Origin: Skermanella rosea
Lineage (GTDB): Bacteria > Pseudomonadota > Alphaproteobacteria > Azospirillales > Azospirillaceae
Assembly (NCBI RefSeq): GCF_016806835.2
Contig: NZ_CP086112.1
Span: 1 to 64,000, forward strand
Direction of reading: 5' to 3'
DNA length: 64,000 nt
Positions 1-64,000 of the stretch are shown one piece after another. A model generated the notes under the pieces. The model had not been told where the DNA came from, ran no database searches, and saw nothing but the letters and a program-made list of their open reading frames with translations. The position numbers were made by a program, and so were the translations under genes. The number at the start of each line of letters is the position of its first letter. The first letter of the stretch is position 1.

Positions 1-1
1 C

Positions 2-394
2 CAGCCGGCCATATATTTCCTGACCGGCGCCGAGATCCCGACCCGGTTCGCCTTCACCGGCATGCCGAACTTCAACGCGCCGGGCCGGGACGGCTGCCCC
101 TGGGTCGAGCCCGCAATCGAGATGCGCCGCATCCTGGACAGCCACCCCCGCTTCATCGTCGTCGAGGACGGCATCTTCTACAGGGAACTGCGCGGCGACG
201 TGCGGGAGATGCTGGATGCGGAACTGGCGGCCAATTACCGCAAGGTGAAGTCCTACGACCAGCACCCCGTTCACCACCTCTACCCGTTCGAGCGGTTCGT
301 GATGAACGGAGGCGCGCCGGTGGATCTCTACGAGGCGCTCGATCCGGAAGAGCAGCCCCAGAGCGGGACCGGCGGGATCGGGGAGGCCGGCTGA
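2..394 (+). CDS. C-terminal fragment of an ArnT/GT39-like membrane glycosyltransferase (partial)
   Basis: The reading frame is open from the first bases of the window, so the true start lies upstream. The first visible ATG, at 62, is internal. The visible part is about 130 soluble residues beginning around IYFLTGAEIPTRFAF. A phrase of this kind (tyrosine/leucine-rich stretch, then a TG..PTR turn), followed later by a segment about a residue position being unreadable or unknown to others, is typical of the periplasmic tail of dolichyl-phosphate-mannose/ArnT-type glycosyltransferases, which move sugars from polyprenyl carriers. No membrane segments are visible because the N-terminal part is missing. 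The family call rests on this short similarity only; an unrelated hypothetical protein remains possible. Confidence 0.45.
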   Translation, partial: QPAIYFLTGAEIPTRFAFTGMPNFNAPGRDGCPWVEPAIEMRRILDSHPRFIVVEDGIFYRELRGDVREMLDAELAANYRKVKSYDQHPVHHLYPFERFVMNGGAPVDLYEALDPEEQPQSGTGGIGEAG

Positions 395-442
395 CCTGCG
401 CGGAGCCGGCCGTGCCCGCTTGGAATACCGGTGGCCGGCCCG

Positions 443-640
443 TCAGTTCCCGATCGAATGGCCGATCGCGGCACCGGCCGCGGCGCCGCCGATGGTCGCG
501 GCCGTGTTGCCGCTGCCCTTGCCGAACTGGTTGCCGACGGCGGCACCCGCGCCGGCACCCACGGTCTCGGCGCAAGCCGACAGGACGAGCGGCAGCGCCA
601 CGACCGCCGCCAGCGTCTTCAGCTTCATACCCTTAGCCAT
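443..640 (-). CDS. Small glycine-zipper lipoprotein
   Basis: A protein of 65 residues starting MAKGMKLKTLAA. It has a signal peptide with a lipobox (LVLSAC), so it is expected to be processed by signal peptidase II and lipid-anchored. The mature part is almost only Gly, Ala and small residues (GAGAGAAVGNQFGKG, then GGAAAGAAIG), a glycine-zipper pattern as in 17-kDa-antigen/osmotic lipoproteins. The ATG at 640 was chosen over an in-frame start 13 codons upstream because a GGAGG Shine-Dalgarno lies about 9 bases before it and the signal peptide then begins properly. Probably associated with the outer membrane; the precise role is unknown. Confidence 0.75.
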   Translation of the reverse strand: MAKGMKLKTLAAVVALPLVLSACAETVGAGAGAAVGNQFGKGSGNTAATIGGAAAGAAIGHSIGN

Positions 641-672
641 GGTGTAGTCCTCCGTTGATACTCCTGGGGAGG

Positions 673-927
673 TCAACAAGGAGCCAGGGAGAACGGTTCA
701 TCCCGGTCGCCGAAAACACCCATAAAGATATCGACACCGGCGCGCAGGCCGCTGACCACCTGATGGATCTTCAGGTCGCCTTCGGCCTGCTTGCCGCTCT
801 CGGGCGCCCGGGGCGCATGAGAAGCCATGGCGCGGTTGTCGTTGGCCTGCCAGTGGTAGGCTATGTCCATCAGCAGGAAGTCCGGAATCTCCTGAGTCAG
901 GAACTGCTGCAACTTGTACCGCGCCAT
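673..927 (-). CDS. Hypothetical protein, 84 residues
   Basis: The start MARYKLQQFLTQEIPDF was chosen because a purine-rich ribosome site (AGAGGG) precedes the ATG at 927. The frame extends upstream to 1050, but that part reads like non-coding sequence. The protein is soluble, has no signal peptide or membrane segment, and ends with a hydrophobic segment (VSGLRAGVDIFMGVFGDRDE). I do not recognise a family. It lies between the glycine-zipper lipoprotein and another unknown small gene on the same strand. Confidence 0.5.
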   Translation of the reverse strand: MARYKLQQFLTQEIPDFLLMDIAYHWQANDNRAMASHAPRAPESGKQAEGDLKIHQVVSGLRAGVDIFMGVFGDRDEPFSLAPC

Positions 928-1058
928 TTCGCCCTCTTGACCAATCCACGACCGCTGCCGGCCGGCACAATGCCCAATAAAGGGAGTCGTGCATCGGGGC
1001 ATTTTTGTGAAACGGACGTGAAACGGCGGAGTGATGCCGCTTTGCATCACGGGAGGGT

Positions 1059-1481
1059 TCAGCCTCCGTGAAAGCCCTCCAGCCGCTTCTCCCCGCGGCC
1101 GATGGCGGGCTGGAAATGCGCGTCCCGGGCGGCCTGGATGACACGGTCGATGAAGTCGCGGTACAGCCCTTCCACGTTGGTCGGGTTGTCCTTGGCGTGG
1201 ACCGCCTTGGCCGCGTCCGGTTCCGCCTTGTCGAACCAGGCGTTGTCGTCGTCGCGGACGGAATAGACGAACACCGCGTCCTGGTCGTGGGCATCCTCGG
1301 CGACGTTGTGCTGCGCCTTGGTCAGCTTGAAGTCGCCCTCGGCATCGGGTGACGACAGGATGCGGAGGCCGTGCATGACCATCGCCTTGGCCCTGGCGTT
1401 CATCCCGGCGTCATGGACGAAACTGTCCAGCGGGTAGTAGGACTCGATGGTATCCCGCCGGTTGATATTGACGCTCTGCAT
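1059..1481 (-). CDS. Hypothetical protein, 140 residues
   Basis: A soluble, charged protein (MQSVNINRRDTIESYYPLDS at the start; rich in Asp, Ala and Lys). No signal peptide, membrane segment or known motif was seen. It is 27 bases downstream of the quinone oxidoreductase gene on the same strand and could be the last gene of that transcript. A GGAGA element precedes the ATG at a workable distance. Function not recognised. Confidence 0.6.
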   Translation of the reverse strand: MQSVNINRRDTIESYYPLDSFVHDAGMNARAKAMVMHGLRILSSPDAEGDFKLTKAQHNVAEDAHDQDAVFVYSVRDDDNAWFDKAEPDAAKAVHAKDNPTNVEGLYRDFIDRVIQAARDAHFQPAIGRGEKRLEGFHGG

Positions 1482-1508
1482 GGATCTGGGTCTCCGGATC
1501 GGTTGGGG

Positions 1509-2510
1509 CTAGTCGCGTACGCTCAGGGCGATCTTGCCGATATGCCTGTTCGACTCCATGAGCGAATGGGCATCGGCCGCCTGGGCCAGGGGGAACACCT
1601 TGTGCAGCACCGGCCGGACGCGGCGCTCCGCCAGCAGCGGCCAGACGCGCTGGAGCAGATGGTCGGCGATCACCGCCTTGTCCGCCGTCGGCCGGGACCG
1701 CAGGGTCGAGCCGGTCATGGTGAGGCGCTTCAGCATGACCGGGAAGAAGTTCACCGGCACCTTGCCGCCGCGCAGGAAGGCGATGCTGACATGGCGCCCG
1801 TCGGGGGCCAGGGCATCGACGTTGCGCGGCAGGTAGTCGCCGCCCACCATGTCCAGGATCACGTCCACGCCCTTGCCGCCGGTCGCCTCCTTGACGACCT
1901 GGACGAAGTCCTCCTGGTGGTAGTCGATCGCCCGGTCGGCGCCGAGCTCGGCGCAGGCCCGGCACTTCTCCGGGCCGCCCGCCGTGGCGAACACCCGGGC
2001 GCCGAACGCCTTGGCGAGCTGGATCGCGGTCGTCCCGATGCCGGACGTGCCGCCGTGGACCAGGAAGTTCTCGCCGGGCTGGAGCCGGCCGCGGTCGAAC
2101 ACGTTGGACCAGACCGTGAAGAAGGTTTCCGGCACGACGGCCGCCTCGGTCATGCCCATGCCCTCGGGGATGGGCAGGCACTGCCCGGCGGGCGCCGTGC
2201 AGTATTCCGCGTAGCCGCCGCCGGTCAGCAGGGCGCAGACCGGATCGCCGACCTGCCAGCCGGTCACCTCGGATCCCACCTCGGCGACCCGTCCGGCGAC
2301 CTCGAGTCCCGGGATGTCGGTCGTGCCGGGCGGCGGGTCGTACTTGCCCATGCGCTGGAGCACGTCGGGCCGGTTGATGCCGGCGGCATGGACCTCGATC
2401 AGGATGTCGCCCGGCCCGGGGTCCGGGACGGGACGCCGCGCCGGCTTCAGGACCTCGGGGCCGCCGGGCGAGGTGATCTCGATCGCCGTCATGGTATCGG
2501 GTTTCGCCAT
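1509..2510 (-). CDS. NAD(P)H:quinone oxidoreductase, zinc-free MDR family (PIG3/zeta-crystallin type)
   Basis: A 333-residue medium-chain dehydrogenase/reductase. The N-terminal GroES-like domain carries AAGINRPDVLQRMGKY, and the Rossmann domain has the nucleotide-binding segment LVHGGTSGIGTTAIQLAKA. The zinc ligands of alcohol dehydrogenases are missing, as expected for the quinone oxidoreductase/PIG3 branch. These enzymes reduce quinones or enoyl compounds with NADPH in the cytoplasm. The start at 2510 follows an AGGA site. The gene begins 17 bases after the truncated dikinase, so it is probably in the same operon; its link to glycerate metabolism is unknown. Confidence 0.88.
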   Translation of the reverse strand: MAKPDTMTAIEITSPGGPEVLKPARRPVPDPGPGDILIEVHAAGINRPDVLQRMGKYDPPPGTTDIPGLEVAGRVAEVGSEVTGWQVGDPVCALLTGGGYAEYCTAPAGQCLPIPEGMGMTEAAVVPETFFTVWSNVFDRGRLQPGENFLVHGGTSGIGTTAIQLAKAFGARVFATAGGPEKCRACAELGADRAIDYHQEDFVQVVKEATGGKGVDVILDMVGGDYLPRNVDALAPDGRHVSIAFLRGGKVPVNFFPVMLKRLTMTGSTLRSRPTADKAVIADHLLQRVWPLLAERRVRPVLHKVFPLAQAADAHSLMESNRHIGKIALSVRD

Positions 2511-2527
2511 CGTCCTGCTCTTCTCGG

Positions 2528-4234
2528 TTATGGAAGGGGTGCGTCGGCTCCGCCGCCGAGCCATCTCAGCTCGTCGGCCCAGCCGATCAGGGTCGCGACC
2601 TCGTCGGACAGGGCCGGCATCACGGTCGGCACGGCGCCCAGCAGCACCTCGCCGCTGGACCCGTCGAGGGTCACCACGTCGCCGGACCGGATCGTCTCGC
2701 CGCCCAGGGCGGCGCTGCCGCCCGCCCGGTCGATGACCAGGCCGGAAACGGCGACCACGCAGGTCCGGCCCATGCCGCGCGCGACCACCGCCGCGTGGCT
2801 GGTCATCCCGCCCCGCGCCGTCAGCACGCCGCCGGCGGCGTGGATGCCGTGGATGTCCTCGGGATCGGTCTCGGCGCGGCACAGGATCACGGACTCACCC
2901 CGCGCCGCCCGCTGGACCGCCTCCGCCGCGCTGAAGGCGATCCGGCCGGTGACGGCGCCGGGAGCCGCGGGGAGCCCGCGCCCCAGGACCTTCCGGGGGG
3001 CGGACGGGTCCAGCACGGGGTGGAGCAGCCGCTGGAGCGCGTCCGCATCGACGCGGCCGACCGCCTCGGCCGCGGTGATCAGCCCCGCTTCCGCCATGTG
3101 GACGGCGATCCGGACCGCGGCTTCCATCGTGCGCTTGCCCGGCCGGGTCTGGAGCAGGAAGAGCCTGCCCTGCTGGACCGTGAACTCGATGTCCTGCATG
3201 TCGCGGCAGTGGGCCTCCAGCCGCTTCGCCGCGGTCTCCAGCTGGCCGAAGACCGTGGGCATCTCCTCGGCCATCCGGTCCAGCGGCTGCGGCGTCCGGA
3301 TGCCGGAGACCAGGTCCTCGCCCTGCGCGTCGGGCAGGAACTCGCCGAACAGCACGTCGTCCCCCGTCGACGGGTCGCGGGTGAAGGCGACGCCGGTGCC
3401 GCTGTCGGCACCCCGGTTGCCGAACACCATGGCCTGCACGGTCACCGCCGTCCCGCCCGTGCCATTGCCGCCCGTCCCATCGCCATCCGTCACGCCGTTC
3501 AGCCGCCGGAACAGGACGGCGCGGCGGTTGTCCCACGACCGGAACACCGCGCCGACCGCCTGCCAGAGCTGCTGGACCGGATCCTGCGGAAAGGGCTGCC
3601 CCAGCTCCCGCTCGACCATCGCCAGGTAGGAGCGGACCAGCGCCCGGCAGGCGTCGGCGTCGAGCTCGCAGTCCAGCCGGCAGCGGTGGCGCAGCTTGGC
3701 CTGTTCCAGGATGTCCTCGAAGCAGCCATGGTCCAGCCCCAGGACGACCGCGCCGAACATCTGGATGAAACGGCGGTAGGTATCGAACGCGAAGCGCGGA
3801 TCGCCGCTGCGCCGCGCCAGGGCCTCCACCGTCGCGTCGTTCAGGCCCAGGTTCAGGACGGTGTCCATCATCCCCGGCATGGACACGGCGGCGCCCGACC
3901 GGACCGCCACCAGCAGCGGGTCGGAAGCGTCGCCGAACCCCTGGCCGGTCCGGGCCTCCAGCTGGCTCAACGCCCCGCCGACCTGCTCCCGCACCCCGTC
4001 GGGGTAGCGGCCGGTCCGGAGCAGATGCCGGCCGACCTCGGTGCAGACGGTGAAGCCCGGCGGCACCGGGAGGCCGAGCCGGCTCATCTCGGCGAGGCCG
4101 GCTCCCTTGCCGCCGAGCAGGTCGAGGGCCGCGCCGCCGGGCACGTCGTCCGCCGTGCCGCCGCCGAAGGCGAAGACCCGGCGCAGGGGGGCCGAAGCCG
4201 CCCCCGGCGGTTCCGTCAGGACCTCGGGCATCAT
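2528..4234 (-). CDS. Pyruvate phosphate dikinase-like protein lacking the PEP/pyruvate domain
   Basis: A 568-residue protein with the first two thirds of pyruvate phosphate dikinase. The ATP-grasp part starts with LLGGKGAGLAEMSRLGLPVP (about 39-58) and includes RSGAAVSMPGMMDTVLNLG (112-130) and VQAMVFGN. The swivelling phosphohistidine domain has GGMTSHAAVVARGMG with the catalytic His near 480. The protein ends after GWADELRWLG, exactly where full-length enzymes (about 880 residues) enter the PEP/pyruvate TIM barrel. A Gly-rich insertion (DGDGTGGNGTGG, about 250-261) interrupts the ATP-grasp region. The stop is followed within 17 bases by the next gene, with no sign of a frameshifted remainder. 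The ATG overlaps the pyruvate kinase stop (TAATG), implying translational coupling. It cannot by itself interconvert PEP and pyruvate as the classical enzyme does. Confidence 0.85.
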   Translation of the reverse strand: MMPEVLTEPPGAASAPLRRVFAFGGGTADDVPGGAALDLLGGKGAGLAEMSRLGLPVPPGFTVCTEVGRHLLRTGRYPDGVREQVGGALSQLEARTGQGFGDASDPLLVAVRSGAAVSMPGMMDTVLNLGLNDATVEALARRSGDPRFAFDTYRRFIQMFGAVVLGLDHGCFEDILEQAKLRHRCRLDCELDADACRALVRSYLAMVERELGQPFPQDPVQQLWQAVGAVFRSWDNRRAVLFRRLNGVTDGDGTGGNGTGGTAVTVQAMVFGNRGADSGTGVAFTRDPSTGDDVLFGEFLPDAQGEDLVSGIRTPQPLDRMAEEMPTVFGQLETAAKRLEAHCRDMQDIEFTVQQGRLFLLQTRPGKRTMEAAVRIAVHMAEAGLITAAEAVGRVDADALQRLLHPVLDPSAPRKVLGRGLPAAPGAVTGRIAFSAAEAVQRAARGESVILCRAETDPEDIHGIHAAGGVLTARGGMTSHAAVVARGMGRTCVVAVSGLVIDRAGGSAALGGETIRSGDVVTLDGSSGEVLLGAVPTVMPALSDEVATLIGWADELRWLGGGADAPLP

Positions 4235-5682
4235 TATTGGGGCTCCGGCTCCAGGTAGACGATCCGGAGGGTGTTGGTCGAGCCGGTGCGGCCGAACGGA
4301 ACGCCGGCGGTGATCGCCAGCCGGTCGCCGATCCCGGCGATGCCGTATTCCTGCGCGATCCGCATCGCCTCGGGGACCATCTCGCCGAAGGAGCTGATGC
4401 CTTTCGTCACGTGGACGGTATGCACGCCGTAGGACAGCGCCAGCCGCCGGGCCGTGGTGTCGTGGATGGAGATCGCCAGGATCGGCATCGGCGGCCGTTC
4501 GCGCGCCGCCCGCAGGGTGGTGCTGCCGGACTCGGTATAGGTCACGATCGCCTTGGCGCTGACCGCCCGTGCCGCTTGGTTGGCGGAATGGGTGATCGCG
4601 TCGGCGGTCGTCCTGCCCAGGCCGGGATGCTGGCTGTCCATGATGCTGCGGTAGAGCATGTCGCTCTCCACCCGGGCGACGATGCGGTCCATGATCGCGA
4701 CCGCCTCCACCGGGTAGGCTCCGGCGGCGGTCTCGGCCGACAGCATCACCGCGTCGGTGCCGTCATAGACGGCGGTCGCCACGTCCGACACCTCCGCCCG
4801 GGTCGGCGACGGCGAGCCGATCATGGATTCCAGCATCTGGGTCGCGACGATCACCGGCCGCCCGGCGTCGCGCGCCTTCTGGATCATGTTCTTCTGCAGG
4901 CTGGGGACGTCCTCGGCCGGCATCTCGACGCCCAGGTCGCCGCGGGCGACCATCAGGGCGTCGGCCAGTTCGATCAGCTCGTCCAGGTGCTGGATCGCCG
5001 CCGGCTTCTCGATCTTCAGCATGATCGCGGCCCGGTCGCCGATCAGGCCGCGGGCCTCGACCACGTCCTCCGGCCGCTGGACGAAGGACAATGCTATCCA
5101 TTCCACGCCCTGCTCCAGCGCGAACTCCATGTCGCGGCGGTCCTTGGGCGTCAGCGGCGACAGGGGCAGCATCACGTCAGGGACGTTGAAGCCCTTGTTG
5201 TTGGACAGGCGGGTCCCGGCGACGATCTCGCCGAGCAGGAAGTCGGGACCCTTCTCGATCACGCGGATGCGGACCTTGCCGTCGTCCAGCAGCAGGGTGC
5301 TGCCGACGGTCATGGCCTCGATCACTTCCGGATGGGGCAGACAGACCCGATCCTCGTTGCCCGGCGCCGGGTCGAGGTCGAACCGGATCACCCGGCCCGA
5401 CCGCAGCGCCACGGCGCCCTCGGCGAAGCTGCCGATGCGCAGCTTCGGCCCCTGCAGATCGGCGATGACGCCGATCGGCCGATCGAACTCCGCCTCCAGG
5501 GCGCGGATGCGGGCCAGCACCTCGCCATGGTTTTCCTGGGTGCCATGGCTGAAGTTGAGCCGGAACACGTCCACGCCGGTCAGGAGCAGGCGGCGGAGCT
5601 GGTCGGGGGCCGAACTGGCCGGGCCGACGGTCGCGACGATCTTGGTCTGTCGGTGCCGTCGGAAGATCGGGCTGTCTGTCAT
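4234..5682 (-). CDS. pyk: Pyruvate kinase
   Basis: A 482-residue enzyme of normal length converting PEP and ADP to pyruvate and ATP. It opens with RRHRQTKIVATVGPAS. The catalytic barrel has LNFSHGTQENH, IADLQGPKLRIG, the active-site lysine in MLKIEKPAAI, the metal-binding MVARGDLGVEMP, and MLSAETAAGAYPVEAV; the C-terminal domain is complete (TYTESGSTTLRAARERP). A GAGG site precedes the ATG. It lies 19 bases after glxR in the glyoxylate operon, matching the ttuE-type pyruvate kinase placed with tartrate/glycerate genes in rhizobia. Its stop overlaps the start of the truncated dikinase. Confidence 0.95.
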   Translation of the reverse strand: MTDSPIFRRHRQTKIVATVGPASSAPDQLRRLLLTGVDVFRLNFSHGTQENHGEVLARIRALEAEFDRPIGVIADLQGPKLRIGSFAEGAVALRSGRVIRFDLDPAPGNEDRVCLPHPEVIEAMTVGSTLLLDDGKVRIRVIEKGPDFLLGEIVAGTRLSNNKGFNVPDVMLPLSPLTPKDRRDMEFALEQGVEWIALSFVQRPEDVVEARGLIGDRAAIMLKIEKPAAIQHLDELIELADALMVARGDLGVEMPAEDVPSLQKNMIQKARDAGRPVIVATQMLESMIGSPSPTRAEVSDVATAVYDGTDAVMLSAETAAGAYPVEAVAIMDRIVARVESDMLYRSIMDSQHPGLGRTTADAITHSANQAARAVSAKAIVTYTESGSTTLRAARERPPMPILAISIHDTTARRLALSYGVHTVHVTKGISSFGEMVPEAMRIAQEYGIAGIGDRLAITAGVPFGRTGSTNTLRIVYLEPEPQ

Positions 5683-5701
5683 GTCCTCATCGCCGGTAAG
5701 G

Positions 5702-6607
5702 TCAGTCGTCCCCGGAGCCGGGCACGGTCTGGCCGATTTCGAAACCGCTCATGGTTTCCAGGATGCGCACGAGACCGGAATGGTCCCACTGCGAGCCGCC
5801 CTGGGCAGCACAGGCGCTGAAGAGCTGCTGGGCGGTGGCGGTGTTCGGCAAGGCGATGTTGAGCGCACGGGCGCCCTGGAGCGCCAGGTTCAGGTCCTTC
5901 TGGTGCAGCTCGATGCGGAAGCCCGGGTCGAAGGTCCGCTTGATCATCCGCTCGCCGTGGATTTCCAGCACCTTGGAGCCGGCGAAGCCGCCCATCAGCG
6001 CCTGCCGCACCTTGGCCGGATCGGCGCCGGCGCGGGCCGCGAACAGCAGCGCCTCGGCGACCGCCTGGATGTTCAGCGCCACGATGATCTGGTTGGCGAC
6101 CTTGGTCGTCTGGCCGTCGCCGTTGCCGCCGACCAGCGTGATGTTCTTGCCCATCTTCTCGAACAGGGGCTTGACCTTCTCGAAGGCCCGCTCCGGCCCG
6201 CCGACCATGATGGTCAGAGACGCGGCCTTGGCCCCGACCTCGCCGCCCGACACCGGGGCGTCCAGGTAGTCGCAGCCCAGCTTGTTGATCTCGGCGGCGA
6301 AGCGCTTGGTCTCGATCGGGGCGATCGAGCTCATGTCGACCACGGTCTTGCCTTCGGACAGGCCCTTGGCGACGCCCTCCGGGCCGAACAGCGCCGCCTC
6401 CACGTGAGGCGTGTCCGGCACCATGGTGATGATGATCTCGGCCTTGGACGCGACCTCCTTCGCCGAAGCGCAGGCGGTTCCGCCCTTGGACGTCAGGTCG
6501 TCGGGGACCGGCTTCACGTCGTACAGGAACAGCCGGTGGCCGGCATTGATAAGGTGGTCCGCCATGGGGCGGCCCATGATGCCGAGACCGATGAAGCCTA
6601 CATCCAT
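5702..6607 (-). CDS. glxR: 2-hydroxy-3-oxopropionate (tartronate semialdehyde) reductase
   Basis: A 301-residue beta-hydroxyacid dehydrogenase. The Rossmann motif is at the N-terminus (VGFIGLGIMGRPMADHLINA), the substrate signature is DAPVSGGEVGAK, and the catalytic lysine is in TTKVANQIIVALN. It reduces tartronate semialdehyde to D-glycerate with NAD(P)H. It follows gcl and hyi on the same strand, the usual order of the glyoxylate carboligase route. The glycerate kinase that normally acts next is not encoded in the window. Confidence 0.93.
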   Translation of the reverse strand: MDVGFIGLGIMGRPMADHLINAGHRLFLYDVKPVPDDLTSKGGTACASAKEVASKAEIIITMVPDTPHVEAALFGPEGVAKGLSEGKTVVDMSSIAPIETKRFAAEINKLGCDYLDAPVSGGEVGAKAASLTIMVGGPERAFEKVKPLFEKMGKNITLVGGNGDGQTTKVANQIIVALNIQAVAEALLFAARAGADPAKVRQALMGGFAGSKVLEIHGERMIKRTFDPGFRIELHQKDLNLALQGARALNIALPNTATAQQLFSACAAQGGSQWDHSGLVRILETMSGFEIGQTVPGSGDD

Positions 6608-6643
6608 AGTCGATTCCTCCGTCTATTTGATTATGCGCGCCGT

Positions 6644-7417
6644 TCAGGCGTTCGTAAACCAGCCGAGTCCGTCCTCGGTCTTTCCGCGCGGCTTGTACTC
6701 GCAGCCGATCCAGCCGTCGTAGCCGATGCGGTCGAGATGGCCGTACAGGAAGGGATAGTTGATCTCGCCGGTGCCGGGCTCGTTGCGGCCGGGATTGTCG
6801 GCGAGCTGGACGTGGGCGATCCGGGACAGGTTCTTCTCGATCGTGCGGGCGAGGTCGCCCTCCATGATCTGCATGTGGTAGATGTCGTACTGCACGAAGA
6901 TGTTGTCCGAGCCGGTCTGGTCGATCAGCTCGACCGCCTGCGCCGTCCGGGTCAGGTAGAATCCGGGGATGTCGATCGTGTTGATCGGCTCGATCAGCAG
7001 GCGGATGCCCTCGCGCTTCAGCGCGTCGGCGGCGAACTTGATGTTGCCGACGAAGGTGTCGCGCAGCTTCACGGCGTCCACTCCGGACGGCGCGATGCCT
7101 GCCAGGCAGTTGACCTGCGGGCAGTTCAGCGCCTTGGCATACTCGATCGCCTTGCCGACGCCGTCCTGGAACTCGCCGACCCGGTCGGGCAGGCAGGCAA
7201 TGCCGCGCTCCCCGGCGCCCCAGTCGCCGGCGGGCAGGTTGTGCAGGACCTGGGTCAGGTCGTGGGCGCGAAGCTTCTCCGCCAGTTCGTCCGGCTTGTA
7301 CGGATAGGGGAAGAGATATTCGACGCCGCGGAATCCGGCCTTGGCGGCCTTCTCGAACCGGTCGAGGAAATCATGCTCGGTGAACAGCATCGTCAGGTTC
7401 GCCGCGAATTTCGGCAT
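6644..7417 (-). CDS. hyi: Hydroxypyruvate isomerase
   Basis: A protein of about 257 residues, an AP-endonuclease-like TIM barrel. It begins MPKFAANLTMLFTEHDFLDR and contains LLIEPINTIDIPGFYLT, FVQYDIYHMQIMEGD and HVQLADNPGRNEPGTGEIN, typical metal- and substrate-binding segments of Hyi. It interconverts hydroxypyruvate and tartronate semialdehyde. The ATG at 7417 was chosen over a GTG at 7426 because GAGGAG lies 8 bases before the ATG but abuts the GTG. It sits between gcl and glxR, separated from gcl by a perfect GC hairpin. Confidence 0.93.
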   Translation of the reverse strand: MPKFAANLTMLFTEHDFLDRFEKAAKAGFRGVEYLFPYPYKPDELAEKLRAHDLTQVLHNLPAGDWGAGERGIACLPDRVGEFQDGVGKAIEYAKALNCPQVNCLAGIAPSGVDAVKLRDTFVGNIKFAADALKREGIRLLIEPINTIDIPGFYLTRTAQAVELIDQTGSDNIFVQYDIYHMQIMEGDLARTIEKNLSRIAHVQLADNPGRNEPGTGEINYPFLYGHLDRIGYDGWIGCEYKPRGKTEDGLGWFTNA

Positions 7418-7451
7418 GACGCGCACTCCTCTATATATGTGTGATGGCCCC

Positions 7452-7480
7452 GGCCCCGGGGGCGGCCCGCCCCCGGGGCC
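7452..7480. terminator. Intercistronic GC hairpin between gcl and hyi
   Basis: Two perfect 14-base arms (GGCCCCGGGGGCGG and its complement) separated by one base, in the 71-base gap between the gcl stop and the hyi start. There is no T-run, so it is more likely an mRNA-stabilising or partially attenuating hairpin that lets gcl accumulate over downstream genes than a full terminator. Confidence 0.55.
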
Positions 7481-7488
7481 TCACGGCT

Positions 7489-9258
7489 TCAGACCAGCAC
7501 GCGGGTCGGCTGTTCCTCCGGAAGATCGAGGACCTCCTCGAACTCCATGACGTTGTCGATCTCCGTGCCCATCGCGATGTTGGTCACCCGCTCCAGGATG
7601 ATCTCGACGACGACCGGGACCTGGAACTCCTCCATCAGGGCGTCGGCCTGGGCGAAGGCGGACTGGATCTCGTTCGGATCGGTCACCCGGATCGCCTTGC
7701 AGCCGAAGCCTTCGGCGACCGCGACATGGTCCACGCCGTAGCCGTTCAGTTCGGGCGCGTTGACGTTCTCGAACGAGAGCTGGACCTGGAAATCCATCTG
7801 GAAGCCGCGCTGGGCCTGCCGGATCAGCCCCAGGTAGGAGTTGTTCACGACCACGTGGATGTAAGGCAGCTTGAACTGGGCGCCGACCGCCAGCTCCTCG
7901 ATCAGGAACTGGAAGTCGTAGTCGCCCGACAGGGCCACGATCCGCCGCTTGCGGTCGGCCGCCCGCACGCCGAGCGCCGCCGGCAGGGTCCAGCCCAGCG
8001 GGCCGGCCTGGCCGCAGTTGATCCAGTGGCGCGGCTTGTAGACGTGGAGGAACTGGGCGCCGGCGATCTGCGACAGCCCGATCGTGCTGATGTAGCAGGT
8101 GTCCTCGCCGAAAGCCTGGTTCATCTCCTGATAGACGCGCTGCGGCTTGATCGGCACGTTGTCGTAGTCGGTGCGCCGGTGCATGGTCCGCTTGCGGGTC
8201 AGGCACTCCGCGGCCCAGGCGGAGCGGTCCTTCAGCTTGCCCGCGGCCTTCATCTCCTTCGCCACCTCGACGAACAGGTCGAGGGCGGCGCCGGCGTCGG
8301 ATACGATTCCGAAGTCCGGCATGAACACCCGGCCGATCTGGGTCGGCTCGATGTCCACATGGACGAACTTGCGGTCCTTCGTGTAGGTCGCGACCGAACC
8401 GGTGTGGCGGTTGGCCCAGCGGTTGCCGATGCCCAGCACGAAGTCGGACTTCAGCATCGTGGCGTTGCCGTAGCGGTGCGAGGTCTGCAATCCCACCATG
8501 CCGGCCATCAGCGGATGGTCGTCGGGGATCGTGCCCCAGCCCATCAGGGTCGGGATGACCGGCACGCCGGTGATCTCGGCCAGTTCGACCAACTGCGCCG
8601 ACGCGTCGGCGTTGATGATGCCGCCGCCGGCGACGATCAGCGGACGCTCCGACGCGTCCAGCATCGCCAGCGCCTTCTCGATCTGCTGGCGGGTCGCGGC
8701 CGGCTTGTAGGGCTTCAGCGGCTCGTAGGTGTCGATGTCGAACTCGATCTCCGCCAGCTGGACGTCGAGCGGCAGGTCGATCAGCACCGGGCCGGGCCGG
8801 CCGGAACGCATGATGTGGAACGCCTGCTGGAAGACGTAGGGCACCTGGGCCGGCTCCAGCACCGTCGTCGCCCACTTGGTAACGGGCTTGGCGATGCTCG
8901 CGATGTCGATCGCCTGGAAATCCTCCTTGTGCAGCCGGGCGCGCGGCGCCTGCCCGGTGATGCACAGGATCGGGATGCTGTCGGCCTGGGCGGAATAGAG
9001 GCCGGTGATCATGTCGGTGCCCGCCGGACCCGAGGTCCCGACGCAGATCCCGATATTGCCGGCTTCGGCGCGGGTGTAACCCTCGGCCATGTGCGAGGCG
9101 CCCTCGACATGGCGCGCAAGGATATGGTCGATCCTGCCATTGTGCCGAAGGGCGGAGTAGAACGGGTTGATGGCCGCGCCGGGGACGCCGAAACAGATCG
9201 TGACGCCCTCCTTCTCCAGCACATGAACCGCCGCTTCGATCGCCGTCATCCTGGGCAT
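7489..9258 (-). CDS. gcl: Glyoxylate carboligase (tartronate-semialdehyde synthase)
   Basis: A 589-residue thiamine-diphosphate enzyme that joins two glyoxylate molecules to tartronate semialdehyde with loss of CO2. The N-terminal domain begins [20 protein letters not shown] and includes [16 protein letters not shown]. The ThDP/Mg motif is visible as [18 protein letters not shown] followed by VVVNNSYLG. Length and order match Gcl rather than acetolactate synthase; Gcl lacks the usual ThDP-activating glutamate, having Val in that region (FGVPG is consistent). It is the first gene of gcl-hyi-glxR-pyk. The upstream 500 bases contain a GntR-like operator shared with the tct and GNAT promoters. 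Confidence 0.95.
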
Positions 9259-9312
9259 TGCTGACCCTCCCTATGATCAGGCTCTTGTGAGCGAGACCGT
9301 GTGACCGGTTTT

Positions 9313-9333
9313 TGTATCCTGTATGCCAGATGC
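9313..9333 (-). promoter_or_regulatory. Putative GntR-family operator upstream of gcl
   Basis: On the minus strand it reads GCATCTGGCATACAGGATAC. It matches the sites at 15408-15427, 15920-15934 and 20773-20793 (shared core TCTGG(T/C)ATA(C/T), then a second GATAC/GTATC half). It lies about 55 bases upstream of the gcl start, where a regulator could control the operon. The likely ligand protein is the FCD GntR regulator encoded at 19289-20002; this assignment is inference. Confidence 0.5.
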
Positions 9334-9551
9334 TAAGCACCAAACCGGGAGGGCATCAACGACTTTGGAGTGGTTTTTCACGATGCGGGAAAATGCTGCG
9401 GAGCGGCGGAGCGTCGTGCTCATGCGACGCCGCCGTGAAGGAGCGTTTAAAAAAGGATGGAGTCGTCCAGGGCGACCGCCATAAAAAGCGCTGGAGCGGT
9501 TTCCGACCAAGCTGACCCATTCCACACAGCCTGCCGTTCCAGTTGCCGCAC

Positions 9552-9651
9552 TGCGTTGCGCCATGAGCGCAACCTACGGCTCAATGCAGGGCGGAGGTGA
9601 TGCGGGCCGACGATTGTAGGTTGTGCCCATGGCGCAACGCATCGGATCAGC
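9552..9651. repeat. Palindromic intergenic repeat, GCGTTGCGCCATG type
   Basis: Two arms of about 27 bases face each other: TGCGTTGCGCCATGAGCGCA followed by ACCTACG on the left, and its near-complement ending ATGGCGCAACGCA on the right, with few mismatches. The spacer is about 46 bases. Such REP-like or small MITE-like elements occur dispersed between genes in many proteobacteria. It differs from the GTAGGTCGG-ended family elsewhere in this window. Confidence 0.65.
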
Positions 9652-9777
9652 TGCCCCGGCCGGATCGACCTGATCGGGCACAGCTCTAACCTCCGTGTGG
9701 GGGCATCGCTGGTGCCCCGTGACGCGATCGTCCGCGCGATCGACGACAGGCTCGTCGCGGGCAGGTGACCGGCCTCC

Positions 9778-11382
9778 TCACGCCTCCACGGTGATCAGCC
9801 TCATCATGCCCTGGTCCTCGTGGGCCAGGGTGTGGCAGTGGAAGACGAAGAGGCCGTCGAAGTCGCGGTAGCGGGTGCGCAGGCGGACGTGGCCGTGGGG
9901 CGGGATGGTGATCGTGTCCAGCCAGCGGCCCGGCGGCACGGGGACGGGAAGACCGCTGGCTTCCAGGACCTGGAACGGGTTGATGTGGATGTGGAACGGG
10001 TGCGGATCGTTGGTCTGGTTGGTCAGCACCCATTCCTCGGCGGTGCCGAGCTTCGCGGTGAAGCCCTTCTCGTCCGCCGCGAAAGGCTTGCCGTCGATGG
10101 TCCAGGTCCAGTTGGGCAGCGTGCCGATCTGGCCGAAGCCGACGCGCCGGCCGGTCACGATCTCGTCGTCCGCGATGGGCTTCAGGTGGCCGTCGAAATC
10201 CTCGGCATAGCTGACGAGCGGCCCCTTGTAGAGCGTCATGGCGCACTGCTCCTCGGTGACCGACACGGTGCCGATCGTGCCGTAGGTGACGCCGAAGTTG
10301 CTGCCGCCGTCCAGCGTATAGAGCCCGGGCTTGTCCGCCGCCTTGACCAGGACCTCGGCGCGGTTGCCCGGGGCGAGGAAGACGGTGTCGGCGGGCTCCG
10401 TCTGCTCCAGCGGATTGCCGTCGTAGCCCAGCGCCACGAAGCCGTGTTCCTGGAGTTTCAGCGTCAGGAAGCGGTCGTGGGTGGCGTTGACCAGGCGCCA
10501 GCGCTGCACCTCCCCGCGCTTCATGCAGATGGACGGGTTCTTCTGGCCGTTGATGTAGACCTGGGTGCCGACGTCGAGCGTCCTGTAGTCCTCCAGCTGG
10601 CCGCGATCGTCCACCGGCAGGCTCTGGAGCAGCATCACCACGTCCTTGGCTGCGGCGATCTCCTTGATGGCGTCGACCTTGCCCTCGACGATCAGCGCGC
10701 CGGCCATGCCGCCCGCGACCTGCAGCGCCACCGAACCGTGGTGGTGCGCGTGGTAGAAGTTCAGCCCGCAGGGATGGTTCGACGGGATGGGGTAGCTGTA
10801 ATGCTCGGTCCGGCCCGGCTCCACGGTCAGCAGGACATAATCGGACGGCCGCTTGGGCGAGACGTGCAGGCCGTGGACATGCATGTTGGTCAGGTTGAAG
10901 CCGTGCGGCACGTTGAGGCCCGACATGCCCGGGATGTCCGCCGGGGCGCCGTCGTGCCCGTTCCCATGCCCATGCCCGTGCCCCCCGGCGGCCGCGGCGG
11001 CCGGGGTCGGCCCCATGGGCAGCCGGTTGGCGAGGTCCAGCGCCAGCGTGTCCCCCGCCTTCACCCGCAGCGTGACGGGCCGCGGGCCGCCGCCATAGCC
11101 CCGGAGCGCCACCGGCCTGCCGTCCAGGTCGTAATAGCCGTAGACCGCGTCGATCGCGACCTCCAGCCTGCGGCGGGCGGGGTCGGAGCTGCGCTCCGGC
11201 GGAGCGATCAGCGCGTTCTCCAGCTTGCCGCACGCGGTATCTCCCGCAACCGTGCAGGCGGGGCCCTGGGCGGGGGTTTGGGCGCGGCCGACGTCCGGCA
11301 GGCAGGCGGTCAGCGCCAGCGCGCCCGCGCCGGTCACCACGGTGCGCCGGCTGATCGCCGGAGTCTTGGAACGATCGTTCAT
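9778..11382 (-). CDS. Tat-exported multicopper oxidase
   Basis: A 534-residue protein with a twin-arginine signal (ISRRTVVTGAGALALTACLP). Copper ligands are all visible: NMHVHGLHV, FYHAHHHGSVALQ, HPFHIHINPF and FVFHCHTLAHEDQGMM. In the last, the type 1 copper Cys is followed at +5 by His and at +10 by Met. The enzyme should oxidise a donor and reduce O2 to water in the periplasm. A His/Gly-rich loop (GGHGHGHGNGHDG) lies before the first copper motif and could bind metal. It is 16 bases downstream of the GMC dehydrogenase gene, in the place where related operons carry a cytochrome c subunit, so it may be the electron sink of that dehydrogenase. A laccase/bilirubin-oxidase-like function is the alternative. 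Confidence 0.92.
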   Translation of the reverse strand: MNDRSKTPAISRRTVVTGAGALALTACLPDVGRAQTPAQGPACTVAGDTACGKLENALIAPPERSSDPARRRLEVAIDAVYGYYDLDGRPVALRGYGGGPRPVTLRVKAGDTLALDLANRLPMGPTPAAAAAGGHGHGHGNGHDGAPADIPGMSGLNVPHGFNLTNMHVHGLHVSPKRPSDYVLLTVEPGRTEHYSYPIPSNHPCGLNFYHAHHHGSVALQVAGGMAGALIVEGKVDAIKEIAAAKDVVMLLQSLPVDDRGQLEDYRTLDVGTQVYINGQKNPSICMKRGEVQRWRLVNATHDRFLTLKLQEHGFVALGYDGNPLEQTEPADTVFLAPGNRAEVLVKAADKPGLYTLDGGSNFGVTYGTIGTVSVTEEQCAMTLYKGPLVSYAEDFDGHLKPIADDEIVTGRRVGFGQIGTLPNWTWTIDGKPFAADEKGFTAKLGTAEEWVLTNQTNDPHPFHIHINPFQVLEASGLPVPVPPGRWLDTITIPPHGHVRLRTRYRDFDGLFVFHCHTLAHEDQGMMRLITVEA

Positions 11383-11398
11383 GGCCGTATCCCCTGGC

Positions 11399-13111
11399 TC
11401 AGCCGTGGCCGAAATTGGCGTGGATCTCGTCTGCCGCCCGCAGGGCGAGGCCGGCCGCGGTCATGGAGGGCGACACGATGCCCGTCGTCGGATAGACGCC
11501 GGTCCCGATGATGTAGAGGTTCGGGTGGTCGTGCGCCCTGCAGGACGTATCCACCACCGAGTCCCGCGGATCGATGCCCATCCGGGTCGTCCCGGCGATC
11601 ACCGCCATCTCCACGTCGGGCTCCGGCTCCTGCCAGGTGTCCTTCGGCACCTCCATCGCCGTGAAGATGGCCCGGTGCATGTCGCGGGCGACCTGGATGC
11701 CGCGGTCGGTGTACTCGTCCCAGGCGAAGTTCACCTTGGGGCGCGGGATGCCCAGCGCATCGAGATTCTCGAAGTCGGGGACGATGCGGTTGGACGGGTC
11801 CGGCAGCACGTCGACCATGCTGCCCAGGGTCACCTCGCGCGCGGTCTGCTCCAGCATCCGCTTCGCCAGGTCGGCCCCGAAAACGCCCTCCCCGATCAGC
11901 TTCTGCGCCCGCTGCGCCGGTCCCAGCGAGGCGTTCCAGCCGCCGTTGACGAAGTTGGTCGCGATGGCGCCGTGGACCTTCCGGAAATTTCCGTCGCGAA
12001 GCGCCTTGAGGCCGCCGGTGGCGCTGACCGGCCCGCGATAGGGGAAGGTCTCGTTCACCGCCAGCCCCAGGGTATTGACGTCGGCCAGGGCGATCAGGTT
12101 GCGCCCGACCATGCCGGACGAGTTGGCGACGCCCCGCGGGGCGTACTCGCCGGTCGACATCAGCAGCAGCTTGGGCGTCTCGATGGCGTGGGCGGCCAGG
12201 ATATAGCGCCTGCCCACGGCCCGGCCCTCCCAGCCGTCGGGATGGCGGTAGCGCACGCCGGCGATCATGCCGGAGGGGGCCGTCTCGACATGGTGGACCA
12301 CCCGCTTGTCCAGGACCCGGACGCCGAGCAGTTCGGCCTTCGTGACATGGATGCTCGCATCGTACTTGGCGGCGATCGGGCAGACGAAGCGGCAGGACGC
12401 GTTGCCGCAGCATTGCGGCCGTCCGTCATGGGGGATGGAGTTGCGGGCGTGGGGATAGGGGCCGTATTCCAGCGGGACCGGGGCGAACCGGGTGCCGGCG
12501 CAGTCGTAGCCGAACGCGACCTGCTTCGACACCCTGCCGATCTCGTGGTCGGAATAGGACATCGGCACCTTGGGCAGCGGGAACTTCTCGCCGTGGCGGT
12601 CGGGGCCGATATAGTCGTTGTCGTCGCCGGCGACGCCCCATTCCCGCTCGACCCGCAGGTAATAGGGCAGCATGTCGTCGTAGGAGATCGGCCAGTCCAC
12701 GCCGACCCCGTAGGCCGACTTCATCCGGAAGTCGTTGGGATAGTGCCGCTCGGCATGGCCGGTCCAGTGCCAGGACGTCCCGCCCACTCCGCGGACATAG
12801 AGGCCCTGGAAGGTCTTCTGCCCGGCCGTCTGGACGTAGTAGCTGTCGAAGTCGGCGTCGTCCGGCTGCGGCGCGTACCAGGGGTTCTCGTAGGGGGCGT
12901 TGGAACCCTTTGTCGGCGAGGCGCGGAAACGCTCCACCGCCTCGACGCGGTCGATGCGCGGCCCGGCGTCCAGCAGGATCACGGAGTGGCCGCGGGCCGC
13001 GAGCGCATGGGCGGCGAGGCCGCCGACCACGCCGGAGCCGACGATCACCACGTCGGCGGAGACGCCCTCCACCACCGGGGCGCGGCTGAAACGGGGAATC
13101 GGATTGGTCAT
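11399..13111 (-). CDS. GMC-family FAD dehydrogenase large subunit with 3Fe-4S motif
   Basis: A 570-residue glucose-methanol-choline oxidoreductase like the catalytic subunits of gluconate 2-dehydrogenase, sorbitol dehydrogenase and FAD glucose dehydrogenase. The FAD Rossmann motif is VIVGSGVVGGLAAHALAARG near the N-terminus; the C-terminal signature is HDHPNLYIIGTGVYPTTG. A cysteine motif, CCGNASCRFVCP, has the C-C-x4-C-x3-C spacing that binds a 3Fe-4S cluster in FAD-dependent glucose dehydrogenase. It has no signal of its own, so export probably depends on the Tat signal of the small subunit. The substrate (sugar, polyol or aldonate) cannot be told from sequence. GAGAGGA precedes the ATG. 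Confidence 0.92.
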   Translation of the reverse strand: MTNPIPRFSRAPVVEGVSADVVIVGSGVVGGLAAHALAARGHSVILLDAGPRIDRVEAVERFRASPTKGSNAPYENPWYAPQPDDADFDSYYVQTAGQKTFQGLYVRGVGGTSWHWTGHAERHYPNDFRMKSAYGVGVDWPISYDDMLPYYLRVEREWGVAGDDNDYIGPDRHGEKFPLPKVPMSYSDHEIGRVSKQVAFGYDCAGTRFAPVPLEYGPYPHARNSIPHDGRPQCCGNASCRFVCPIAAKYDASIHVTKAELLGVRVLDKRVVHHVETAPSGMIAGVRYRHPDGWEGRAVGRRYILAAHAIETPKLLLMSTGEYAPRGVANSSGMVGRNLIALADVNTLGLAVNETFPYRGPVSATGGLKALRDGNFRKVHGAIATNFVNGGWNASLGPAQRAQKLIGEGVFGADLAKRMLEQTAREVTLGSMVDVLPDPSNRIVPDFENLDALGIPRPKVNFAWDEYTDRGIQVARDMHRAIFTAMEVPKDTWQEPEPDVEMAVIAGTTRMGIDPRDSVVDTSCRAHDHPNLYIIGTGVYPTTGIVSPSMTAAGLALRAADEIHANFGHG

Positions 13112-13136
13112 GTCAGGTCCTCTCGCCCCTCGTCCG

Positions 13137-13655
13137 TCAGGTCTTGCTCGTCGGGGCCGGCCCGGAGGCGCCCGGCTCCCAGGCCTGCTCCCAATAGCCG
13201 AACTGGCCGCCGCAGTTGGCCGGCGGCTTGGTGAAGGCGCAGGCGCGCCACATCAGCGCGTCGTCGTAGAAGGGCACCGTCTTGCCGCCGTCGACGGCCC
13301 CCGTGTACCAGGTCGTCGTCAAGGCCTGCGCCGCCGGCAGCAGGCCCTGTTCGGCCAGCACGTCCTTCAGCGGCCGGTCCGGCGGCGCGGCGTTGACCGC
13401 CTGCACCAGTTTCTGCAGCACCGGCGCACCATAGGTCGGCGTCAGCATGGACCAGACGGTGTCGGCCAGCTCAAGGTAGGAGGCATCCAGCGCGATGCCC
13501 GTCAGCCTGGACGAAGCCTGCAGCAGCGGCGAAACGCCGCCGGAAGAGGCCGCCACGCCGGCGGGCGCCAGGACCAGGGCGGCGACGCCGGCCATTCCGG
13601 CAAGGACGTCTCGGCGGGACGGTTCCGCCGGCGGGTGCAACGGGGCGTCGTTCAT
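13137..13655 (-). CDS. Tat-signal small subunit of GMC dehydrogenase (sorbitol/fructose dehydrogenase small-subunit family)
   Basis: About 172 residues starting MNDAPLHPPAEPSRRDVL. A twin-arginine signal (SRRDVLAGMAGVAALVLAPA) is followed by a short helical domain ending FGYWEQAWEP, as in the hitch-hiker or chaperone subunit that carries the FAD subunit through Tat. The ATG at 13655 is preferred to an in-frame GTG at 13676 because GGGAGAAG precedes it. It heads the three-gene operon small subunit - GMC - multicopper oxidase. Confidence 0.85.
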   Translation of the reverse strand: MNDAPLHPPAEPSRRDVLAGMAGVAALVLAPAGVAASSGGVSPLLQASSRLTGIALDASYLELADTVWSMLTPTYGAPVLQKLVQAVNAAPPDRPLKDVLAEQGLLPAAQALTTTWYTGAVDGGKTVPFYDDALMWRACAFTKPPANCGGQFGYWEQAWEPGASGPAPTSKT

Positions 13656-13691
13656 CGTCTTCTCCCGGTCCGACACGCATCAGAGGGAGAA

Positions 13692-13721
13692 CTTATCCTT
13701 TCGGATATAGGTCGATGTCAA
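13692..13721 (-). promoter_or_regulatory. Possible promoter of the GMC/multicopper oxidase operon
   Basis: On the minus strand a TTGACA box (13716-13721) is followed after 18 bases by GATAAG. The spacer contains a short dyad ATCC-GAAA-GGAT. The start codon lies about 37 bases downstream of the -10-like box. The long spacer with an internal dyad could suit an activator of the MerR type, but the dyad is short and this is tentative. Confidence 0.35.
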
Positions 13722-13779
13722 TAGAATTTACCCTTTATACGGGTGTATTCAGGAAGGCCACCATTCCAGGGTGGCGCCG

Positions 13780-15252
13780 TCACCAGCTCCTGAGCGCCCG
13801 CAGCTTCGGCGTCTTCTTCGTCTGGTTGCCGGCCATGCGGGTAAGCAGCCGGTCCAGCGCCGACACCGCGTCGGCGACATAGGGACCCTTGTTCAGCATG
13901 ACGCATTCGGCGCGGGCGGACATGGCGGCATCGGTCATGTCGCCCCGGGTGGGGAGCCCCTTGCGGACCAGGCTTTCCAGCACCTGGGTCGCCCAGATCA
14001 CCGGCACGTGCGCCGCCTCGCACAGCCACAGGATCTCCTCCTGCATCTCGGCCAGCCGCTCGAAGCCGATCTCCACGGCCAAATCGCCGCGCGCGATCAT
14101 CACGCCGAACGGCTGGCGCGACGCGGCCTGGACGATGATCTCCGGCAGGTTCCGGACGGCGACCGGCGTCTCGATCTTCGCGATCAGGCCGATGCGGGTC
14201 CAGTCCTCCGGCCGGCGCCGGGCGAACTCCTCCTGGAGCAGGCGGACGTCGGCGCCGCTCTGGACGAAGGAATAGCCCACCATGTCCACCTGCCCGACGA
14301 TGAAGTCGAGGCTGCGCCGGTCCTCGTCGGTGAGCGCCAGCAATCCCAGGTCGGTCGAGGGAAAATTCAGCCCCTTCTCGGGCTTGAGCCTGTACCCCTT
14401 GGGGCCGGCGCGGAGCACGCGGACCACCGCGCCCGCCTCGTCGAAGCGCTCGACGGTCCCGCTCAGCTTGCCGTCGTCGATGAAGACCGGGTCGCCGACG
14501 CGAAGCCGCCCCGGGATGGCGGCTGGCTCGCAGGCCGCCTGGTACGGGTACCCGTCGGGGGAAGCGAGGGAGCCGCCGGCCAGCAGGATCTCGTCGCCGG
14601 GAAAGACGCGCCCCCGGTCCTCGGGAGCCCGAACCTCGCCGGTGCGCACCTTCGGCCCGCCCAGGTCGGCCAGGATCCGGGCCTTCCGGCCGGTCTCCGC
14701 CTCCGCGGCCCTCAGGTTGGCGATCATGCGCCCCCAGGCCTCCGGCCCGTCATGGGCGCAGTTGATCCGGACCACGTCGGTGCCGTTGCGGAGCAGTGCC
14801 GCCAGCAGGCCGGCATCGGCGGCGGCCTCGCTCGGCAGGGTCACCATGATGCGCGCGTTGCGCGCCCCTTCCGGGACCGCGCCGAACAGTTCCTCCGTAT
14901 TGGCGCGGAGCAGCCGCTCGCCCCGGAAGAAGGCGCGCGGCCGGGGGTAGTTCCGGGGCGTGCTTCCGGTGATGGCGGTCAGCGCCCCGATGACGGCGTC
15001 GAGGTTGCCGAGCACGCGGCCCTCCAGCCGCCCCAGCGACGACAGGCCGTAGGGCATCAGGTCGGTCTGCATCCGGCTCAGGTCCCGCCGGCGCAACGCC
15101 AGGTAATGCGCGAAGTTCAGCGCGCTGATCCGGAAACGCCGCCGGCCCCGGATGTTCCAGCCGCGCCAGATGCCCCGCCCCTCCGCGGCGACGGCGCGCC
15201 GCAGGTCGGTCAGCGATCGCAGGAGCTCTTGGGGGTCGGGGACGGGACTCAT
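13780..15252 (-). CDS. Divergent pyruvate-kinase-like protein with N-terminal extension
   Basis: A 490-residue protein. The first 130 residues are an Arg-rich extension unlike pyruvate kinases (GWNIRGRRRFRISALNFAHY). The rest follows the pyruvate kinase barrel: VVRINCAHDGPEAW, ILADLGGPKVRTGEV, VFIDDGKLSG, the active-site lysine in IAKIETPVAV, metal-site RGDLAVEIGFE, and VIWATQVLESLVRKGLPTRG. The usual SAET motif is replaced by MLNKGPYVADAV and the C-terminal allosteric domain is absent. It may keep PEP chemistry or have a changed role. A second, ordinary pyruvate kinase is at 4234-5682. It is transcribed away from the tct region, with an operator-like palindrome and a long hairpin upstream. 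Confidence 0.8.
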   Translation of the reverse strand: MSPVPDPQELLRSLTDLRRAVAAEGRGIWRGWNIRGRRRFRISALNFAHYLALRRRDLSRMQTDLMPYGLSSLGRLEGRVLGNLDAVIGALTAITGSTPRNYPRPRAFFRGERLLRANTEELFGAVPEGARNARIMVTLPSEAAADAGLLAALLRNGTDVVRINCAHDGPEAWGRMIANLRAAEAETGRKARILADLGGPKVRTGEVRAPEDRGRVFPGDEILLAGGSLASPDGYPYQAACEPAAIPGRLRVGDPVFIDDGKLSGTVERFDEAGAVVRVLRAGPKGYRLKPEKGLNFPSTDLGLLALTDEDRRSLDFIVGQVDMVGYSFVQSGADVRLLQEEFARRRPEDWTRIGLIAKIETPVAVRNLPEIIVQAASRQPFGVMIARGDLAVEIGFERLAEMQEEILWLCEAAHVPVIWATQVLESLVRKGLPTRGDMTDAAMSARAECVMLNKGPYVADAVSALDRLLTRMAGNQTKKTPKLRALRSW

Positions 15253-15283
15253 CGGATCTGCACCGGGATGTTGATCACCTCGA

Positions 15284-15325
15284 CCGCGGCCCGGGCCGAG
15301 CAGCTTCGCTCGGCCCGGGCCGCGG
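15284..15325. other. Perfect 18-bp hairpin in the leader of the pyk-like gene
   Basis: Two perfectly complementary 18-base GC-rich arms around a six-base loop (AGCTTC), starting 32 bases upstream of the pyk-like start codon. No T-run follows on either strand, so it is not a typical intrinsic terminator. On the minus strand it would lie in the 5' untranslated leader, between the operator-like site at 15408-15427 and the gene. Confidence 0.6.
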
Positions 15326-15407
15326 AACCGCGGATCCTACCTAACACGCCCGCATGACAGCCGCATGTCACCTGGCCGGCCCGCTCCGAAAGATACGCGA
15401 CGCCTGC

Positions 15408-15427
15408 GTATCTAGTATACCAGATAC
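15408..15427. promoter_or_regulatory. Operator-like palindrome between divergent pyk-like and small membrane genes
   Basis: The site GTATCTAGTATACCAGATAC is a nearly perfect 20-base palindrome; its complement reads GTATCTGGTATACTAGATAC. It shares GTATCTGGTATAC with the site upstream of the GNAT gene (20773-20793). It lies in the divergent promoter gap, so one regulator could control both genes. The binding protein is probably the nearby FCD GntR protein (inference). Confidence 0.6.
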
Positions 15428-15524
15428 GTTATTCTGGACGCTTGCCAGAGGGACAGCACATCTGCCATATTTGCTGCAGCGCACAATCAGCTCCCCTGGC
15501 ACCCTTATCGGAAGGAAATCGTCC

Positions 15525-15725
15525 ATGATCAGCTCCATCTCCCTGGAAATCGTCGTTTTCGCCGCGGCGGTAGCCGGCCTCGCCGCCGTGATCGCCGAAA
15601 TCGTGCTCAAGGACCCCCGGATGCTGTCCGAAATCGTCACCGACGTCGCCGCCATGGCCCGGCCCCAGCGGCGCGACGCCGCGGTATCCTCGGTAAGCAA
15701 CAACAACCTCCGGAAAGCCGCCTGA
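15525..15725 (+). CDS. Small single-span membrane protein, 66 residues
   Basis: The protein starts MISSISLEIVVFAAAVAGLA. One hydrophobic helix covers about residues 5-26, followed by a charged tail with PRMLSEIVTDVAAM and a Ser/Asn-rich end. A GAAGGAAA ribosome site precedes the ATG at 15525; an upstream in-frame start at 15354 would run through the operator region and is unlikely. The family is not recognised. It is divergent from the pyk-like gene and upstream of tctCBA. Confidence 0.6.
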   Translation: MISSISLEIVVFAAAVAGLAAVIAEIVLKDPRMLSEIVTDVAAMARPQRRDAAVSSVSNNNLRKAA

Positions 15726-15758
15726 CCGCCGTCGGGAAGACTTCGGCAGACGCTGACA

Positions 15759-15793
15759 GCGCCTTCACCGGGAGATTACTTCCCCGAAGGCGC
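15759..15793 (+). terminator. Hairpin after the small membrane protein gene
   Basis: Eight-base arms GCGCCTTC and GAAGGCGC with inner GGG/CCC pairing and a short loop, beginning 34 bases after the stop codon. There is no clear T-run, so termination strength is uncertain. Confidence 0.45.
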
Positions 15794-15919
15794 GGCGGCG
15801 CCCGGAAACGTTGACCCGCCGCGGTACTCGCCGCTCCCCCCAAAGACTTGCTGCGTTGCGATATTGCGCGAAGACCGCCCTTCGCGCAAAATTCCTGTTG
15901 ATTTGTATGGGCTATGCCA

Positions 15920-15934
15920 CATACCATATACCAG
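15920..15934. promoter_or_regulatory. Operator-like site upstream of tctCBA
   Basis: It reads CATACCATATACCAG; the complement is CTGGTATATGGTATG, which matches CTGGTATACGGTAT at 20777-20790 in 13 of 14 bases. The site is about 105 bases upstream of the tctC start and is one of four related sites in the first 21 kb. It is probably bound by the GntR protein encoded at the end of the tct operon. Confidence 0.55.
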
Positions 15935-16039
15935 CGCTAAGACGATCCGACCGGTCGCGTACCTAAAGACAACAATGTTGCCGGCCCGCTCCCGCTGCTG
16001 AGTGGACAACGGTACCGGCGTCATAGGGAGGAGTCTGAC

Positions 16040-17071
16040 GTGACTGCGCTGGAAAGCATTTCCCGCCCGGCCAAGGCCGCCGCGATCGCCTGCCTGTCCA
16101 TATCAGCCGCCGCCGCGGCCACCCTGACCTCCGGCGCGGCCCTCGCGTGGGAGCCGACCAAGTCGGTCGAGTTCATCGTCCCCGCCGGCACCGGAGGCGG
16201 CGCCGACCAGATGGCCCGGATGATCCAGGGCATCATCCAGAAAAACAACCTCATGAAGCAGCCGATCGTCGTGATCAACAAGTCGGGCGGCGCCGGCGCG
16301 GAGGGCTTCCTGGACGTTTCCGGATCGAACCGGAACCCGCACAAGATCATCATTACCCTGTCCAACCTGTTCACGACCCCGCTGGCCACCGGCGTGCCGT
16401 TCTCCTGGAAGGACATGACCCCGGTCGCCATGCTGGCGCTCGACAACTTCATCCTGTGGGTCAATGCCGAGAGCCCGTACAAGTCGCCCAAGGAGTTGAT
16501 CGACGCGGCCAAGGCCGGCGGCGCCAACAGCTTCAAGATGGGCGGCACGGGGTCCAAGCAGGAGGACCAGATCATCACCGCCGCGATCGAGCAGGCGACC
16601 GGCGCCACCTTCACCTACATCCCCTACAAGGGCGGCGGCGACGTCGCGGCCCAGCTTGTCGGCAACCACATCACCGCGAGCGTCAACAACCCGATCGAGG
16701 CGGTCGCCCAGTGGCGCGCCGGGGCGCTGCGGCCGCTCTGCGTCTTCGACGGCCAGCGGGTCCAGCTGAAGGAACCGATCGCCGACGGCAAGTCCTGGAA
16801 CGACGTGCCGACCTGCAAGGAAAGCGGGCTCGACGTCGAGTACACGATGCTGCGCGGCATCTTCATGTCGCCCGGCGTCACCGCCGACCAGACGAAGTTC
16901 TACGTCGACCTGTTCCAGAAGGTCCGCGAGACCCCGGACTGGAAGGACTTCATGGAGAAGGGCGCCTTCAACACGTCCTTCAAGACCGGCGACGAGTACA
17001 AGGCCTGGCTGACCCAGGCCGAGGCGACCCACCGCACCCTGATGGAGAAGGCCGGCTTCCTCGCGAAGTGA
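16040..17071 (+). CDS. tctC: Tripartite tricarboxylate transporter substrate-binding protein (TctC/Bug)
   Basis: A 343-residue periplasmic binding protein with a signal peptide (about 1-35, ending GAALAW) and the Bug-family start of the mature domain (KSVEFIVPAGTGGGADQMAR). The start is GTG at 16040, supported by GGGAGGAG seven bases upstream. It delivers an organic acid to the TctAB permease. The ligand is unknown; the shared operator with gcl suggests a compound giving glyoxylate or glycerate, such as a C2-C4 hydroxy acid (inference). Confidence 0.9.
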   Translation: MTALESISRPAKAAAIACLSISAAAAATLTSGAALAWEPTKSVEFIVPAGTGGGADQMARMIQGIIQKNNLMKQPIVVINKSGGAGAEGFLDVSGSNRNPHKIIITLSNLFTTPLATGVPFSWKDMTPVAMLALDNFILWVNAESPYKSPKELIDAAKAGGANSFKMGGTGSKQEDQIITAAIEQATGATFTYIPYKGGGDVAAQLVGNHITASVNNPIEAVAQWRAGALRPLCVFDGQRVQLKEPIADGKSWNDVPTCKESGLDVEYTMLRGIFMSPGVTADQTKFYVDLFQKVRETPDWKDFMEKGAFNTSFKTGDEYKAWLTQAEATHRTLMEKAGFLAK

Positions 17072-17083
17072 CGGCAGGCAGGC

Positions 17084-17111
17084 GGAGGTCCCGGGCGCGC
17101 CCGGGACCTCC
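17084..17111 (+). terminator. Intercistronic perfect palindrome between tctC and tctB
   Basis: A 28-base perfect palindrome (arm GGAGGTCCCGGGCG) in the 70-base gap after tctC. It forms a GC hairpin without a T-run. Such hairpins behind binding-protein genes often protect the upstream mRNA from decay, giving more binding protein than permease. Confidence 0.55.
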
Positions 17112-17141
17112 ATCCAGAGGGATTCCATCGGGGAGCGGCGG

Positions 17142-17660
17142 ATGAGCCACCAGACCAACCAGCGTGACCGCGACGGGGACGCCGTCGCCACGCATCGTAC
17201 CATGGAAATAGCGGTAGCCCTGCTGTTCGCCCTCGTGGCGGCGGTCGTCATGTACGACAGCAACCGCGTCGGCAACGGCTGGGCCAGCGACGGGCCGGAG
17301 GCCGGGTATTTCCCGTTCTATGTCGGCCTGATCATGTTCGTGTCCAGTTGCGTGATCCTGGCCAGCAACCTGCTGAGCCGGACCCCGAACACGACGGCCT
17401 TCGTCGAGCGCGGCCAGTTCATCCTGGTGCTGAAGGTCCTGATCCCGACCGTCGCGTTCGTCGGCCTGATCTGGGTGCTGGGAATCTATCTGGCGGCGGC
17501 CGTCTTCATCGCCTTCTTCATGTATTGGCTGGGCCGCTATCCGATCACCAGGATCCTGCCGGTCGCCGTCCTGATCCCGCTCGCGCTCTTCGTGATGTTC
17601 GAGATCTGGTTCCTGGTGCCGCTGCCCAAGGGGCCGGTCGAGACGATGCTCGGCTACTGA
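17142..17660 (+). CDS. tctB: TctB-type small permease subunit
   Basis: A 172-residue membrane protein with about four hydrophobic segments (for example EIAVALLFALVAAVVMYDS, YFPFYVGLIMFVSSCVILAS, and LIPLALFVMFEIWFLVPLP at the end). Its size and its place between tctC and tctA match the small subunit of the tripartite tricarboxylate transporter. The ATG at 17142 follows a purine-rich GGGGAG stretch. Confidence 0.87.
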   Translation: MSHQTNQRDRDGDAVATHRTMEIAVALLFALVAAVVMYDSNRVGNGWASDGPEAGYFPFYVGLIMFVSSCVILASNLLSRTPNTTAFVERGQFILVLKVLIPTVAFVGLIWVLGIYLAAAVFIAFFMYWLGRYPITRILPVAVLIPLALFVMFEIWFLVPLPKGPVETMLGY

Positions 17661-17751
17661 TCCGTCCCCGTTCCCGAACCACGCGTCCGCAACACGGCAA
17701 AGCCGAACGGCCCCGCTCCCCCGAGGGCGGCGGTCCAGGTGGAGGGGTGCC

Positions 17752-19275
17752 TTGGAAGCTTTGATGAATCTGATGCATGGCTTCGGCGTACTCGCCGACC
17801 CCATGAACATCGTGTACATGTTCGTCGGGATCACGCTGGGGGTGCTGATCGGCGTGCTGCCCGGGCTGGGCGGCGCCAACGGGGTCGCGATCCTGCTGCC
17901 GCTGACCTTCAGCATGTCGCCGACCTCGGCGATCATCATGCTGTCGTGCATCTACTGGGGAGCCCTGTTCGGCGGCGCCATCACCTCGGTGCTGTTCAAC
18001 ATCCCGGGCGAGCCCTGGTCGGTCGCCACCACCTTCGACGGCCACCCCATGGCCCAGCAGGGCCGCGCCGGCGAGGCGCTGACCGCGGCCTTCACCTCCT
18101 CCTTCTTCGGCGCCTTCCTGGCGGTCATCCTGATCACCTTCCTGGCCCCGGTGATCGCCGGCTTCGCGCTGCGCTTCGGCCCGGCCGAGTTCTTCGCGGT
18201 CCAGCTCCTGACCTTCTGCAGCTTCGTCGGCATGGGCAAGGAATCGCCCTTCAAGGTGCTCACCGCCATGATGCTCGGCTTCGCCCTGGCAGCCGTCGGG
18301 CTCGACACCGTCACCGGCCAGCTGCGCATGACCTTCGGCACCATCGAGCTGCTGCGCGGCTTCGACTTCCTGATCGCGGTCATCGGCCTGTTCGGCATCG
18401 GCGAGATCCTGCTGACCATGGAGGAGGGCCTGGCCTTCAAGGGCAAGTCGGCCCGGATCAACCCGGCGGTCGTGCTGCACACCTGGAAGCAGCTGCCGAA
18501 ATACTGGATCACCGCGCTGCGCGGCTCGATCGTGGGCTGCTGGATGGGCATCACGCCGGGCGGCGCCACGCCGGCCTCGTTCATGAGCTACGGCCTGGCC
18601 AAGCGCTTCTCGCGCAACGGCGCCCGGTTCGGCACCGGCGAGATCGAGGGCGTGGTGGCCCCCGAGACGGCGGCGCACGCGGCGGGCACCAGCGCGCTGC
18701 TGCCGATGCTGACGCTCGGCATCCCCGGCTCGCCGACCGCGGCGGTGCTGCTCGGCGGGCTGCTGATCTGGGGCCTGCAGCCCGGCCCGCTGCTGTTCGT
18801 CGAGCAGAAGGAGTTCGTCTGGGGCCTGATCGCCAGCATGTACCTGGGCAACGTCGTCGGCCTGATCGTGGTGCTGACCACGGTGCCGCTGTTCGCCTCG
18901 ATCCTGCGCATCCCGTTCAGCATCATCGCCCCGATCATCATCGTGATCTGCGCGGTCGGCGCCTACACGGTCCACAACGCCTTCATGGACATCGCCGTCA
19001 TGCTGGTGTTCGGCGTGCTCGGCTACGTCTTCAAGAAGCTGTCCTACCCGCTCGCCCCGCTGGTCCTGGCCCTGGTCCTCGGCGACATGGCCGAAAGCTC
19101 GTTCCGCCAGGCCATGCTGCTCTCCCAGGGCGACCTCGCCATCTTCTGGTCCAACCCCCTGGTAGGATCCATCGTCACCCTCGCCCTCGCCATGCTCTTC
19201 TGGCCCGTCATCTCCCTGGCCATCGCCCGGCTGCGGGCGCGCCAGGGGGGCAAGGCCGCGGTCTCCCTCAAGTGA
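17752..19275 (+). CDS. tctA: TctA-type large permease subunit
   Basis: A 507-residue integral membrane protein of normal family length with repeated hydrophobic helices and the conserved glycine-rich signatures LIGVLPGLGGANGVAILLPL and MGITPGGATPASFMSYGLAK. A TTG at 17752 is the likely start because GGAGG lies six bases before it; the next ATG (17764) is too far from it. It forms the transport channel with TctB. The GntR gene follows after 13 bases, so all four genes are probably one operon. Confidence 0.93.
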   Translation: MEALMNLMHGFGVLADPMNIVYMFVGITLGVLIGVLPGLGGANGVAILLPLTFSMSPTSAIIMLSCIYWGALFGGAITSVLFNIPGEPWSVATTFDGHPMAQQGRAGEALTAAFTSSFFGAFLAVILITFLAPVIAGFALRFGPAEFFAVQLLTFCSFVGMGKESPFKVLTAMMLGFALAAVGLDTVTGQLRMTFGTIELLRGFDFLIAVIGLFGIGEILLTMEEGLAFKGKSARINPAVVLHTWKQLPKYWITALRGSIVGCWMGITPGGATPASFMSYGLAKRFSRNGARFGTGEIEGVVAPETAAHAAGTSALLPMLTLGIPGSPTAAVLLGGLLIWGLQPGPLLFVEQKEFVWGLIASMYLGNVVGLIVVLTTVPLFASILRIPFSIIAPIIIVICAVGAYTVHNAFMDIAVMLVFGVLGYVFKKLSYPLAPLVLALVLGDMAESSFRQAMLLSQGDLAIFWSNPLVGSIVTLALAMLFWPVISLAIARLRARQGGKAAVSLK

Positions 19276-19288
19276 GGGGGGCCGTGCC

Positions 19289-20002
19289 ATGGCCGTCCCC
19301 CAGCCTGCGGCGGAGCAGGGCACCGAAGCCGGGACCAGCTTCAAGATGCAGGCCTACCGGGCCGTGAAGGACTCGATCCTGGCGATGGACGTGTACGGCC
19401 GGCGCGGCGAGATCCGCATCGACGACCGCGAGGTCGCCCAGGCGCTGGGCATCAGCCGGACCCCGGTGCGCGAAGCCCTGATCCTGCTGGAGCACGAGGG
19501 CTTCGTGCGCGCGGTGCCCCGGCGGGGCATCGTGGTGGTCCGCAAGACCCGGCGGGAGATCGTGGACATGGTCGTCGTCTGGGCGGCCCTGGAGGGCATG
19601 GCCGCCCGCCTCGCCACCGCCCGGGCCTCGGACGAGGACCTGGGCGCGCTGGTCCTGAGTTTCCGGGAAACGCCCCTGCTCGCCGACGCGCGGGAAAGCG
19701 GCGCTTCCGTCAGCCTCGTCCCGGGCTATCCCGACCGGGCGATGGAGCTGGGGCGCGGCCTGATACGGCTTTCCGGATGCGCGCTGATCGAGACGCTCAC
19801 CGGGAACATGGCGCCTCACATGCGCGGCATCCGCAAGCTCGAACTGCTGGACGGGGAACAGGCGGCCCGGGCCGCCGCCTGCCAGCTCGGCGTGATCGAG
19901 GCCCTGGAGGCCCGCGACGCGGACGCGGCCGAGGCGCTGATCCTGCGCCACAACCTCGACCTCGCGCTGCACATCCAGAGGAGCTGCGATTTCCCCGACT
20001 GA
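19289..20002 (+). CDS. GntR-family transcriptional regulator, FCD type
   Basis: A 237-residue regulator. The N-terminal winged helix is visible around KMQAYRAVKDSILAMDVYG and VAQALGISRTPVREALILLE; the C-terminal all-helical FCD ligand domain follows, ending with HNLDLALHIQ. It is the last gene of the tctCBA operon, so it probably senses the transported acid or a product. Four related palindromic sites in the window (upstream of gcl, the pyk-like gene, tctC and the GNAT gene) are candidate operators. Confidence 0.9.
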   Translation: MAVPQPAAEQGTEAGTSFKMQAYRAVKDSILAMDVYGRRGEIRIDDREVAQALGISRTPVREALILLEHEGFVRAVPRRGIVVVRKTRREIVDMVVVWAALEGMAARLATARASDEDLGALVLSFRETPLLADARESGASVSLVPGYPDRAMELGRGLIRLSGCALIETLTGNMAPHMRGIRKLELLDGEQAARAAACQLGVIEALEARDADAAEALILRHNLDLALHIQRSCDFPD

Positions 20003-20047
20003 CGGCCCGCGGCAAACCAGAAAAATTCCCAGGAGGAAACGGAAGCC

Positions 20048-20737
20048 ATGCAAGCGAAAGACATCATGACCTCCCCGGTCATCACCGTCGGCCCCGACGT
20101 TCCCGTGGGGCAGGTCGCCAAGCTGCTGCTGGAGAAGCGGATCAGCGGCGTCCCCGTGGTCGCCGGCGACGGCCGGCTGCTGGGCGTCGTCAGCGAGGGC
20201 GACCTGCTGCGCCGGGTGGAGACCGGGACCGAGCGCCGCAAGCCGAGCTGGCTGGAGATGCTGATCGGCCAGGGCAGCGACGTCGGCGACTTCATCAAGT
20301 CCCACGGGCTCCATGCCGGCGACGTCATGACCCGCGAGGTGGTGAGCGCCGCGCCGGACGCCAGCCTCCGCGACCTCGCCGAGCTGATGGAACGCAACGG
20401 CATCAAGCGCGTGCCGATCGTGGAGGGCGGCGGGCTGGTCGGCATCGTCAGCCGCGCCAACCTGCTCAAGGGCCTGGTGGAGGACCGGGCAGGGGCTCCG
20501 GTGCAGAGCAGCGACGAGCAGATCCGGACCGGCTTGGCCGACCTGCTGCGGCGCGAGCCCTGGGTCGATCATCGCCGGATCAACGTCGTCGTTGCCGACG
20601 GGGTCGTCCAGCTCTGGGGCTCCGTCGAGAACGACGAGCAGCGCCGCGCCCTGGTGATCGCCGCCGAGAGCCACCCGGGCGTCCGCTCGGTCGAGGACCA
20701 CCTGACGGCCAACTGGTTCACCAACGAGGCGGGGTGA
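20048..20737 (+). CDS. CBS-pair and BON domain protein
   Basis: A 229-residue soluble protein. The first CBS domain spans about 1-60 (MQAKDIMTSPVITVGPDVPV, GVVSEGDLLRR), the second about 90-145 (AGDVMTREVVSAAP, GIVSRANLLKG), and the BON domain the last 70 residues (VVVADGVVQLWGSVENDEQR, HPGVRSVEDHL). CBS pairs usually bind adenine nucleotides; BON domains bind membranes or partner proteins. AGGAGGAAA precedes the ATG. It lies between the GntR regulator and the GNAT gene; role unknown. Confidence 0.88.
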   Translation: MQAKDIMTSPVITVGPDVPVGQVAKLLLEKRISGVPVVAGDGRLLGVVSEGDLLRRVETGTERRKPSWLEMLIGQGSDVGDFIKSHGLHAGDVMTREVVSAAPDASLRDLAELMERNGIKRVPIVEGGGLVGIVSRANLLKGLVEDRAGAPVQSSDEQIRTGLADLLRREPWVDHRRINVVVADGVVQLWGSVENDEQRRALVIAAESHPGVRSVEDHLTANWFTNEAG

Positions 20738-20772
20738 AGGGAAGCCCGCACACGAGGCTTGCGGGCGCTTTG

Positions 20773-20793
20773 GTATCTGGTATACGGTATCCC
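20773..20793 (+). promoter_or_regulatory. Operator-like site upstream of the GNAT/TSUP operon
   Basis: It begins GTATCTGGTATACGGTAT and ends with CCC. It shares GTATCTGGTATAC with the palindrome at 15408-15427 (complement) and CTGGTATACGGTAT with the tctC site. It sits 37 bases before the GNAT start, so a bound repressor would block transcription. Confidence 0.55.
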
Positions 20794-20829
20794 AGTAAGA
20801 AGAACCAAGGTAACCATAACCGGAGGAAA

Positions 20830-21285
20830 ATGCCCGCCATGGAAGGACAGGAATTCACCATCACGTTCGCCGGCAACGATCAGGAAATCGGCGCCAGCTT
20901 CCCGGTGATGCAGGAACTGAGGACCCAATACACCGACCTGGGCGCCTATCGCGACCAGATCCGCCGGCAGATGGACGACGGCTACAATCTGGCGCTTCTG
21001 TGGTTCAACGGCGAGGTGGCGGGTTGCGCCGGGTTCCGCGTCCACGAGACCCTGTCCCGCGGAAAGTACATGTATGTCGAGGACTTGGTGACCTCCGCCA
21101 AGCAGCGCTCGCACGGCTTCGGCGACAAGCTGTTCGATTGGCTGCAGGCCCAGGCGCGCGAGCGCGGGTGCGCCCAGATGGAGATCATCTCCGGCGTCCA
21201 GCGCGGCGACGCCCACCGCTTCTACCACCGCAAGCGCATGACCATAAAGGCGTTCCAGCTCGTCCTGCCGATCAAGGCCGACTGA
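20830..21285 (+). CDS. GNAT-family acetyltransferase
   Basis: About 151 residues. The acetyl-CoA-binding segment is visible as YVEDLVTSAKQRSHGFGDKL (R/Q-x-x-G-x-G/A pattern), followed by MEIISGVQRGDAHRFYHRK near the C-terminus. The start may be ATG 20830 or 20839: GGAGG at 20822-20826 is slightly close to the first and far from the second. It modifies an unknown amine. The TSUP permease gene follows after 15 bases, suggesting co-transcription from the promoter with the GntR-like operator. Confidence 0.85.
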   Translation: MPAMEGQEFTITFAGNDQEIGASFPVMQELRTQYTDLGAYRDQIRRQMDDGYNLALLWFNGEVAGCAGFRVHETLSRGKYMYVEDLVTSAKQRSHGFGDKLFDWLQAQARERGCAQMEIISGVQRGDAHRFYHRKRMTIKAFQLVLPIKAD

Positions 21286-21300
21286 CGCGGGGCTGCACCG

Positions 21301-22047
21301 ATGCTGTCCACGGGACTTCTGGTGCTCGCGGCCTTCGTCGCCGGGGTGGTCAACGCCATCGCCGGCGGCGGAGCCTTCATCACCTTTCCGGCCATGGTGT
21401 TCGCCGGCATCCCGCCGGTGCTCGCCAACGCGTCCAGCACGGTGGCGCTGTTCCCGGGGCAGGCGACCAGCGCGCTGGCCTACCGGCGCGACATCCTGGG
21501 AATCACCGAGTTCAGCCTGCCGGTCTTCGTCGGCCTGAGCCTGGTCGGCGGGCTGGTCGGCGCGCTGCTGCTTCTCTACACGCCCAACGCGGTGTTCGCC
21601 GACCTGGTGCCGTGGCTGATGCTGTTCGCCACCACCGTCTTCGCGGTCGGCAACTTCGCGCCCAAGGGCGTTTCCGCCCGGATGAGGCTGTCGGGAACGG
21701 CCGTGCTGGCGGTCCAGTTCGTCATCTCGATCTATGGCGGGTATTTCGGCGGCGGCATCGGGTTCCTGATGCTGGCGGCTCTGACCCTCTACGGCATGCG
21801 GGACATCCACGCGATGAACGGGATGAAGATCCTGCTGGCGACATTGATGAACGGCGCCGCGGTCGCCGCCTTCGTCCTCGCCGGCGCCGTCCACTGGACC
21901 GCGACGCTGCCGATGGCCGTCGCCTCGATCCTGGGAGGCTACGCGGGAGCCCGCGGCGCCCGGCTGATCGACCAGAAACTGCTCAAGCTCCTGGTCGTCG
22001 GCATCGCCGGCGCCATGACGGTGTACTTCTTCTGGCGCCAGGGATGA
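21301..22047 (+). CDS. TSUP (TauE/SafE) family permease
   Basis: A 248-residue protein with about seven or eight membrane helices and the family start GVVNAIAGGGAFITFPAM. The glycine-rich motif returns in the second half (YGGYFGGGIGFLMLAALTL). TSUP proteins export or import sulfite, sulfoacetate or small organic anions. It is directly after the GNAT gene in the same probable regulon as tctCBA and gcl, so an organic acid is a plausible substrate. Confidence 0.88.
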   Translation: MLSTGLLVLAAFVAGVVNAIAGGGAFITFPAMVFAGIPPVLANASSTVALFPGQATSALAYRRDILGITEFSLPVFVGLSLVGGLVGALLLLYTPNAVFADLVPWLMLFATTVFAVGNFAPKGVSARMRLSGTAVLAVQFVISIYGGYFGGGIGFLMLAALTLYGMRDIHAMNGMKILLATLMNGAAVAAFVLAGAVHWTATLPMAVASILGGYAGARGARLIDQKLLKLLVVGIAGAMTVYFFWRQG

Positions 22048-22122
22048 CGGCCCCGGCCGCTCGACGGAGGATTGAACGGAAAGGACCCATCCGGCTATGC
22101 TCCCGATCGAAGGGAGCATCGA

Positions 22123-22638
22123 ATGCCAAGAAGTCCGTCAACCGCAAATCCCAGTGCTCCGAAAGAGACTGATCAGCAGGCCGCGACGCCGGAGGAGCTC
22201 AACCTCGAAAGCCTCGCCGGCGTGGCGGCCTTCCATCTGCGGCTCGCGGCCGAAGCTTCCCAGCAGGCGTTCAACCGGCAGATCGAGGCGATCGGGCCCA
22301 GCGTGCCCTACCGGACCGGGCACTACACGGTGCTCCGGCTGATCGCCAACAATCCGGGCGTGACGCAGACCGCGGTCAGCTCGGCGGCCGGCCGGGACAA
22401 ATCGACTCTGACCCCTTTGTTGAACGATTTCGTGCGCCGGGGACTGGTCCGGCGCGAGACGATCTCGTCCGACCGGCGCAGCTATGCCCTGACCCTGACG
22501 CCGGAGGGCGAGGCGGCCCTGGCGGCCCTCGCCAAGGCCTCGCGGGCCCACGGCGCGGAGCTGGACCGGATCATCGGTCCCGAGAACAAGGCCGACTTCA
22601 TCCGCATCCTGCGCCGCATCAAGGAAGAGCTGGGCTGA
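22123..22638 (+). CDS. MarR-family transcriptional regulator
   Basis: About 171 residues starting MPRSPSTANPSAPKE. The winged helix-turn-helix is clear (VLRLIANNPGVTQTAVSSAA, DKSTLTPLLNDFVRRGLV, SSDRRSYALTLTPEGEAAL). The start at 22123 follows GGGAG at a good distance; the frame is open further upstream to a TTG at 22072 without a ribosome site. MarR proteins repress neighbouring genes until a small aromatic or oxidant is present; the target here is unclear. Confidence 0.88.
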   Translation: MPRSPSTANPSAPKETDQQAATPEELNLESLAGVAAFHLRLAAEASQQAFNRQIEAIGPSVPYRTGHYTVLRLIANNPGVTQTAVSSAAGRDKSTLTPLLNDFVRRGLVRRETISSDRRSYALTLTPEGEAALAALAKASRAHGAELDRIIGPENKADFIRILRRIKEELG

Positions 22639-23217
22639 GGACCGTCCGTCCGCCGGGTACCGGCGGGCGTCGGGCCGGCGTGCCATTGTGCCCGGAAGCC
22701 TGTTACCGGGGCAGATCGGGCACTCCGCCGCAAGGACCAGCACTGCGATGCACGGCAAACTGTTCAACCTCTGGGACAAGGTCCATACCAGCCTCTGGCT
22801 CGTCCCCTCGGTGATGGTCCTGCTGGCCGTCCTCCTCAGGTGGGCCGCCTACCAGGTGGACATGGTCTACTCGGACGAGGAGGCGCTTCGGACCTGGTGG
22901 CTGCACAGCGGCAGCGGCGACGACGCCCGGAACCTGCTCTCGACCCTCGTGGCCGCCCTGATCACGATGGCGAGCGTGATGTTCTCGATCACGATGGTCG
23001 TCCTGACGCTGGCGGCGACGCAGTACGGCTCCCGCCTGGTGCGGACCTACATGTCCGAACCCCGCACGCAGGCGGCCCTCGGCACCTTCGCCATGACGAT
23101 CGTGTATTGCCTGCTGGTCCTGCGCACGGTCGAGAAGGACATGCCCTCGGCGGCGGTGCCCCATATCTCGGTGAGCCTGGGCCTGGGTCTGGCGTTCGCC
23201 TGCATCCTGGTGCTGCT

Positions 23218-23225
23218 GTTCTTCC
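23218..23225. repeat. Left copy of 8-bp target-site duplication
   Basis: GTTCTTCC directly before the left inverted end. The same eight bases occur at 24917-24924. Eight-base duplications are normal for IS1595-family elements. Confidence 0.9.
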
Positions 23226-23316
23226 CGGTCTTATGTAGCAGACACCACCAGTACCGACTTGCCCGGAAGGCTTCGCCCGAGGACCATATCCTTTTCTGAT
23301 CAAGGAGATAAGGGAC

Positions 23317-23748
23317 ATGGCCGAGGCGCATGTTGTCGCCGCCCTGAAGGACAAACGGGCCGAGTTGTCCGGCGTCATCGCCGATCTGGAGAAGCGGATC
23401 GGCCAACACCGGGCTGATCTGCTGCATGTTGACGCTGTCCTGCGGCTGTTCGCGCCCGAGTTCGAGCCGGCGGCGATCGCGGCGAAGGCGGTACGACGGC
23501 ACAATGGCTGGTTCAGGCCGGGCGAACTGGCCCGGATGGTGCTGGACATCCTGCGCATGGCGCCGGCGCCGCTGGCCATCCGGGAAATCACGGTCCAGGT
23601 GATGGAGCGCCGTGGCCTGGATCCGGACGACCGGCGGACGGCGGAACTGCTGCGCAAGCTGGTCAACAACGCCCTGAACCGCCAGGCGACCGACCTGGTC
23701 GAGCGGCTCCAGGACGGCTCCCTGGTCAGCTGGCAGGTGCGCGCCTGA
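23317..23748 (+). CDS. IS1595 passenger protein, coiled-coil plus winged-helix-like
   Basis: A 143-residue protein starting MAEAHVVAALKDKRAELSG. The first 45 residues form a likely coiled coil (VIADLEKRIGQHRADLLHVD); the rest looks like a small DNA-binding helical domain (ILRMAPAPLAIREITVQVME, ELLRKLVNNALNRQ). AAGGAG precedes the ATG. It is inside the insertion sequence and overlaps the transposase 3' end by 23 bases. It may regulate or assist transposition; function is not known. Confidence 0.75.
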   Translation: MAEAHVVAALKDKRAELSGVIADLEKRIGQHRADLLHVDAVLRLFAPEFEPAAIAAKAVRRHNGWFRPGELARMVLDILRMAPAPLAIREITVQVMERRGLDPDDRRTAELLRKLVNNALNRQATDLVERLQDGSLVSWQVRA

Positions 23749-24745
23749 TCAGGCGGCTGCGCTGCCAATAGCCGCAGAAGTCCACCGACGGGCGGGTGCG
23801 GGTGACCAGGACGATCACCAGGCGGACCTGCAGGCCGTTGCTGTCCCGCCGGTGATCCTCCTTCCAGGAGGCTTCCTGGGCATAGCGGATCAGATAGACC
23901 CCGGAGATGCGGTGATGATGGCCCATTTCGCCCCGGCGGAGCCGGGCAAAGCAGGCTTCCGCCTGGTTGGTGCAGGCCTCGGCGTTGGCATACTCGACCG
24001 AGTGGTTGATCCGCCGGGTGTCGAACCGGGCATGCAGCGCGTTCCAGGCCGGGGACTCGTCCGCATGCACCGTCGTGGCACGATCGACCCGGGCCTTGAT
24101 GAAGCCGAGGGCCGCATCCTCGCTGTCGAACACCGCCGGGACCGTGCCGCCCAGACTGGTGCCGGACAGCGCGCGTTCCCGGATCACCACGACGACCTGG
24201 CGCCTGCCGCTCCGGTTCTCCGCCAGGCGCCGATCCTTGCGGTCCTCCTTCCGGTTCTCGGGCCGGACGTATCCGCCGACGTAACAGCCGTCGATCTCGA
24301 CATGCCGCCCGGCGCCGCCGAGCTGCCGGTTCCGGAACTCCGCCGCCATCGCTTCCCGGATCTTGTGGGCCAGCACGAAGGCGGTCTTGTACTGGACGCC
24401 GAGGTCGCGGGAGAGCGCCAGCGCGGCCTTGCCCTTGACTTCGTCGCAGAAGATCACGACCGCAGCCAGGTAGTCGCGGATTTCCAGCTTGTGGAACGCG
24501 AACAAGGTTCCCGAGGTCGGGCTGAAATCCCGGCGGCATGCCTTGCAGCGGAACCGCGGCGCTCCGCTGGGCCGTGGACAGGCCCAGCAGGTCGGACAGT
24601 CGCAGTGCGGGCACACCGGCGCTCCGTCGCTCTCGGGCCAGCGGATCGTACGGAACATTGTCCAGGCCTCATCCTCGTCCATCCGAAGCACCTGCTTCAG
24701 GCTGATCGTCCGGGCGGCGGCGGTGAGGAGAAAGTGCTGCGACAT
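23726..24745 (-). CDS. IS1595-family transposase
   Basis: A 339-residue transposase. The N-terminal zinc ribbon has CPHCDCPTC and FRCKACRRDFSPTSGTLF. The catalytic core contains acidic residues in HVEIDGCYVGG, in TTVHADESPAW, and later NQAEACFARLRRG, as in the ISXO2-like DDE domain. GGAG precedes the ATG at 24745. The reading frame is intact, so the element could still move. Confidence 0.93.
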   Translation of the reverse strand: MSQHFLLTAAARTISLKQVLRMDEDEAWTMFRTIRWPESDGAPVCPHCDCPTCWACPRPSGAPRFRCKACRRDFSPTSGTLFAFHKLEIRDYLAAVVIFCDEVKGKAALALSRDLGVQYKTAFVLAHKIREAMAAEFRNRQLGGAGRHVEIDGCYVGGYVRPENRKEDRKDRRLAENRSGRRQVVVVIRERALSGTSLGGTVPAVFDSEDAALGFIKARVDRATTVHADESPAWNALHARFDTRRINHSVEYANAEACTNQAEACFARLRRGEMGHHHRISGVYLIRYAQEASWKEDHRRDSNGLQVRLVIVLVTRTRPSVDFCGYWQRSRLIRRAPAS

Positions 24746-24916
24746 GGGCGAACTCCGGTCCGATAACCGCCCGAGCGTACCGAAACGGGGCAGTCAGCGA
24801 TGCTGTTTGTTCGTGTTATGTTCTTATTTGCCGCCTCCCCATATCCATCGCGCTGAACCCCTCGCAAGTTATCCTGCAGTCGATCCCCACTTGGTGGCGT
24901 CTGCTACATAAGACCG

Positions 24917-24924
24917 GTTCTTCC
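24917..24924. repeat. Right copy of 8-bp target-site duplication
   Basis: GTTCTTCC directly after the right inverted end, identical to 23218-23225. Removing the element and one copy restores the DUF2254 frame. Confidence 0.9.
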
Positions 24925-25892
24925 TGCACGCGGTCGCCCGCTCGATCATCGCCGAGACGGTGATCGGCCGGGTTTCCGGCGACCTGGAGAACAGCGTCCG
25001 GCGCATGCTCCCGGCCGCCGAGGCCGAGCCGGCCCGCGACGCCGCGTTGCCGGAGGATTTCGACGCCCGCGCGGACGTCGTGACGGCCGTCAACGAGGGT
25101 TACGTGCAGTCGATCGACTACGAGAGCCTGCTCGAACTCGCCACTCGGCACCGCGTCCTGATCAGGTTCGACTACCGTGCCGGCGAGTTCATGTGCCGGG
25201 GCGGCTGGCTCGCCTTCGTCTATCCCGGCGACGATCTGAACGGCGAGATCGAGAAGGGTGTCCGGGAAAACGTCCTGATCGGGGACCGGCGCACCCCCGA
25301 GCAGGATCTCGAGTTCTCCATCCGGCACCTGGTGGACATCGCGCTGCGGGCCCTGTCGCCGGCCATCAACGACCCGAACACGGCCATGGCGGTCGTCGAC
25401 CGCCTCCGCGGAGCGCTGGCACAGGCGATGGAAAAGAAGCTGCCCACCACCATCCGCCACGACAGCCGGGGCATCCTGCGCATCGTCGGCGACGACACCG
25501 GTTTCGACGGGATCTTCGACGCGGCGTTCCACCAGATCCGCCAGGCCGCCGCCACCCATCCGGCCGTCGTCATCCACATGCTGGGCGCGGTTTACCGTCT
25601 CGCGGAGCATGTCCGCACCGCGGACCAGTGCCACGCCCTGCTGCGCCATGCCGAGTTGTTCGCCGCCGCCGGCCTCTCCCAGGCCGAGGAGCCCCGCGAC
25701 CGCGCCGACATCGACGGCGCCTTCGCCGAGGCCAAGCGCAAGCTGCAGCGGACCCGGAGCATCCGCCGGGATGCCGCCGGGTCCGGACGGCAGGACCGGG
25801 ATGGAACGGTCGTCATGTGGAGGGGGCTGCCGTCCCCTCCGTGACGCCGAGGTCGTCCCGAAGGCGGAAGCCCGGCCGCGACGGTACCGGCA

Positions 25893-27125
25893 TCAGGCCT
25901 CCGCCAGCACCGGCGCGATCCGCTCCAGCGCCCAGTCCACCTCGTCGCGGGTGATGACCAGCGGCGGGGCGATGCGGATGGTGTGGCCGTGGGTGTCCTT
26001 CGCCAGGATGCCGCGTGCCCGCAGGGCCTCGCAGAAGCGCCGGGCGCCGCCGGCCTCGGGATGCAGCTCGACCGCCAGCATCAGCCCCCGGCCGCGCACC
26101 TCGCGCACCGCGCCGCTCCCCATGCCCGCCAGCTCCCGCTTGAAATAGGCGCCCAGCTCGGCCGAATTCCCGATCATGCCCTCCTCGACCAGCGCCTTCA
26201 GCGCGGCGCGCGCCACCGCGCAGGCCAGCGGGTTGCCGCCGAAGGTGCTGCCGTGCTGGCCCGGCTTCAGCACGCCCAGCACCTCCGTGTTGGAGAGCAC
26301 CGCCGAGACCGGGTAGAAGCCGCCCGACAGGGCCTTGCCGATCAGGGTGACGTCGGCCTCGATCCCCTCGTGCTCCTCGGCCAGCAGGCGGCCGGTGCGG
26401 CCCAGGCCAGTCTGGATCTCGTCCAGGATCAGCGTGACGTTATGGGCGGTGCAGAGCTCGCGCACGCGCTTGAAGTATCCCGGCGGCGGGATGATCACGC
26501 CGGCCTCGCCCTGGATCGGCTCGACCAGGAAGCCCACGGTGTTCGGCGTGATCGCGGCATGGAACGCCTCCGCGTCGCCGAACGGCACCACCCGGAAGCC
26601 CGAGGGGAACGGGCCGAAGCCGCCCCGCGCGTCGGGGTCGGTGGAGAAGCCCACGATGCCGATGGTCCGGCCGTGGAAATTGTCGGAGCAGACGACGATC
26701 TCCGCCTGCCCCTCGGGCACGCCCTTGACCTCGTAGCCCCATTTGCGCACCGCCTTGATCGCGGATTCCACGGCCTCGGCGCCGCTGTTCATGGGCAGGA
26801 TCTTGTGGGAATTGGTCAGCGCCGCCAGCTCCTCGTAGAACAGCGCCAGCTGGTCGTTGCGGAACGCGCGCGAGGTCAGGGTCAGCTTGCCCGCCTGCTC
26901 GACCATCGCCGCGAGGATGCGGGGATGGCAATGGCCCTGGTTCACCGCGGAATAGGCCGACAGGCAGTCCAGGTAGCGGTTGCCGTCCACGTCCCAGACC
27001 CAGACCCGCTCGCCGCGGGTGAGCACGACGTCGAGCGGCTTGTAGTTGTGGGCGCCCAGCGAGTGCTCGATCTCGATCAGGCCGGCGCTCCGGGACAGGG
27101 TGTCGGGGCTGGTGGCGACGTTCAT
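25893..27125 (-). CDS. rocD: Ornithine aminotransferase
   Basis: A 410-residue PLP enzyme of class III. It has [17 protein letters not shown] near the N-terminus, [37 protein letters not shown] and the PLP lysine in [17 protein letters not shown]. It transfers the delta-amino group of ornithine to 2-oxoglutarate, giving glutamate semialdehyde. It lies downstream of arginase on the same strand (28 bases apart), forming an arginine-to-glutamate route. Confidence 0.95.
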
Positions 27126-27153
27126 GGGTTCGGTCTCCTCGCGGCTGGTTCGT

Positions 27154-28134
27154 TCAGGCGACGCGGATGCGCCGCGCCGGGCGGTCGATGATGGTCCGGC
27201 CGAACAGGCTGGCGGCCAATTCGGTCAGCAGGCGGGCGCTCTTGCCGCGCTCGTCCAGGAAGGGGTTCAGTTCGACGATGTCGAGCGACCCGACCAGCCC
27301 GCTGTCGTGCAGCAGTTCCATGATCAGGTGCGCCTCGCGGTAGGTGGCGCCGCCGGGCACCGTGGTCCCGACGCCGGGCGCCAGGCCGGGGTCGATGAAA
27401 TCCACGTCCAGGCTGACATGCAGGTGGGCGTCGCCGCCGGCGATCCGGTCGAGCATCCGCCGCAGCGGGACCGAGACGCCGGTCTCGTCGATCGCCCGCA
27501 TGTCGGAGACCTGGATGCCGCGCGCCTGGACCGCCTCGCGTTCGGTCGGGTCGATCGAGCGCAGGCCGAACAGGTGGAAGTTCTCCGCCCTGACCGGGAC
27601 GAAGGGCCGGTCGCCCAGCAGGGGCCGCAGGCTCCGGTCGCCGCAGGCGAAGGCGACCGGCATCCCGTGCATGTTGCCCGACGGCGTGGTCGCCGGCGTG
27701 TTGAAATCGGCATGGGCGTCGAGCCAGAGCACGAACAGCTCCCTGCCCGCCTCCCGGCAGTGGCGGGCGATGCCGCTGACCGTGCCCATGGACAGGCTGT
27801 GGTCGCCGCCCAGGAAGATCGGGAACCCGCCGGCCCGCGCCATCAGGTAGGCATGGTCGTGGATCAGCCGGGTCCAGGCGGCGATATGGCCGAGGTTGCG
27901 GCACGCGGCGGCGGCGGCCGGGGCCATCTCGACCTCGACGGGCGCCGGGTGCGGCAGGTCGCCATGGTCGACCACGGCGTGGCCGAGTTCGCCCAGCAGG
28001 GCCGGAAGACCGGCGGTGCGCAGCGCCGCCGGCCCCATCACCGAGCCGGCCTCGCCGGCGCCCAGTTCGAGCGGGATGCCGAGCAGCGATACCCTCGCCG
28101 ATTGCCGGGATTTGCCCGAATCCGTCCAACGCAT
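27154..28134 (-). CDS. rocF: Arginase
   Basis: A protein of about 326 residues. The manganese ligands are in [25 protein letters not shown] and [17 protein letters not shown]. It hydrolyses arginine to ornithine and urea. The start [19 protein letters not shown] at 28134 follows a weak GGAG; the frame continues upstream, but that part overlaps the regulator's promoter area. Rules for the operon: rocF then rocD, with a divergent Lrp/AsnC gene probably controlling them. Confidence 0.95.
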
Positions 28135-28250
28135 GTGCCGATCGCTCCGATGATGTGAACCGGAGACGAGGATGACGTCACGTCCTGCCAACGAACAGCC
28201 AGGGATGTGCTAAGCTTTGCCGAGTCCATCAAGCAGATCGCCAGGCCCCG

Positions 28251-28709
28251 ATGACGGATCGCCAATCCTCCCCCCGGCCCTCCCCTGCGCTCGACGCGAC
28301 AGACCGCCGGCTGATCGAGCTTCTGCGCGACAATGCGCGCCTGCCGACCGCGACGCTCGCCCGGCATCTCGGCGTGTCGCGCGGCACGGTGCAGAACCGG
28401 ATCGACCGGCTGATCCGGGACAAGGTGCTGCTCGGCTTCACCGTCCGTCTGAGCGGCGACGCCGGGGCCAGCCCGGTCCGCGCCATCGCCTCGCTGGAGG
28501 TGCGGTCGAGCGACCACCGCTCCGTGCTGGCCGCCCTGAAGCGCATCCCCGAAGTCACCCGCGTCCATTCGACCAACGGCCGCTGGGACCTGGTGGCGGA
28601 GATCAATACCGCCGACCTCGCGACGCTCGACCGGGTCCTGACCGAGATCCGCTCCACCCGCGCGATATCCCACTCGGAAACCAGCATCCTGCTGGCCGAG
28701 GTCGCGTGA
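28251..28709 (+). CDS. Lrp/AsnC-family regulator
   Basis: A 152-residue protein with an N-terminal helix-turn-helix (LIELLRDNARLPTATLARHL, VSRGTVQNRIDRLIRDKVL) and a C-terminal RAM ligand domain (RAIASLEVRSSDHRSVLAAL). It is divergent from rocF-rocD, with about 115 bases between starts, so it probably activates arginine catabolism in response to arginine or ornithine. Confidence 0.9.
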   Translation: MTDRQSSPRPSPALDATDRRLIELLRDNARLPTATLARHLGVSRGTVQNRIDRLIRDKVLLGFTVRLSGDAGASPVRAIASLEVRSSDHRSVLAALKRIPEVTRVHSTNGRWDLVAEINTADLATLDRVLTEIRSTRAISHSETSILLAEVA

Positions 28710-28721
28710 TGCCGTCCCTCC

Positions 28722-30704
28722 TCAGACCGGAATCCCGATGCCCGGCCCGACCCGGCGGATCAGATCGGCCACCGGCGGCCGGAGCGTCCGGAACGCCGTC
28801 AGGAAATCCTCGCACCGGTATGACGGCATCTCCGCCTTGATCCGCCGGGCATGGGTCCGCGCCTCCTCCCGCCGGTCCGCCAGGGCGTCGCAGAAGGCCG
28901 CGATGGCATGGATATGGACATGGGCGTTGGGCCGGCGCGCCGCCCGTTCGCCCCACGCCGCCGCTTGGCCGTAGTCACCCAGGTTCAGCCAGGCCAGGGC
29001 CCGCGCGCCCAGCATCGCGAACAGCAGGGGATCCAGGGGGCTCAACCGCTGCGCCAGTTCGGCGGCCTCCAGGGCCGCCGCGGCGTCGCCGCCCTGCGAC
29101 TGGACGAAGGCGATGGTGTAGTGGCCGAGGGCGAAGTTCGGATTGAGATCGACCGCCACCCCCAGCTCCTCCACCGCGGGGTCCTGGCGCTTCAGGAGCC
29201 ACAGGGCGCGCCCCAGCACCCAATGGGTCGTCGGGTCCCGCTCGTCCAGGGCGACGCTCTGCTCGGCGAAGCGGTAGGCGCGGTCGGCCTCGCGCCGCCA
29301 GTCGCCCAGGCGATGCAGGAAGGCGTCCTGGAAATGGGTGAAGGACAGGCCGGCATGGGCGCGCGCGCTCAGCGGATCCAGCCTCAGCGCCTGCTGGAAG
29401 AAGCCCCGCGCCGTGTCGTTGTCGCCGCGGGTAAAGCGGAACATGTGCCACAGGCCGCGGTGATAGGCGCCCCAGGCGTCCAGCCGTTCGGAAGGCCATG
29501 TCAGCGACCGCCGGATCTCCGCCACCTCGATCTCCGTCTCCAGGACGGCGGCGATCCTGGCGGTCAGCTCGTCCTGGACCGCGAACAGGTCGTCCAGCCG
29601 CCTTTCCAGCACCTCGCTCCACAGCACGGTCCCGCTCCCGGCGTCCACCAGCGTCACCGCCAGCCGCAGCCGGCCGCCATGGGTGCGGACCGTGCCGGTG
29701 ACCAGGTACCGGGCGCCGAGCGCCTCGCCCAGGCTGCGCGGATCGATTCCGACGCCCCGGAAACGGAACGACGAGCCGTGGGCGATGACGAACATCGACC
29801 GCAGCCTGGACAGCCGCGTCAGGATGTCGTGGGCGAGGCCGTCGGCGATCCCCCCGCCTTCGGCCGGTCCGTCCAGCGTCTCGAAGGGCAGGACCGCCAG
29901 CGACGGCTTGCCCGGAAGCCCCTGGGGCTCCGGCCCGGAGGATACCGCCGGCTGGGGAGCCGCCGGCGAGGCCCAGGCCCGGGCGCGGATGCTGCGCAGC
30001 AGCTCCACGGTCCGCTCCTCCGGCTCGGCGTCGAGCCGGCGGCGCACCGCCTCGGCGCAGGCGTGGTATTGCAGGATCGCCTCCGAACGCCGCCCGGCCT
30101 GCGCATGGCCCCGCATCAGGCTGCGGTGCGCCTCCTCGCAGGCGGGATCCAGGACCAGCCAGCGCTCGGCCGCCGAGGCGGCGCCGTCCCAGTCCCCCCG
30201 CTCCTCGCACAGCGCGGTCAGGCGGGCGAAGACGCCGCCCGCGATCCGGGCGACCCGCGCGCGCTCGCCGGACAGCCACGTGTCGAAATCGTCCGAGCCG
30301 GTCTCCTCCCCCGGCAGGAGCGGCCCGGCGCACAGGTCGGCGGCGGCGCGCAGGGCGTCGGGGGTGCCCTCCCGGGCCAGCCGCTCGACGGCGGGAACGT
30401 CCACCCGCCCTTCCGGCAGCGCCGTGGCGACCGTGTCGCCGCCGGTCCGGATCAGGTCTCCCCCCGCCCGCTCGCCGAGGCGGCGGAGTTCCGTCAGCCC
30501 CTGGCGCAGGCAGTGGCGGGCGCTCCGCTCGTCACGGTCCGGCCACAGCAGGCCGGCAAGGCGTTCCCGGGGCACCGGCCGCGCCGCGTTCAGCGCCAAA
30601 TAGGCTAGCAGCATCCGCGTCTTCCGCCCCGGCAACGCGACCTCGCGCCCGCCCGCGTCGGCGAGCGAGAAGCCGCCCAGCAAACGAAGCGTCGGTCCGT
30701 CCAC
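28722..30704 (-). CDS. SARP/BTAD-type regulator with TolB-like and TPR regions
   Basis: A 660-residue protein. The N-terminal OmpR-like winged helix covers about 1-95 (LRLLGGFSLADAGGREVALP, RKTRMLLAYLALNAARPVPR). The bacterial transcriptional activation domain is at about 100-245 (DPACEEAHRSLMRGHAQAGR). A TolB-N/adenylate-cyclase-type segment follows (SLAVLPFETLDGPAEGGGIA, about 270-400), and TPR-like helices fill the rest (ARGFFQQALRLDPLSARAHA). Such proteins are cytoplasmic activators or signal integrators. It is divergent from the methyltransferase, its probable target. Confidence 0.87.
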   Translation of the reverse strand: MDGPTLRLLGGFSLADAGGREVALPGRKTRMLLAYLALNAARPVPRERLAGLLWPDRDERSARHCLRQGLTELRRLGERAGGDLIRTGGDTVATALPEGRVDVPAVERLAREGTPDALRAAADLCAGPLLPGEETGSDDFDTWLSGERARVARIAGGVFARLTALCEERGDWDGAASAAERWLVLDPACEEAHRSLMRGHAQAGRRSEAILQYHACAEAVRRRLDAEPEERTVELLRSIRARAWASPAAPQPAVSSGPEPQGLPGKPSLAVLPFETLDGPAEGGGIADGLAHDILTRLSRLRSMFVIAHGSSFRFRGVGIDPRSLGEALGARYLVTGTVRTHGGRLRLAVTLVDAGSGTVLWSEVLERRLDDLFAVQDELTARIAAVLETEIEVAEIRRSLTWPSERLDAWGAYHRGLWHMFRFTRGDNDTARGFFQQALRLDPLSARAHAGLSFTHFQDAFLHRLGDWRREADRAYRFAEQSVALDERDPTTHWVLGRALWLLKRQDPAVEELGVAVDLNPNFALGHYTIAFVQSQGGDAAAALEAAELAQRLSPLDPLLFAMLGARALAWLNLGDYGQAAAWGERAARRPNAHVHIHAIAAFCDALADRREEARTHARRIKAEMPSYRCEDFLTAFRTLRPPVADLIRRVGPGIGIPV

Positions 30705-30895
30705 GCGCCCTCCGGGGGAGCTTGCCCGAGCACCGGACCTTAGCAGGTCCGGTGCCGGCTGTCAGAGGCGCTTACGCCCGACCGGGCCATCCCCCGAAAG
30801 AGACCGCGTCCTGACGCCTGGCTGACGCCGGCCGGACGGCGGGCTGACGCCGGCGCGCGATCCTGGTCGCCGAAACCGGAAACGAGGAGCATGAC

Positions 30896-31708
30896 ATGAA
30901 CGTCCAGACCAACCCCCTTCCCGCCATCCAGCCGCACAACGAGCGCGCCGCCTCCGTCTGGAGTTCGGGCGGGCGCGACTACGAGGAGATCATCCGCGGC
31001 GTCTATGACGGCATCGATACGACCGTCGCGGCCCTGGCGCCCCGGCCGGGCGAGCGCATCCTCGACGTCGCGACCGGCACCGGCATCACCGCCCGGGCCT
31101 GCGCGCGGCGCGGCGCCCATGTCACCGGGATCGACATCGCCGCCGGCCTGCTGGACGCGGCGCGCGGCTTGTCGGACGGGCTCGCGATCGACTACCGGCT
31201 GGGCGACGCCGAGGCCCTGCCGCTGGCGGACGCCGGCTTCGACGCCGTCGTCTCGACCTTCGGCGTCATGTTCGTCGGCCGTCCCGAGGCGGCGGCCGGG
31301 GAACTCGCCCGCGTCTGCCGGCCGGGCGGACGGCTGGCGCTGGCGACCTGGACGCCCGACGGCACCATCGCCGAGATGTTCGCCGTCATGCGGCCCTACA
31401 TGGCGGCCCCGCCCGCCGTGTCGCCGTTCGACTGGGGCCGCCCGGAGCGGCTTCGGCAGCTGCTGGGCGACGCCTTCGACCTGACCATCCGGGTCGAGAC
31501 CAGCCACTATGTGGAAACCGGCGGCGAGGCGGCCTGGAACACCTTCGTCACCGGCTACGGCCCGACCCGCGCCCTGGCCGCCAGCCTGGACGAGGACCGC
31601 CGGGCCGCGCTGAAGCGCGACTTCGTCGCCTTCCACGAGCGCTACCGCGAAGGCCAGGGCATCCACGTGCCCCGCACCTTCGTGCTCACCCTCGGCACCC
31701 GCCGGTGA
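30896..31708 (+). CDS. SAM-dependent class I methyltransferase
   Basis: A 270-residue enzyme. SAM motif I is ILDVATGTGITARACARRGA, then VTGIDIAAGLLDAARG; motif II/III follow (DAVVSTFGVMFVGRPEAAAG, LARVCRPGGRLALATWTPDG). The substrate cannot be told; the family includes UbiE-like and small-molecule methyltransferases. GAGGAG precedes the ATG. It is divergent from the SARP-type regulator. Confidence 0.85.
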   Translation: MNVQTNPLPAIQPHNERAASVWSSGGRDYEEIIRGVYDGIDTTVAALAPRPGERILDVATGTGITARACARRGAHVTGIDIAAGLLDAARGLSDGLAIDYRLGDAEALPLADAGFDAVVSTFGVMFVGRPEAAAGELARVCRPGGRLALATWTPDGTIAEMFAVMRPYMAAPPAVSPFDWGRPERLRQLLGDAFDLTIRVETSHYVETGGEAAWNTFVTGYGPTRALAASLDEDRRAALKRDFVAFHERYREGQGIHVPRTFVLTLGTRR

Positions 31709-31740
31709 TCCAGAATCCGAATGGGAGGCCTTGCGGTCCG

Positions 31741-31840
31741 GCGTAGGTCGGCCTCGGCCGCAGGCCGACGCCGACGCCCTTTCCGGAGCGTCGGTGCAGG
31801 GTGTCGGCGTTCGCCCTTTCGGACGAAGGCCGACCTACGC
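31741..31840. repeat. Dispersed palindromic repeat, GTAGGTCGG type, copy 1
   Basis: Perfect 13-base ends: GCGTAGGTCGGCC at 31741 and its complement ending at 31840. The interior contains GTGTCGGCGTTCGCCCTTTC, also found in other copies. It lies between the convergent methyltransferase and GT4 genes, and could serve as a transcription-ending hairpin there. Confidence 0.75.
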
Positions 31841-31903
31841 CCGAGGGAGGAAATCCAAGGGCTTTCAGGCTTTGGAGATCATGCGAACCGGTCGAAACCG
31901 CCC

Positions 31904-32947
31904 TCAGTCCCGTCCTCCGGCCAGCAAGCGCCGGTAGATCGCGACATAGTCCGCGGCCATGCGGGTGTCGGTGAAGCGTTCCTCGAAGCGGCGGCGGACG
32001 GCGGCGCGGTCCAGGTCGGCGGCGCGGCCCACCGCGTCCACCGCCGCCTCCAGGCTGGTGACGGCGAAGCCGGTGATCCCGTCCTCGACCACCTCCGGCA
32101 CGGCGCCGCAGCGGTAGGCCACCACCGGGGTGCCGGTCGCCATGGCCTCGATCATGACCAGCCCGAACGGCTCCTCCCAGTCGATCGGGAACAGCAGCGC
32201 GCGCGCCTTGCCCAGGAAGCCGTCCTTCTCCGCGTCGTTCAGCTCGCCGACGACCTCGACCAGCGGATTGTCCAGGTACGGCTTCACCCGCTTGTCCCAG
32301 TAGGGGCGGTCCTGGTCGTACAGGGTCCCGGCCAGCTTGATCGGCATCCCGGCGGCCAGCGCGATCCGGATCGCCTCGTGCGGCTGCTTGGTCGGCGAGA
32401 AGCGGCCGATGAAGGCGAGATAGCCCCCGGGTTCGGGATTGAAGTTGTACAGATCAGCGGGAATGCCGTGATACACCGTCCCGGCCCAGCGCGCCTGCGG
32501 CAGCGGCAGTCGCTGGCGGTCGGAGATCGACACCAGCGGCATTTCCGGAACGGCATCGTACAGGATCCGCATGTCCGGCCCGCCCAGCGGCATGTGGAAG
32601 GTGGTCACGGTGCGGTCGGCGACGTCCATGAAGCAGGGGAAATGCATCCCCTCCTCGTGGAAATGGACGATGTCGAACTCTTCCAGGTGCCGGCGGACCA
32701 GCGCGAAATGGGCGGCGAAGTGGGGCAGCGCGTTGGCGACCTGGCTGCCGTTCAGCGCCGTCGCCCGCGACGCGAGCAGCCGGGCCGAGGTGACCGCGTC
32801 GCCGCAGGCGAACAGCGTGACGTCGTGCCCGGCGGCGACCAGGGCCTCGGTCAGGTACGAGACCGCCCGTTCCGTTCCGCCGAAGCGGGTCGGCGGGATC
32901 GGGAAGATGATGGAACCTACCTGGGCGATTCGAAGCGGGCGCGGCAT
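31904..32947 (-). CDS. GT4-family glycosyltransferase
   Basis: A 347-residue GT-B protein. The N-terminal domain begins MPRPLRIAQVGSIIFPIPPT with GGTERAVSYLTEALVAAGHD; the C-terminal domain has AFIGRFSPTKQPHEAIRIAL and the sugar-nucleotide motif EEPFGLVMIEAMATGTPVVA. It transfers a sugar from a nucleotide donor; acceptor unknown. Same strand as the NRPS, 211 bases downstream, with an AT-rich gap; a link to the NRPS product is possible but not shown. Confidence 0.9.
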   Translation of the reverse strand: MPRPLRIAQVGSIIFPIPPTRFGGTERAVSYLTEALVAAGHDVTLFACGDAVTSARLLASRATALNGSQVANALPHFAAHFALVRRHLEEFDIVHFHEEGMHFPCFMDVADRTVTTFHMPLGGPDMRILYDAVPEMPLVSISDRQRLPLPQARWAGTVYHGIPADLYNFNPEPGGYLAFIGRFSPTKQPHEAIRIALAAGMPIKLAGTLYDQDRPYWDKRVKPYLDNPLVEVVGELNDAEKDGFLGKARALLFPIDWEEPFGLVMIEAMATGTPVVAYRCGAVPEVVEDGITGFAVTSLEAAVDAVGRAADLDRAAVRRRFEERFTDTRMAADYVAIYRRLLAGGRD

Positions 32948-33158
32948 GGCATCGGTCTCGGCTGTCGGTGAAAATTGAGCGAGGGGGCTATGCCGCCCGC
33001 ACCAATGTTGTGGAACTCAGGATCGCACGCGGTCGGTGGAGCAGTATTGACGCGATTAAATAATTACAAACTCCACCATCAGTAGATTATCTTCGGACAT
33101 CAGGTCAATTGGAATTCCTGTCTTCCGGTTTTTAAACTTTTATGTAGGCTCCACCGCA

Positions 33159-36100
33159 TCAAGCCGGCACGGGTTCGAGCACCCGCCCGATCGCGGCCGC
33201 CAGCTCCCCGACGAGCGGCTCCCTCATCACGGAGTGATGATCGCCGCCGGTCCGATGGACCGCGACCGATCCGGCTGCGATCTCCGACCAGCCGAGATCC
33301 GCCGCCAGCCCGGGACGGATGGCCAGCGCGTCGGTCACCCAGACGTCCACGGGCAGGTCGATCGGCCTGGGCCGGAAGTCCCGCAGGGCGTCCAGGTTGG
33401 CGCCGTAGACCGCCAGCATCCCGGCGACCTGGTCGCGCGTGACCGCCCCGCCGAACGCCCCGGTCGCGGCCAGCCGCCGGTGCACCAGGTCGATCCGGGT
33501 CTCCTGCCCGAACTGCTTCAGCACGGCGGCATCCAGGCCGAGATCGATCCCCATGGAGTGCTCGACCGCCCGGACCATGTGGAGCAGCCGCCCGGCCTCG
33601 TCCCCCGGCACGATGCCGTCCGCGAAGTCCTGCGGGTTGGCCGGCGCGTCGATCACGCAGACGCGGGCGACCGTCCGGCCGCGCGCCGCCAGCTCGCCGG
33701 CCAGGGCCGCGCCGAACGAGTAGCCGACCGGCACGAAGGGACCGGGCAGGCCGGCGGCCAGCACGGCGTCGGCATAGGCCCGCGCCATTTCCGGCAGCCC
33801 GCCGATCGGCGGCCGGGTATTGTCGAGCCCGCGCGCCTGGAGCGCCGCCACCCGCCAGCCCTCGGGCAGATGCGCGGCGAGCGCCGCGTAGCTGAGGACA
33901 TGGCCCGAGACCTCGTGCGGCAGCAGGATCGTGCCCCGCTCGCTCCCCGGCGGCACCGCCTCGGACCGCAGCATCACCAGCACCTCGTCGGCGCCTCCGG
34001 ACCGGGCGTCGATCAGCGCCGCCTGCCGGGCGACCGTCCCGCCGGAGAACAGGCTGGCCAGCGGCAGCCGGCAGCCGAACGCCGCCTCGACCCGGGCCAT
34101 CAGCTGGACCGCCAGGAACGAGTGCCCGCCAAGCTCGAAGAATCCGGCATGGACGGAGGTCACCGGCCGCTCCAGCACGGCGGACCAGATGTCGAGCAGC
34201 GCCGTCTCGGTGGCGCTCGGCGGGGCCAATCCGTCCGGGATGTCGGCCGCCGGTTCGGGCTCCGGCGCCCCGGCCCCCTCGTCCCGGCGCTCCAGGACGC
34301 CCTCCCCGGTCCAGCGCACCGTGATGCCGGTCGGGACCGGCGCCTCCCCCGGCCGCTCCAGCCAGAGCGTTCCCGGCAGGCCGACCGGCACCGGCGCCCG
34401 GTCGGCGTCCAGGACGTGGGGGATCGTTCCGGGAGCGACAAGATCGGCGGGCGCCCGCCCGGCCCGCTGCCAAGCCCGGATCGCCTCGGCCTCCGCCCCG
34501 GCGTCGGCCAGGGGAAGCCGCAGCGCGCCGGCCTCGGGACGGGCCGCCAGCTCGGCCAGAAGATGCGTCAGGTGCCGGGCCAGCCGCTCGACCGTTCCGG
34601 CATGGAACCGGTTGGCGTCGCATTCCAGGACGGCATTGATGCCGCCGCCCTCCTCGACCAGGGTCAGCAGCACGTCGAAACGGGCGACGCCGGCATCGTC
34701 GGCCAGCGGCGTGACGGTCAGCCCCGGCAGGTCGAGCCGCCCGCCCGGCGCGTTCTGAAGCACCATCATGGCCTGGAACAGCGGCGTCCGGTTGATCGAG
34801 CGCTTCAGCCCCAGGGCGTCCACCACCAGTTCGAACGGCGCGTCCTGGTGGGCATAGGCGTCCAGCGTCACCCGGCGCGCCCGCTCGACCAGTTCCAGCC
34901 CGGATGGGTTGCCCGACAGGTCCAGCCGAAGGGCCAGGGTATTGACGAAGCAGCCGATCAGCCCGGCCAGGTCGTCGCGCATGCGGTTCGCGATCGGCGT
35001 ACCCACCACCACGTCGGACTGCCCGCTCCAGCGCGACAAGAGCAGCGTAAACCCGGCATAGAGCACCATGAACAGCGTGGCGCCGCCGCGGTTCGCCAGC
35101 CCGCGCAGGGCTTCGGTCTCCGCGGCGCCGATCCGGAAGCGATGGCACCGGGCGGGGCGGTCCGCTCCGGATGCCCGCGGCGCATCGGCGGGAAGCTCCA
35201 GCACCTCCGGCGCGCCGGCCAGCCGCTCGCGCCAATGGCCGACCAGCCGTTCCAGGGCGGCGCCGGAAAGAGTCCGCTGCTGCCAGGCGGAGAAGTCGGC
35301 GTACTGGACCGGGAGCGGCGGCAAGTCCGCGGCCCGCCCCTCGGCGGCAGCGCGGTAAAGCTCCGTCACCTCCCGCGCCAGCACGCCCATCGACCAGCCG
35401 TCCGTGACGGCATGGTGGAGCACCGCCACCAGAACGGCGGAGCCGGGGGCGAGCCGGACCAGCGTCATCCGCAGCGGCGGCCCGCGGTCCAGGTCGATCG
35501 GCTCCAGCGCCAGCGGCCGCAGCGCCCGCCCCAGGCTCTCCGGATCCGGGCCGGCGGGAAGCGCGAATTCCGATCCGTCCAGCACGGCCCCGTCCAGCAC
35601 GGCCCCGTCCAGCACGGTCAGGGGCGCCTCGAACGGCTGCATGATCTCCTGGAAGGGCCGGCCGTCCACCACGGGGAAGCGGGTCCTCAGCGTCTCGTGC
35701 CGGGCGATCAGGCCGGTCAGCGCCCGGCGCAGCGCCGCCTCGTCCAGGTCGCCGTCCAGCTTCAGCCCCAGCGCCACGTTGTAGACGCCGGTGCCGGGCA
35801 TCAGCCGGTCCAGGAACCACAGGCGCTGCTGGGCGTAGGAGAGCGGCAGCACGCCGGTCCGGTCCGCCCGCGGGATGATCCCCTCGGCGGCCCCCTGCGC
35901 GGCGTCCGGCCCCAGCCGCTCCGCCATCTCGGCGGCGAACTCGGCGACCGTCGGCCGCTCGAACAGCAGGCGCAGCGGCAGGTCGATTCCGAACCGGGCG
36001 CGGATGCGGGCGATCACCCGCGTCGCCAGCAGCGAGTGGCCGCCGGCCTCGAAGAAATTGTCGCGGATGCCGACGCGGGCGATGCCCAGCACTTCCGCCC

Positions 36101-39100
36101 AGGTCTCCGCGACGGCGGCCTCCAGCGGGGTGCGCGGCGGTTCGCCGTCCGCCCCGGCCGCCGGCCCGTCCTCCCCCGGTTCCGGCAGGGCGCGGGCGTC
36201 CAGCTTGCCGGTCGGCCCGAGCGGCAGCCGGTCCAGGAAGACGAAGGCGCCGGGCACCATGTGTTCCGGCAGGCGGGACGCCGCGTGGCGGCGCAGCGCG
36301 CGGCCCAGCGTGCCGCGCCGGTCCGGCGGCGCGGGCTCGTTGAGATAGGCGGCCGGCGCCTCGGCGGCGGCCGGCGCCGGCGCGCATCCCGCCGGCATCG
36401 GCTCGCCCGGCCGGCGGAACCAGACGTCCAGGCGCCCGTCCTCCGTCCCGGCGGTCCATCCCGGGACCGCCTCCCAGCCATGCTCCCGGGCAAGCCGAGC
36501 GATCGCCGCCCCGTCCAGCCCGTCCGCCGGATCGACGGGCGGCCCGTCCGCCTCGATCCAGGCCAGCGCCTCCAGCGGCCGGGCCAGCCGCCGGTTCGGG
36601 ACGCCGGAGATGCCGAAGCCGGAACCCTCCCGCGCCAGCCTGCCGGCCAGCAGTCCCTCCCCATCGCCATCGGCCCAAAGCGAATATTCCGCCGCCGCAA
36701 CGGTCCCGGCTCCGCCCTTGACCGTGACGACGGCGTCGTACCGGAAGCGGGTCAACTCGTTGTCTCCCGCCGCGGCCTTCGGCATGGCGATCACGCCGGC
36801 CACGTCGGGCCGCCGCGCCAGCGCCGCGAAGAAGGCGGGATCGACCAGGATCTCCTTCTCGCGCTCGACCGCCCGCGCCAGCCGGCGCGCCAGCTCCAGC
36901 CGGGTCCGCCCCGCCCCGGTCGCGGCGGCGATGTCGGCATGGAACGCCCGGAGCAGCACGCGGTTGCGCAGATCGCCCAGGAACAGCCGCCCGCCGGGCG
37001 CCAGCCGGGCCAGCGCGCCCTCCACCACCGCCATGAAATAGGCGCGGCTCGGGAAATATTGCGCGACCGAATTGATCACGACCAGGTCGAAGCCGCCGGG
37101 CACCCCGTCCAGGTCGGCGGCCTCCCGCCGCTCCACCGTGACATGGTCCAGCCCCCGGTCCGCCGCGGCGCGGCGCAGCCGCTCGACCACCGGGGCGGAG
37201 AAGTCCAGCCCGTGGTACAGCTCGACCGACGGCGCCAGCCCGAACAGGATCATCCCGGTGCCGCAGCCGATCTCCAGCACCCGGCGCGTCGCCAGCGCCC
37301 GCAGCCGGTCCAGCGTCTCGTCCAGCCAGGCGCGCATCTCCGCCGCGGGGATCGGCGCGTTGGTGTAGCTGTCGTTCCAGCCGGAGATGTCGAAGTCCTG
37401 CGCTTCCCCATCCCCGCCATAGATCATGTCGAAGGCGGCGCGCCAGCCCTCGTCGGCCTCGGCCTCGCCCCCTGCCTCGCCCCCTGCCTCACCGTCAGCG
37501 CCGGGGCGCGGGACGACATAGGCGACCAGCCGCTTGGCGTCGCCCTCCCCGCGCGGCACCACCGCCACGTCGCCGACCGCCGGGTGGTCGGACAGCACGG
37601 CGTGGATCTCGCCCAGCTCGATCCGGAACCCGCGCAGCTTCACCTGGGCGTCGGCGCGCCCGCGATATTCCAGGTCGCCCGCCGGGGTGACCCGGGCCAG
37701 GTCGCCGCTGCGGTACAGGAGCCCGCCGCCGGCGGGATCCAGGACGAAGCGTTCCGCCGTCAGCTCCGGCCGGTTCAGGTATCCCCGCGCCACGCCGGCC
37801 CCGCCGACCCAGATCTCCCCGACCATGCCGGGCGGCACCGGCTCGCCGTTTCCGTCGAGCAGGCGGATGAACAGGTCCGGGATCGGCTCGCCGATGACGC
37901 TGCCCAGCCGGCGCTTGACGTCGCGCCAGCGGATCGGCCGATAGGTCACGTGGACGGTCGTCTCGGTGATGCCGTACATGTTGACCAGCCGCGGCGCGTC
38001 GTCGCCGTGGCGGTCCAGCCAGGGCTCCAGGCTGGCGAGGTCCAGCGCCTCGCCGCCGAACACCACGAAGCGCAGCGCCAGCTCGGATTCGCGCGGGTCC
38101 GCCTCCTCCGCCTGGATCAACTGGCGGAAGGCCGACGGCGTCTGGTTCAGCACCGTCACCTTCTCGCGGCACAGCAGGTCGTAGAAGGCGTCGGCCGCCC
38201 GCGCCACCTCGCGCGGGACGATCACCAGCGCGCCGCCATAAGCCAGGGCGCCCCAGATCTCCCAGACCGAGAAGTCGAAGGCGTAGGAATGGAACAGGGT
38301 CCAGACGTCCCGCGCGCCGAAGCGGAACCACGCGTCCGTCGCGTCGAACAGCCGGGTCAGGTTGCCGTGGGTGACCAGCACGCCCTTGGGCCTGCCGGTC
38401 GAGCCGGAGGTGTAGATCACATAGGCCAGGTCGTCCGGCCCGACCGAGACCGGGACGAACCCCTCGGCATCGGCGTCCCCGCAGTCCTCGACGCACAGCA
38501 CCGGCACCCCGGTCCCCGCCGGCACCCGGGGCGCCAGCGCTTCCGTCGTCACGACGGCCGCGACGCCGCTGTCCTCCAGCGCGTGGGCGACCCGGTCGGC
38601 GGGATAGTGCGGATCGAGCGGGACATAGGCCGCCCCCGCCCGCAGCACGCCCAGGATCGCCGCCGGCATCTCCAGGGAAGGCTCGAACCACAGGGCGACG
38701 CGGTCGCCGGCGCCGATCCCCAGCGCCCCCAGCCGCCCGGCGATCGCGGCGGACCGCCGCTCCAGGCTCCCGTAGGTTTGCCGCTCGCCGTTCAGCCTCA
38801 ACGCCGTGGCCGCGGCCCGCTCCCGCGCATGGCGGACGAACCGGTCGTGGACCCCCTCGGCGAAGGGCGCCGCCGGGCGCTTCGGCCCGGTCAGCAGCGC
38901 CGCCCGCTCGTCCGGCCCGATCAGCGGCAGGCGCGACACCGGCGTGTCCGGCGCCGCCGCGGCACTCTCCGCCAGGGTCGCGAACTGGCGCGCCAGCCGG
39001 GCGACCGACTCCGCCTCGAACAGGTCCGTGTTGTAGGAGAACACCCCGGACAGGCCGCCGCCCGGCTCCTCCCGGATGAACAGCTCCAGGTCGAAGCGGG

Positions 39101-40343
39101 CCGCCTCCTGGGTCAGAAGCGGCTCGACCGCGAACTCCCCGCCGGCGGTCGGCGGCGGGGCCGCGTCCAGCAGCGTGAAGGCGACCTGGAACAGCGGGTT
39201 CCTGCTGGTGTCGCGCGGCAGGTCCAGCGCCTCCACCAGCATCTCGAACGGCAGGGTCGCGTGGTCGAACGCCTCCAGCACCAGCCCGCGCTGCCGCTCC
39301 AGCAGCGCCCGGAACCCGGGATCGCCGGAGAGGTCGCCGCGCACCACCACCATGTTGACGAAGAACCCGACCAGCCCCTGGGTCTCCAGCCGCTCCCGGT
39401 TCGCCAGCGAGGTGCCGACCGGCACGTCGTCCTGCCGGCAATGCCGCCCCAGCAGCACCTGGAAGACGGTCATCAGGGCGGTGAACTGGGTGGTCCGCGC
39501 GGCGGACGCCAGCCGGCGCAGCCGGTCCGCCGTCCCGGCCGGGATGGTGAAGGGGACCAGCGCGCCGTTGAAGCCCTGGAGGCGCGGGCGCGGCCTGTCG
39601 GTCGGCAGGTCCAGCACCGGCAGCCCGGCCAGCCGCCCGCGCCAGTAGTCCAGGTCGCCGGCGACGCTGTCGGGCCCGTAGCTCTCCCGCTGCCACGCCG
39701 CGAAGTCGGCGTAGGAGACCGGCAGCGGCGCCCAGGCCGGGGCGGCGCCGGACAGCCGCGCCCGGTAGGCCGACAGCAGGTCGCCCGACAGGATGCCCAG
39801 CGACCAGGCGTCGGCGGCGATATGGTGGATCGCCAGGACGATCGCGGTCCGCGACTCCGCGATCCGGATCGCCGACGCCCGCAGCGGCGGTCCCCGGCCC
39901 AGGTCGAACGGCCGCGCGCTCTCCTCGCGGATCGCCGCCGCCAGGGCCTCGGCGTCCTCCGCCCGGTCCCGCCAGTCGCGCAGGTCCACCGGGACCGGCC
40001 CCGCCGGCTCGACCACCTGCTCGCCCTCGCCGTCGCGCTCCTCGTAGCGGGTGCGCAGGACGGCGTGGCGGGCGACCACGTCGCCGACCGCCGCCTCGAA
40101 GGCCTCCGGCTCGAACCGCCCGCCCAGCCGGAAGGCCAGGCAGATCGTGTAGGCGGCGTTCCCGTCCAGCCGGTGCAGGTACCACATGCGCCGCTGCTGG
40201 AACGACAGCGGAGCCCGGTGCGGCCCGCCGTCCATCCGGCGGGACTCCATGGCGGCCTTGCGCTGCGGCGGCGGATCGCCGTCTTCGTCCAGGAGAAAGT
40301 CGAGAAGGTCCAGGTCGGCTTCGCTGCTGTCGATATCTGGCAT
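33159..40343 (-). CDS. Nonribosomal peptide synthetase, C-A-nMT-PCP-C-(A remnant)-PCP-TE
   Basis: A 2,394-residue enzyme. C1 is at about 42-485 (HHIAADAW at 173). The A domain runs from about 500 (YTSGSTGRPKG near 644) with an N-methyltransferase inserted at about 985-1225 (VLEIGCGTG near 1022) and A10 lysine near 1380. PCP1 Ser is near 1437 (FFEAGGHSLL). C2 has HHAVTDGW near 1643. About 1945-2025 keeps only pieces of a second A domain. PCP2 Ser is near 2075 (FFELGGHSFL), and a type I thioesterase has GYSFG near 2207. Hand alignment gives the pocket code D-F-W-N-V-G-M-V-H-K, close to that of threonine, so N-methyl-threonine is predicted. No A domain is left for PCP2. The N-terminal C domain suggests an acyl or upstream donor. 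No clear Shine-Dalgarno precedes the ATG at 40343. Confidence 0.93.
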   Translation of the reverse strand: MPDIDSSEADLDLLDFLLDEDGDPPPQRKAAMESRRMDGGPHRAPLSFQQRRMWYLHRLDGNAAYTICLAFRLGGRFEPEAFEAAVGDVVARHAVLRTRYEERDGEGEQVVEPAGPVPVDLRDWRDRAEDAEALAAAIREESARPFDLGRGPPLRASAIRIAESRTAIVLAIHHIAADAWSLGILSGDLLSAYRARLSGAAPAWAPLPVSYADFAAWQRESYGPDSVAGDLDYWRGRLAGLPVLDLPTDRPRPRLQGFNGALVPFTIPAGTADRLRRLASAARTTQFTALMTVFQVLLGRHCRQDDVPVGTSLANRERLETQGLVGFFVNMVVVRGDLSGDPGFRALLERQRGLVLEAFDHATLPFEMLVEALDLPRDTSRNPLFQVAFTLLDAAPPPTAGGEFAVEPLLTQEAARFDLELFIREEPGGGLSGVFSYNTDLFEAESVARLARQFATLAESAAAAPDTPVSRLPLIGPDERAALLTGPKRPAAPFAEGVHDRFVRHARERAAATALRLNGERQTYGSLERRSAAIAGRLGALGIGAGDRVALWFEPSLEMPAAILGVLRAGAAYVPLDPHYPADRVAHALEDSGVAAVVTTEALAPRVPAGTGVPVLCVEDCGDADAEGFVPVSVGPDDLAYVIYTSGSTGRPKGVLVTHGNLTRLFDATDAWFRFGARDVWTLFHSYAFDFSVWEIWGALAYGGALVIVPREVARAADAFYDLLCREKVTVLNQTPSAFRQLIQAEEADPRESELALRFVVFGGEALDLASLEPWLDRHGDDAPRLVNMYGITETTVHVTYRPIRWRDVKRRLGSVIGEPIPDLFIRLLDGNGEPVPPGMVGEIWVGGAGVARGYLNRPELTAERFVLDPAGGGLLYRSGDLARVTPAGDLEYRGRADAQVKLRGFRIELGEIHAVLSDHPAVGDVAVVPRGEGDAKRLVAYVVPRPGADGEAGGEAGGEAEADEGWRAAFDMIYGGDGEAQDFDISGWNDSYTNAPIPAAEMRAWLDETLDRLRALATRRVLEIGCGTGMILFGLAPSVELYHGLDFSAPVVERLRRAAADRGLDHVTVERREAADLDGVPGGFDLVVINSVAQYFPSRAYFMAVVEGALARLAPGGRLFLGDLRNRVLLRAFHADIAAATGAGRTRLELARRLARAVEREKEILVDPAFFAALARRPDVAGVIAMPKAAAGDNELTRFRYDAVVTVKGGAGTVAAAEYSLWADGDGEGLLAGRLAREGSGFGISGVPNRRLARPLEALAWIEADGPPVDPADGLDGAAIARLAREHGWEAVPGWTAGTEDGRLDVWFRRPGEPMPAGCAPAPAAAEAPAAYLNEPAPPDRRGTLGRALRRHAASRLPEHMVPGAFVFLDRLPLGPTGKLDARALPEPGEDGPAAGADGEPPRTPLEAAVAETWAEVLGIARVGIRDNFFEAGGHSLLATRVIARIRARFGIDLPLRLLFERPTVAEFAAEMAERLGPDAAQGAAEGIIPRADRTGVLPLSYAQQRLWFLDRLMPGTGVYNVALGLKLDGDLDEAALRRALTGLIARHETLRTRFPVVDGRPFQEIMQPFEAPLTVLDGAVLDGAVLDGSEFALPAGPDPESLGRALRPLALEPIDLDRGPPLRMTLVRLAPGSAVLVAVLHHAVTDGWSMGVLAREVTELYRAAAEGRAADLPPLPVQYADFSAWQQRTLSGAALERLVGHWRERLAGAPEVLELPADAPRASGADRPARCHRFRIGAAETEALRGLANRGGATLFMVLYAGFTLLLSRWSGQSDVVVGTPIANRMRDDLAGLIGCFVNTLALRLDLSGNPSGLELVERARRVTLDAYAHQDAPFELVVDALGLKRSINRTPLFQAMMVLQNAPGGRLDLPGLTVTPLADDAGVARFDVLLTLVEEGGGINAVLECDANRFHAGTVERLARHLTHLLAELAARPEAGALRLPLADAGAEAEAIRAWQRAGRAPADLVAPGTIPHVLDADRAPVPVGLPGTLWLERPGEAPVPTGITVRWTGEGVLERRDEGAGAPEPEPAADIPDGLAPPSATETALLDIWSAVLERPVTSVHAGFFELGGHSFLAVQLMARVEAAFGCRLPLASLFSGGTVARQAALIDARSGGADEVLVMLRSEAVPPGSERGTILLPHEVSGHVLSYAALAAHLPEGWRVAALQARGLDNTRPPIGGLPEMARAYADAVLAAGLPGPFVPVGYSFGAALAGELAARGRTVARVCVIDAPANPQDFADGIVPGDEAGRLLHMVRAVEHSMGIDLGLDAAVLKQFGQETRIDLVHRRLAATGAFGGAVTRDQVAGMLAVYGANLDALRDFRPRPIDLPVDVWVTDALAIRPGLAADLGWSEIAAGSVAVHRTGGDHHSVMREPLVGELAAAIGRVLEPVPA
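34269..34511 (-). other. Fossil adenylation domain inside NRPS module 2
   Basis: Residues about 1945-2025. After C2 comes a normal C-A linker (EAEAIRAWQRAGRAPADLV), then directly HVLDADRAPVPVGLPGTLWL, which corresponds to the region before and at A6, and then ITVRWTGEGVLERRDEG, resembling A7-A8 (VRW..DG.LE..GR.D). About 400 residues, including the A3-A5 catalytic core, are missing without a frameshift. PCP2 follows immediately. Confidence 0.7.
35576..35620 (-). repeat. Three 15-bp tandem units in NRPS C2
   Basis: The unit CGTCCAGCACGGCCC occurs three times in a row (the last with two changes), encoding a repeated VLDGA in the second condensation domain near residue 1577-1590. In-frame expansion of five residues per unit; probably slippage in a surface loop. 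Confidence 0.7.
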
Positions 40344-40387
40344 GGCGAGCGTGGGTTTCCCGATAGGCGGTTAATGGATTACGCTAG

Positions 40388-40405
40388 TATTGATTGCATA
40401 CAATA
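40388..40405. promoter_or_regulatory. Weak dyad upstream of the NRPS
   Basis: TATTG and CAATA flank eight bases, about 45 bases upstream of the NRPS start, in an AT-rich patch that stands out from the GC-rich surroundings. It could be part of a promoter or operator; no matched boxes were found. Confidence 0.25.
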
Positions 40406-40631
40406 GTAATATTCCATCCCATTCGGATAGGATGGTTGAAGCTTCTCTACTACTTTTCGTGCGGGATTCGGTCAAGCGCGATCGACACGACGCGCTGCTT
40501 CGGCGGTGTTTGCCGCAGGCCACGGGCTGGCGATGCATTGATGACATTTATTTGTCCCAGGCATGGTTATCGGCCGCTAACTCTTTGGAAACCGGGGTCG
40601 ACCAAAGTGCCGGCCAGCAAAGGAGCCGGAC

Positions 40632-40934
40632 ATGAACCTGGTTGAACTGGATCGTTTTCTTCCCCGCGACCGCCGAGCGCGCGGCGGACTTCTGTCGACC
40701 GCGGCGGCGGCCGTGGCCCGCTGGATCGGGATCGACGCGATCTCGCGCGCGGAAAAGCGCCTGCACGCGATGACCGACGGGCAGCTCGCGGATATCGGGA
40801 TCACCCGCGTGCAGATCGCCCAGGCGGTGCGTTACGGCCGCAACGCCGTGACCGAGCGCGGGGCCGAGATCATCCCGATGCGCCGCCGGCCGACTCGCCC
40901 GTCCGGCGGCCCCGACGTGCCGCACGCCGCCTGA
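40632..40934 (+). CDS. DUF1127 (YjiS-like) protein
   Basis: A 100-residue basic protein. The DUF1127 segment is LHAMTDGQLADIGITRVQIA, then VRYGR. The ribosome site AAAGGAG precedes ATG 40632. Members of this family are small and Arg-rich, some being RNA-binding or involved in phosphate, stress or carbon responses in alphaproteobacteria. It is divergent from the NRPS and 110 bases upstream of the phosphopantetheinyl transferase. Confidence 0.8.
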   Translation: MNLVELDRFLPRDRRARGGLLSTAAAAVARWIGIDAISRAEKRLHAMTDGQLADIGITRVQIAQAVRYGRNAVTERGAEIIPMRRRPTRPSGGPDVPHAA

Positions 40935-41044
40935 CCGCCGCGGGTCGCCCGGCTGGCCGTTGATCCGGTCCGCGCCGGCGGCCATGATGCCGCCGCTTCC
41001 GTCCGGCGCCCTGCGGAAGTCGAGAGCAACCTGAAAGCGGAACG

Positions 41045-41824
41045 ATGGTGGCAGCCCCGGGAAATCCCGACATCTACTACGTGATGTCCGATGAGCCGGC
41101 CGTGTCCGACCTCTGCGACTCCTACCGTTCCCTGCTGGCTCCGGAGGAGATGGAGCGCTACCGGCGCTACCTGAACGACCGGGCGCGGCGCGAATACCTC
41201 GTGACCCGGGCGCTGGTCCGCACCGTGCTGTCCCGCTACGCCGACGTTCCCCCGGCCGCCTGGCGGTTCAACTCGAACGCCCATGGCCGGCCGGAGATCG
41301 CCGGCCCCGCCCTGCCCGGCCCTGACCTCTCCGGCCTCCGCTTCAACCTGTCCAACACGAACGGGCTGGTCGCCTGCGCCGTCGCCGCCGGCTGCGAGAT
41401 CGGCATCGACGTCGAGTGCCTGGAGCGCGCCGGCGACGTGATGGAGCTCGCCGACCGCTTCCTCGCCCCGGCGGAAGCGGCCGACCTGCGATCGCTTCCG
41501 CCCGCCGGCCGGCCCCTCCGATTTTTCACCTACTGGACCCTGAAGGAGGCCTACGTCAAGGCGCGGGGCCTCGGCCTGTCGATCCCGCTCGACGGCTTCG
41601 CCATCGACCTCTCCGATCCCGCCCGCATCCGCATCGCCTTCGAACCCGGCCTGGAGGACGACGCCGCCCGCTGGTCCTTCGCGACCTTCCGGCCGACCGG
41701 GAACCATCTGATGGCGGTGGCGGTCGGGCGGCCCGACGGATGCCCGCCTGCCCCGCCCCTCCAGGCCCGCCTGCACCGGGTCGTTCCGCTGGGCACCACC
41801 GGCGGGCCGGGCGCGGCCCGCTGA
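41045..41824 (+). CDS. Sfp-type 4'-phosphopantetheinyl transferase
   Basis: A 259-residue enzyme that converts apo carrier proteins to the holo form with coenzyme A. Motifs: FNSNAHGRPEI, FNLSNTNGLVACAV, GIDVECLER (Mg-binding), and FFTYWTLKEAYVKARGLGLS. The length fits the Sfp/EntD class that acts on NRPS carriers. It lies 0.7 kb from the NRPS start in divergent orientation, so it most likely activates PCP1 and PCP2. Confidence 0.93.
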   Translation: MVAAPGNPDIYYVMSDEPAVSDLCDSYRSLLAPEEMERYRRYLNDRARREYLVTRALVRTVLSRYADVPPAAWRFNSNAHGRPEIAGPALPGPDLSGLRFNLSNTNGLVACAVAAGCEIGIDVECLERAGDVMELADRFLAPAEAADLRSLPPAGRPLRFFTYWTLKEAYVKARGLGLSIPLDGFAIDLSDPARIRIAFEPGLEDDAARWSFATFRPTGNHLMAVAVGRPDGCPPAPPLQARLHRVVPLGTTGGPGAAR

Positions 41825-41858
41825 TGGACGGCGTCGCCCGGGGCCGGCCACCAGGCCG

Positions 41859-42563
41859 TCAGTCGTCGGACTGGAGGAACAGCAGCGGCGCCAGCTCCTC
41901 GCCGGCGGCGACCTGGCTGTAGCATGCGGCGGTGTTGGCCGCCCAGTTGGTGTTGATCGCATAGGTGACGTCGAGCGTGGTCTCGCCGGTTTCCGAGAAA
42001 TCGACGAGCAGCGCGGGGGAGAGGAGCTGATAGGCCGCCATCCCTGCGGTCAGCGGATCGGTGTCGAACGCGATCAGGACCGTTTCGGCGGGGGTGACGA
42101 CGTCGATGATCCCGCCGTAGAGCGGCAGGGCGAAAGTCGGTTCGTACGCGCCGCCGACACCCTGCCAGGAAAGCTGCTGGCACAGGCCGCAGAGGAACTC
42201 GCTGGTGGTCGTGTTGTCGATATAGATCTCGGTCGCGGAGCCGTTGGCGACCACTTCCCCGGTTCCGGCGGCCGATGTCACCTGAAGGGTCTGGCCGGCC
42301 GTGATCGAGTAGGTCGTGCTGGCGACGACCGGCTGCCCCTGCGCCAGGGTCGTGCTCGCGGTCGGCGAGGTATAGGCTTCCGTCGACGTGTTCCAGCCGA
42401 CCGTGTTCGACAGGCTGTATCCGGTAGTCTGGAACCAGACCACCGGGGCGCCGCCCCCCATGGTGGTGCACACCGCCTTGAAGACGAGCAGCCTGAATCC
42501 CGACCCTATGAGGTCGGTCAGCGTGTCCTGATCCATCGTGATCTGAATGCTGTAACTGCCCAA
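41859..42563 (-). CDS. Beta-rich protein of unknown function, paralogue A
   Basis: A 234-residue protein rich in Thr, Ser, Val, Ala and aromatic residues, with no signal peptide, membrane span or known motif. It starts MGSYSIQITMDQDTLTDLIG, then GGGAPVVWFQTTGYSLSN. A central segment (SAAGTGEVVANGSATEIYID) and FALPLYGGIIDVVTPAE suggest beta strands. It is clearly related to the next gene (SIQITMDQDTLTDLIGSG versus TLTITMDDTTVNDLLNSG). The pair lies between the phosphopantetheinyl transferase and an exporter locus. I do not recognise a characterised family; a secreted lectin- or toxin-like role is only a guess. Confidence 0.7.
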   Translation of the reverse strand: MGSYSIQITMDQDTLTDLIGSGFRLLVFKAVCTTMGGGAPVVWFQTTGYSLSNTVGWNTSTEAYTSPTASTTLAQGQPVVASTTYSITAGQTLQVTSAAGTGEVVANGSATEIYIDNTTTSEFLCGLCQQLSWQGVGGAYEPTFALPLYGGIIDVVTPAETVLIAFDTDPLTAGMAAYQLLSPALLVDFSETGETTLDVTYAINTNWAANTAACYSQVAAGEELAPLLFLQSDD

Positions 42564-42676
42564 GCCGTTCCCTCCATCGCGTGTGCCGCCGCCTGCGACC
42601 CGATAGCTCGGCCCGGCCGGCCGGAGGCGTCATGCCCGACGCCCCCGGCCGGCCGGATCCGCTTCAACTCACCGGG

Positions 42677-43357
42677 TCAGGACGACTGGACCAGGATCGG
42701 GGTGATGTCGGTGGCGGCCGGGTACTGGGTGCACCATCCCTCGGTGTTGCCCGACCAGTTGTTGTTGATGTCGTAGCTGATCGTCGCCGCGGTCATTCCG
42801 GTCATGTTGACCAGCAGGCTGGGCGCGTAGCACTGGTAGACGACCGACCCCGTGTCCACCTGCTCGGTCTGGAAGACCACCATGACCTGTTCGACCGGCG
42901 TGATGGTGTCCAGGTTGTTGCCGTAGAGCGGCAGCGCGCAGAGCTGGGAGCCCGCCGAGCCCTGGACCGACTGGGAGATGCCGCAGGTGAACTGGGTGCT
43001 GGTCTGGTTGAGGATGGAGATGACGCTGGCGTCGGACGAGTTGACGACCGTGCCGGTGCCCGCGACGGAGTTCACCTGGAGCTCCTGGCCCAGGTTGATG
43101 GGGTAGCTGGCGCTGGCGTTGATGACCGTGCCGTCGGTGAAGCTCGTCTCCGTCGAGGTGTAGGCCTCGTAGCTCTCGGTCCAGGTGATCACCGTGTTTT
43201 CCGAGATGGTCTGGGTCTGGAACCAGACCAGCGGCGCGCCGCCGTTCGCGTTGGCCGCCTGTACCGCCTTGTAGGCGTACAAGTAATAGCCGGAGTTCAG
43301 CAGGTCATTGACGGTAGTATCGTCCATGGTGATGGTCAGCGTATAGGTGGTCGACAT
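42677..43357 (-). CDS. Beta-rich protein of unknown function, paralogue B
   Basis: A 226-residue protein, paralogue of the gene 112 bases downstream. It starts MSTTYTLTITMDDTTVNDLL and has NGGAPLVWFQTQ, NSVAGTGTVVNSSDASVISI, FTCGISQSVQG and LCALPLYGNNLDTITPVEQ. These align end to end with paralogue A, including the two Cys-containing segments. No export signal. The gene is preceded by an AT-rich intergenic segment that may hold its promoter. Function unknown. Confidence 0.72.
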   Translation of the reverse strand: MSTTYTLTITMDDTTVNDLLNSGYYLYAYKAVQAANANGGAPLVWFQTQTISENTVITWTESYEAYTSTETSFTDGTVINASASYPINLGQELQVNSVAGTGTVVNSSDASVISILNQTSTQFTCGISQSVQGSAGSQLCALPLYGNNLDTITPVEQVMVVFQTEQVDTGSVVYQCYAPSLLVNMTGMTAATISYDINNNWSGNTEGWCTQYPAATDITPILVQSS

Positions 43358-44083
43358 CTCAAGTCCTTGTCTGTATATGGATCGAAATTATGAGCAACTT
43401 GGATTATGCGCGGAGCTGCAACGCTCGTTGCGGCCAATCCTTGGCCTGGTGAAGCCGTCATGAGTACTTTAGCATTCTTCATTAAACGGCCAAAAAAATG
43501 CCTTGTTATAAATATTTCTGCTTCTTATCACGTATTTATAGGCCTCTGCTCTCCCCATCATAAGCGAACATTCTTGAATTTTATTTACCTTGAGCGTCGC
43601 GATCGCCAACGTCACGATGCATATAGAACCCTATCTAAGCACCGCGTCAACAGAAAATCTCATTATTTCAAAACAGTAATACTACATCACTACTTCTTCC
43701 TACATGGATACTCATGAAAAATACTTCAGTATGGGATCTGAATACAATCGTGCCGCGGATCGCGCCACCTTTTCGGAAGTTCCTCCGCCGCGACTGCATC
43801 CCTGTTTGATTTCATCGCGGGGAATCGAGGCAGCGGCAGCCTGCCAGGGCTTGCCGATGGTTGCAGGAATGCGAACCGCGCCCCGGAATCGGCGTTCGAC
43901 CGTAGATCGGCCTTCGCCCGTCAGGGCGAACGCCCACGCCCTGCATCGACGCTCCGGCCACGCTGTCGGCGTCGGCCTTCGGCCAAGGCCGATCTACGAT
44001 GACCGTCACCGCCGCGCTTGAATAACGTCGATGAATAGGATAAAAAGCCTTTATCGATCCTATGCAACCGAAGGCGCACCCCG
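43358..44083. other. Long intergenic region with AT-rich segment
   Basis: About 725 bases. The part from about 43,450 to 43,740 is much richer in A and T than the rest of the window (for example GTTATAAATATTTCTGC) and holds no convincing gene: a 103-codon frame there has no ribosome site. The part from 43901 to 43998 is a dispersed palindromic repeat. The AT-rich part could be the promoter and silencing region for paralogue B, or a scar of transferred DNA. Confidence 0.6.
43901..43998. repeat. Dispersed palindromic repeat, GTAGGTCGG type, copy 2
   Basis: Perfect 14-base ends CGTAGATCGGCCTT and AAGGCCGATCTACG, with the interior GGGCGAACGCC and TGTCGGCGTCGGCCTTC motifs shared with copies 1 and 3. 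It lies before the first terminase-like gene. Confidence 0.75.
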
Positions 44084-44788
44084 ATGACCGCAGCGGCCTC
44101 CCCGTCCCCGCCCTTGTCCCGCCTCACGCCTCGTCAGGAGGAATTCTGCCAGGCCATGGCCGCCGGCGTCGGCGGGGCGGAGGCCGCCCGGCGTGCCGGC
44201 TACTCGCCCAACGGCGCGAAGCAGCGCGGCGCGTTCCTGATGCGCCAGCCGGAGATCCGCCTGCGGATCGACGCGATCCGGGCGTCGCGCCGCAGGCTGC
44301 ACCAGACCCGGCTCGACGAGGCGGAAGGCCAGATCGCGGCCATCATCGACATGGCGCTGGAAGCCGGGCGGCCGGCCCTGGCCCTCCGTGCCGTCGAACT
44401 GCGCCTCAGGCTGTGCGGCGTGATCCAGGACAAGCGCATCGCCCACCACTACCAGGGCTGCCGTGATGGCGCACCCCACCCCGACGCCGATCTGGAGAAC
44501 CTCGCTGCCGACCCGCAGGAGGAGCTGGATTTCCTCCGCACCCTTTCGGCCGCCGGTCGCGCCGCCGCTCCCGCCGGGGCGGATGACCCCGGGATGACCA
44601 AGGATGACCTTTCCGAAGAACCGGCCCCGGCCGAAGCCGCTCCCGTGCGCCCCGCGCCCCGCAAGGCCGTGGTCCGCCATCCCGCCCCGGACGACTCCCT
44701 GATGATCGTCAGTGACCTTCACGCGGTTTCGCGAAGGATCACCGTCCCACCGGCTCCCGCCGCCGCTCCCGCCGGCGCAAGGTCCTGA
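44084..44788 (+). CDS. Terminase small subunit-like protein, paralogue 1
   Basis: A 234-residue protein. The N-terminal helix-turn-helix region LTPRQEEFCQAMAAGVGGAE, then AARRAGYSPNGAKQRGAFLM is typical of phage terminase small subunits, which recognise phage DNA for packaging. The middle is helical (IIDMALEAGRPALALRAVEL), and the last 90 residues are Pro/Ala-rich and probably disordered. No large terminase, portal or other phage gene is nearby. The next gene is a paralogue. It may be a domesticated DNA-binding protein. Confidence 0.75.
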   Translation: MTAAASPSPPLSRLTPRQEEFCQAMAAGVGGAEAARRAGYSPNGAKQRGAFLMRQPEIRLRIDAIRASRRRLHQTRLDEAEGQIAAIIDMALEAGRPALALRAVELRLRLCGVIQDKRIAHHYQGCRDGAPHPDADLENLAADPQEELDFLRTLSAAGRAAAPAGADDPGMTKDDLSEEPAPAEAAPVRPAPRKAVVRHPAPDDSLMIVSDLHAVSRRITVPPAPAAAPAGARS

Positions 44789-44790
44789 CC

Positions 44791-45375
44791 ATGGACGCCT
44801 CCGACCGCCTGCGCCACCCTCGGCACGAGCTCTTCGCCCTGCACCACGCGCGCGGCGCCGGCTTGGCCGACGCGGTCCGGCTCGCGGGATATTCGCCCCA
44901 GGGTGCCCGCCAGCGCGGCTGCATCCTGATGACCTGCGGCACCATCCGCCGTCGGGTCGAGGAGCACCGCGCCCGCTTCATGTCGGAGCGCGCCGGCCAC
45001 GTCGCCCGCGCCATGGACCGCCTGGACCGCATCGCCGGCATGGCGCTGGACTCCGGCCGACCGGCCACCGCCCTCCAGGCGACCCGCCTTCAGCTCAAGC
45101 TGGCCGGCGTGATCCGCGACCGCGACATCATGCTCTACCGGCCGTCTCCGGACGACGACCTCGCTCCGGTCATCTTCGACCCGCGCGAGGGCGAGGATCC
45201 GCCCTTTCCCGCCGGGGTCAATCCGACCGGCCGCGCCACCCGGCCCGACGGCCCCGACCACCTGTATGCCGAAGAGATCTGGGCCGGCTTCCAACCGCCG
45301 CCCGCCCCGGCCGGCGACGCTCCCGATCCCGTCCCGGAAGACCAGCCCGGCGTGCCGCCGCCGTTGCTGCACTGA
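44791..45375 (+). CDS. Terminase small subunit-like protein, paralogue 2
   Basis: A 194-residue protein two bases after paralogue 1. The segments VRLAGYSPQGARQRGCILM and IAGMALDSGRPATALQATRL match paralogue 1 (RRAGYSPNGAKQRGAFLM; IDMALEAGRPALALRAVEL). The C-terminal third is Pro/Asp-rich. The tight spacing implies one transcript with paralogue 1. No phage context. Role not known. Confidence 0.72.
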   Translation: MDASDRLRHPRHELFALHHARGAGLADAVRLAGYSPQGARQRGCILMTCGTIRRRVEEHRARFMSERAGHVARAMDRLDRIAGMALDSGRPATALQATRLQLKLAGVIRDRDIMLYRPSPDDDLAPVIFDPREGEDPPFPAGVNPTGRATRPDGPDHLYAEEIWAGFQPPPAPAGDAPDPVPEDQPGVPPPLLH

Positions 45376-45507
45376 GCGACAACGCCGCTCAGCTGAATCA
45401 AGCGGCGCTGCCGCTCCGCCGGTTAATCATATTTTAGAAGTAATGTTCCATTATCCCCTGCCGCCCGCCGGCAGCGTCAGGAAGCAGGGAAGATTCCGGA
45501 ACAGCCG

Positions 45508-46872
45508 ATGGCCACCAAGAAAAGCCGGCCCGTCAGGATCGACACGATCGCGTCGGGCAAGCTGCGGCATCCGATCCAGGCGGGCAACCTGCTCAGTTCG
45601 GCGCCGAACGTGATCATGCACGGGCCGGCCTACCTGATGGTGGTCTCGGCCTTCGCGATGCTGGTCTATTCCCTGTTCGCCTCCAAGGACATACTGGTGA
45701 TGGCCCCGCTGACGCTCCAGCGCCAGGCGGTGTCGGTCCAGGCGGTCGGCGGCGGCCTGATCGAGGCGCTGGAAGTCGGCGAGAATTCCCCGCTGTCCGC
45801 CGGCGACCCGATCGTCACGATCCAGGAAAAGATCCGCGCGGCCTCCACTCCCGAGCAGGAGGCGATCCAGCGCCAGATAGACGATCTCCAGATCCAGGAA
45901 CGGGAGTCGCTGAAGGAGTACGAGTTCCGCTCCAACCAGCTCGAACTGGACCGCCGCAACCTGTCGCAGCGCCGCTCGACCGAGCAGGCGGCGATCGACA
46001 ACCGCATCCGCCAGATCGAGATCCAGGTCCAGACCGCCCAGCGCACCCGCGCCGGCATCGAGGAGGACCTGAGCAACGCGCGCCACGACCTGGCCGGCAA
46101 GCAGGAGCTGTTCGCCAACCGGGACATCGCCCGGATCGACCTCCAGCGCGCGCAGAGCCGGGTCAGCGACCTCCAGCGCGCCGCCAACAACGCGGAGGCC
46201 GAGATCCAGAACATCCGCCTGGCGCTGGAGACCGCCCGGGGCGAGCGCCGCCAGCTGGCCGAGACCTATTCCCAGGAACGCCTGGACAACGAGATCCAGA
46301 ACGTCCGGCAGGCCCGCGAGCGCGACCAGAAGCTGATCGCGGAAAAGGTGCTTGAACTGAACAACCGCCTGCTCCAGTCGCGCACGCTCGTCCCCGGCGT
46401 CCGCTACGAGGGCGACAAGGCCTATTACGCCAGCCTGGAGGACGGGATCGTCACCGCGGTCCATGTCCAGCGCGGCGTGATCGTCAATGCCGGCACGCCC
46501 ATGATCACCATGGTCCGCAACACGGCCCCGCTGGAAGCCCAGGTGTTCGTCCAGAACCGCGACATCGGCAAGATCCGGCGCGGCCAGAAGGTGCAGGTCA
46601 AGTATTTCGCCTATCCTTACCAGGAATACGGCATCCAGGACGGGGTGATCGCCGACATCGGCACCCGCCCCGGCAGCGAGCCGGAGAACCGGTCCCGCTA
46701 TCTCGTCACCGTGGCGCTGGAGCGCGAGACGATCGCCGCCCGCGCTGGCACGCCCAAGGCGCTGGAGATCGGGCTGGAGGGCGTGGCCGAGATCAAGACC
46801 GGCGAGAAGCGCTTCATCGAACTGTTCTTCGCCCCCGCCTCCCGCTTCTTCCAGGGGCAGGAGGAGGAATGA
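45508..46872 (+). CDS. HlyD-family periplasmic adaptor
   Basis: A 454-residue membrane fusion protein. One membrane helix is at about 41-58 (YLMVVSAFAMLVYSLFAS). A long coiled coil follows (about 115-290, with IDDLQIQERESLKEYEFR), and then lipoyl/barrel segments (DGIVTAVHVQRGVIVNAGTP, VFVQNRDIGKIRRGQKVQVK). Such adaptors join an inner-membrane ABC exporter to an outer-membrane channel. It lies 65 bases before the ABC gene. No TolC homologue is in the window. Confidence 0.9.
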   Translation: MATKKSRPVRIDTIASGKLRHPIQAGNLLSSAPNVIMHGPAYLMVVSAFAMLVYSLFASKDILVMAPLTLQRQAVSVQAVGGGLIEALEVGENSPLSAGDPIVTIQEKIRAASTPEQEAIQRQIDDLQIQERESLKEYEFRSNQLELDRRNLSQRRSTEQAAIDNRIRQIEIQVQTAQRTRAGIEEDLSNARHDLAGKQELFANRDIARIDLQRAQSRVSDLQRAANNAEAEIQNIRLALETARGERRQLAETYSQERLDNEIQNVRQARERDQKLIAEKVLELNNRLLQSRTLVPGVRYEGDKAYYASLEDGIVTAVHVQRGVIVNAGTPMITMVRNTAPLEAQVFVQNRDIGKIRRGQKVQVKYFAYPYQEYGIQDGVIADIGTRPGSEPENRSRYLVTVALERETIAARAGTPKALEIGLEGVAEIKTGEKRFIELFFAPASRFFQGQEEE

Positions 46873-46937
46873 ACTCCTCAGCCGCCCCGGGGCGCTGACC
46901 AAGGCACAGACCCAAGGCACCGACCCAAGGCACCGAC

Positions 46938-49900
46938 ATGGACACGATCGAGACCGTCAGGAACACCGCAGCACTCGAAGCGATCCGCTCCGTGCTCCAG
47001 ACCCATGTCCTGTTCAACGTGCTTCCCGCCGCCGAGAAGCGCGCGATCGAACTGCTGCTGGAGGTGCGCCAGGTCCCGGCCGGCAAGCGCCTGTTCACCC
47101 AGGGGGCCGCCGCCGACGGCATGTACGTGATCCACGACGGCACCGCGCGCCTGAAGGAGAACACGGGATCCAAGCTGGTCAGCGTCGGCCTGATCGAGCC
47201 GGGCGCCACCATAGGCCAGACCTCCCTGCTGGAGGAGACCCGGTGGCCGCACCACGTCATCGCCGAGACGCCGCTGACGCTGGTCTGCCTGCGCGCCGAC
47301 CGCGCCCGCCTGCTGATCGCCGAAAGCCGCGTCGTCGACGAGCATTTCCGCCGCTATGTCGGCCTGGTGGAGGTCGGCGAGCGGCTCCGCGCCCTGCTCG
47401 GCAACGCGACATACTCGGCGGAGGAGTTCTCCGACCTGCTGTCGAAGATGGGCGTCAAACTGATCCGGGCGGACAGCGCGGTCTTCACCCAGGGCGACCA
47501 CGACCCGCGCCTCTACTTCATCGAGAGCGGCGCCGTCGAGCTGATCCGCGCCCCGATCTCCGGCGACCCGATCTCCCTGTCGCGCTGCGGCCGGGGCACC
47601 CTGATCGGCGAGACCGGCGCCCTGCCCCGCCGCTCGCCCAAGGGGGCCGCCAGCGGCATCCAGACCTACACCGCCAGGGCGCTGACCGACGTGACCGTGC
47701 TGGTGATCTACCAGCAGACGGTCGAGCGCATCCTGTCGCTCAATCCCGAGCTTCGCCAGCGCCTGTCCGAGCGCGCCCGCGACATCGAGCAGATCGAGGC
47801 CGACGAGATCGCGGCCCGCAAGCGGGCGGAGGGGGTGGACCTCCGCATCAAGCTGGCCGAGGGCATGTCGGAGGACGAGTTCCGCGCCGCCGCCAAGGCG
47901 AAGGAGGCCACCAGGCTGGCGGTGATCCGCCAGAACACCCAGGCCGACAGCGCCGCCGCCTGCCTCGCCATGGTGATGGGCCATTACGGCCGCAAGTTCA
48001 CCCTCGGCCAGATGCAGGAGGTCACCGGCCTCAACACGCCGGAGACCAACCCGGACGAGATCATCCGCGGCGCCGAGACGCTGGGCTTCCGCGCCAAGGG
48101 CTACGCCCTGACCTATGCCGACCTGAAGGGGCTGAAGCTGCCCGCCATCATCGGCTGGCAGGGCTATCACTGGATCGTGCTGGTCAAGGCCGGCGACCGG
48201 GAGGTGGAGGTCGCCGACCCCGCCAAGGGCCTGGCCAGGATCAAGCGGGACGAGTTCATCGCCTCCTGGACGGCGGCCGACGTGGCCGGCGTGCTCGACC
48301 GCCGGCCCGACGCCGGCGTGCTGATCGCGCTGGAGCCGACGGTCAAGTTCGAGAAGGAGGAGGAGGCCAAGTCCTCCATCCGCCACTTCATCAACTACAT
48401 CATGCCGTACAAGAAATATTACGGCGAAGCGATCCTGGCGGCGGTCGTGATCAACATCCTGGGCCTCGCCTCGCCGCTGTTCGTCCAGACCATCGTGGAC
48501 AACGTCGTGGTCCACCACGACGTGGGCCTGCTCAACATGATGCTGGGCGGCATGGTGCTGGTGGCGGTGCTGACCACGGCCATGTCGGTGGTTCAGAGCC
48601 TTCTGCTGGCCCACACCACGTCCCGGCTCGACATGCGGCTGATGTCTGAGTTCTACCGGCACGTGCTCAGCCTGCCGATGGACTTCTTCCTGACCAAGAA
48701 CAAGGGCGAGATCCTGGCCCGCTTCGGCGAGAACCAGAAGATTCGCGCCATCCTGACCGGCTCGACCATCACGGTGCTGATGAACACGCTGATGATCGTG
48801 CTCTATTTCCTGATGATGTTCGCCTATTCGGTGCCGCTCAGCGTGATCGTGGTGATCTTCATCCCGATCTATATCGGCATCGTCGTGTACTTCACCCCCA
48901 AGATCAAGGCGATCGCGCAGGAGATCTTCATCACCAACTCGCAGTCCCAGTCCTACCTGATCGAGAGCCTGAACGGCATCGAGGCGCTGAAGGCGACCAG
49001 CAACGAATACTTCGCCCGCGCCCGGTGGGAGAACGCCTTCGTCGAGAACGTCAACCGCAGCTTCCGCCAGCAGAAGCTGAGCCTGATGTCCAACAGCCTG
49101 TTCAAGCTCGCCACGCTGGCGTCCAGCATCGCCGTGCTCTGGATCGGCGCCACCCAGGTGATGAGCGGCGACATGAGCATCGGCGAGCTGATGGGCTTCA
49201 ACATGCTGATGGGGCTGGTCACCGGCCCGGTCACCCAGATGGTCAACCTGTGGAACGAGCTCCAGGAGGTCCGCATCGCGATCGACCGCGTCGGCGACGT
49301 GCTGAACGTGAAGTCGGAGCACGTGACCGTCTCCGCCCCGGACAAGATCCAGACCCAGGTCCGCAACCTGGAAGGCGAGATCAAGTTCGAGCAGGTCAAT
49401 TTCAGCTACAACACCAACGACCAGAAGCGGTCGGTCATGCACGGCTTCGACCTGACCATCCATCCGGGCGAGCACGTCGCCTTCGTCGGTCCGTCCGGCT
49501 GCGGCAAGAGCACGATCGCCAAGATGGTGCTGGGCTTCTACAAGCCGGCGTCCGGCGACCTGATGATCGACGGCAAGGACATCCGGACCATGGACCTCAA
49601 CTCGCTGCGCCGGAACATCGGCGTGGTGCTCCAGGACACCTTCATCTTCGGCGGCACCGTGGCCGAGAACATCGCATTGGGCGACCCGGAGCCGGACATG
49701 CAGGCGGTGCAGGAAGCGGCGAAGCTGGCGGGGTCGGAGGACTTCATCATCAACTTCCCTCTGGGCTACCAGACCCGCATCGGCGAGAAGGGCATGGGCC
49801 TGTCGGGCGGCCAGCGCCAGCGCATCGGCATCGCCCGCGCCCTCTACCGCCGGCCCAAGATCATGATCTTCGACGAGGCGACCAGCGCGCTCGACAACGA

Positions 49901-50150
49901 GTCCGAGGCCCGCATCACCCAGGAGCTGAAGGGAGTCCTGGTCAACCGCACCTCGATCACCATCGCCCACCGCCTGACCACCGTGATGGACAGCGACCGC
50001 ATCTGCTTCATCAAGGACGGCAAGGTCCAGGAACAGGGCACCCATACCCAGCTCACCGACCCCGAATTCCTCAAGGAGAACGGCTACACCGGCCTCTACT
50101 ACCAGCTCGCCCGGACCCAGTTCGACCTGCCCGCGCTGGAGTTGAAATGA
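46938..50150 (+). CDS. ABC exporter with two cNMP-binding-like domains and a degenerate C39-like domain
   Basis: A 1,070-residue protein. Two cyclic-nucleotide-binding-like domains are at about 22-130 and 160-275 (for example RLFTQGAAADGMYVIHDGTA; AVFTQGDHDPRLYFIESGAV). A C39 peptidase-like domain follows at about 330-445: the catalytic Cys motif is changed to DSAAACLAM (Ser338 in place of Cys), while His (GYHWIVL, 411) and Asp (ADPAKG, 427) remain. Six membrane helices cover about 480-760. The NBD has GPSGCGKST at 851, LSGGQ at 955 and IMIFDE at 975. It probably exports a peptide or protein without cleaving a leader, perhaps gated by a nucleotide ligand. Partner: the upstream HlyD protein. 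Confidence 0.92.
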   Translation: MDTIETVRNTAALEAIRSVLQTHVLFNVLPAAEKRAIELLLEVRQVPAGKRLFTQGAAADGMYVIHDGTARLKENTGSKLVSVGLIEPGATIGQTSLLEETRWPHHVIAETPLTLVCLRADRARLLIAESRVVDEHFRRYVGLVEVGERLRALLGNATYSAEEFSDLLSKMGVKLIRADSAVFTQGDHDPRLYFIESGAVELIRAPISGDPISLSRCGRGTLIGETGALPRRSPKGAASGIQTYTARALTDVTVLVIYQQTVERILSLNPELRQRLSERARDIEQIEADEIAARKRAEGVDLRIKLAEGMSEDEFRAAAKAKEATRLAVIRQNTQADSAAACLAMVMGHYGRKFTLGQMQEVTGLNTPETNPDEIIRGAETLGFRAKGYALTYADLKGLKLPAIIGWQGYHWIVLVKAGDREVEVADPAKGLARIKRDEFIASWTAADVAGVLDRRPDAGVLIALEPTVKFEKEEEAKSSIRHFINYIMPYKKYYGEAILAAVVINILGLASPLFVQTIVDNVVVHHDVGLLNMMLGGMVLVAVLTTAMSVVQSLLLAHTTSRLDMRLMSEFYRHVLSLPMDFFLTKNKGEILARFGENQKIRAILTGSTITVLMNTLMIVLYFLMMFAYSVPLSVIVVIFIPIYIGIVVYFTPKIKAIAQEIFITNSQSQSYLIESLNGIEALKATSNEYFARARWENAFVENVNRSFRQQKLSLMSNSLFKLATLASSIAVLWIGATQVMSGDMSIGELMGFNMLMGLVTGPVTQMVNLWNELQEVRIAIDRVGDVLNVKSEHVTVSAPDKIQTQVRNLEGEIKFEQVNFSYNTNDQKRSVMHGFDLTIHPGEHVAFVGPSGCGKSTIAKMVLGFYKPASGDLMIDGKDIRTMDLNSLRRNIGVVLQDTFIFGGTVAENIALGDPEPDMQAVQEAAKLAGSEDFIINFPLGYQTRIGEKGMGLSGGQRQRIGIARALYRRPKIMIFDEATSALDNESEARITQELKGVLVNRTSITIAHRLTTVMDSDRICFIKDGKVQEQGTHTQLTDPEFLKENGYTGLYYQLARTQFDLPALELK

Positions 50151-50215
50151 GCCGTATTGTCGGGCCGGCCCGCCGGGGATAAAAAGGCCGCTTCACCGTT
50201 GATCAGTACGGAGAG

Positions 50216-50716
50216 ATGGGCGTGTCCAGGCGGACTCCGGCGACGATGGCTCTGGAAAAGGCGAAGAAGCCGTTCGAGCTCCTGCAATACGACTACGACC
50301 CCGAAGCGCCGTCGATCGGCCTCCAGGCCGCCCAGGCGCTCGGGCTGCCGCCCTCGGCGGTGTTCAAGACCCTGATGGTGGTGGCGGGGGACGAGCCCTG
50401 CATCGGCATCATCCCGTCGGACCAGGAGCTCAGCCTCAAGGCGATCGCCGCCGCGGCAGGCCGCAAGTCCGCCGCCATGATGCGCCCCACGGACGCCGAG
50501 CGGATCAGCGGCTACCATGTCGGCGGCATCAGCCCGCTGGGCCAGAAGAAGCGCCTGCGCTGCTTCCTCGACGCCTCGGCGATGGACCTGCCCTTCGTGG
50601 TCGTCAACGGCGGCCAGCGCGGCCTTCAGATCAAGCTCGCCCCCGCCGACCTGGTCGCCGCCACCTCGGCGGTGGTCGCCGCCCTGGCGGCGGGCAGTTT
50701 CGGATTGAATTCCTAA
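50216..50716 (+). CDS. ybaK: YbaK/EbsC-type aminoacyl-tRNA deacylase
   Basis: A 166-residue protein. It has FELLQYDYDPEAPSIGLQAA, the catalytic lysine region VFKTLMVVAGDEP, GYHVGGISPLGQKKRLRCFL and FVVVNGGQRGLQIKLAPADL. These are the usual YbaK features, which hydrolyse mischarged Cys-tRNA(Pro). The start may be ATG 50216 or GTG 50222, both near a GGAG. It follows the exporter but is probably a housekeeping gene. Confidence 0.9.
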   Translation: MGVSRRTPATMALEKAKKPFELLQYDYDPEAPSIGLQAAQALGLPPSAVFKTLMVVAGDEPCIGIIPSDQELSLKAIAAAAGRKSAAMMRPTDAERISGYHVGGISPLGQKKRLRCFLDASAMDLPFVVVNGGQRGLQIKLAPADLVAATSAVVAALAAGSFGLNS

Positions 50717-50770
50717 GCTCGGTCCGGTACACGTATCCCCGGCATCAAGCATGGATTCCGCGTCCCTCAA

Positions 50771-50846
50771 GTAGGTCGGACTTCGCCCGAAGGGCGAACG
50801 CCGACAGCAGACTCCAACGTTCCCGTACGGTGTCGGCCCTAATCAC
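50771..50846. repeat. Dispersed palindromic repeat, GTAGGTCGG type, degraded copy 3
   Basis: The left end GTAGGTCGGACTTCGCCCGA, then AGGGCGAACGCCGACA, matches copies 1 and 2. The right side (GGTGTCGGCCCTAATC) has decayed and runs up to the stop codon of the GntR gene at 50843. Confidence 0.6.
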
Positions 50847-51562
50847 GACATCTGCGGCCCTGGCAGGGGAACGGCGGCGTCGCGCTCGAAGAAATCGGGA
50901 AATCGTTCGGCCAGTTCGGGCAGCGAGGTCAGGATCTCGCGCAGATGCAGCCGCATCGCCGCTTCCGCCCGGTCGGCGTCGCGGGCGGCGATCCAGTCCA
51001 CGACGGCTTGGTGCTGCGCGATCAGCCGGTCCACCGGGGTCGCGTGGGGCACGCTGAGATAGCGGACGCGGTCCATCTGGGCCTTGGTCTCCTCCACCAC
51101 CCGCCAGGCATAGTCGCAGCCGACGCCCATCGCGATGCCGCGGTGGAATGCCTCGTCCAGGTCCATGAAGCGGACCGGGTCGAGAGACCCGGCGGCGTCG
51201 CGCTGGGCGTCCAGGTTGGCCCGCAGCCCGGCGATGCCGCCGGCCGGCATCTCGGCGCAGGCCCGCCGGACCACGGCCAGTTCGACGGCTTCCCGTACGA
51301 ACCGGGCATCGAAGACCTGTTTCATGGAGATCTTGACGATGAAGGTTCCCCGCTGCGGCCGGATGGTCACCAGCCCGGCTTCGCTCAGCTTGATGAAGGC
51401 TTCGCGCACAGGCTGGCGGCTGACGCCCAGCCGGGTCGCGATCTCCTGCTCCGACAGGGCTTGGCCGGGCTGGAAAGCCATGGTCACGATCGCGTTCCGC
51501 ACCTCGCGGAAGACACGCCGGGCGACCGGCTCCGCCGAACTCGCCTCGATCCTCTCCAGCAT
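50843..51562 (-). CDS. GntR-family regulator, FCD type, of the hexuronate region
   Basis: About 239 residues starting MLERIEASSAEPVARRVFRE. The winged helix has EQEIATRLGVSRQPVREAFI and the FCD domain includes FHRGIAMGVGCDYAW. ATG 51562 was chosen over an upstream TTG because GGGGAGGGG lies six bases before it. It is divergent from the fructuronate-reductase-like gene, so it likely represses it until a uronate intermediate binds (UxuR/ExuR-like role inferred). Confidence 0.9.
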   Translation of the reverse strand: MLERIEASSAEPVARRVFREVRNAIVTMAFQPGQALSEQEIATRLGVSRQPVREAFIKLSEAGLVTIRPQRGTFIVKISMKQVFDARFVREAVELAVVRRACAEMPAGGIAGLRANLDAQRDAAGSLDPVRFMDLDEAFHRGIAMGVGCDYAWRVVEETKAQMDRVRYLSVPHATPVDRLIAQHQAVVDWIAARDADRAEAAMRLHLREILTSLPELAERFPDFFERDAAVPLPGPQMS

Positions 51563-51647
51563 CGCCGCCCCTCCCCGTTGTCGCCACTCCAATATCGCCG
51601 CCGCAGGGCCGCCTTCTCAATACAAGAAGCTTGCGGCGGATCAACTT

Positions 51648-51670
51648 GCATACTACCATACTAGTCAAGA
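51648..51670. promoter_or_regulatory. Putative operator between GntR and the mannitol-dehydrogenase-family gene
   Basis: The site TTGCATACTACCATACTAG (and a few bases beyond to CAA) has TTG..CAA ends and repeated CATACTA cores. It lies in the 140-base gap between two divergent genes and would suit binding of the adjacent GntR protein as a dimer. Confidence 0.4.
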
Positions 51671-51703
51671 ATGGAAGAACGGCATTTCCCCGGGGAGGAC
51701 TGC

Positions 51704-53149
51704 ATGACCCGCCGACTCGATGATCGGACGCTGGAGACGCTGGGCGCGGAAATCGAGCGGCCCCGCCATCCCCGAACCTCGCTGCAAACCGGCATCGTCC
51801 ATATGGGCCTCGGCGCCTTCCACCGCGCCCACCAGGCCGTCTATACCGAGGACGCCCTGAACCGCCGGCCGGGTCCCTGGGGAATCTGCGGCGTGTCCCT
51901 GCGCAGCCCGGAGACCCGCGACGCCCTGGCTCCCCAGGACAATCTCTATACCGTGGCCGTCCGCGACGCCTCCGGCCAGCGGCTCCGCGTGGTCGGATCG
52001 CTGACCGAGACGCTGGTGGCGCCCGAAGACCCCGCGGCGGTGCTCGACCGCCTGACCCGGCCGGAAGTCCGCATCGTCACGATCACCGTCACCGAGAAGG
52101 GCTACTGCCACGACCCGGCGACCGGCGCCCTGAACGAGCGGCACCCCGACATCGTCCACGACCTGGGCAATCCGGACCGGCCGCGCACCCTGGCGGGCTT
52201 CCTGGTGGAGGCGCTGGACCGCCGCCGGCGCGATCGCACCGATCCCTTCACCGTGCTGTCGTGCGACAACCTGCCCGGCAACGGCCACGTGGCCGCCGGC
52301 ATCCTGCGCCGCTTCGCCGAGCTGCGCGACCCCGACCTGGGCCGCTGGGTGGCGGACCGGGTCGCCTGCCCCAGCAGCATGGTCGACCGCATCGTCCCCG
52401 CCACCACCGACGAGGACCGCGCCGGCGTGTCCGCCGCCCTGGGCGCGGAGGATGCCTGGCCGGTCATGGCCGAGCCGTTCAGCCAGTGGGTGATCGAGGA
52501 CCATTTCCCGACCGGCCGCCCGGCCTGGGAGCTGGAAGGCGCCGAGCTGGTCGCCGACGTGCGCCCCTACGAGTTCATGAAGCTCCGCCTGCTCAACGGC
52601 AGCCATTCCTGCATCGCCTATCTGGGCTATCTGGCCGGCCACGCCACGGTGTCGGACGCCATGGGAGACCCGCATTTCGTCCGCTTCGTCCGCGACCTGA
52701 TGGACGAGGAGGTGACCCCGACCCTCGACGTGCCGCCGGGCGCCGACCTGTCCCGCTACAAGGCCGCCCTGCTGGAACGCTTCGCCAACCCGGCCCTCAA
52801 GCACCGGACATGGCAGATCGCGATGGACGGCTCGCAGAAGCTGCCCCAGCGCCTGCTCGGCACCATCCGCGACCGGCTCGCCGCCGGCCGGCCCTTCGAT
52901 CGGCTGGCGCTCGGCGTCGCCGCCTGGATGCGCTATGTCGGCGGCCGGGACGAGGCCGGGCAGCCGATCGACGTGCGCGACCCGCTGGCCGACCGCCTGG
53001 CCGCGACGCCCGCCCCCGCCCTGTTCGGCGTGCGCGAGGTGTTCGGCGGCGACCTCGCCGGCAACCCCGCCTTCACCACCGCCGTGACGCGCGCCTACGA
53101 CCGCCTGGTGGCGGTCGGCGCCCGCGAAGCGGTCCGGACAATCCGCTGA
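51704..53149 (+). CDS. uxuB: Fructuronate reductase / mannitol dehydrogenase family enzyme
   Basis: A protein of about 481 residues. It has HMGLGAFHRAHQAVYTEDAL (nucleotide domain), VTITVTEKGYCHDPATGALN, LSCDNLPGNGHV and the catalytic lysine region EFMKLRLLNGSHSCIAYLGY. The family includes D-mannonate oxidoreductase (UxuB) and mannitol 2-dehydrogenase. Mannonate dehydratase downstream favours reduction of fructuronate to mannonate. The start at 51704 follows GGGGAGGA; an upstream in-frame ATG at 51671 has none. Confidence 0.87.
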   Translation: MTRRLDDRTLETLGAEIERPRHPRTSLQTGIVHMGLGAFHRAHQAVYTEDALNRRPGPWGICGVSLRSPETRDALAPQDNLYTVAVRDASGQRLRVVGSLTETLVAPEDPAAVLDRLTRPEVRIVTITVTEKGYCHDPATGALNERHPDIVHDLGNPDRPRTLAGFLVEALDRRRRDRTDPFTVLSCDNLPGNGHVAAGILRRFAELRDPDLGRWVADRVACPSSMVDRIVPATTDEDRAGVSAALGAEDAWPVMAEPFSQWVIEDHFPTGRPAWELEGAELVADVRPYEFMKLRLLNGSHSCIAYLGYLAGHATVSDAMGDPHFVRFVRDLMDEEVTPTLDVPPGADLSRYKAALLERFANPALKHRTWQIAMDGSQKLPQRLLGTIRDRLAAGRPFDRLALGVAAWMRYVGGRDEAGQPIDVRDPLADRLAATPAPALFGVREVFGGDLAGNPAFTTAVTRAYDRLVAVGAREAVRTIR

Positions 53150-53164
53150 TGACCAAGCCCTTTC

Positions 53165-53246
53165 CGTAGGTCGGGTAGAGCGGAGCGGCACCCGACGCCC
53201 AACGCTCCGGCTGTGTCGGCTGCCGCTCCGCTCTAACCGACCTACA
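53165..53246. repeat. Dispersed palindromic repeat, GTAGGTCGG type, copy 4
   Basis: Arms of about 26 bases match in 24 positions (CGTAGGTCGGGTAGAGCGGA on the left; complement ending CCGACCTACA on the right). The interior has GGCTGTGTCGGC. It lies between uxuB and uxuA, so a long hairpin would form in any common transcript. Confidence 0.8.
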
Positions 53247-53289
53247 AGCCGGCGGCGCATCACCCCTGCCCCTTTGGAGACAACAGACA

Positions 53290-54486
53290 ATGGAACAGAC
53301 CTGGCGCTGGTTCGGACCGGAGGACGCCATCCGCCTGCCGCATGTCCGGCAGGCCGGCGCCTCCGGGATCGTGACCGCCCTTCACCACATCCCCTACGGC
53401 GTCGTCTGGACGGTCGAGGAGATCGAGAAGCGCAAGGCCATGATCGCGGAGGACGCGTCCCTGGGCCTGCGCTGGAGCGTGGTGGAAAGCCTGCCCGTGT
53501 CGGAGCCGATCAAGCTGGGCGAGGGCGACCTGGAGCCGCTGTTCGACAATTACCGCCAGTCGCTCCGCAACCTGGCGGCCTGCGGCATCACCACCGTCTG
53601 CTACAACTTCATGCCGGTGCTGGACTGGACTCGCACCCAGCTTGCATATCCCCTGCCCGGCGGCGGACGGGCGCTGCGCTTCAATGCGCACGAGTACGCG
53701 GCCTTCGACTGCTTCATCCTGGAGCGGCCGGGCGCCGAGGACGAGCACGCCCCCGAGGTGATGTCCCGGGCGCGGGAGTGGTTCGACAACGCTTCGGAGG
53801 ACGATAAGCGCCGGCTGCTTGCCAACATCATGGCCGGCCTGCCCGGCGCCTTCGACCGCTACGACGCGCCGGGGCTGCGGCGCATGCTCGACCGCTACAA
53901 GGGCATGACCCGCGACGGCCTGCGCGAGACCCTGGCCCGCTTCCTGCGCGAGGTGATCCCGACCGCGGAGGAAGTCGGCATCCGCATGTGCATCCATCCC
54001 GACGACCCGCCGCGCCCGCTGCTCGGGCTGCCGCGCGTCGTGGGCAGCGCCGACGACCTCGCCTTCATCGTCGGCGCCGTCCCGTCGGACGCCAACGGCA
54101 TCACCTTCTGCACCGGCTCGCTCGGCGCGGGGGTGGACAACGACGTGCCGGCCCTGGCGAAGCAATTCGCCGGGCACATCAAGTTCGCCCACCTGCGCAA
54201 CGTCGCCAAGGAACCGGACGGGTCGTTCATGGAAGCCGACCATCTCGGCGGCGACGTGGACATGGTGTCGGTCGTGACCACGCTGCTGGAGGAGCAGAAG
54301 CGCCGCCTCGACGCCGGCCGGGCCGACTGGCGCATCCCGTTCCGGCCGGACCACGGGCACGAGCTCCTGGACGACATCGGCAAGCCGACCCACCCGGGCT
54401 ATCCCATGATCGGGCGGTTGCGCGGCCTCGCCGAGATCCGGGGCATCATGACGGCGGTGTCGGCCCTGCGCCAGCTCCCGGTCTGA
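53290..54486 (+). CDS. uxuA: Mannonate dehydratase
   Basis: A 398-residue TIM-barrel enzyme that dehydrates D-mannonate to 2-keto-3-deoxygluconate. It starts MEQTWRWFGPEDAIRLPHVR, then GIVTALHHIPYGVVWTVEEI, and has MCIHPDDPPRPLLGLPRVVG and IPFRPDHGHELLDDIGKPTH, the metal-binding segments of UxuA. It follows uxuB and works on its product. Confidence 0.95.
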   Translation: MEQTWRWFGPEDAIRLPHVRQAGASGIVTALHHIPYGVVWTVEEIEKRKAMIAEDASLGLRWSVVESLPVSEPIKLGEGDLEPLFDNYRQSLRNLAACGITTVCYNFMPVLDWTRTQLAYPLPGGGRALRFNAHEYAAFDCFILERPGAEDEHAPEVMSRAREWFDNASEDDKRRLLANIMAGLPGAFDRYDAPGLRRMLDRYKGMTRDGLRETLARFLREVIPTAEEVGIRMCIHPDDPPRPLLGLPRVVGSADDLAFIVGAVPSDANGITFCTGSLGAGVDNDVPALAKQFAGHIKFAHLRNVAKEPDGSFMEADHLGGDVDMVSVVTTLLEEQKRRLDAGRADWRIPFRPDHGHELLDDIGKPTHPGYPMIGRLRGLAEIRGIMTAVSALRQLPV

Positions 54487-54540
54487 AGGCGTACTCCCTC
54501 GTCCCACACTTGACAGGGCGGGCGGATGGCCGGATCATGC

Positions 54541-54569
54541 AGGTCAATTGGTCAGACCAAATGACCTGA
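54541..54569. promoter_or_regulatory. Near-perfect 29-bp operator palindrome upstream of gntR
   Basis: The core TTGGTCAGACCAA (54549-54561) is a perfect palindrome of the kind bound by FadR-type GntR proteins; the outer arms CAGGTCA and TGACCTG extend it to 29 bases with one mismatch. It ends 43 bases before the gntR start. Probably autoregulation plus control of the TRAP operon. Confidence 0.7.
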
Positions 54570-54611
54570 CAAGTTCCCGGCCAGCCGGGGCCTCGGGGGA
54601 GGGTTCGCCGC

Positions 54612-55337
54612 ATGCCGATCGAGACGATAGAACCGCGCCGGCTCTACCGGCAGGTCGCCGACCATCTGAAGGAACTGATCGATCGGGGCGAGTACAAGGT
54701 CGGCGAACGGCTGCCGACCGAGCGGGAGCTGTCGGACAAGCTCGGCATATCGCGGCCGACCGTCCGGGAAGCCCTGATCGCCCTCGAAGTCGAAAAGCGC
54801 GTCCGCATCCGGGTCGGCTCGGGCATCTACGTGACCGAACCCCCCGAGGCGCCGTCCCACCTGCCGCCGCTGCCGGCCCCCGTGGAAGGTCCGTTCGAGC
54901 TGCTGCGCGCCCGAGCCTTCATCGAGGGTGCCATCGCGGCGGAAGCCGCGACCCACGCCGGCAGTTCCGACATCGAGACGATGGACCGCCTGCTGGAGGC
55001 GATGGAACGGGCCAGCGGCTCCGGCAACGCGGAGATCATCGCGCTGGACCGCCACTTCCACCAGGCGATCGCCGCCACGGTCGGCAACGCGGTGATCCTG
55101 CGCTTCGTCGGCGACCTTTTCGACCAGCGGATCAACCCCTATTTCCAGCGCCTCTCGCGCTATTTCGAGACACCCGACACGTGGCGGGCCGCGATCGGCG
55201 AGCATCGCGCGATCCGCGACGCCATCGTGGCGCGCGACCCGCAACAGGCCCGCGAGGCGATGCAGCACCATCTCCAGCAGTCGCAAAGCCGCTTCTCCGC
55301 GAGCTTCGAGGAGGAGCAGGTCCCGTCCGGCACCTAA
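54612..55337 (+). CDS. GntR-family regulator, FadR/FCD type
   Basis: A 241-residue protein. The winged helix includes LKELIDRGEYKVGERLPTER, then LSDKLGISRPTVREALIALE; the FCD domain has ALDRHFHQAIAATVGNAVIL. It lies 51 bases before dctP and after a strong palindromic operator. It probably controls the TRAP transporter and the dehydrogenase, with a sugar acid as ligand. Confidence 0.92.
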   Translation: MPIETIEPRRLYRQVADHLKELIDRGEYKVGERLPTERELSDKLGISRPTVREALIALEVEKRVRIRVGSGIYVTEPPEAPSHLPPLPAPVEGPFELLRARAFIEGAIAAEAATHAGSSDIETMDRLLEAMERASGSGNAEIIALDRHFHQAIAATVGNAVILRFVGDLFDQRINPYFQRLSRYFETPDTWRAAIGEHRAIRDAIVARDPQQAREAMQHHLQQSQSRFSASFEEEQVPSGT

Positions 55338-55387
55338 GGAGCCGGCACCGCGTACAGAGTTCAGCACCCAGGGGAGGAAATGAGAAG

Positions 55388-56359
55388 ATGTTGAAGACAT
55401 ACGCCGCCGCGTTCACGGCGGTCATGGCGCTCGCCGTCACGGCGCCGGCCCAGGCCCAGACCAACCTGAAATGGGGCCACGCCTACGAGACGTCGGAGCC
55501 GTTCCACACGGAATCGGTCCGGGCGGCCCAGGAGATCGAGAAGCGCACCGACGGGCGCTACAAGATCACCGTGTTCCCGGCCTCGCAGCTCGGCAAGGAA
55601 ACCGACCTCAACCAGGGCCTGACCCTGGGCAGCGTCGACATGATCGTCTCCGGCTCCAGCTTCGCCGCGCGGGCCTATCCGCCCATCGGCGTCACCTATT
55701 ACCCCTACGTCTTCCGCGGCCCGGAGCACCTGATCGCCTATACCAAGAGCGACGTGTTCAAGGATCTGGCGGCCGGCTACGAGAAGGCTTCCGGCCACCA
55801 TATCCTGGCCGTTACCTATTACGGCACCCGGCACACCACCGCCAACAAGCCGATCAAGACCTGCGAGGACATGCAGGGCCTGAAGATCCGCGTGCCCGAC
55901 GTGCCAGCATACCTGGCGATGCCGCGCGCCTGCGGCGCCAACACGGCCCCGATCGCCTTCGCGGAGGTCTACCTGGCGCTCCAGAACGGCACCGTGGACG
56001 CCCAGGAGAACCCGCTGACCACCATCGAGGCGAAGAAGTTCTTCGAGGTGCAGAAGCACATCATCCTGACGGGCCACATCACCGACCACGTCAACACGAC
56101 GATCGCCGGCCGCCGCTGGGCCAAGCTGTCGGACGAGGACAAGAAGATCTTCACCGAAGTCACCCAGGAAGCGGCGGCCCGCGCGACCAAGATCGTGCAG
56201 GACCGCGAGGCGGCCCTGGTCCAGACCTTCAAGGACCGCGGGCTGACCGTGGAGGAGGTCGACAAGTCCGCCTTCGAGAAGGTCGTGCGCGCCAAGGTCC
56301 CCCTGGAGGACTTCAAGTACCGCCAGGAGGACTACGACCGCATCCGCGCCGTCCAGTAA
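55388..56359 (+). CDS. dctP: TRAP transporter substrate-binding protein (DctP family)
   Basis: A 323-residue periplasmic protein. A signal peptide ends at AQA (about 22), followed by TNLKWGHAYETSEPFHTESV. It has FPASQLGKETDLNQGLTLGS, LKIRVPDVPAYLAMPRACGA with the conserved Arg binding the carboxylate, and YLALQNGTVDAQENPLTTIE. GGGAGGA precedes the ATG. It delivers a sugar acid (uronate or aldonate by context) to DctQM. Confidence 0.93.
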   Translation: MLKTYAAAFTAVMALAVTAPAQAQTNLKWGHAYETSEPFHTESVRAAQEIEKRTDGRYKITVFPASQLGKETDLNQGLTLGSVDMIVSGSSFAARAYPPIGVTYYPYVFRGPEHLIAYTKSDVFKDLAAGYEKASGHHILAVTYYGTRHTTANKPIKTCEDMQGLKIRVPDVPAYLAMPRACGANTAPIAFAEVYLALQNGTVDAQENPLTTIEAKKFFEVQKHIILTGHITDHVNTTIAGRRWAKLSDEDKKIFTEVTQEAAARATKIVQDREAALVQTFKDRGLTVEEVDKSAFEKVVRAKVPLEDFKYRQEDYDRIRAVQ

Positions 56360-56456
56360 GGCATCGCGGCACCGGCGCCGGCGGGGAACTTCATCCCGCC
56401 GGCGCCGGAACCGCCCGTGAATTCCGAGAGGTCGAGTTCCGAAAGGTCATCAGGAC

Positions 56457-57038
56457 GTGTCGCAGCATCCTCCATCCAACGTCGCCGCCACCGCCGACGA
56501 GATCGCCCACGCCTTCGAGGAGGAGGTGGAGGTGGTCGACCTGTCCAGCTACTCGGTCGAGGACTGGATCACCCAGATCATGTTCTGGGCCATGGCGGTC
56601 GCGGTCTTCATCCAGTTCTTCACCCGCTACGTCCTCAACGACAGCCTTGCCTGGACCGAGGAGGTCGCGATCAACTTCCTGGTCGGCGTCGTCTTCTTCG
56701 GGTCGATCATGTGCGTGCGGCAGTCGCGGCACATCCAGGTGGACGTCCTTTACCATTACATCCCGTCGGGGCTGGCGCGCGTGCTGTCGCTGTTCGTCGA
56801 CGTCGTCCGGATCGCCTTTTTCGGCTACGGGGCTTATCTGGTCTGGAAATACTCCTCCCTGATCAGCGAGGAGCGCATGACCATGATCGACCTGCCGAAA
56901 TCCATCGTCTTCTACACCGTCATGGTCGGCTTCGCGCTGATGTGCCTGCGTGCCGTCCAGGTGATGGTCGAGAACCTGCGCCGGGGCTATTCGGTGCTGG
57001 AACGTCCCGACGCCTTCATGCCGCCGATGGGAGAGTGA
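56457..57038 (+). CDS. dctQ: TRAP transporter small permease (DctQ family)
   Basis: A 193-residue protein with four membrane helices (about 39-60, WITQIMFWAMAVAVFIQFF; 70-90, INFLVGVVFFGSIMCV; and two later). The conserved DctQ segment is TRYVLNDSLAWTEEVAINFL. The start is GTG at 56457. An acidic N-terminus (EEEVEVVDLSSYSVED) precedes the first helix. Next to dctP and dctM. Confidence 0.9.
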   Translation: MSQHPPSNVAATADEIAHAFEEEVEVVDLSSYSVEDWITQIMFWAMAVAVFIQFFTRYVLNDSLAWTEEVAINFLVGVVFFGSIMCVRQSRHIQVDVLYHYIPSGLARVLSLFVDVVRIAFFGYGAYLVWKYSSLISEERMTMIDLPKSIVFYTVMVGFALMCLRAVQVMVENLRRGYSVLERPDAFMPPMGE

Positions 57039-57042
57039 CGCC

Positions 57043-58449
57043 ATGACCCTGCTGATCGTCTCCTTCCTCGTCCTCATGGTCGTGGGTATCCCCGTCGCCG
57101 TCTCAATGGCGGTGGCGTCCCTGCTCTACCTAGTGGTCTACGACGTGGCGCCCGACGTGATCGTCGCCCAGCGCATGATCGCCGGCGTCGAGAGCTTCCC
57201 GCTGCTGGCGGTCCCCTTCTTCATCCTGGCCGGCAACCTGATGAACATCGCCGGCGTGACCGGCCGCATCTACAGCTTCGCGGTCGCCCTGGTCGGCTGG
57301 ATGAAGGGCGGCCTGGCCCAGGTCAACATCATCGGCTCCGTGATCTTCTCCGGCATGTCGGGCACCGCGCTGGCCGACGCCGCCGGCATCGGCACCATCG
57401 AGATCAAGGCCATGAAGGACCATGGCTATCCGGTGGAAGCCGCGGTCGGCGTGACGGCGGCCTCGGCGACGCTCGGACCGATCTTCCCGCCGTCGCTGCC
57501 CTTCGTGATCTACGGCATGATGGCGAACGTCTCGATCGGCGCGCTGTTCCTGGCCGGCATCATCCCGGGCGTCGTCATGACGCTGCTGATGATGGTCACC
57601 GTGGCGCTGATCGCGCACAAGCGCGGCTGGGGATCCGACACCGGGTTCGAGTGGAACCGGCTGGCGGAGGCCGGGCTCGAGGTGATCATCGTCCTGACCT
57701 TCCCGATGGTGGTATACGGCCTGATCTGGGCCGGGCTGTCGGTCAACGTGGCGCTGATCGTCTCCTTCGCGGCCCTGATCGCGCTGGACTGGTATTTCGA
57801 CTGGTCGGCCGTGATGGCGCTGATGACCCCGATCATCCTGATCGGCGGCATGACCATGGGCTGGTTCACCCCGACCGAGGCGGCGGTCGCCGCGGTGATC
57901 TGGTCGCTGTTCCTGGGCCTGGTGCGCTACCGGACCATGACCTTCCGCACCCTGGCGAAGGCCGGTTTTGACACCATCGAGACGACGGCGTCGGTCCTGT
58001 TCATCGTCACCGCGGCGTCCATCTTCGCCTGGCTGCTGACGGTGGGCGAGGCGGCGCAGGGCCTGTCCGACCTGATCCTGAGCATCACCGACAACAAGTG
58101 GGTCTTCCTGATCCTGGTCAACATCCTGGTGCTGATCGTCGGCTGCTTCCTGGACACCATCGCCGCGATCACCATCTTGGTACCGATCCTGCTGCCGATC
58201 GTCCTGAAGTTCGAGATCGACCCGGTCCATTTCGGCGTGATCATGACGCTGAACCTGATGATCGGGCTGCTCCACCCGCCGCTGGGCATGGTGCTGTTCG
58301 TGCTGTCCCGCGTCGCCAAGCTGTCGGTCGAGCGGACCACCATGGCCATCCTGCCCTGGCTGGTGCCGCTGTTCATAGCGCTCCTGATGATCACCTTCAT
58401 CCCCTTCATCACCCTGTGGCTTCCCCAGACGATGGGATTGATCCGATGA
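57043..58449 (+). CDS. dctM: TRAP transporter large permease (DctM family)
   Basis: A 468-residue protein with about twelve membrane helices. Conserved segments include FPLLAVPFFILAGNLMN, GSVIFSGMSGTALADAAGIG, SATLGPIFPPSLPFVIYGMM, and LNLMIGLLHPPLGMVLFVL. It is slightly longer than most DctM proteins (about 430), mainly in a polar loop around 190-220. It begins four bases after dctQ and its stop overlaps the next start (ATGA). Confidence 0.93.
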   Translation: MTLLIVSFLVLMVVGIPVAVSMAVASLLYLVVYDVAPDVIVAQRMIAGVESFPLLAVPFFILAGNLMNIAGVTGRIYSFAVALVGWMKGGLAQVNIIGSVIFSGMSGTALADAAGIGTIEIKAMKDHGYPVEAAVGVTAASATLGPIFPPSLPFVIYGMMANVSIGALFLAGIIPGVVMTLLMMVTVALIAHKRGWGSDTGFEWNRLAEAGLEVIIVLTFPMVVYGLIWAGLSVNVALIVSFAALIALDWYFDWSAVMALMTPIILIGGMTMGWFTPTEAAVAAVIWSLFLGLVRYRTMTFRTLAKAGFDTIETTASVLFIVTAASIFAWLLTVGEAAQGLSDLILSITDNKWVFLILVNILVLIVGCFLDTIAAITILVPILLPIVLKFEIDPVHFGVIMTLNLMIGLLHPPLGMVLFVLSRVAKLSVERTTMAILPWLVPLFIALLMITFIPFITLWLPQTMGLIR

Positions 58450-59495
58450 CCGCATCCGCATTCGCAGCAACCCTGTACGGCCCCGAGGACCTGAGGATGG
58501 TCGAGCGTCCGCTCGACCGTCTCGATCCCGGAATGGTCCGCGTCCGGTTCGGCGCGGGCGGGATCTGCGGGTCCGACATGCATTATTTCCGCCATGCGCG
58601 GACCGGCGACTTCGTCGTCACCTCCCCCCTGGTGCTGGGGCACGAGGTCGCGGGCGAGATCGTCGAGGTCGGCGCGGGCGTGGCCGGCCTCGCCGTGGGA
58701 GACCATGTCGCGGTCAACCCGTCGCGCTGGTGCGGCACCTGCGTGCGCTGCCGGGAAGGCCGCGAGAACCTGTGCGAGAACATCTACTTCATGGGCTCCG
58801 CGTCCAAGACGCCGCACATGCAGGGCGGCTTCGCCAGCCTGTTCGACGCGACGGCCGCCCAGTGCGTCAAGGTCCCGAAGGAGCTGTCCTTCGCCGCGGC
58901 GGCTCTGGCGGAGCCGCTGGCCGTCTGCCTGCACGCGGTCGCCCGCGCCGGGGAGATGGACGGCCGGCGGGCGATCCTGTTCGGCGCCGGACCGATCGGC
59001 CTGCTGACCATGCTGTGCGCCAAGCTGGCGGGCGCCTCGGAAGTGGCGGTGGTCGATGTCGCCGCGGCCCCCCTCGCCTTCGCCGAGCGGCTCGGCGCCG
59101 ACCACGTCGTCGATGTCTCCGGCGGCGACGAGGGCCTGCGAGACCTGTCGGCGCGGCGTTCCTTCGACGTCGCCTTCGAGGTGTCGGGAACGCCGGCCGG
59201 GCTCGCCTCGGCGATCGCCAGCGTCCGGCGCGGCGGCACGGTGGTCCAGATCGGCAACCTCGCCGGCGGCATGCTGCCGGTCCCGGCCAACGCCGTCATG
59301 TCGAAGGAGCTGGACTTGAAGGGATCGTTCCGGTTCGGTGCCGAATATGCGCGGGCGGTCTCGCTGATCGTGTCGGGCGGCGTCGACGTGATGAAGCTGG
59401 TGACGGCGGAGCGGCCGCTGGCCGACGCGCCGGAAGCCTTCCTCCTGGCGCTCGACCGCTCCCAGAGCGTCAAGGTCGTGCTGACGGCGTCCTGA
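58446..59495 (+). CDS. Zinc-dependent alcohol dehydrogenase, L-idonate 5-dehydrogenase-like
   Basis: A 349-residue MDR enzyme. Catalytic zinc ligands are in GGICGSDMHYFRHAR and GHEVAGEIVEVG; the structural zinc site is CGTCVRCREGRENLC. The NAD site is AILFGAGPIGLLTMLCAKLA. The pattern is like L-idonate 5-dehydrogenase (reversible oxidation to 5-ketogluconate) and sorbitol dehydrogenases. Its start overlaps the dctM stop, so uptake and oxidation of the same sugar acid are likely. Confidence 0.87.
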   Translation: MTASAFAATLYGPEDLRMVERPLDRLDPGMVRVRFGAGGICGSDMHYFRHARTGDFVVTSPLVLGHEVAGEIVEVGAGVAGLAVGDHVAVNPSRWCGTCVRCREGRENLCENIYFMGSASKTPHMQGGFASLFDATAAQCVKVPKELSFAAAALAEPLAVCLHAVARAGEMDGRRAILFGAGPIGLLTMLCAKLAGASEVAVVDVAAAPLAFAERLGADHVVDVSGGDEGLRDLSARRSFDVAFEVSGTPAGLASAIASVRRGGTVVQIGNLAGGMLPVPANAVMSKELDLKGSFRFGAEYARAVSLIVSGGVDVMKLVTAERPLADAPEAFLLALDRSQSVKVVLTAS

Positions 59496-59504
59496 CGGAC
59501 AGCG

Positions 59505-59540
59505 GGCCGGGACGGCAGGTACGCCTCCGCCGTCCCGGCC
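59505..59540. terminator. Hairpin between convergent idnD-like and gfa genes
   Basis: Twelve-base arms GGCCGGGACGGC and GCCGTCCCGGCC around a 12-base loop, in the 63-base gap between converging genes. It could end transcription from both sides, though T-runs are lacking. Confidence 0.6.
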
Positions 59541-59558
59541 ATGCCGTCAAAGGTGCCG

Positions 59559-60197
59559 TCAGGCGGCCAGGACGCCTTTGCTCTTGGCGGTGTGCGTCGC
59601 GATCAGGTCCATCAGCGGCGGCGACAGGCAGTCATAGGGCTCCAGCTTCAGTTCGCGGAGCCGGCCCCGGACGCCGGCCATCTGTTCCGGCCTGGCGCCG
59701 GACTCGATGATGGAGGAGACGAAGGCCGCGAACTCGGGCGCGCTCCAGCCTTTCTGGTCGGACAGCTCCGTATGGATGAAGTCCAGGCCGTAGAACGGAT
59801 GGGCGGTGTTCTCGATCCGCCCGTACATGTGGACGCCGCACTCCTTGCAGGCATAGCGCTGGATCGCGGCCGACGGATCCACGACCTGGAGCTTGTCGGC
59901 GTTCGCCGTGACCTTCAGGTTGTCGCGCGGCACCACGGCCACCATGGAGAACAGCGCACCGGCCGGCTTCCAGCACTTGGTGCAGCCGCAGACGTGGTTG
60001 TGCGCCGAATTGCCCTTGATCTGGACCTCGACCCGGTTCTGCGCGCATTTGCAATGCAGCGTGCCTCCGGCGAAGTTGGGCGCCCCGGCGACCACGCCGT
60101 TGTCGACGGAGGGATGGATCTTCACCGAGCTGTAGCTGACGGTGTTGGTGGGAGCGTTGCTTGCGGTGGTCTTATTGTTGCTTTTTCGCCAAAACAT
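59559..60197 (-). CDS. gfa: GFA-family protein (glutathione-dependent formaldehyde-activating enzyme)
   Basis: A 212-residue protein. Zinc-binding cysteines are in [24 protein letters not shown] and [12 protein letters not shown], the Gfa arrangement. The length and end ([20 protein letters not shown]) fit S-(hydroxymethyl)glutathione synthase. GGGAGGAAA precedes the ATG. It may promote formaldehyde-glutathione adduct formation, but this activity has been questioned in the family. Confidence 0.88.
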
Positions 60198-60426
60198 ATG
60201 TTTCCTCCCGTTCGTCTAGCCCGCAGTGGATTCGGCCAGCGTTCATTTGCAGGGTAATGGCACCACTTCGGTGCATCCCGATAGTTTCGGACGGCTGTCT
60301 ACAACCTTCCGAACTTGATCTTGTCATAATCTATTGCCGCCCGCCATGAGCCGGACGCATTAGTCCAAATTTCAGAGACGATCGGCACACTATTGACGCG
60401 AGCCTCCGGCGCGGGCTCCGGCGTCG

Positions 60427-61317
60427 TCACATGACGGCCAGCAGGAGGAGCGGCAATGTCAGGAACGCCAGCACCGTCGATCCCAGCACCATGGCCGCGA
60501 CCTCCTCAGGCGAGTTGTTGTAGCGTAGCGCCCAGAGATAGTTGAACACCGCCACGGGCATGGAACTCTGCAGGACGACCACCCCCCGCATCATGCCTTC
60601 CAGCTCCATCGCCCAGGACACGCCGAAGCCGGCCGCGGCCCCCAGCAGGATGCGCAGCGCGGAGAGCAGGAGGGCGCGGGCGGTTCCGCCGAACCTCAGC
60701 CGGGCCAGCGCCACGCCGAGCGAGAACAGCATCAGCGGCACGGCGCAGTCGCCGAGTAGGCCGGTCGTGTTGGCGATCCACCGGGGGACCGCCGTCTCCG
60801 TCAGCTGGAACGTCAGCGCCAGGGCGACGCTGTAGAGCACCGGTGTCGTCGCCAGCTGCTTCAGGTTGATCCGTCCGGAGGCCAGGGCCGGGCCCAGGGT
60901 GAACTGGCCGACCGCCATGGCGGCGAAGAACATGACGCCCAGGCTCAGCCCCTGTTCCCCGAACGCGAACAGGCAGATCGGCAGGCCCAGGTTGCCGCAG
61001 TTGGGAAAGCTGAGCGCCGGGACATAGACGCGCCAGGGGATCCGGGCCGCCAGCAGCATCGGCAGGGCGACCAGCCCGGGCAGGGCGATGCAGGCGACCG
61101 CCGCGACGGTCATGGTCCAGACCTGCTCCCCGCCCAGCGGCAGCCGGGTCAGCGCCGAGAAGACCAGCGAGGGCGTCGAGACATTGATGGCGAAGGTCGT
61201 GATGAACGCGCTGTCATAGGGCAGCTTGGCGCGCGCCCATCCGAACCCGAGCGCCGCGACCACCAGGACAGGTGCTATGACGGCGACCATGCCGGACAGG
61301 AGGGCTTGCAGGTCCAT
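60427..61317 (-). CDS. AEC-family transporter
   Basis: A 296-residue protein with about ten helices, for example APVLVVAALGFGWARAKLPY, INVSTPSLVFSALTRL, PALSFPNCGNLGLPICLFAF and LGSTVLAFLTLPLLLLAVM. The N(C)GNLGLP motif is typical of auxin-efflux-carrier/MdcF-type permeases, which carry malonate, malate or other organic acids. About 230 bases separate it from gfa; nothing clear was seen there. Confidence 0.88.
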   Translation of the reverse strand: MDLQALLSGMVAVIAPVLVVAALGFGWARAKLPYDSAFITTFAINVSTPSLVFSALTRLPLGGEQVWTMTVAAVACIALPGLVALPMLLAARIPWRVYVPALSFPNCGNLGLPICLFAFGEQGLSLGVMFFAAMAVGQFTLGPALASGRINLKQLATTPVLYSVALALTFQLTETAVPRWIANTTGLLGDCAVPLMLFSLGVALARLRFGGTARALLLSALRILLGAAAGFGVSWAMELEGMMRGVVVLQSSMPVAVFNYLWALRYNNSPEEVAAMVLGSTVLAFLTLPLLLLAVM

Positions 61318-61359
61318 GATGCTCGAAGGCTCTTTCGTGATATTTCGGTGCCGGCCGCT

Positions 61360-61791
61360 TCACCAGCGCCGGTAGATGCCCTGGAACAGGTCGCCCAGCG
61401 AGCGCCGCATCTTGATGGTAAGGGCGAACTGCCGGCGATGCCACGGCCTGTCCGAATCCAGGTGGCACCACTGGCACCAGGCCGCGAGGTTGGAGGGATG
61501 GTTGTTCTCCGGATTGCAGTCCTTGTGGCAGCAGGACAGGACGACCCGGCTCAGCTTGGACCCGGCGATCTCGACGATGTCCGGCCACGGGCACTGGTGG
61601 CCGTTCCGGTCGCGCCAGGTGTCGCCCACGGCGCAGTCCATCCAGCGCCCGTCGGGCAGGACCCGGATCCGCGCCAGATGGCGCCGGCCGCACTTCTCGC
61701 AACGCCCGCCGGCGCGCTTGAAACGGACGGCCAGGGACAGCTGGTGCCAGTCGATGGGATAGTAGAAGCGGTCTTCGGGACGGATCGGCAT
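61360..61791 (-). CDS. HNH-type nuclease-like protein
   Basis: A 143-residue protein with two zinc Cys pairs (CEKCGRRHLARI; CQWCHLDSDRPWHRRQ) and the HNH core CHKDCNPENNHPSNLAAWC (His-Asn-His pattern). Such proteins cut DNA or are inactive relatives in genome islands. It is a single gene between the AEC transporter and the ROK kinase, with no sign of a modification partner. Confidence 0.75.
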   Translation of the reverse strand: MPIRPEDRFYYPIDWHQLSLAVRFKRAGGRCEKCGRRHLARIRVLPDGRWMDCAVGDTWRDRNGHQCPWPDIVEIAGSKLSRVVLSCCHKDCNPENNHPSNLAAWCQWCHLDSDRPWHRRQFALTIKMRRSLGDLFQGIYRRW

Positions 61792-62028
61792 GATTTCCGA
61801 TGGACTCGGTGGAATGCTGTCATCGCCTCCGCCGGCGCGGTTGTCAATCCGGCCATACTGGCGACGTCGCCGTGACGGCGTCGCTCAAGCAAATCGACCT
61901 CCAGAAAGCCCGGCGCGGCTCACAACTATCTGCCACGGCTAGCTCGGACCGCAGGGTGACCGAAGCCATGCTGGCGTCCCGTCGGCGCTTTCCGTATTGT
62001 TCCCGGCGGGCAGGAGGCGGATTTCCCG

Positions 62029-62934
62029 GTGGGCGGAATGCGGATCGGCGTGGATGTCGGCGGCACGAAGATCGAGGCGATCGCCCTCGATGCCGACGGC
62101 GTCGCCAGGGTGCGCCTGCGGGTGCCGACGCCGCGCGGTGACTATCCCGCCACGGTGGAGGCGGTCGCCGGGATCGTCCGGGCGGTCGAGCGGGAGGCCG
62201 GGCGGTGGGGCAGCGTCGGGGTCGGCATGCCGGGATCGATCAGCCCGGCCACCGGCAGGATCAAGGGCAGCAACTCCGTCTGGATGACCGGCCAGCCGTT
62301 CCGCGACGACCTGGAGGCGGCGCTCGGCCGGCCGGTCCGCTGCGCCAACGACGCCAACTGCCTCGCGTCGTCGGAGGCCTTCGACGGTGCGGCGGCCGGG
62401 GCGGGCGTCGTGTTCGCCGCCGTACTGGGGACCGGGTGCGGCGGCGGGTTCGCGTTCGGCGGCAAGGTCCACGAGGGCGGCAACAGGGCGGCCGGCGAGT
62501 GGGGGCATCTGGAACTGCCCCAGCGGCGGGGCGACGAGCTGGGCCGGAAGCCGTGTTTCTGCGGGCGGACCGGCTGCATCGAGAGCTTCCTGGCGGGGCC
62601 GGAGTTCGAGGCCGACTACCGCGACGCCTCGGGCGTCTTCCGGCCGGCCGCCGAGATCGCCGCGCGTGCCGATGCGGGCGACCGGGTCGCCGACGCCGCG
62701 CTCCGGACCTATGAGGACCGGCTGGCCCGGGCCCTGGGGCAGGTCGTCACCCTGATGGACCCCGACGTGATCGTGCTGGGCGGCGGCCTGTCCAACATCG
62801 CCCGCCTGTACCGGACCGTGCCGGACCTGCTCGCCCGCCACACCTTCGGCGGCGAGTGCCGGACGCCGGTGCTCCGGGCGGCGCACGGTGATTCAAGCGG
62901 CGTCCGGGGCGCCGCCCGGCTGTGGCCGGATTAA
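62029..62934 (+). CDS. ROK-family sugar kinase (fructokinase/glucokinase type)
   Basis: A 301-residue kinase. The phosphate motif is GVDVGGTKIEAIAL, the substrate region CANDANCLASSEAFDG, and LGTGCGGGFAFGGKVHEGGN, then GEWGHLELP. The zinc motif of ROK proteins is PCFCGRTGCIE. It phosphorylates a hexose with ATP. The likely start is GTG at 62029, with AGGAGG 11 bases before it; an ATG at 62038 is further away. The stop overlaps the converging HAD gene. Confidence 0.9.
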   Translation: MGGMRIGVDVGGTKIEAIALDADGVARVRLRVPTPRGDYPATVEAVAGIVRAVEREAGRWGSVGVGMPGSISPATGRIKGSNSVWMTGQPFRDDLEAALGRPVRCANDANCLASSEAFDGAAAGAGVVFAAVLGTGCGGGFAFGGKVHEGGNRAAGEWGHLELPQRRGDELGRKPCFCGRTGCIESFLAGPEFEADYRDASGVFRPAAEIAARADAGDRVADAALRTYEDRLARALGQVVTLMDPDVIVLGGGLSNIARLYRTVPDLLARHTFGGECRTPVLRAAHGDSSGVRGAARLWPD

Positions 62935-63635
62935 CGGGACACCTCGCGGACAAGGCCCGGCAGCTCCTCCATGCGGTCGAACACCAGCGCGGCGCCCGCC
63001 TGCTTCAGCCGCCAGGCGTGCCGCTCGCGCCGGGCCGGGTCGCCCGCGACGTGGCTGCCTCCGGTGAAGCCCAGCACGGCCATACCGGCCGCCTGCCCCG
63101 CGCGCACGCCGTGGATGCTGTCCTCGACCACGACGCAGCCGGCAGGATCGGCGCCCAGCCGCTTGGCGGCGAGCAGGAACAGGTCGGGCGCCGGCTTGCC
63201 GTGGACGACCATGGTGGCGCTGAAGATGGCGGGCTCGAACAGCGGCAGCAGGCCGGTCAGCCGCAGCGAGTGGCGGATCCGCTCCGGGATGCTGCTGGAG
63301 GCGACGCAGAAGGGCCGCTCCAGGCGGGCCGCCGCCTCGGCGACGCCGGGGATCGCGGTGAGCTCGCGGTCGAAGGCCGCCAGGATCTCCCGCCGGAGGT
63401 CGTCCAGGGCCTCGGGCGCCAGCGGGCGGCCGAGGCTTGCCTCCACGGTCGCGACCATGGAGGCGGTGCTGGCACCGAGGAATCGGTCGAACACGCCGTC
63501 CTCGTCGATCGGGTAGCCGAAGCGGTTCAGCGCCGCCGCCGTGCAGCGGATGCTGATCGGCTCGCTGTCCACCAGCACGCCGTCGCAGTCGAAGATGACC
63601 AGGCCGCCCGCCGGCCTTCCCCCGGCCTCCGTCAT
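62931..63635 (-). CDS. HAD-family phosphatase (beta-phosphoglucomutase-like)
   Basis: A 234-residue HAD protein. Motif I is VIFDCDGVLVDSEPIS, motif II in VASSSIPERIR, motif III lysine in GKPAPDLFLLAAK, and motif IV VVEDSIHGVRAG. It hydrolyses or rearranges a sugar phosphate; phosphatase and mutase members look alike. Its ATG overlaps the stop of the aldo/keto reductase (ATGA), so they are co-transcribed. It converges with the ROK kinase, sharing the TTAA of both stops. Confidence 0.88.
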   Translation of the reverse strand: MTEAGGRPAGGLVIFDCDGVLVDSEPISIRCTAAALNRFGYPIDEDGVFDRFLGASTASMVATVEASLGRPLAPEALDDLRREILAAFDRELTAIPGVAEAAARLERPFCVASSSIPERIRHSLRLTGLLPLFEPAIFSATMVVHGKPAPDLFLLAAKRLGADPAGCVVVEDSIHGVRAGQAAGMAVLGFTGGSHVAGDPARRERHAWRLKQAGAALVFDRMEELPGLVREVSR

Positions 63636-64000
63636 GGTATCGGGGCGTCGGACCGGATCAGGTCGGACCTCCTCAGGTCGCGCCAGAATTCCGGCGGGAT
63701 CGTCTCGGTCACCAGGGCGACGTTGCGCTCCGCCTCCGCCCGGGACTTTGAGCCGGGGATGACCGTCGTCACCGCCGGATGGAACAGCGGGAACTGGAGG
63801 GCTGCCGCCGGCAGGCTGACCCTGTGGCGGCGGCAGACCTCCTCGATCGCGGCCACCCGCCGCTTCACCTCCGGCGGGGCCGGCAGGTAGTTGTAGCGGG
63901 CGTCCTCGGTCGCCCCGGTCGCCAGGATGCCGGAGTTGAAGGGGGCGCCGAGGATGATCGAGACCTGCTCGGCCGCGCAGCGCGGCAGGAACCGGTCCAG
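63632..64000 (-). CDS. Aldo/keto reductase, C-terminal part
   Basis: The frame is open to the window edge, so the N-terminus is outside. Visible residues (about 122) include SIILGAPFNSGILATGATED, then RYNYLPAPPEV, RHRVSLPAAALQFPLFHPAV and TTVIPGSKSRAEAERNVALV. These fit the D-threo-aldose/L-fucose dehydrogenase branch of the aldo/keto reductases. The catalytic tetrad is not visible. Operon with the HAD gene and related to sugar metabolism. Confidence 0.85.
   Translation of the reverse strand: MDRFLPRCAAEQVSIILGAPFNSGILATGATEDARYNYLPAPPEVKRRVAAIEEVCRRHRVSLPAAALQFPLFHPAVTTVIPGSKSRAEAERNVALVTETIPPEFWRDLRRSDLIRSDAPIP

What the first reader, a model, noticed from the sequence alone, without database searches (positions are those of the whole stretch)
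34269..34511. A collapsed (ghost) adenylation domain in NRPS module 2
Between C2 and PCP2 the protein keeps a normal C-A linker, a stretch like the sequence just before A6, and an A7-A8-like stretch, but about 400 residues carrying A3-A5 are missing with no frameshift. Known NRPSs with missing A domains usually lack them cleanly. The scar suggests step-wise deletion while the rest stayed under selection. PCP2 must be loaded in trans, by A1, or the module may only pass the peptide to the thioesterase.
Basis: partly seen in the sequence, partly recalled or inferred. Interest (0 to 1): 0.72.

Follow-up and report, generated by a model that had tools for sequence, protein, structure and literature searches.

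The report
Shrunken adenylation domain in peptide synthetase
In Skermanella bacteria a peptide-building enzyme has lost almost all of one amino-acid-activating domain and kept only a small foldable sheet of it, so the last carrier of the assembly line is probably charged by the complete activating domain further up in the same enzyme, a shortcut shown before in a fungal iron-carrier synthetase.

Summary
The NRPS (window 33159-40343, minus, 2394 aa) reads C1-A1(Thr)-MT-PCP1-C2-[ghost]-PCP2-TE. The C2-to-PCP2 gap is 102 aa, against a median of 538 aa in 149 long C-to-PCP joins. It carries a true A-domain remnant: profile-profile E 2.6e-9, score 64.3 against at most 23.1 in 100 column shuffles. 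What is left is the two strands before A6 plus the A7 hairpin (weak by itself). A1-A5, the A6 core and A8-A10 are gone. The ghost sits in 4 of 5 Skermanella genomes held. AlphaFold2 gives a four-stranded sheet; the 50 best Foldseek hits are adenylating enzymes, among them a 77-residue A-domain fragment solved with an MbtH-like protein, though no MbtH match was found in this genome. C2, PCP2 and TE keep their motifs and low dN/dS. The genome has no other condensation domain and one other NRPS-type A domain, in a polyamino-acid-synthetase-like protein. A1 most likely charges both carriers, as in fungal SidD; release by a free amine, as in glidonin, is the main rival. Partial A domains are known; this is a new, extreme variant.

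The parts
33159..40343 (-). NRPS gene, 2394 aa: C1-A1-MT-PCP1-C2-[ghost A]-PCP2-TE
   Evidence: open frame; Pfam domains; orthologues L056, L057, L058
38892..40217 (-). C1 condensation domain; motif HHIAADAWS (Gly of HHxxxDG replaced by Ala) in all four species
37464..38837 (-). A1 adenylation domain up to about the inserted methyltransferase (residues 503 to about 960); pocket code D-F-W-N-V-G-M-V-H-K read by motif, listed for Thr in PMC9113097
36984..37277 (-). methyltransferase domain inserted into A1 between A8 and A10 (residues 1023-1120)
   Evidence: Pfam Methyltransf_12; SAM motif
36198..36227 (-). A10 motif of A1 (LPLGPTGKLD), downstream of the methyltransferase
35931..36116 (-). PCP1 (GGHS)
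34524..35855 (-). C2 condensation domain, HHAVTDGWS intact
   Evidence: dN/dS 0.18-0.27 against this copy
34356..34430 (-). ghost, first piece (residues 1972-1996): the two strands before A6
   Evidence: profile 27.3 bits, 0 of 1000 shuffles; hhalign score 45.7 against at most 18.4 in 60 shuffles; strands 1974-1978 and 1991-1996 in AF2
34284..34346 (-). ghost, second piece (residues 2000-2020): A7-like hairpin; the Asp of TGD is lost and the A6 core before it is deleted
   Evidence: colinear hhalign alignment; marginal alone; strands 2003-2011 and 2017-2019 in AF2
34011..34202 (-). PCP2, FFELGGHSFL intact (Ser2075)
   Evidence: dN/dS 0.13-0.24 against this copy
33225..33926 (-). TE thioesterase domain (Pfam, residues 2140-2373); GYSFGA (Ser2209), candidate Asp and His motifs present
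41045..41824 (+). 4'-phosphopantetheinyl transferase, near the NRPS in all four species
   Evidence: Pfam ACPS; tblastn
31904..32947 (-). glycosyltransferase family 4, directly downstream, conserved in all four species

Best explanation
The segment is the remnant of an A domain that has been reduced to one small folding unit, the four-stranded sheet of the A core that holds the strands before A6 and the A7 hairpin. With A3, A5, the pocket and A10 gone it cannot activate an amino acid. It survives as a folded spacer that links C2 to PCP2 (inferred). C2, PCP2 and TE remain active (inferred from intact motifs and purifying selection). The only complete A domain of the protein, the Thr-type A1, charges PCP1 and, across the module boundary, PCP2 (inferred). 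C2 then joins the two units and TE releases the product, so the expected core is a Thr-Thr type dipeptide, probably methylated by the inserted MT and acylated through C1 (both inferred).
For: Identity: hhalign E 2.6e-9 and shuffle controls; Pfam PF00501 E 9e-4 for the S. aerolata copy, below the curated cut-off; 9 of 11 PDB sequence hits at E up to 10 are NRPS A domains; the 50 listed Foldseek hits are adenylating enzymes. Folding: block pLDDT 82-89 over the sheet within C2-ghost-PCP2 and 84-87 when folded alone. Function of the rest: dN/dS against this copy is 0.18-0.27 for C2, 0.13-0.24 for PCP2 and 0.29-0.45 for TE in three comparisons; PCP2 and TE serines kept. Supply: this gene holds 2 of 2 Condensation domains found in the genome; only 2 of 26 TIGR01733 matches pass the cut-off, A1 and a membrane protein like polyamino-acid synthetases; carrier domains found in the genome are PCP1, PCP2, that protein's own, and one 140-aa ACP-like frame. 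Precedents: SidD A1 loads T1 and T2 beside a truncated A (passages); CmnA-A1 loads CmnI (abstract).
Against: No loading has been measured. Conservation of PCP2 does not separate this from the glidonin rival, where T13 is also essential in vivo. The A7-like piece is weak on its own. Own and L058 ghosts have no Pfam hit and no Foldseek hit reaches E 1e-3; the ghost-alone model has a mean pLDDT of only 71.5, and only four rows cover the ghost. The ghost has a higher dN/dS than C2 and PCP2 (0.21-0.63), which also fits a spacer under little constraint. Three of the four species have further NRPS A domains that could help.
Confidence: 0.6

Rival explanations
1. Glidonin-like release: C2 takes a free amine as acceptor and joins it to the PCP1-bound chain; PCP2 and the remnant only stabilise the protein.
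For: In glidonin GdnB, C13-A*-T13-TE has a partial A domain, C13 condenses free putrescine, inactivating T13 abolishes the product in vivo, and A*-T13 are needed for stability (passages). It needs no second A domain, and no clearly suitable one is seen in this genome. A conserved PCP2 fits it too.
Against: The TE keeps its Ser and candidate Asp/His motifs and a dN/dS of 0.29-0.45, which fits a PCP2-bound product; in glidonin the TE seems not to be needed for release. GdnB A* keeps the A-sub part, the opposite of what is kept here. The acceptor site of C2 could not be compared with C13.
Confidence: 0.2
2. A separate A or A-T enzyme charges PCP2, as SyrB1 serves SyrE.
For: The SyrE end is also C-T-TE without A (PMC8949500, passage). 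S. mucosa, S. aerolata and the fourth species have more NRPS A domains.
Against: In the window's own genome the only other A above the NRPS cut-off is in a polyamino-acid-synthetase-like membrane protein, and no free A-T pair is seen. Ten further proteins, taken from the 25 AMP-binding matches, all match acyl-CoA ligase families best, 5 of 10 above a cut-off; the rest were not named.
Confidence: 0.08
3. Module 2 is dead: C2-ghost-PCP2 is a decaying tail and only module 1 plus TE matters.
For: The ghost has a raised dN/dS (0.21-0.63) and its flanks vary in length between species.
Against: C2, PCP2 and TE keep their motifs across four species with low dN/dS; no stop or frameshift in the copies read.
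Confidence: 0.09
4. The segment is an ordinary C-PCP linker that resembles A domains by chance.
For: A7-like piece alone is marginal; own copy has no Pfam hit.
Against: 0 of 4000 shuffles (1000 per sequence) reach the pre-A6 scores; 5 of 5 other A-less joins lack the signal; the 50 listed fold hits are adenylating enzymes.
Confidence: 0.02

Closest known systems
SidD / Nps6 fungal siderophore NRPS, module 2 with truncated A (dA)
   Same: Complete A in module 1, truncated A in module 2; SidD A1 shown to load T1 and T2 (PMC10192304, passages)
   Different: That dA lacks about 290 N-terminal residues; here only about 50 residues of recognisable A core are left and A-sub is gone too; bacterial; ends in TE
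Glidonin synthetase GdnB module 13 (C13-A*-T13-TE)
   Same: Bacterial terminal module with a partial A domain between C and T, followed by TE (PMC10587159, passages)
   Different: A* keeps only the A-sub part; here only a core sheet is kept; GdnB has two TE parts and uses free putrescine
Capreomycin CmnI and syringomycin SyrE end module
   Same: C-T unit without its own A, served by another A (abstract; passage)
   Different: Described as lacking A; no remnant was mentioned in the text I saw
FscH A-domain fragment bound to MbtH-like FscK (PDB 6eby, chain B, 77 aa)
   Same: Spans the pre-A6 to A7 stretch (it aligns to that stretch of A1) and matches the predicted ghost fold (Foldseek rank 4, rmsd 2.2)
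   Different: It keeps the A6 core and was solved with an MbtH-like protein; no MbtH match was found in this genome
Glycopeptide X-TE region
   Same: Remnant of a lost module, with A-like homology reported near TE (PMC8949500, passage)
   Different: There the C domain became a P450 platform; here C2 keeps its motif

Membership tests
Functional NRPS A domain | A3, A5, substrate code, A7 Asp, A8, A10 Lys present | tested here: not met
   Only profile columns 356-438 of 588 align, with the A6 core deleted; A7 TGD reads TGI in this copy; no A-sub signal
Remnant of the NRPS A core | Significant, colinear homology to an A-core segment | tested here: met
   hhalign E 2.6e-9, score 64.3 against at most 23.1 in 100 shuffles
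Remnant of the NRPS A core | Same local fold as adenylating enzymes | tested here: met
   AF2 sheet with block pLDDT 84-87 (mean of the whole model 71.5); the 50 listed of 557 Foldseek hits are adenylating enzymes, best E 4.3e-3. A prediction, not a structure
Partial-A module served by another A (SidD type) | Truncated A before T, in frame, with a complete A in the same protein | tested here: met
Partial-A module served by another A (SidD type) | Complete A loads both carriers | not testable with these tools
   needs mass spectrometry of PCP1 and PCP2
Glidonin-type amine-releasing end module | C domain uses a free amine | not testable with these tools
   acceptor-site residues of GdnB not at hand
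Glidonin-type amine-releasing end module | A* consists of the A-sub part | tested here: not met
   A-sub profile -1.5 to -0.2 bits, 65 to 242 of 1000 shuffles as good
Clean A-less C-T module | Short C-T linker without A homology | tested here: not met
   gap 102-124 aa with pre-A6 23-34 bits, against 25-57 aa and -1.7 to 1.4 bits in 5 clean joins
MbtH-dependent A domain | MbtH-like protein in the genome | tested here: not met
   0 matches in own genome and in G004; 1 each in G002 and G003; 150 of 179 and 150 of 189 first-look candidates scored in own genome and G004

The most novel reading that the evidence does not exclude
An NRPS A domain can wither to its smallest folding unit, the MbtH-interface sheet, and be kept as a docking spacer that holds PCP2 where the upstream A1 can reach it, giving a bacterial, single-protein, SidD-like line in which one A domain charges two carriers.
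Probability: 0.3. Interest if true: 0.65.

Novelty: new variant of a known kind. Interest (0 to 1): 0.45.

Why it matters
Engineers who cut and join NRPS modules need to know what must stay between C and PCP. Four species keep about the same 50 residues of a lost A domain, and these match a stretch that was solved as a fragment with its MbtH partner. That makes a concrete test possible: is this sheet a minimal linker that lets a C-PCP unit work, and does it let one A domain serve two carriers? It also looks like an intermediate between a complete module and the clean A-less modules.

Tried and rejected
Pfam alone does not see the ghost in this copy. A C-A linker profile, an A-sub profile and the flanks gave nothing above shuffles. 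The class-wide profile scan (18 of 385 genomes with matches at E 1e-12; at most 7 candidates scored per genome, so not exhaustive) gave three hits, in one genus, that start before the ghost; reading them showed complete A domains. In the family search other rows also cross the ghost part of the query; 13 such places, from 11 genomes, were opened and every one carries an A domain: 11 of 13 align to most or all of the A profile, the other 2 start inside the stretch taken and have an insertion near A8. Rows not listed were not seen. The MbtH-docking idea is not favoured: no MbtH match in own genome or in G004. That this case is absent from print is not proved: full-text searches for partial, truncated, degenerate, remnant or vestigial A domains and for Skermanella with nonribosomal peptide (listing only) gave the precedents cited and no paper that I recognised as this case, in an open-licence library only.

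Full report
What is there. The window lies in a Skermanella genome (7.76 Mb, 7 contigs). The nearest record in the plasmid collection is Skermanella mucosa plasmid pSM-2. One minus-strand gene, 33159-40343, encodes 2394 aa. Domains are C1, A1 with an inserted methyltransferase, PCP1, C2, PCP2 and TE. The span of the finding, 34269-34511, is residues 1945-2025, between C2 and PCP2.

Is an A domain missing? The C-to-PCP gap is 102 aa here, and 102, 114 and 124 aa in three orthologues. In the NRPS sequences fetched by then, 149 other distinct C-to-PCP joins of 350 aa or more have a median gap of 538 aa (10-90%: 523-565; 137 of 149 lie in 400-600). About 430 aa are gone, in frame.

Is something left of it? 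I built a profile from 160 complete A domains. The whole profile scores the four ghosts at 10.6 (own), 11.2, 20.8 and 15.1 bits; of 2000 shuffles the best reached 2.7. The sub-profile for the strands before A6 scores 27.3 here and 26.9, 37.0 and 30.4 in the orthologues; none of 1000 shuffles of each reaches it. The A7 sub-profile gives 6.7, 8.4, 4.6 and 5.2 bits; 1, 0, 5 and 2 of 1000 shuffles reach that, so it is marginal alone. Profile against profile, the four-sequence ghost aligns to A columns 356-438 of 588 with probability 96.2 and E 2.6e-9, through both pieces and across the deleted A6 core. The score of 64.3 compares with at most 23.1 in 100 column shuffles. By pieces, with 60 shuffles each: pre-A6 45.7 (shuffles at most 18.4), A7 21.5 (at most 18.7), upstream flank 11.9 (up to 19.3), downstream flank 10.0 (up to 10.0). 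Other searches: Pfam PF00501 E 9e-4 for the S. aerolata ghost and 0.043 for S. mucosa, both below the curated cut-off, none for own and L058. In the whole PDB sequence set 9 of 11 hits up to E 10 are NRPS A domains, best E 0.011; the other 2 are carbonic anhydrases.

Fold. AlphaFold2 on C2-ghost-PCP2 (45 rows, of which 4 cover the ghost) gives strands at residues 1974-1978, 1991-1996, 2003-2011 and 2017-2019 with block pLDDT 82-89, and disorder at 2022-2039. The ghost alone with 4 rows gives the same sheet, block pLDDT 84-87, mean of the model 71.5, pTM 0.53. Foldseek with that model against 350,542 PDB chains finds 557 matches up to E 10, none at 1e-3 or better; the 50 listed are adenylating enzymes, five of them (tt0168) by recall and the others by title. 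Rank 4 is 6eby chain B, 77 residues, rmsd 2.2, from the structure of MbtH-like FscK with the interface-forming region of the FscH A domain. As a check, the pre-A6 to A7 stretch of A1 aligns to residues 5-76 of that chain, named 'Amino acid adenylation', while the MbtH query hits another, 81-residue sequence of the entry. So a piece that spans pre-A6 to A7 has been solved by itself with its partner; the ghost is that piece without the A6 core. Own genome and G004 have no MbtH match; G002 and G003 have one each. I therefore read the ghost as a folding unit rather than an MbtH dock. The scan scored 150 of 179 first-look candidates in own genome, so a missed small gene cannot be excluded.

Who has it? 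The fifth, G001, has no Condensation match. In 82 genomes of the family (at most 34 candidates scored in each) no other ghost was found: 13 other places whose match crosses the ghost part of the query were opened and all carry an A domain; unlisted rows were not seen. A phosphopantetheinyl transferase lies near the gene and a family 4 glycosyltransferase downstream in all four. In residues 1972-2020, 18 of 49 positions are invariant in the four (G, V, L, P, P, G, L, P, G, L, W; R, W, T, G, L, E, R). S. aerolata keeps a more A-like start (LGRPAAGVSAAVLD), so I infer that erosion went on after the common loss.

Is the module alive? dN/dS against this copy (S. mucosa, S. aerolata, G004): C2 0.181, 0.269, 0.231; PCP2 0.189, 0.128, 0.242; TE 0.448, 0.288, 0.293; ghost core 0.214, 0.629, 0.399; N-side linker 0.424, 0.664, 0.540; C-side linker 0.732, 0.477, 0.314 with dS near saturation in the last two. 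The ghost is looser than C2 and PCP2 in all three comparisons, only slightly in the S. mucosa pair, where it is tighter than TE; it is tighter than the N-side linker in all three. C2 keeps HHA(V/I)TDGWS, PCP2 GGHS and TE GYS(F/Y)GA in the four copies.

What could charge PCP2? A1 reads D-F-W-N-V-G-M-V-H by motif in own, S. mucosa, S. aerolata and G004; the A10 Lys that completes the code was located in own, S. mucosa and G004, not by motif in S. aerolata. The motif-to-position reading is from recall. A table in PMC9113097 gives DFWNVGMVHK for Thr (passage). In own genome 2 of 26 TIGR01733 matches pass the cut-off: A1 and a 1452-aa frame with A, carrier, and membrane and hexapeptide-like stretches. 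I compare that frame with polyamino-acid synthetases such as PosA by recall and by reading. Both Condensation domains found in the genome are in this gene. Carrier domains found are PCP1, PCP2, the one in that frame and a 140-aa ACP-like frame. Ten other AMP-binding proteins were scanned: all match acyl-CoA ligase families best, 5 of 10 above a cut-off. A1 is the simplest donor. PCP2 conservation alone does not prove loading: in glidonin T13 is essential in vivo although C13 uses a free amine.

Compared with what is known. SidD and Nps6 module 2 has a truncated A lacking about 290 N-terminal residues, and SidD A1 loads T1 and T2 (PMC10192304, passages). Glidonin GdnB ends in C13-A*-T13-TE; A* keeps only A-sub, C13 uses free putrescine, and A*-T13 are needed for stability (PMC10587159, passages). 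S. pombe sib1 has a degenerate A (PMC2644324, passages). CmnI is charged by CmnA-A1 (PMC12400406, abstract). HMWP2 of yersiniabactin is a further case that I only recall. In my own sample, 5 other A-less joins are clean: gaps 25-57 aa, pre-A6 score -1.7 to 1.4 bits. The kind is known; the piece kept here, a core sheet without A-sub, is one I did not find described in the searches named in Tried and rejected.

Shown, inferred, open. Shown: remnant identity, in-frame loss, conservation in four species, neighbours intact by motif and dN/dS. Predicted: the sheet. Inferred: A1 charges both carriers, a Thr-Thr type core, TE release. Open: the product, the role of the ghost, and the order of the deletions.

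Noticed in passing
G000:C2 356518-357714 (frame in L189, 8024-12379): A 1452-aa frame with an A domain, a carrier and membrane/hexapeptide-like stretches, resembling poly-amino-acid synthetases such as PosA by reading and recall. Frames of 1443 aa in S. mucosa and 1370 aa in S. aerolata also carry an A domain and a carrier.
   Followed up: partly
39801-39830: C1 has HHIAADAWS, with Ala for the Gly of HHxxxDG, in all four copies read. The first, but not the second, C domain of the two-module NRPSs in L203 and L204 has the same change.
   Followed up: no
46938-50150: A 1070-aa protein with cyclic-nucleotide-binding, peptidase C39 and ABC transporter domains; a relative (89% identity) lies close to the phosphopantetheinyl transferase in S. 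aerolata (L196), so it may export the product.
   Followed up: no
41859-42563 and 42677-43357: Two neighbouring minus-strand frames, about 40% alike by cross-hits in S. mucosa, without any Pfam match at E 1e-3.
   Followed up: no
L058 and L193 (G004): In the fourth species the NRPS is split over two contig ends, C84 and C29; it was read in two pieces and not joined.
   Followed up: no
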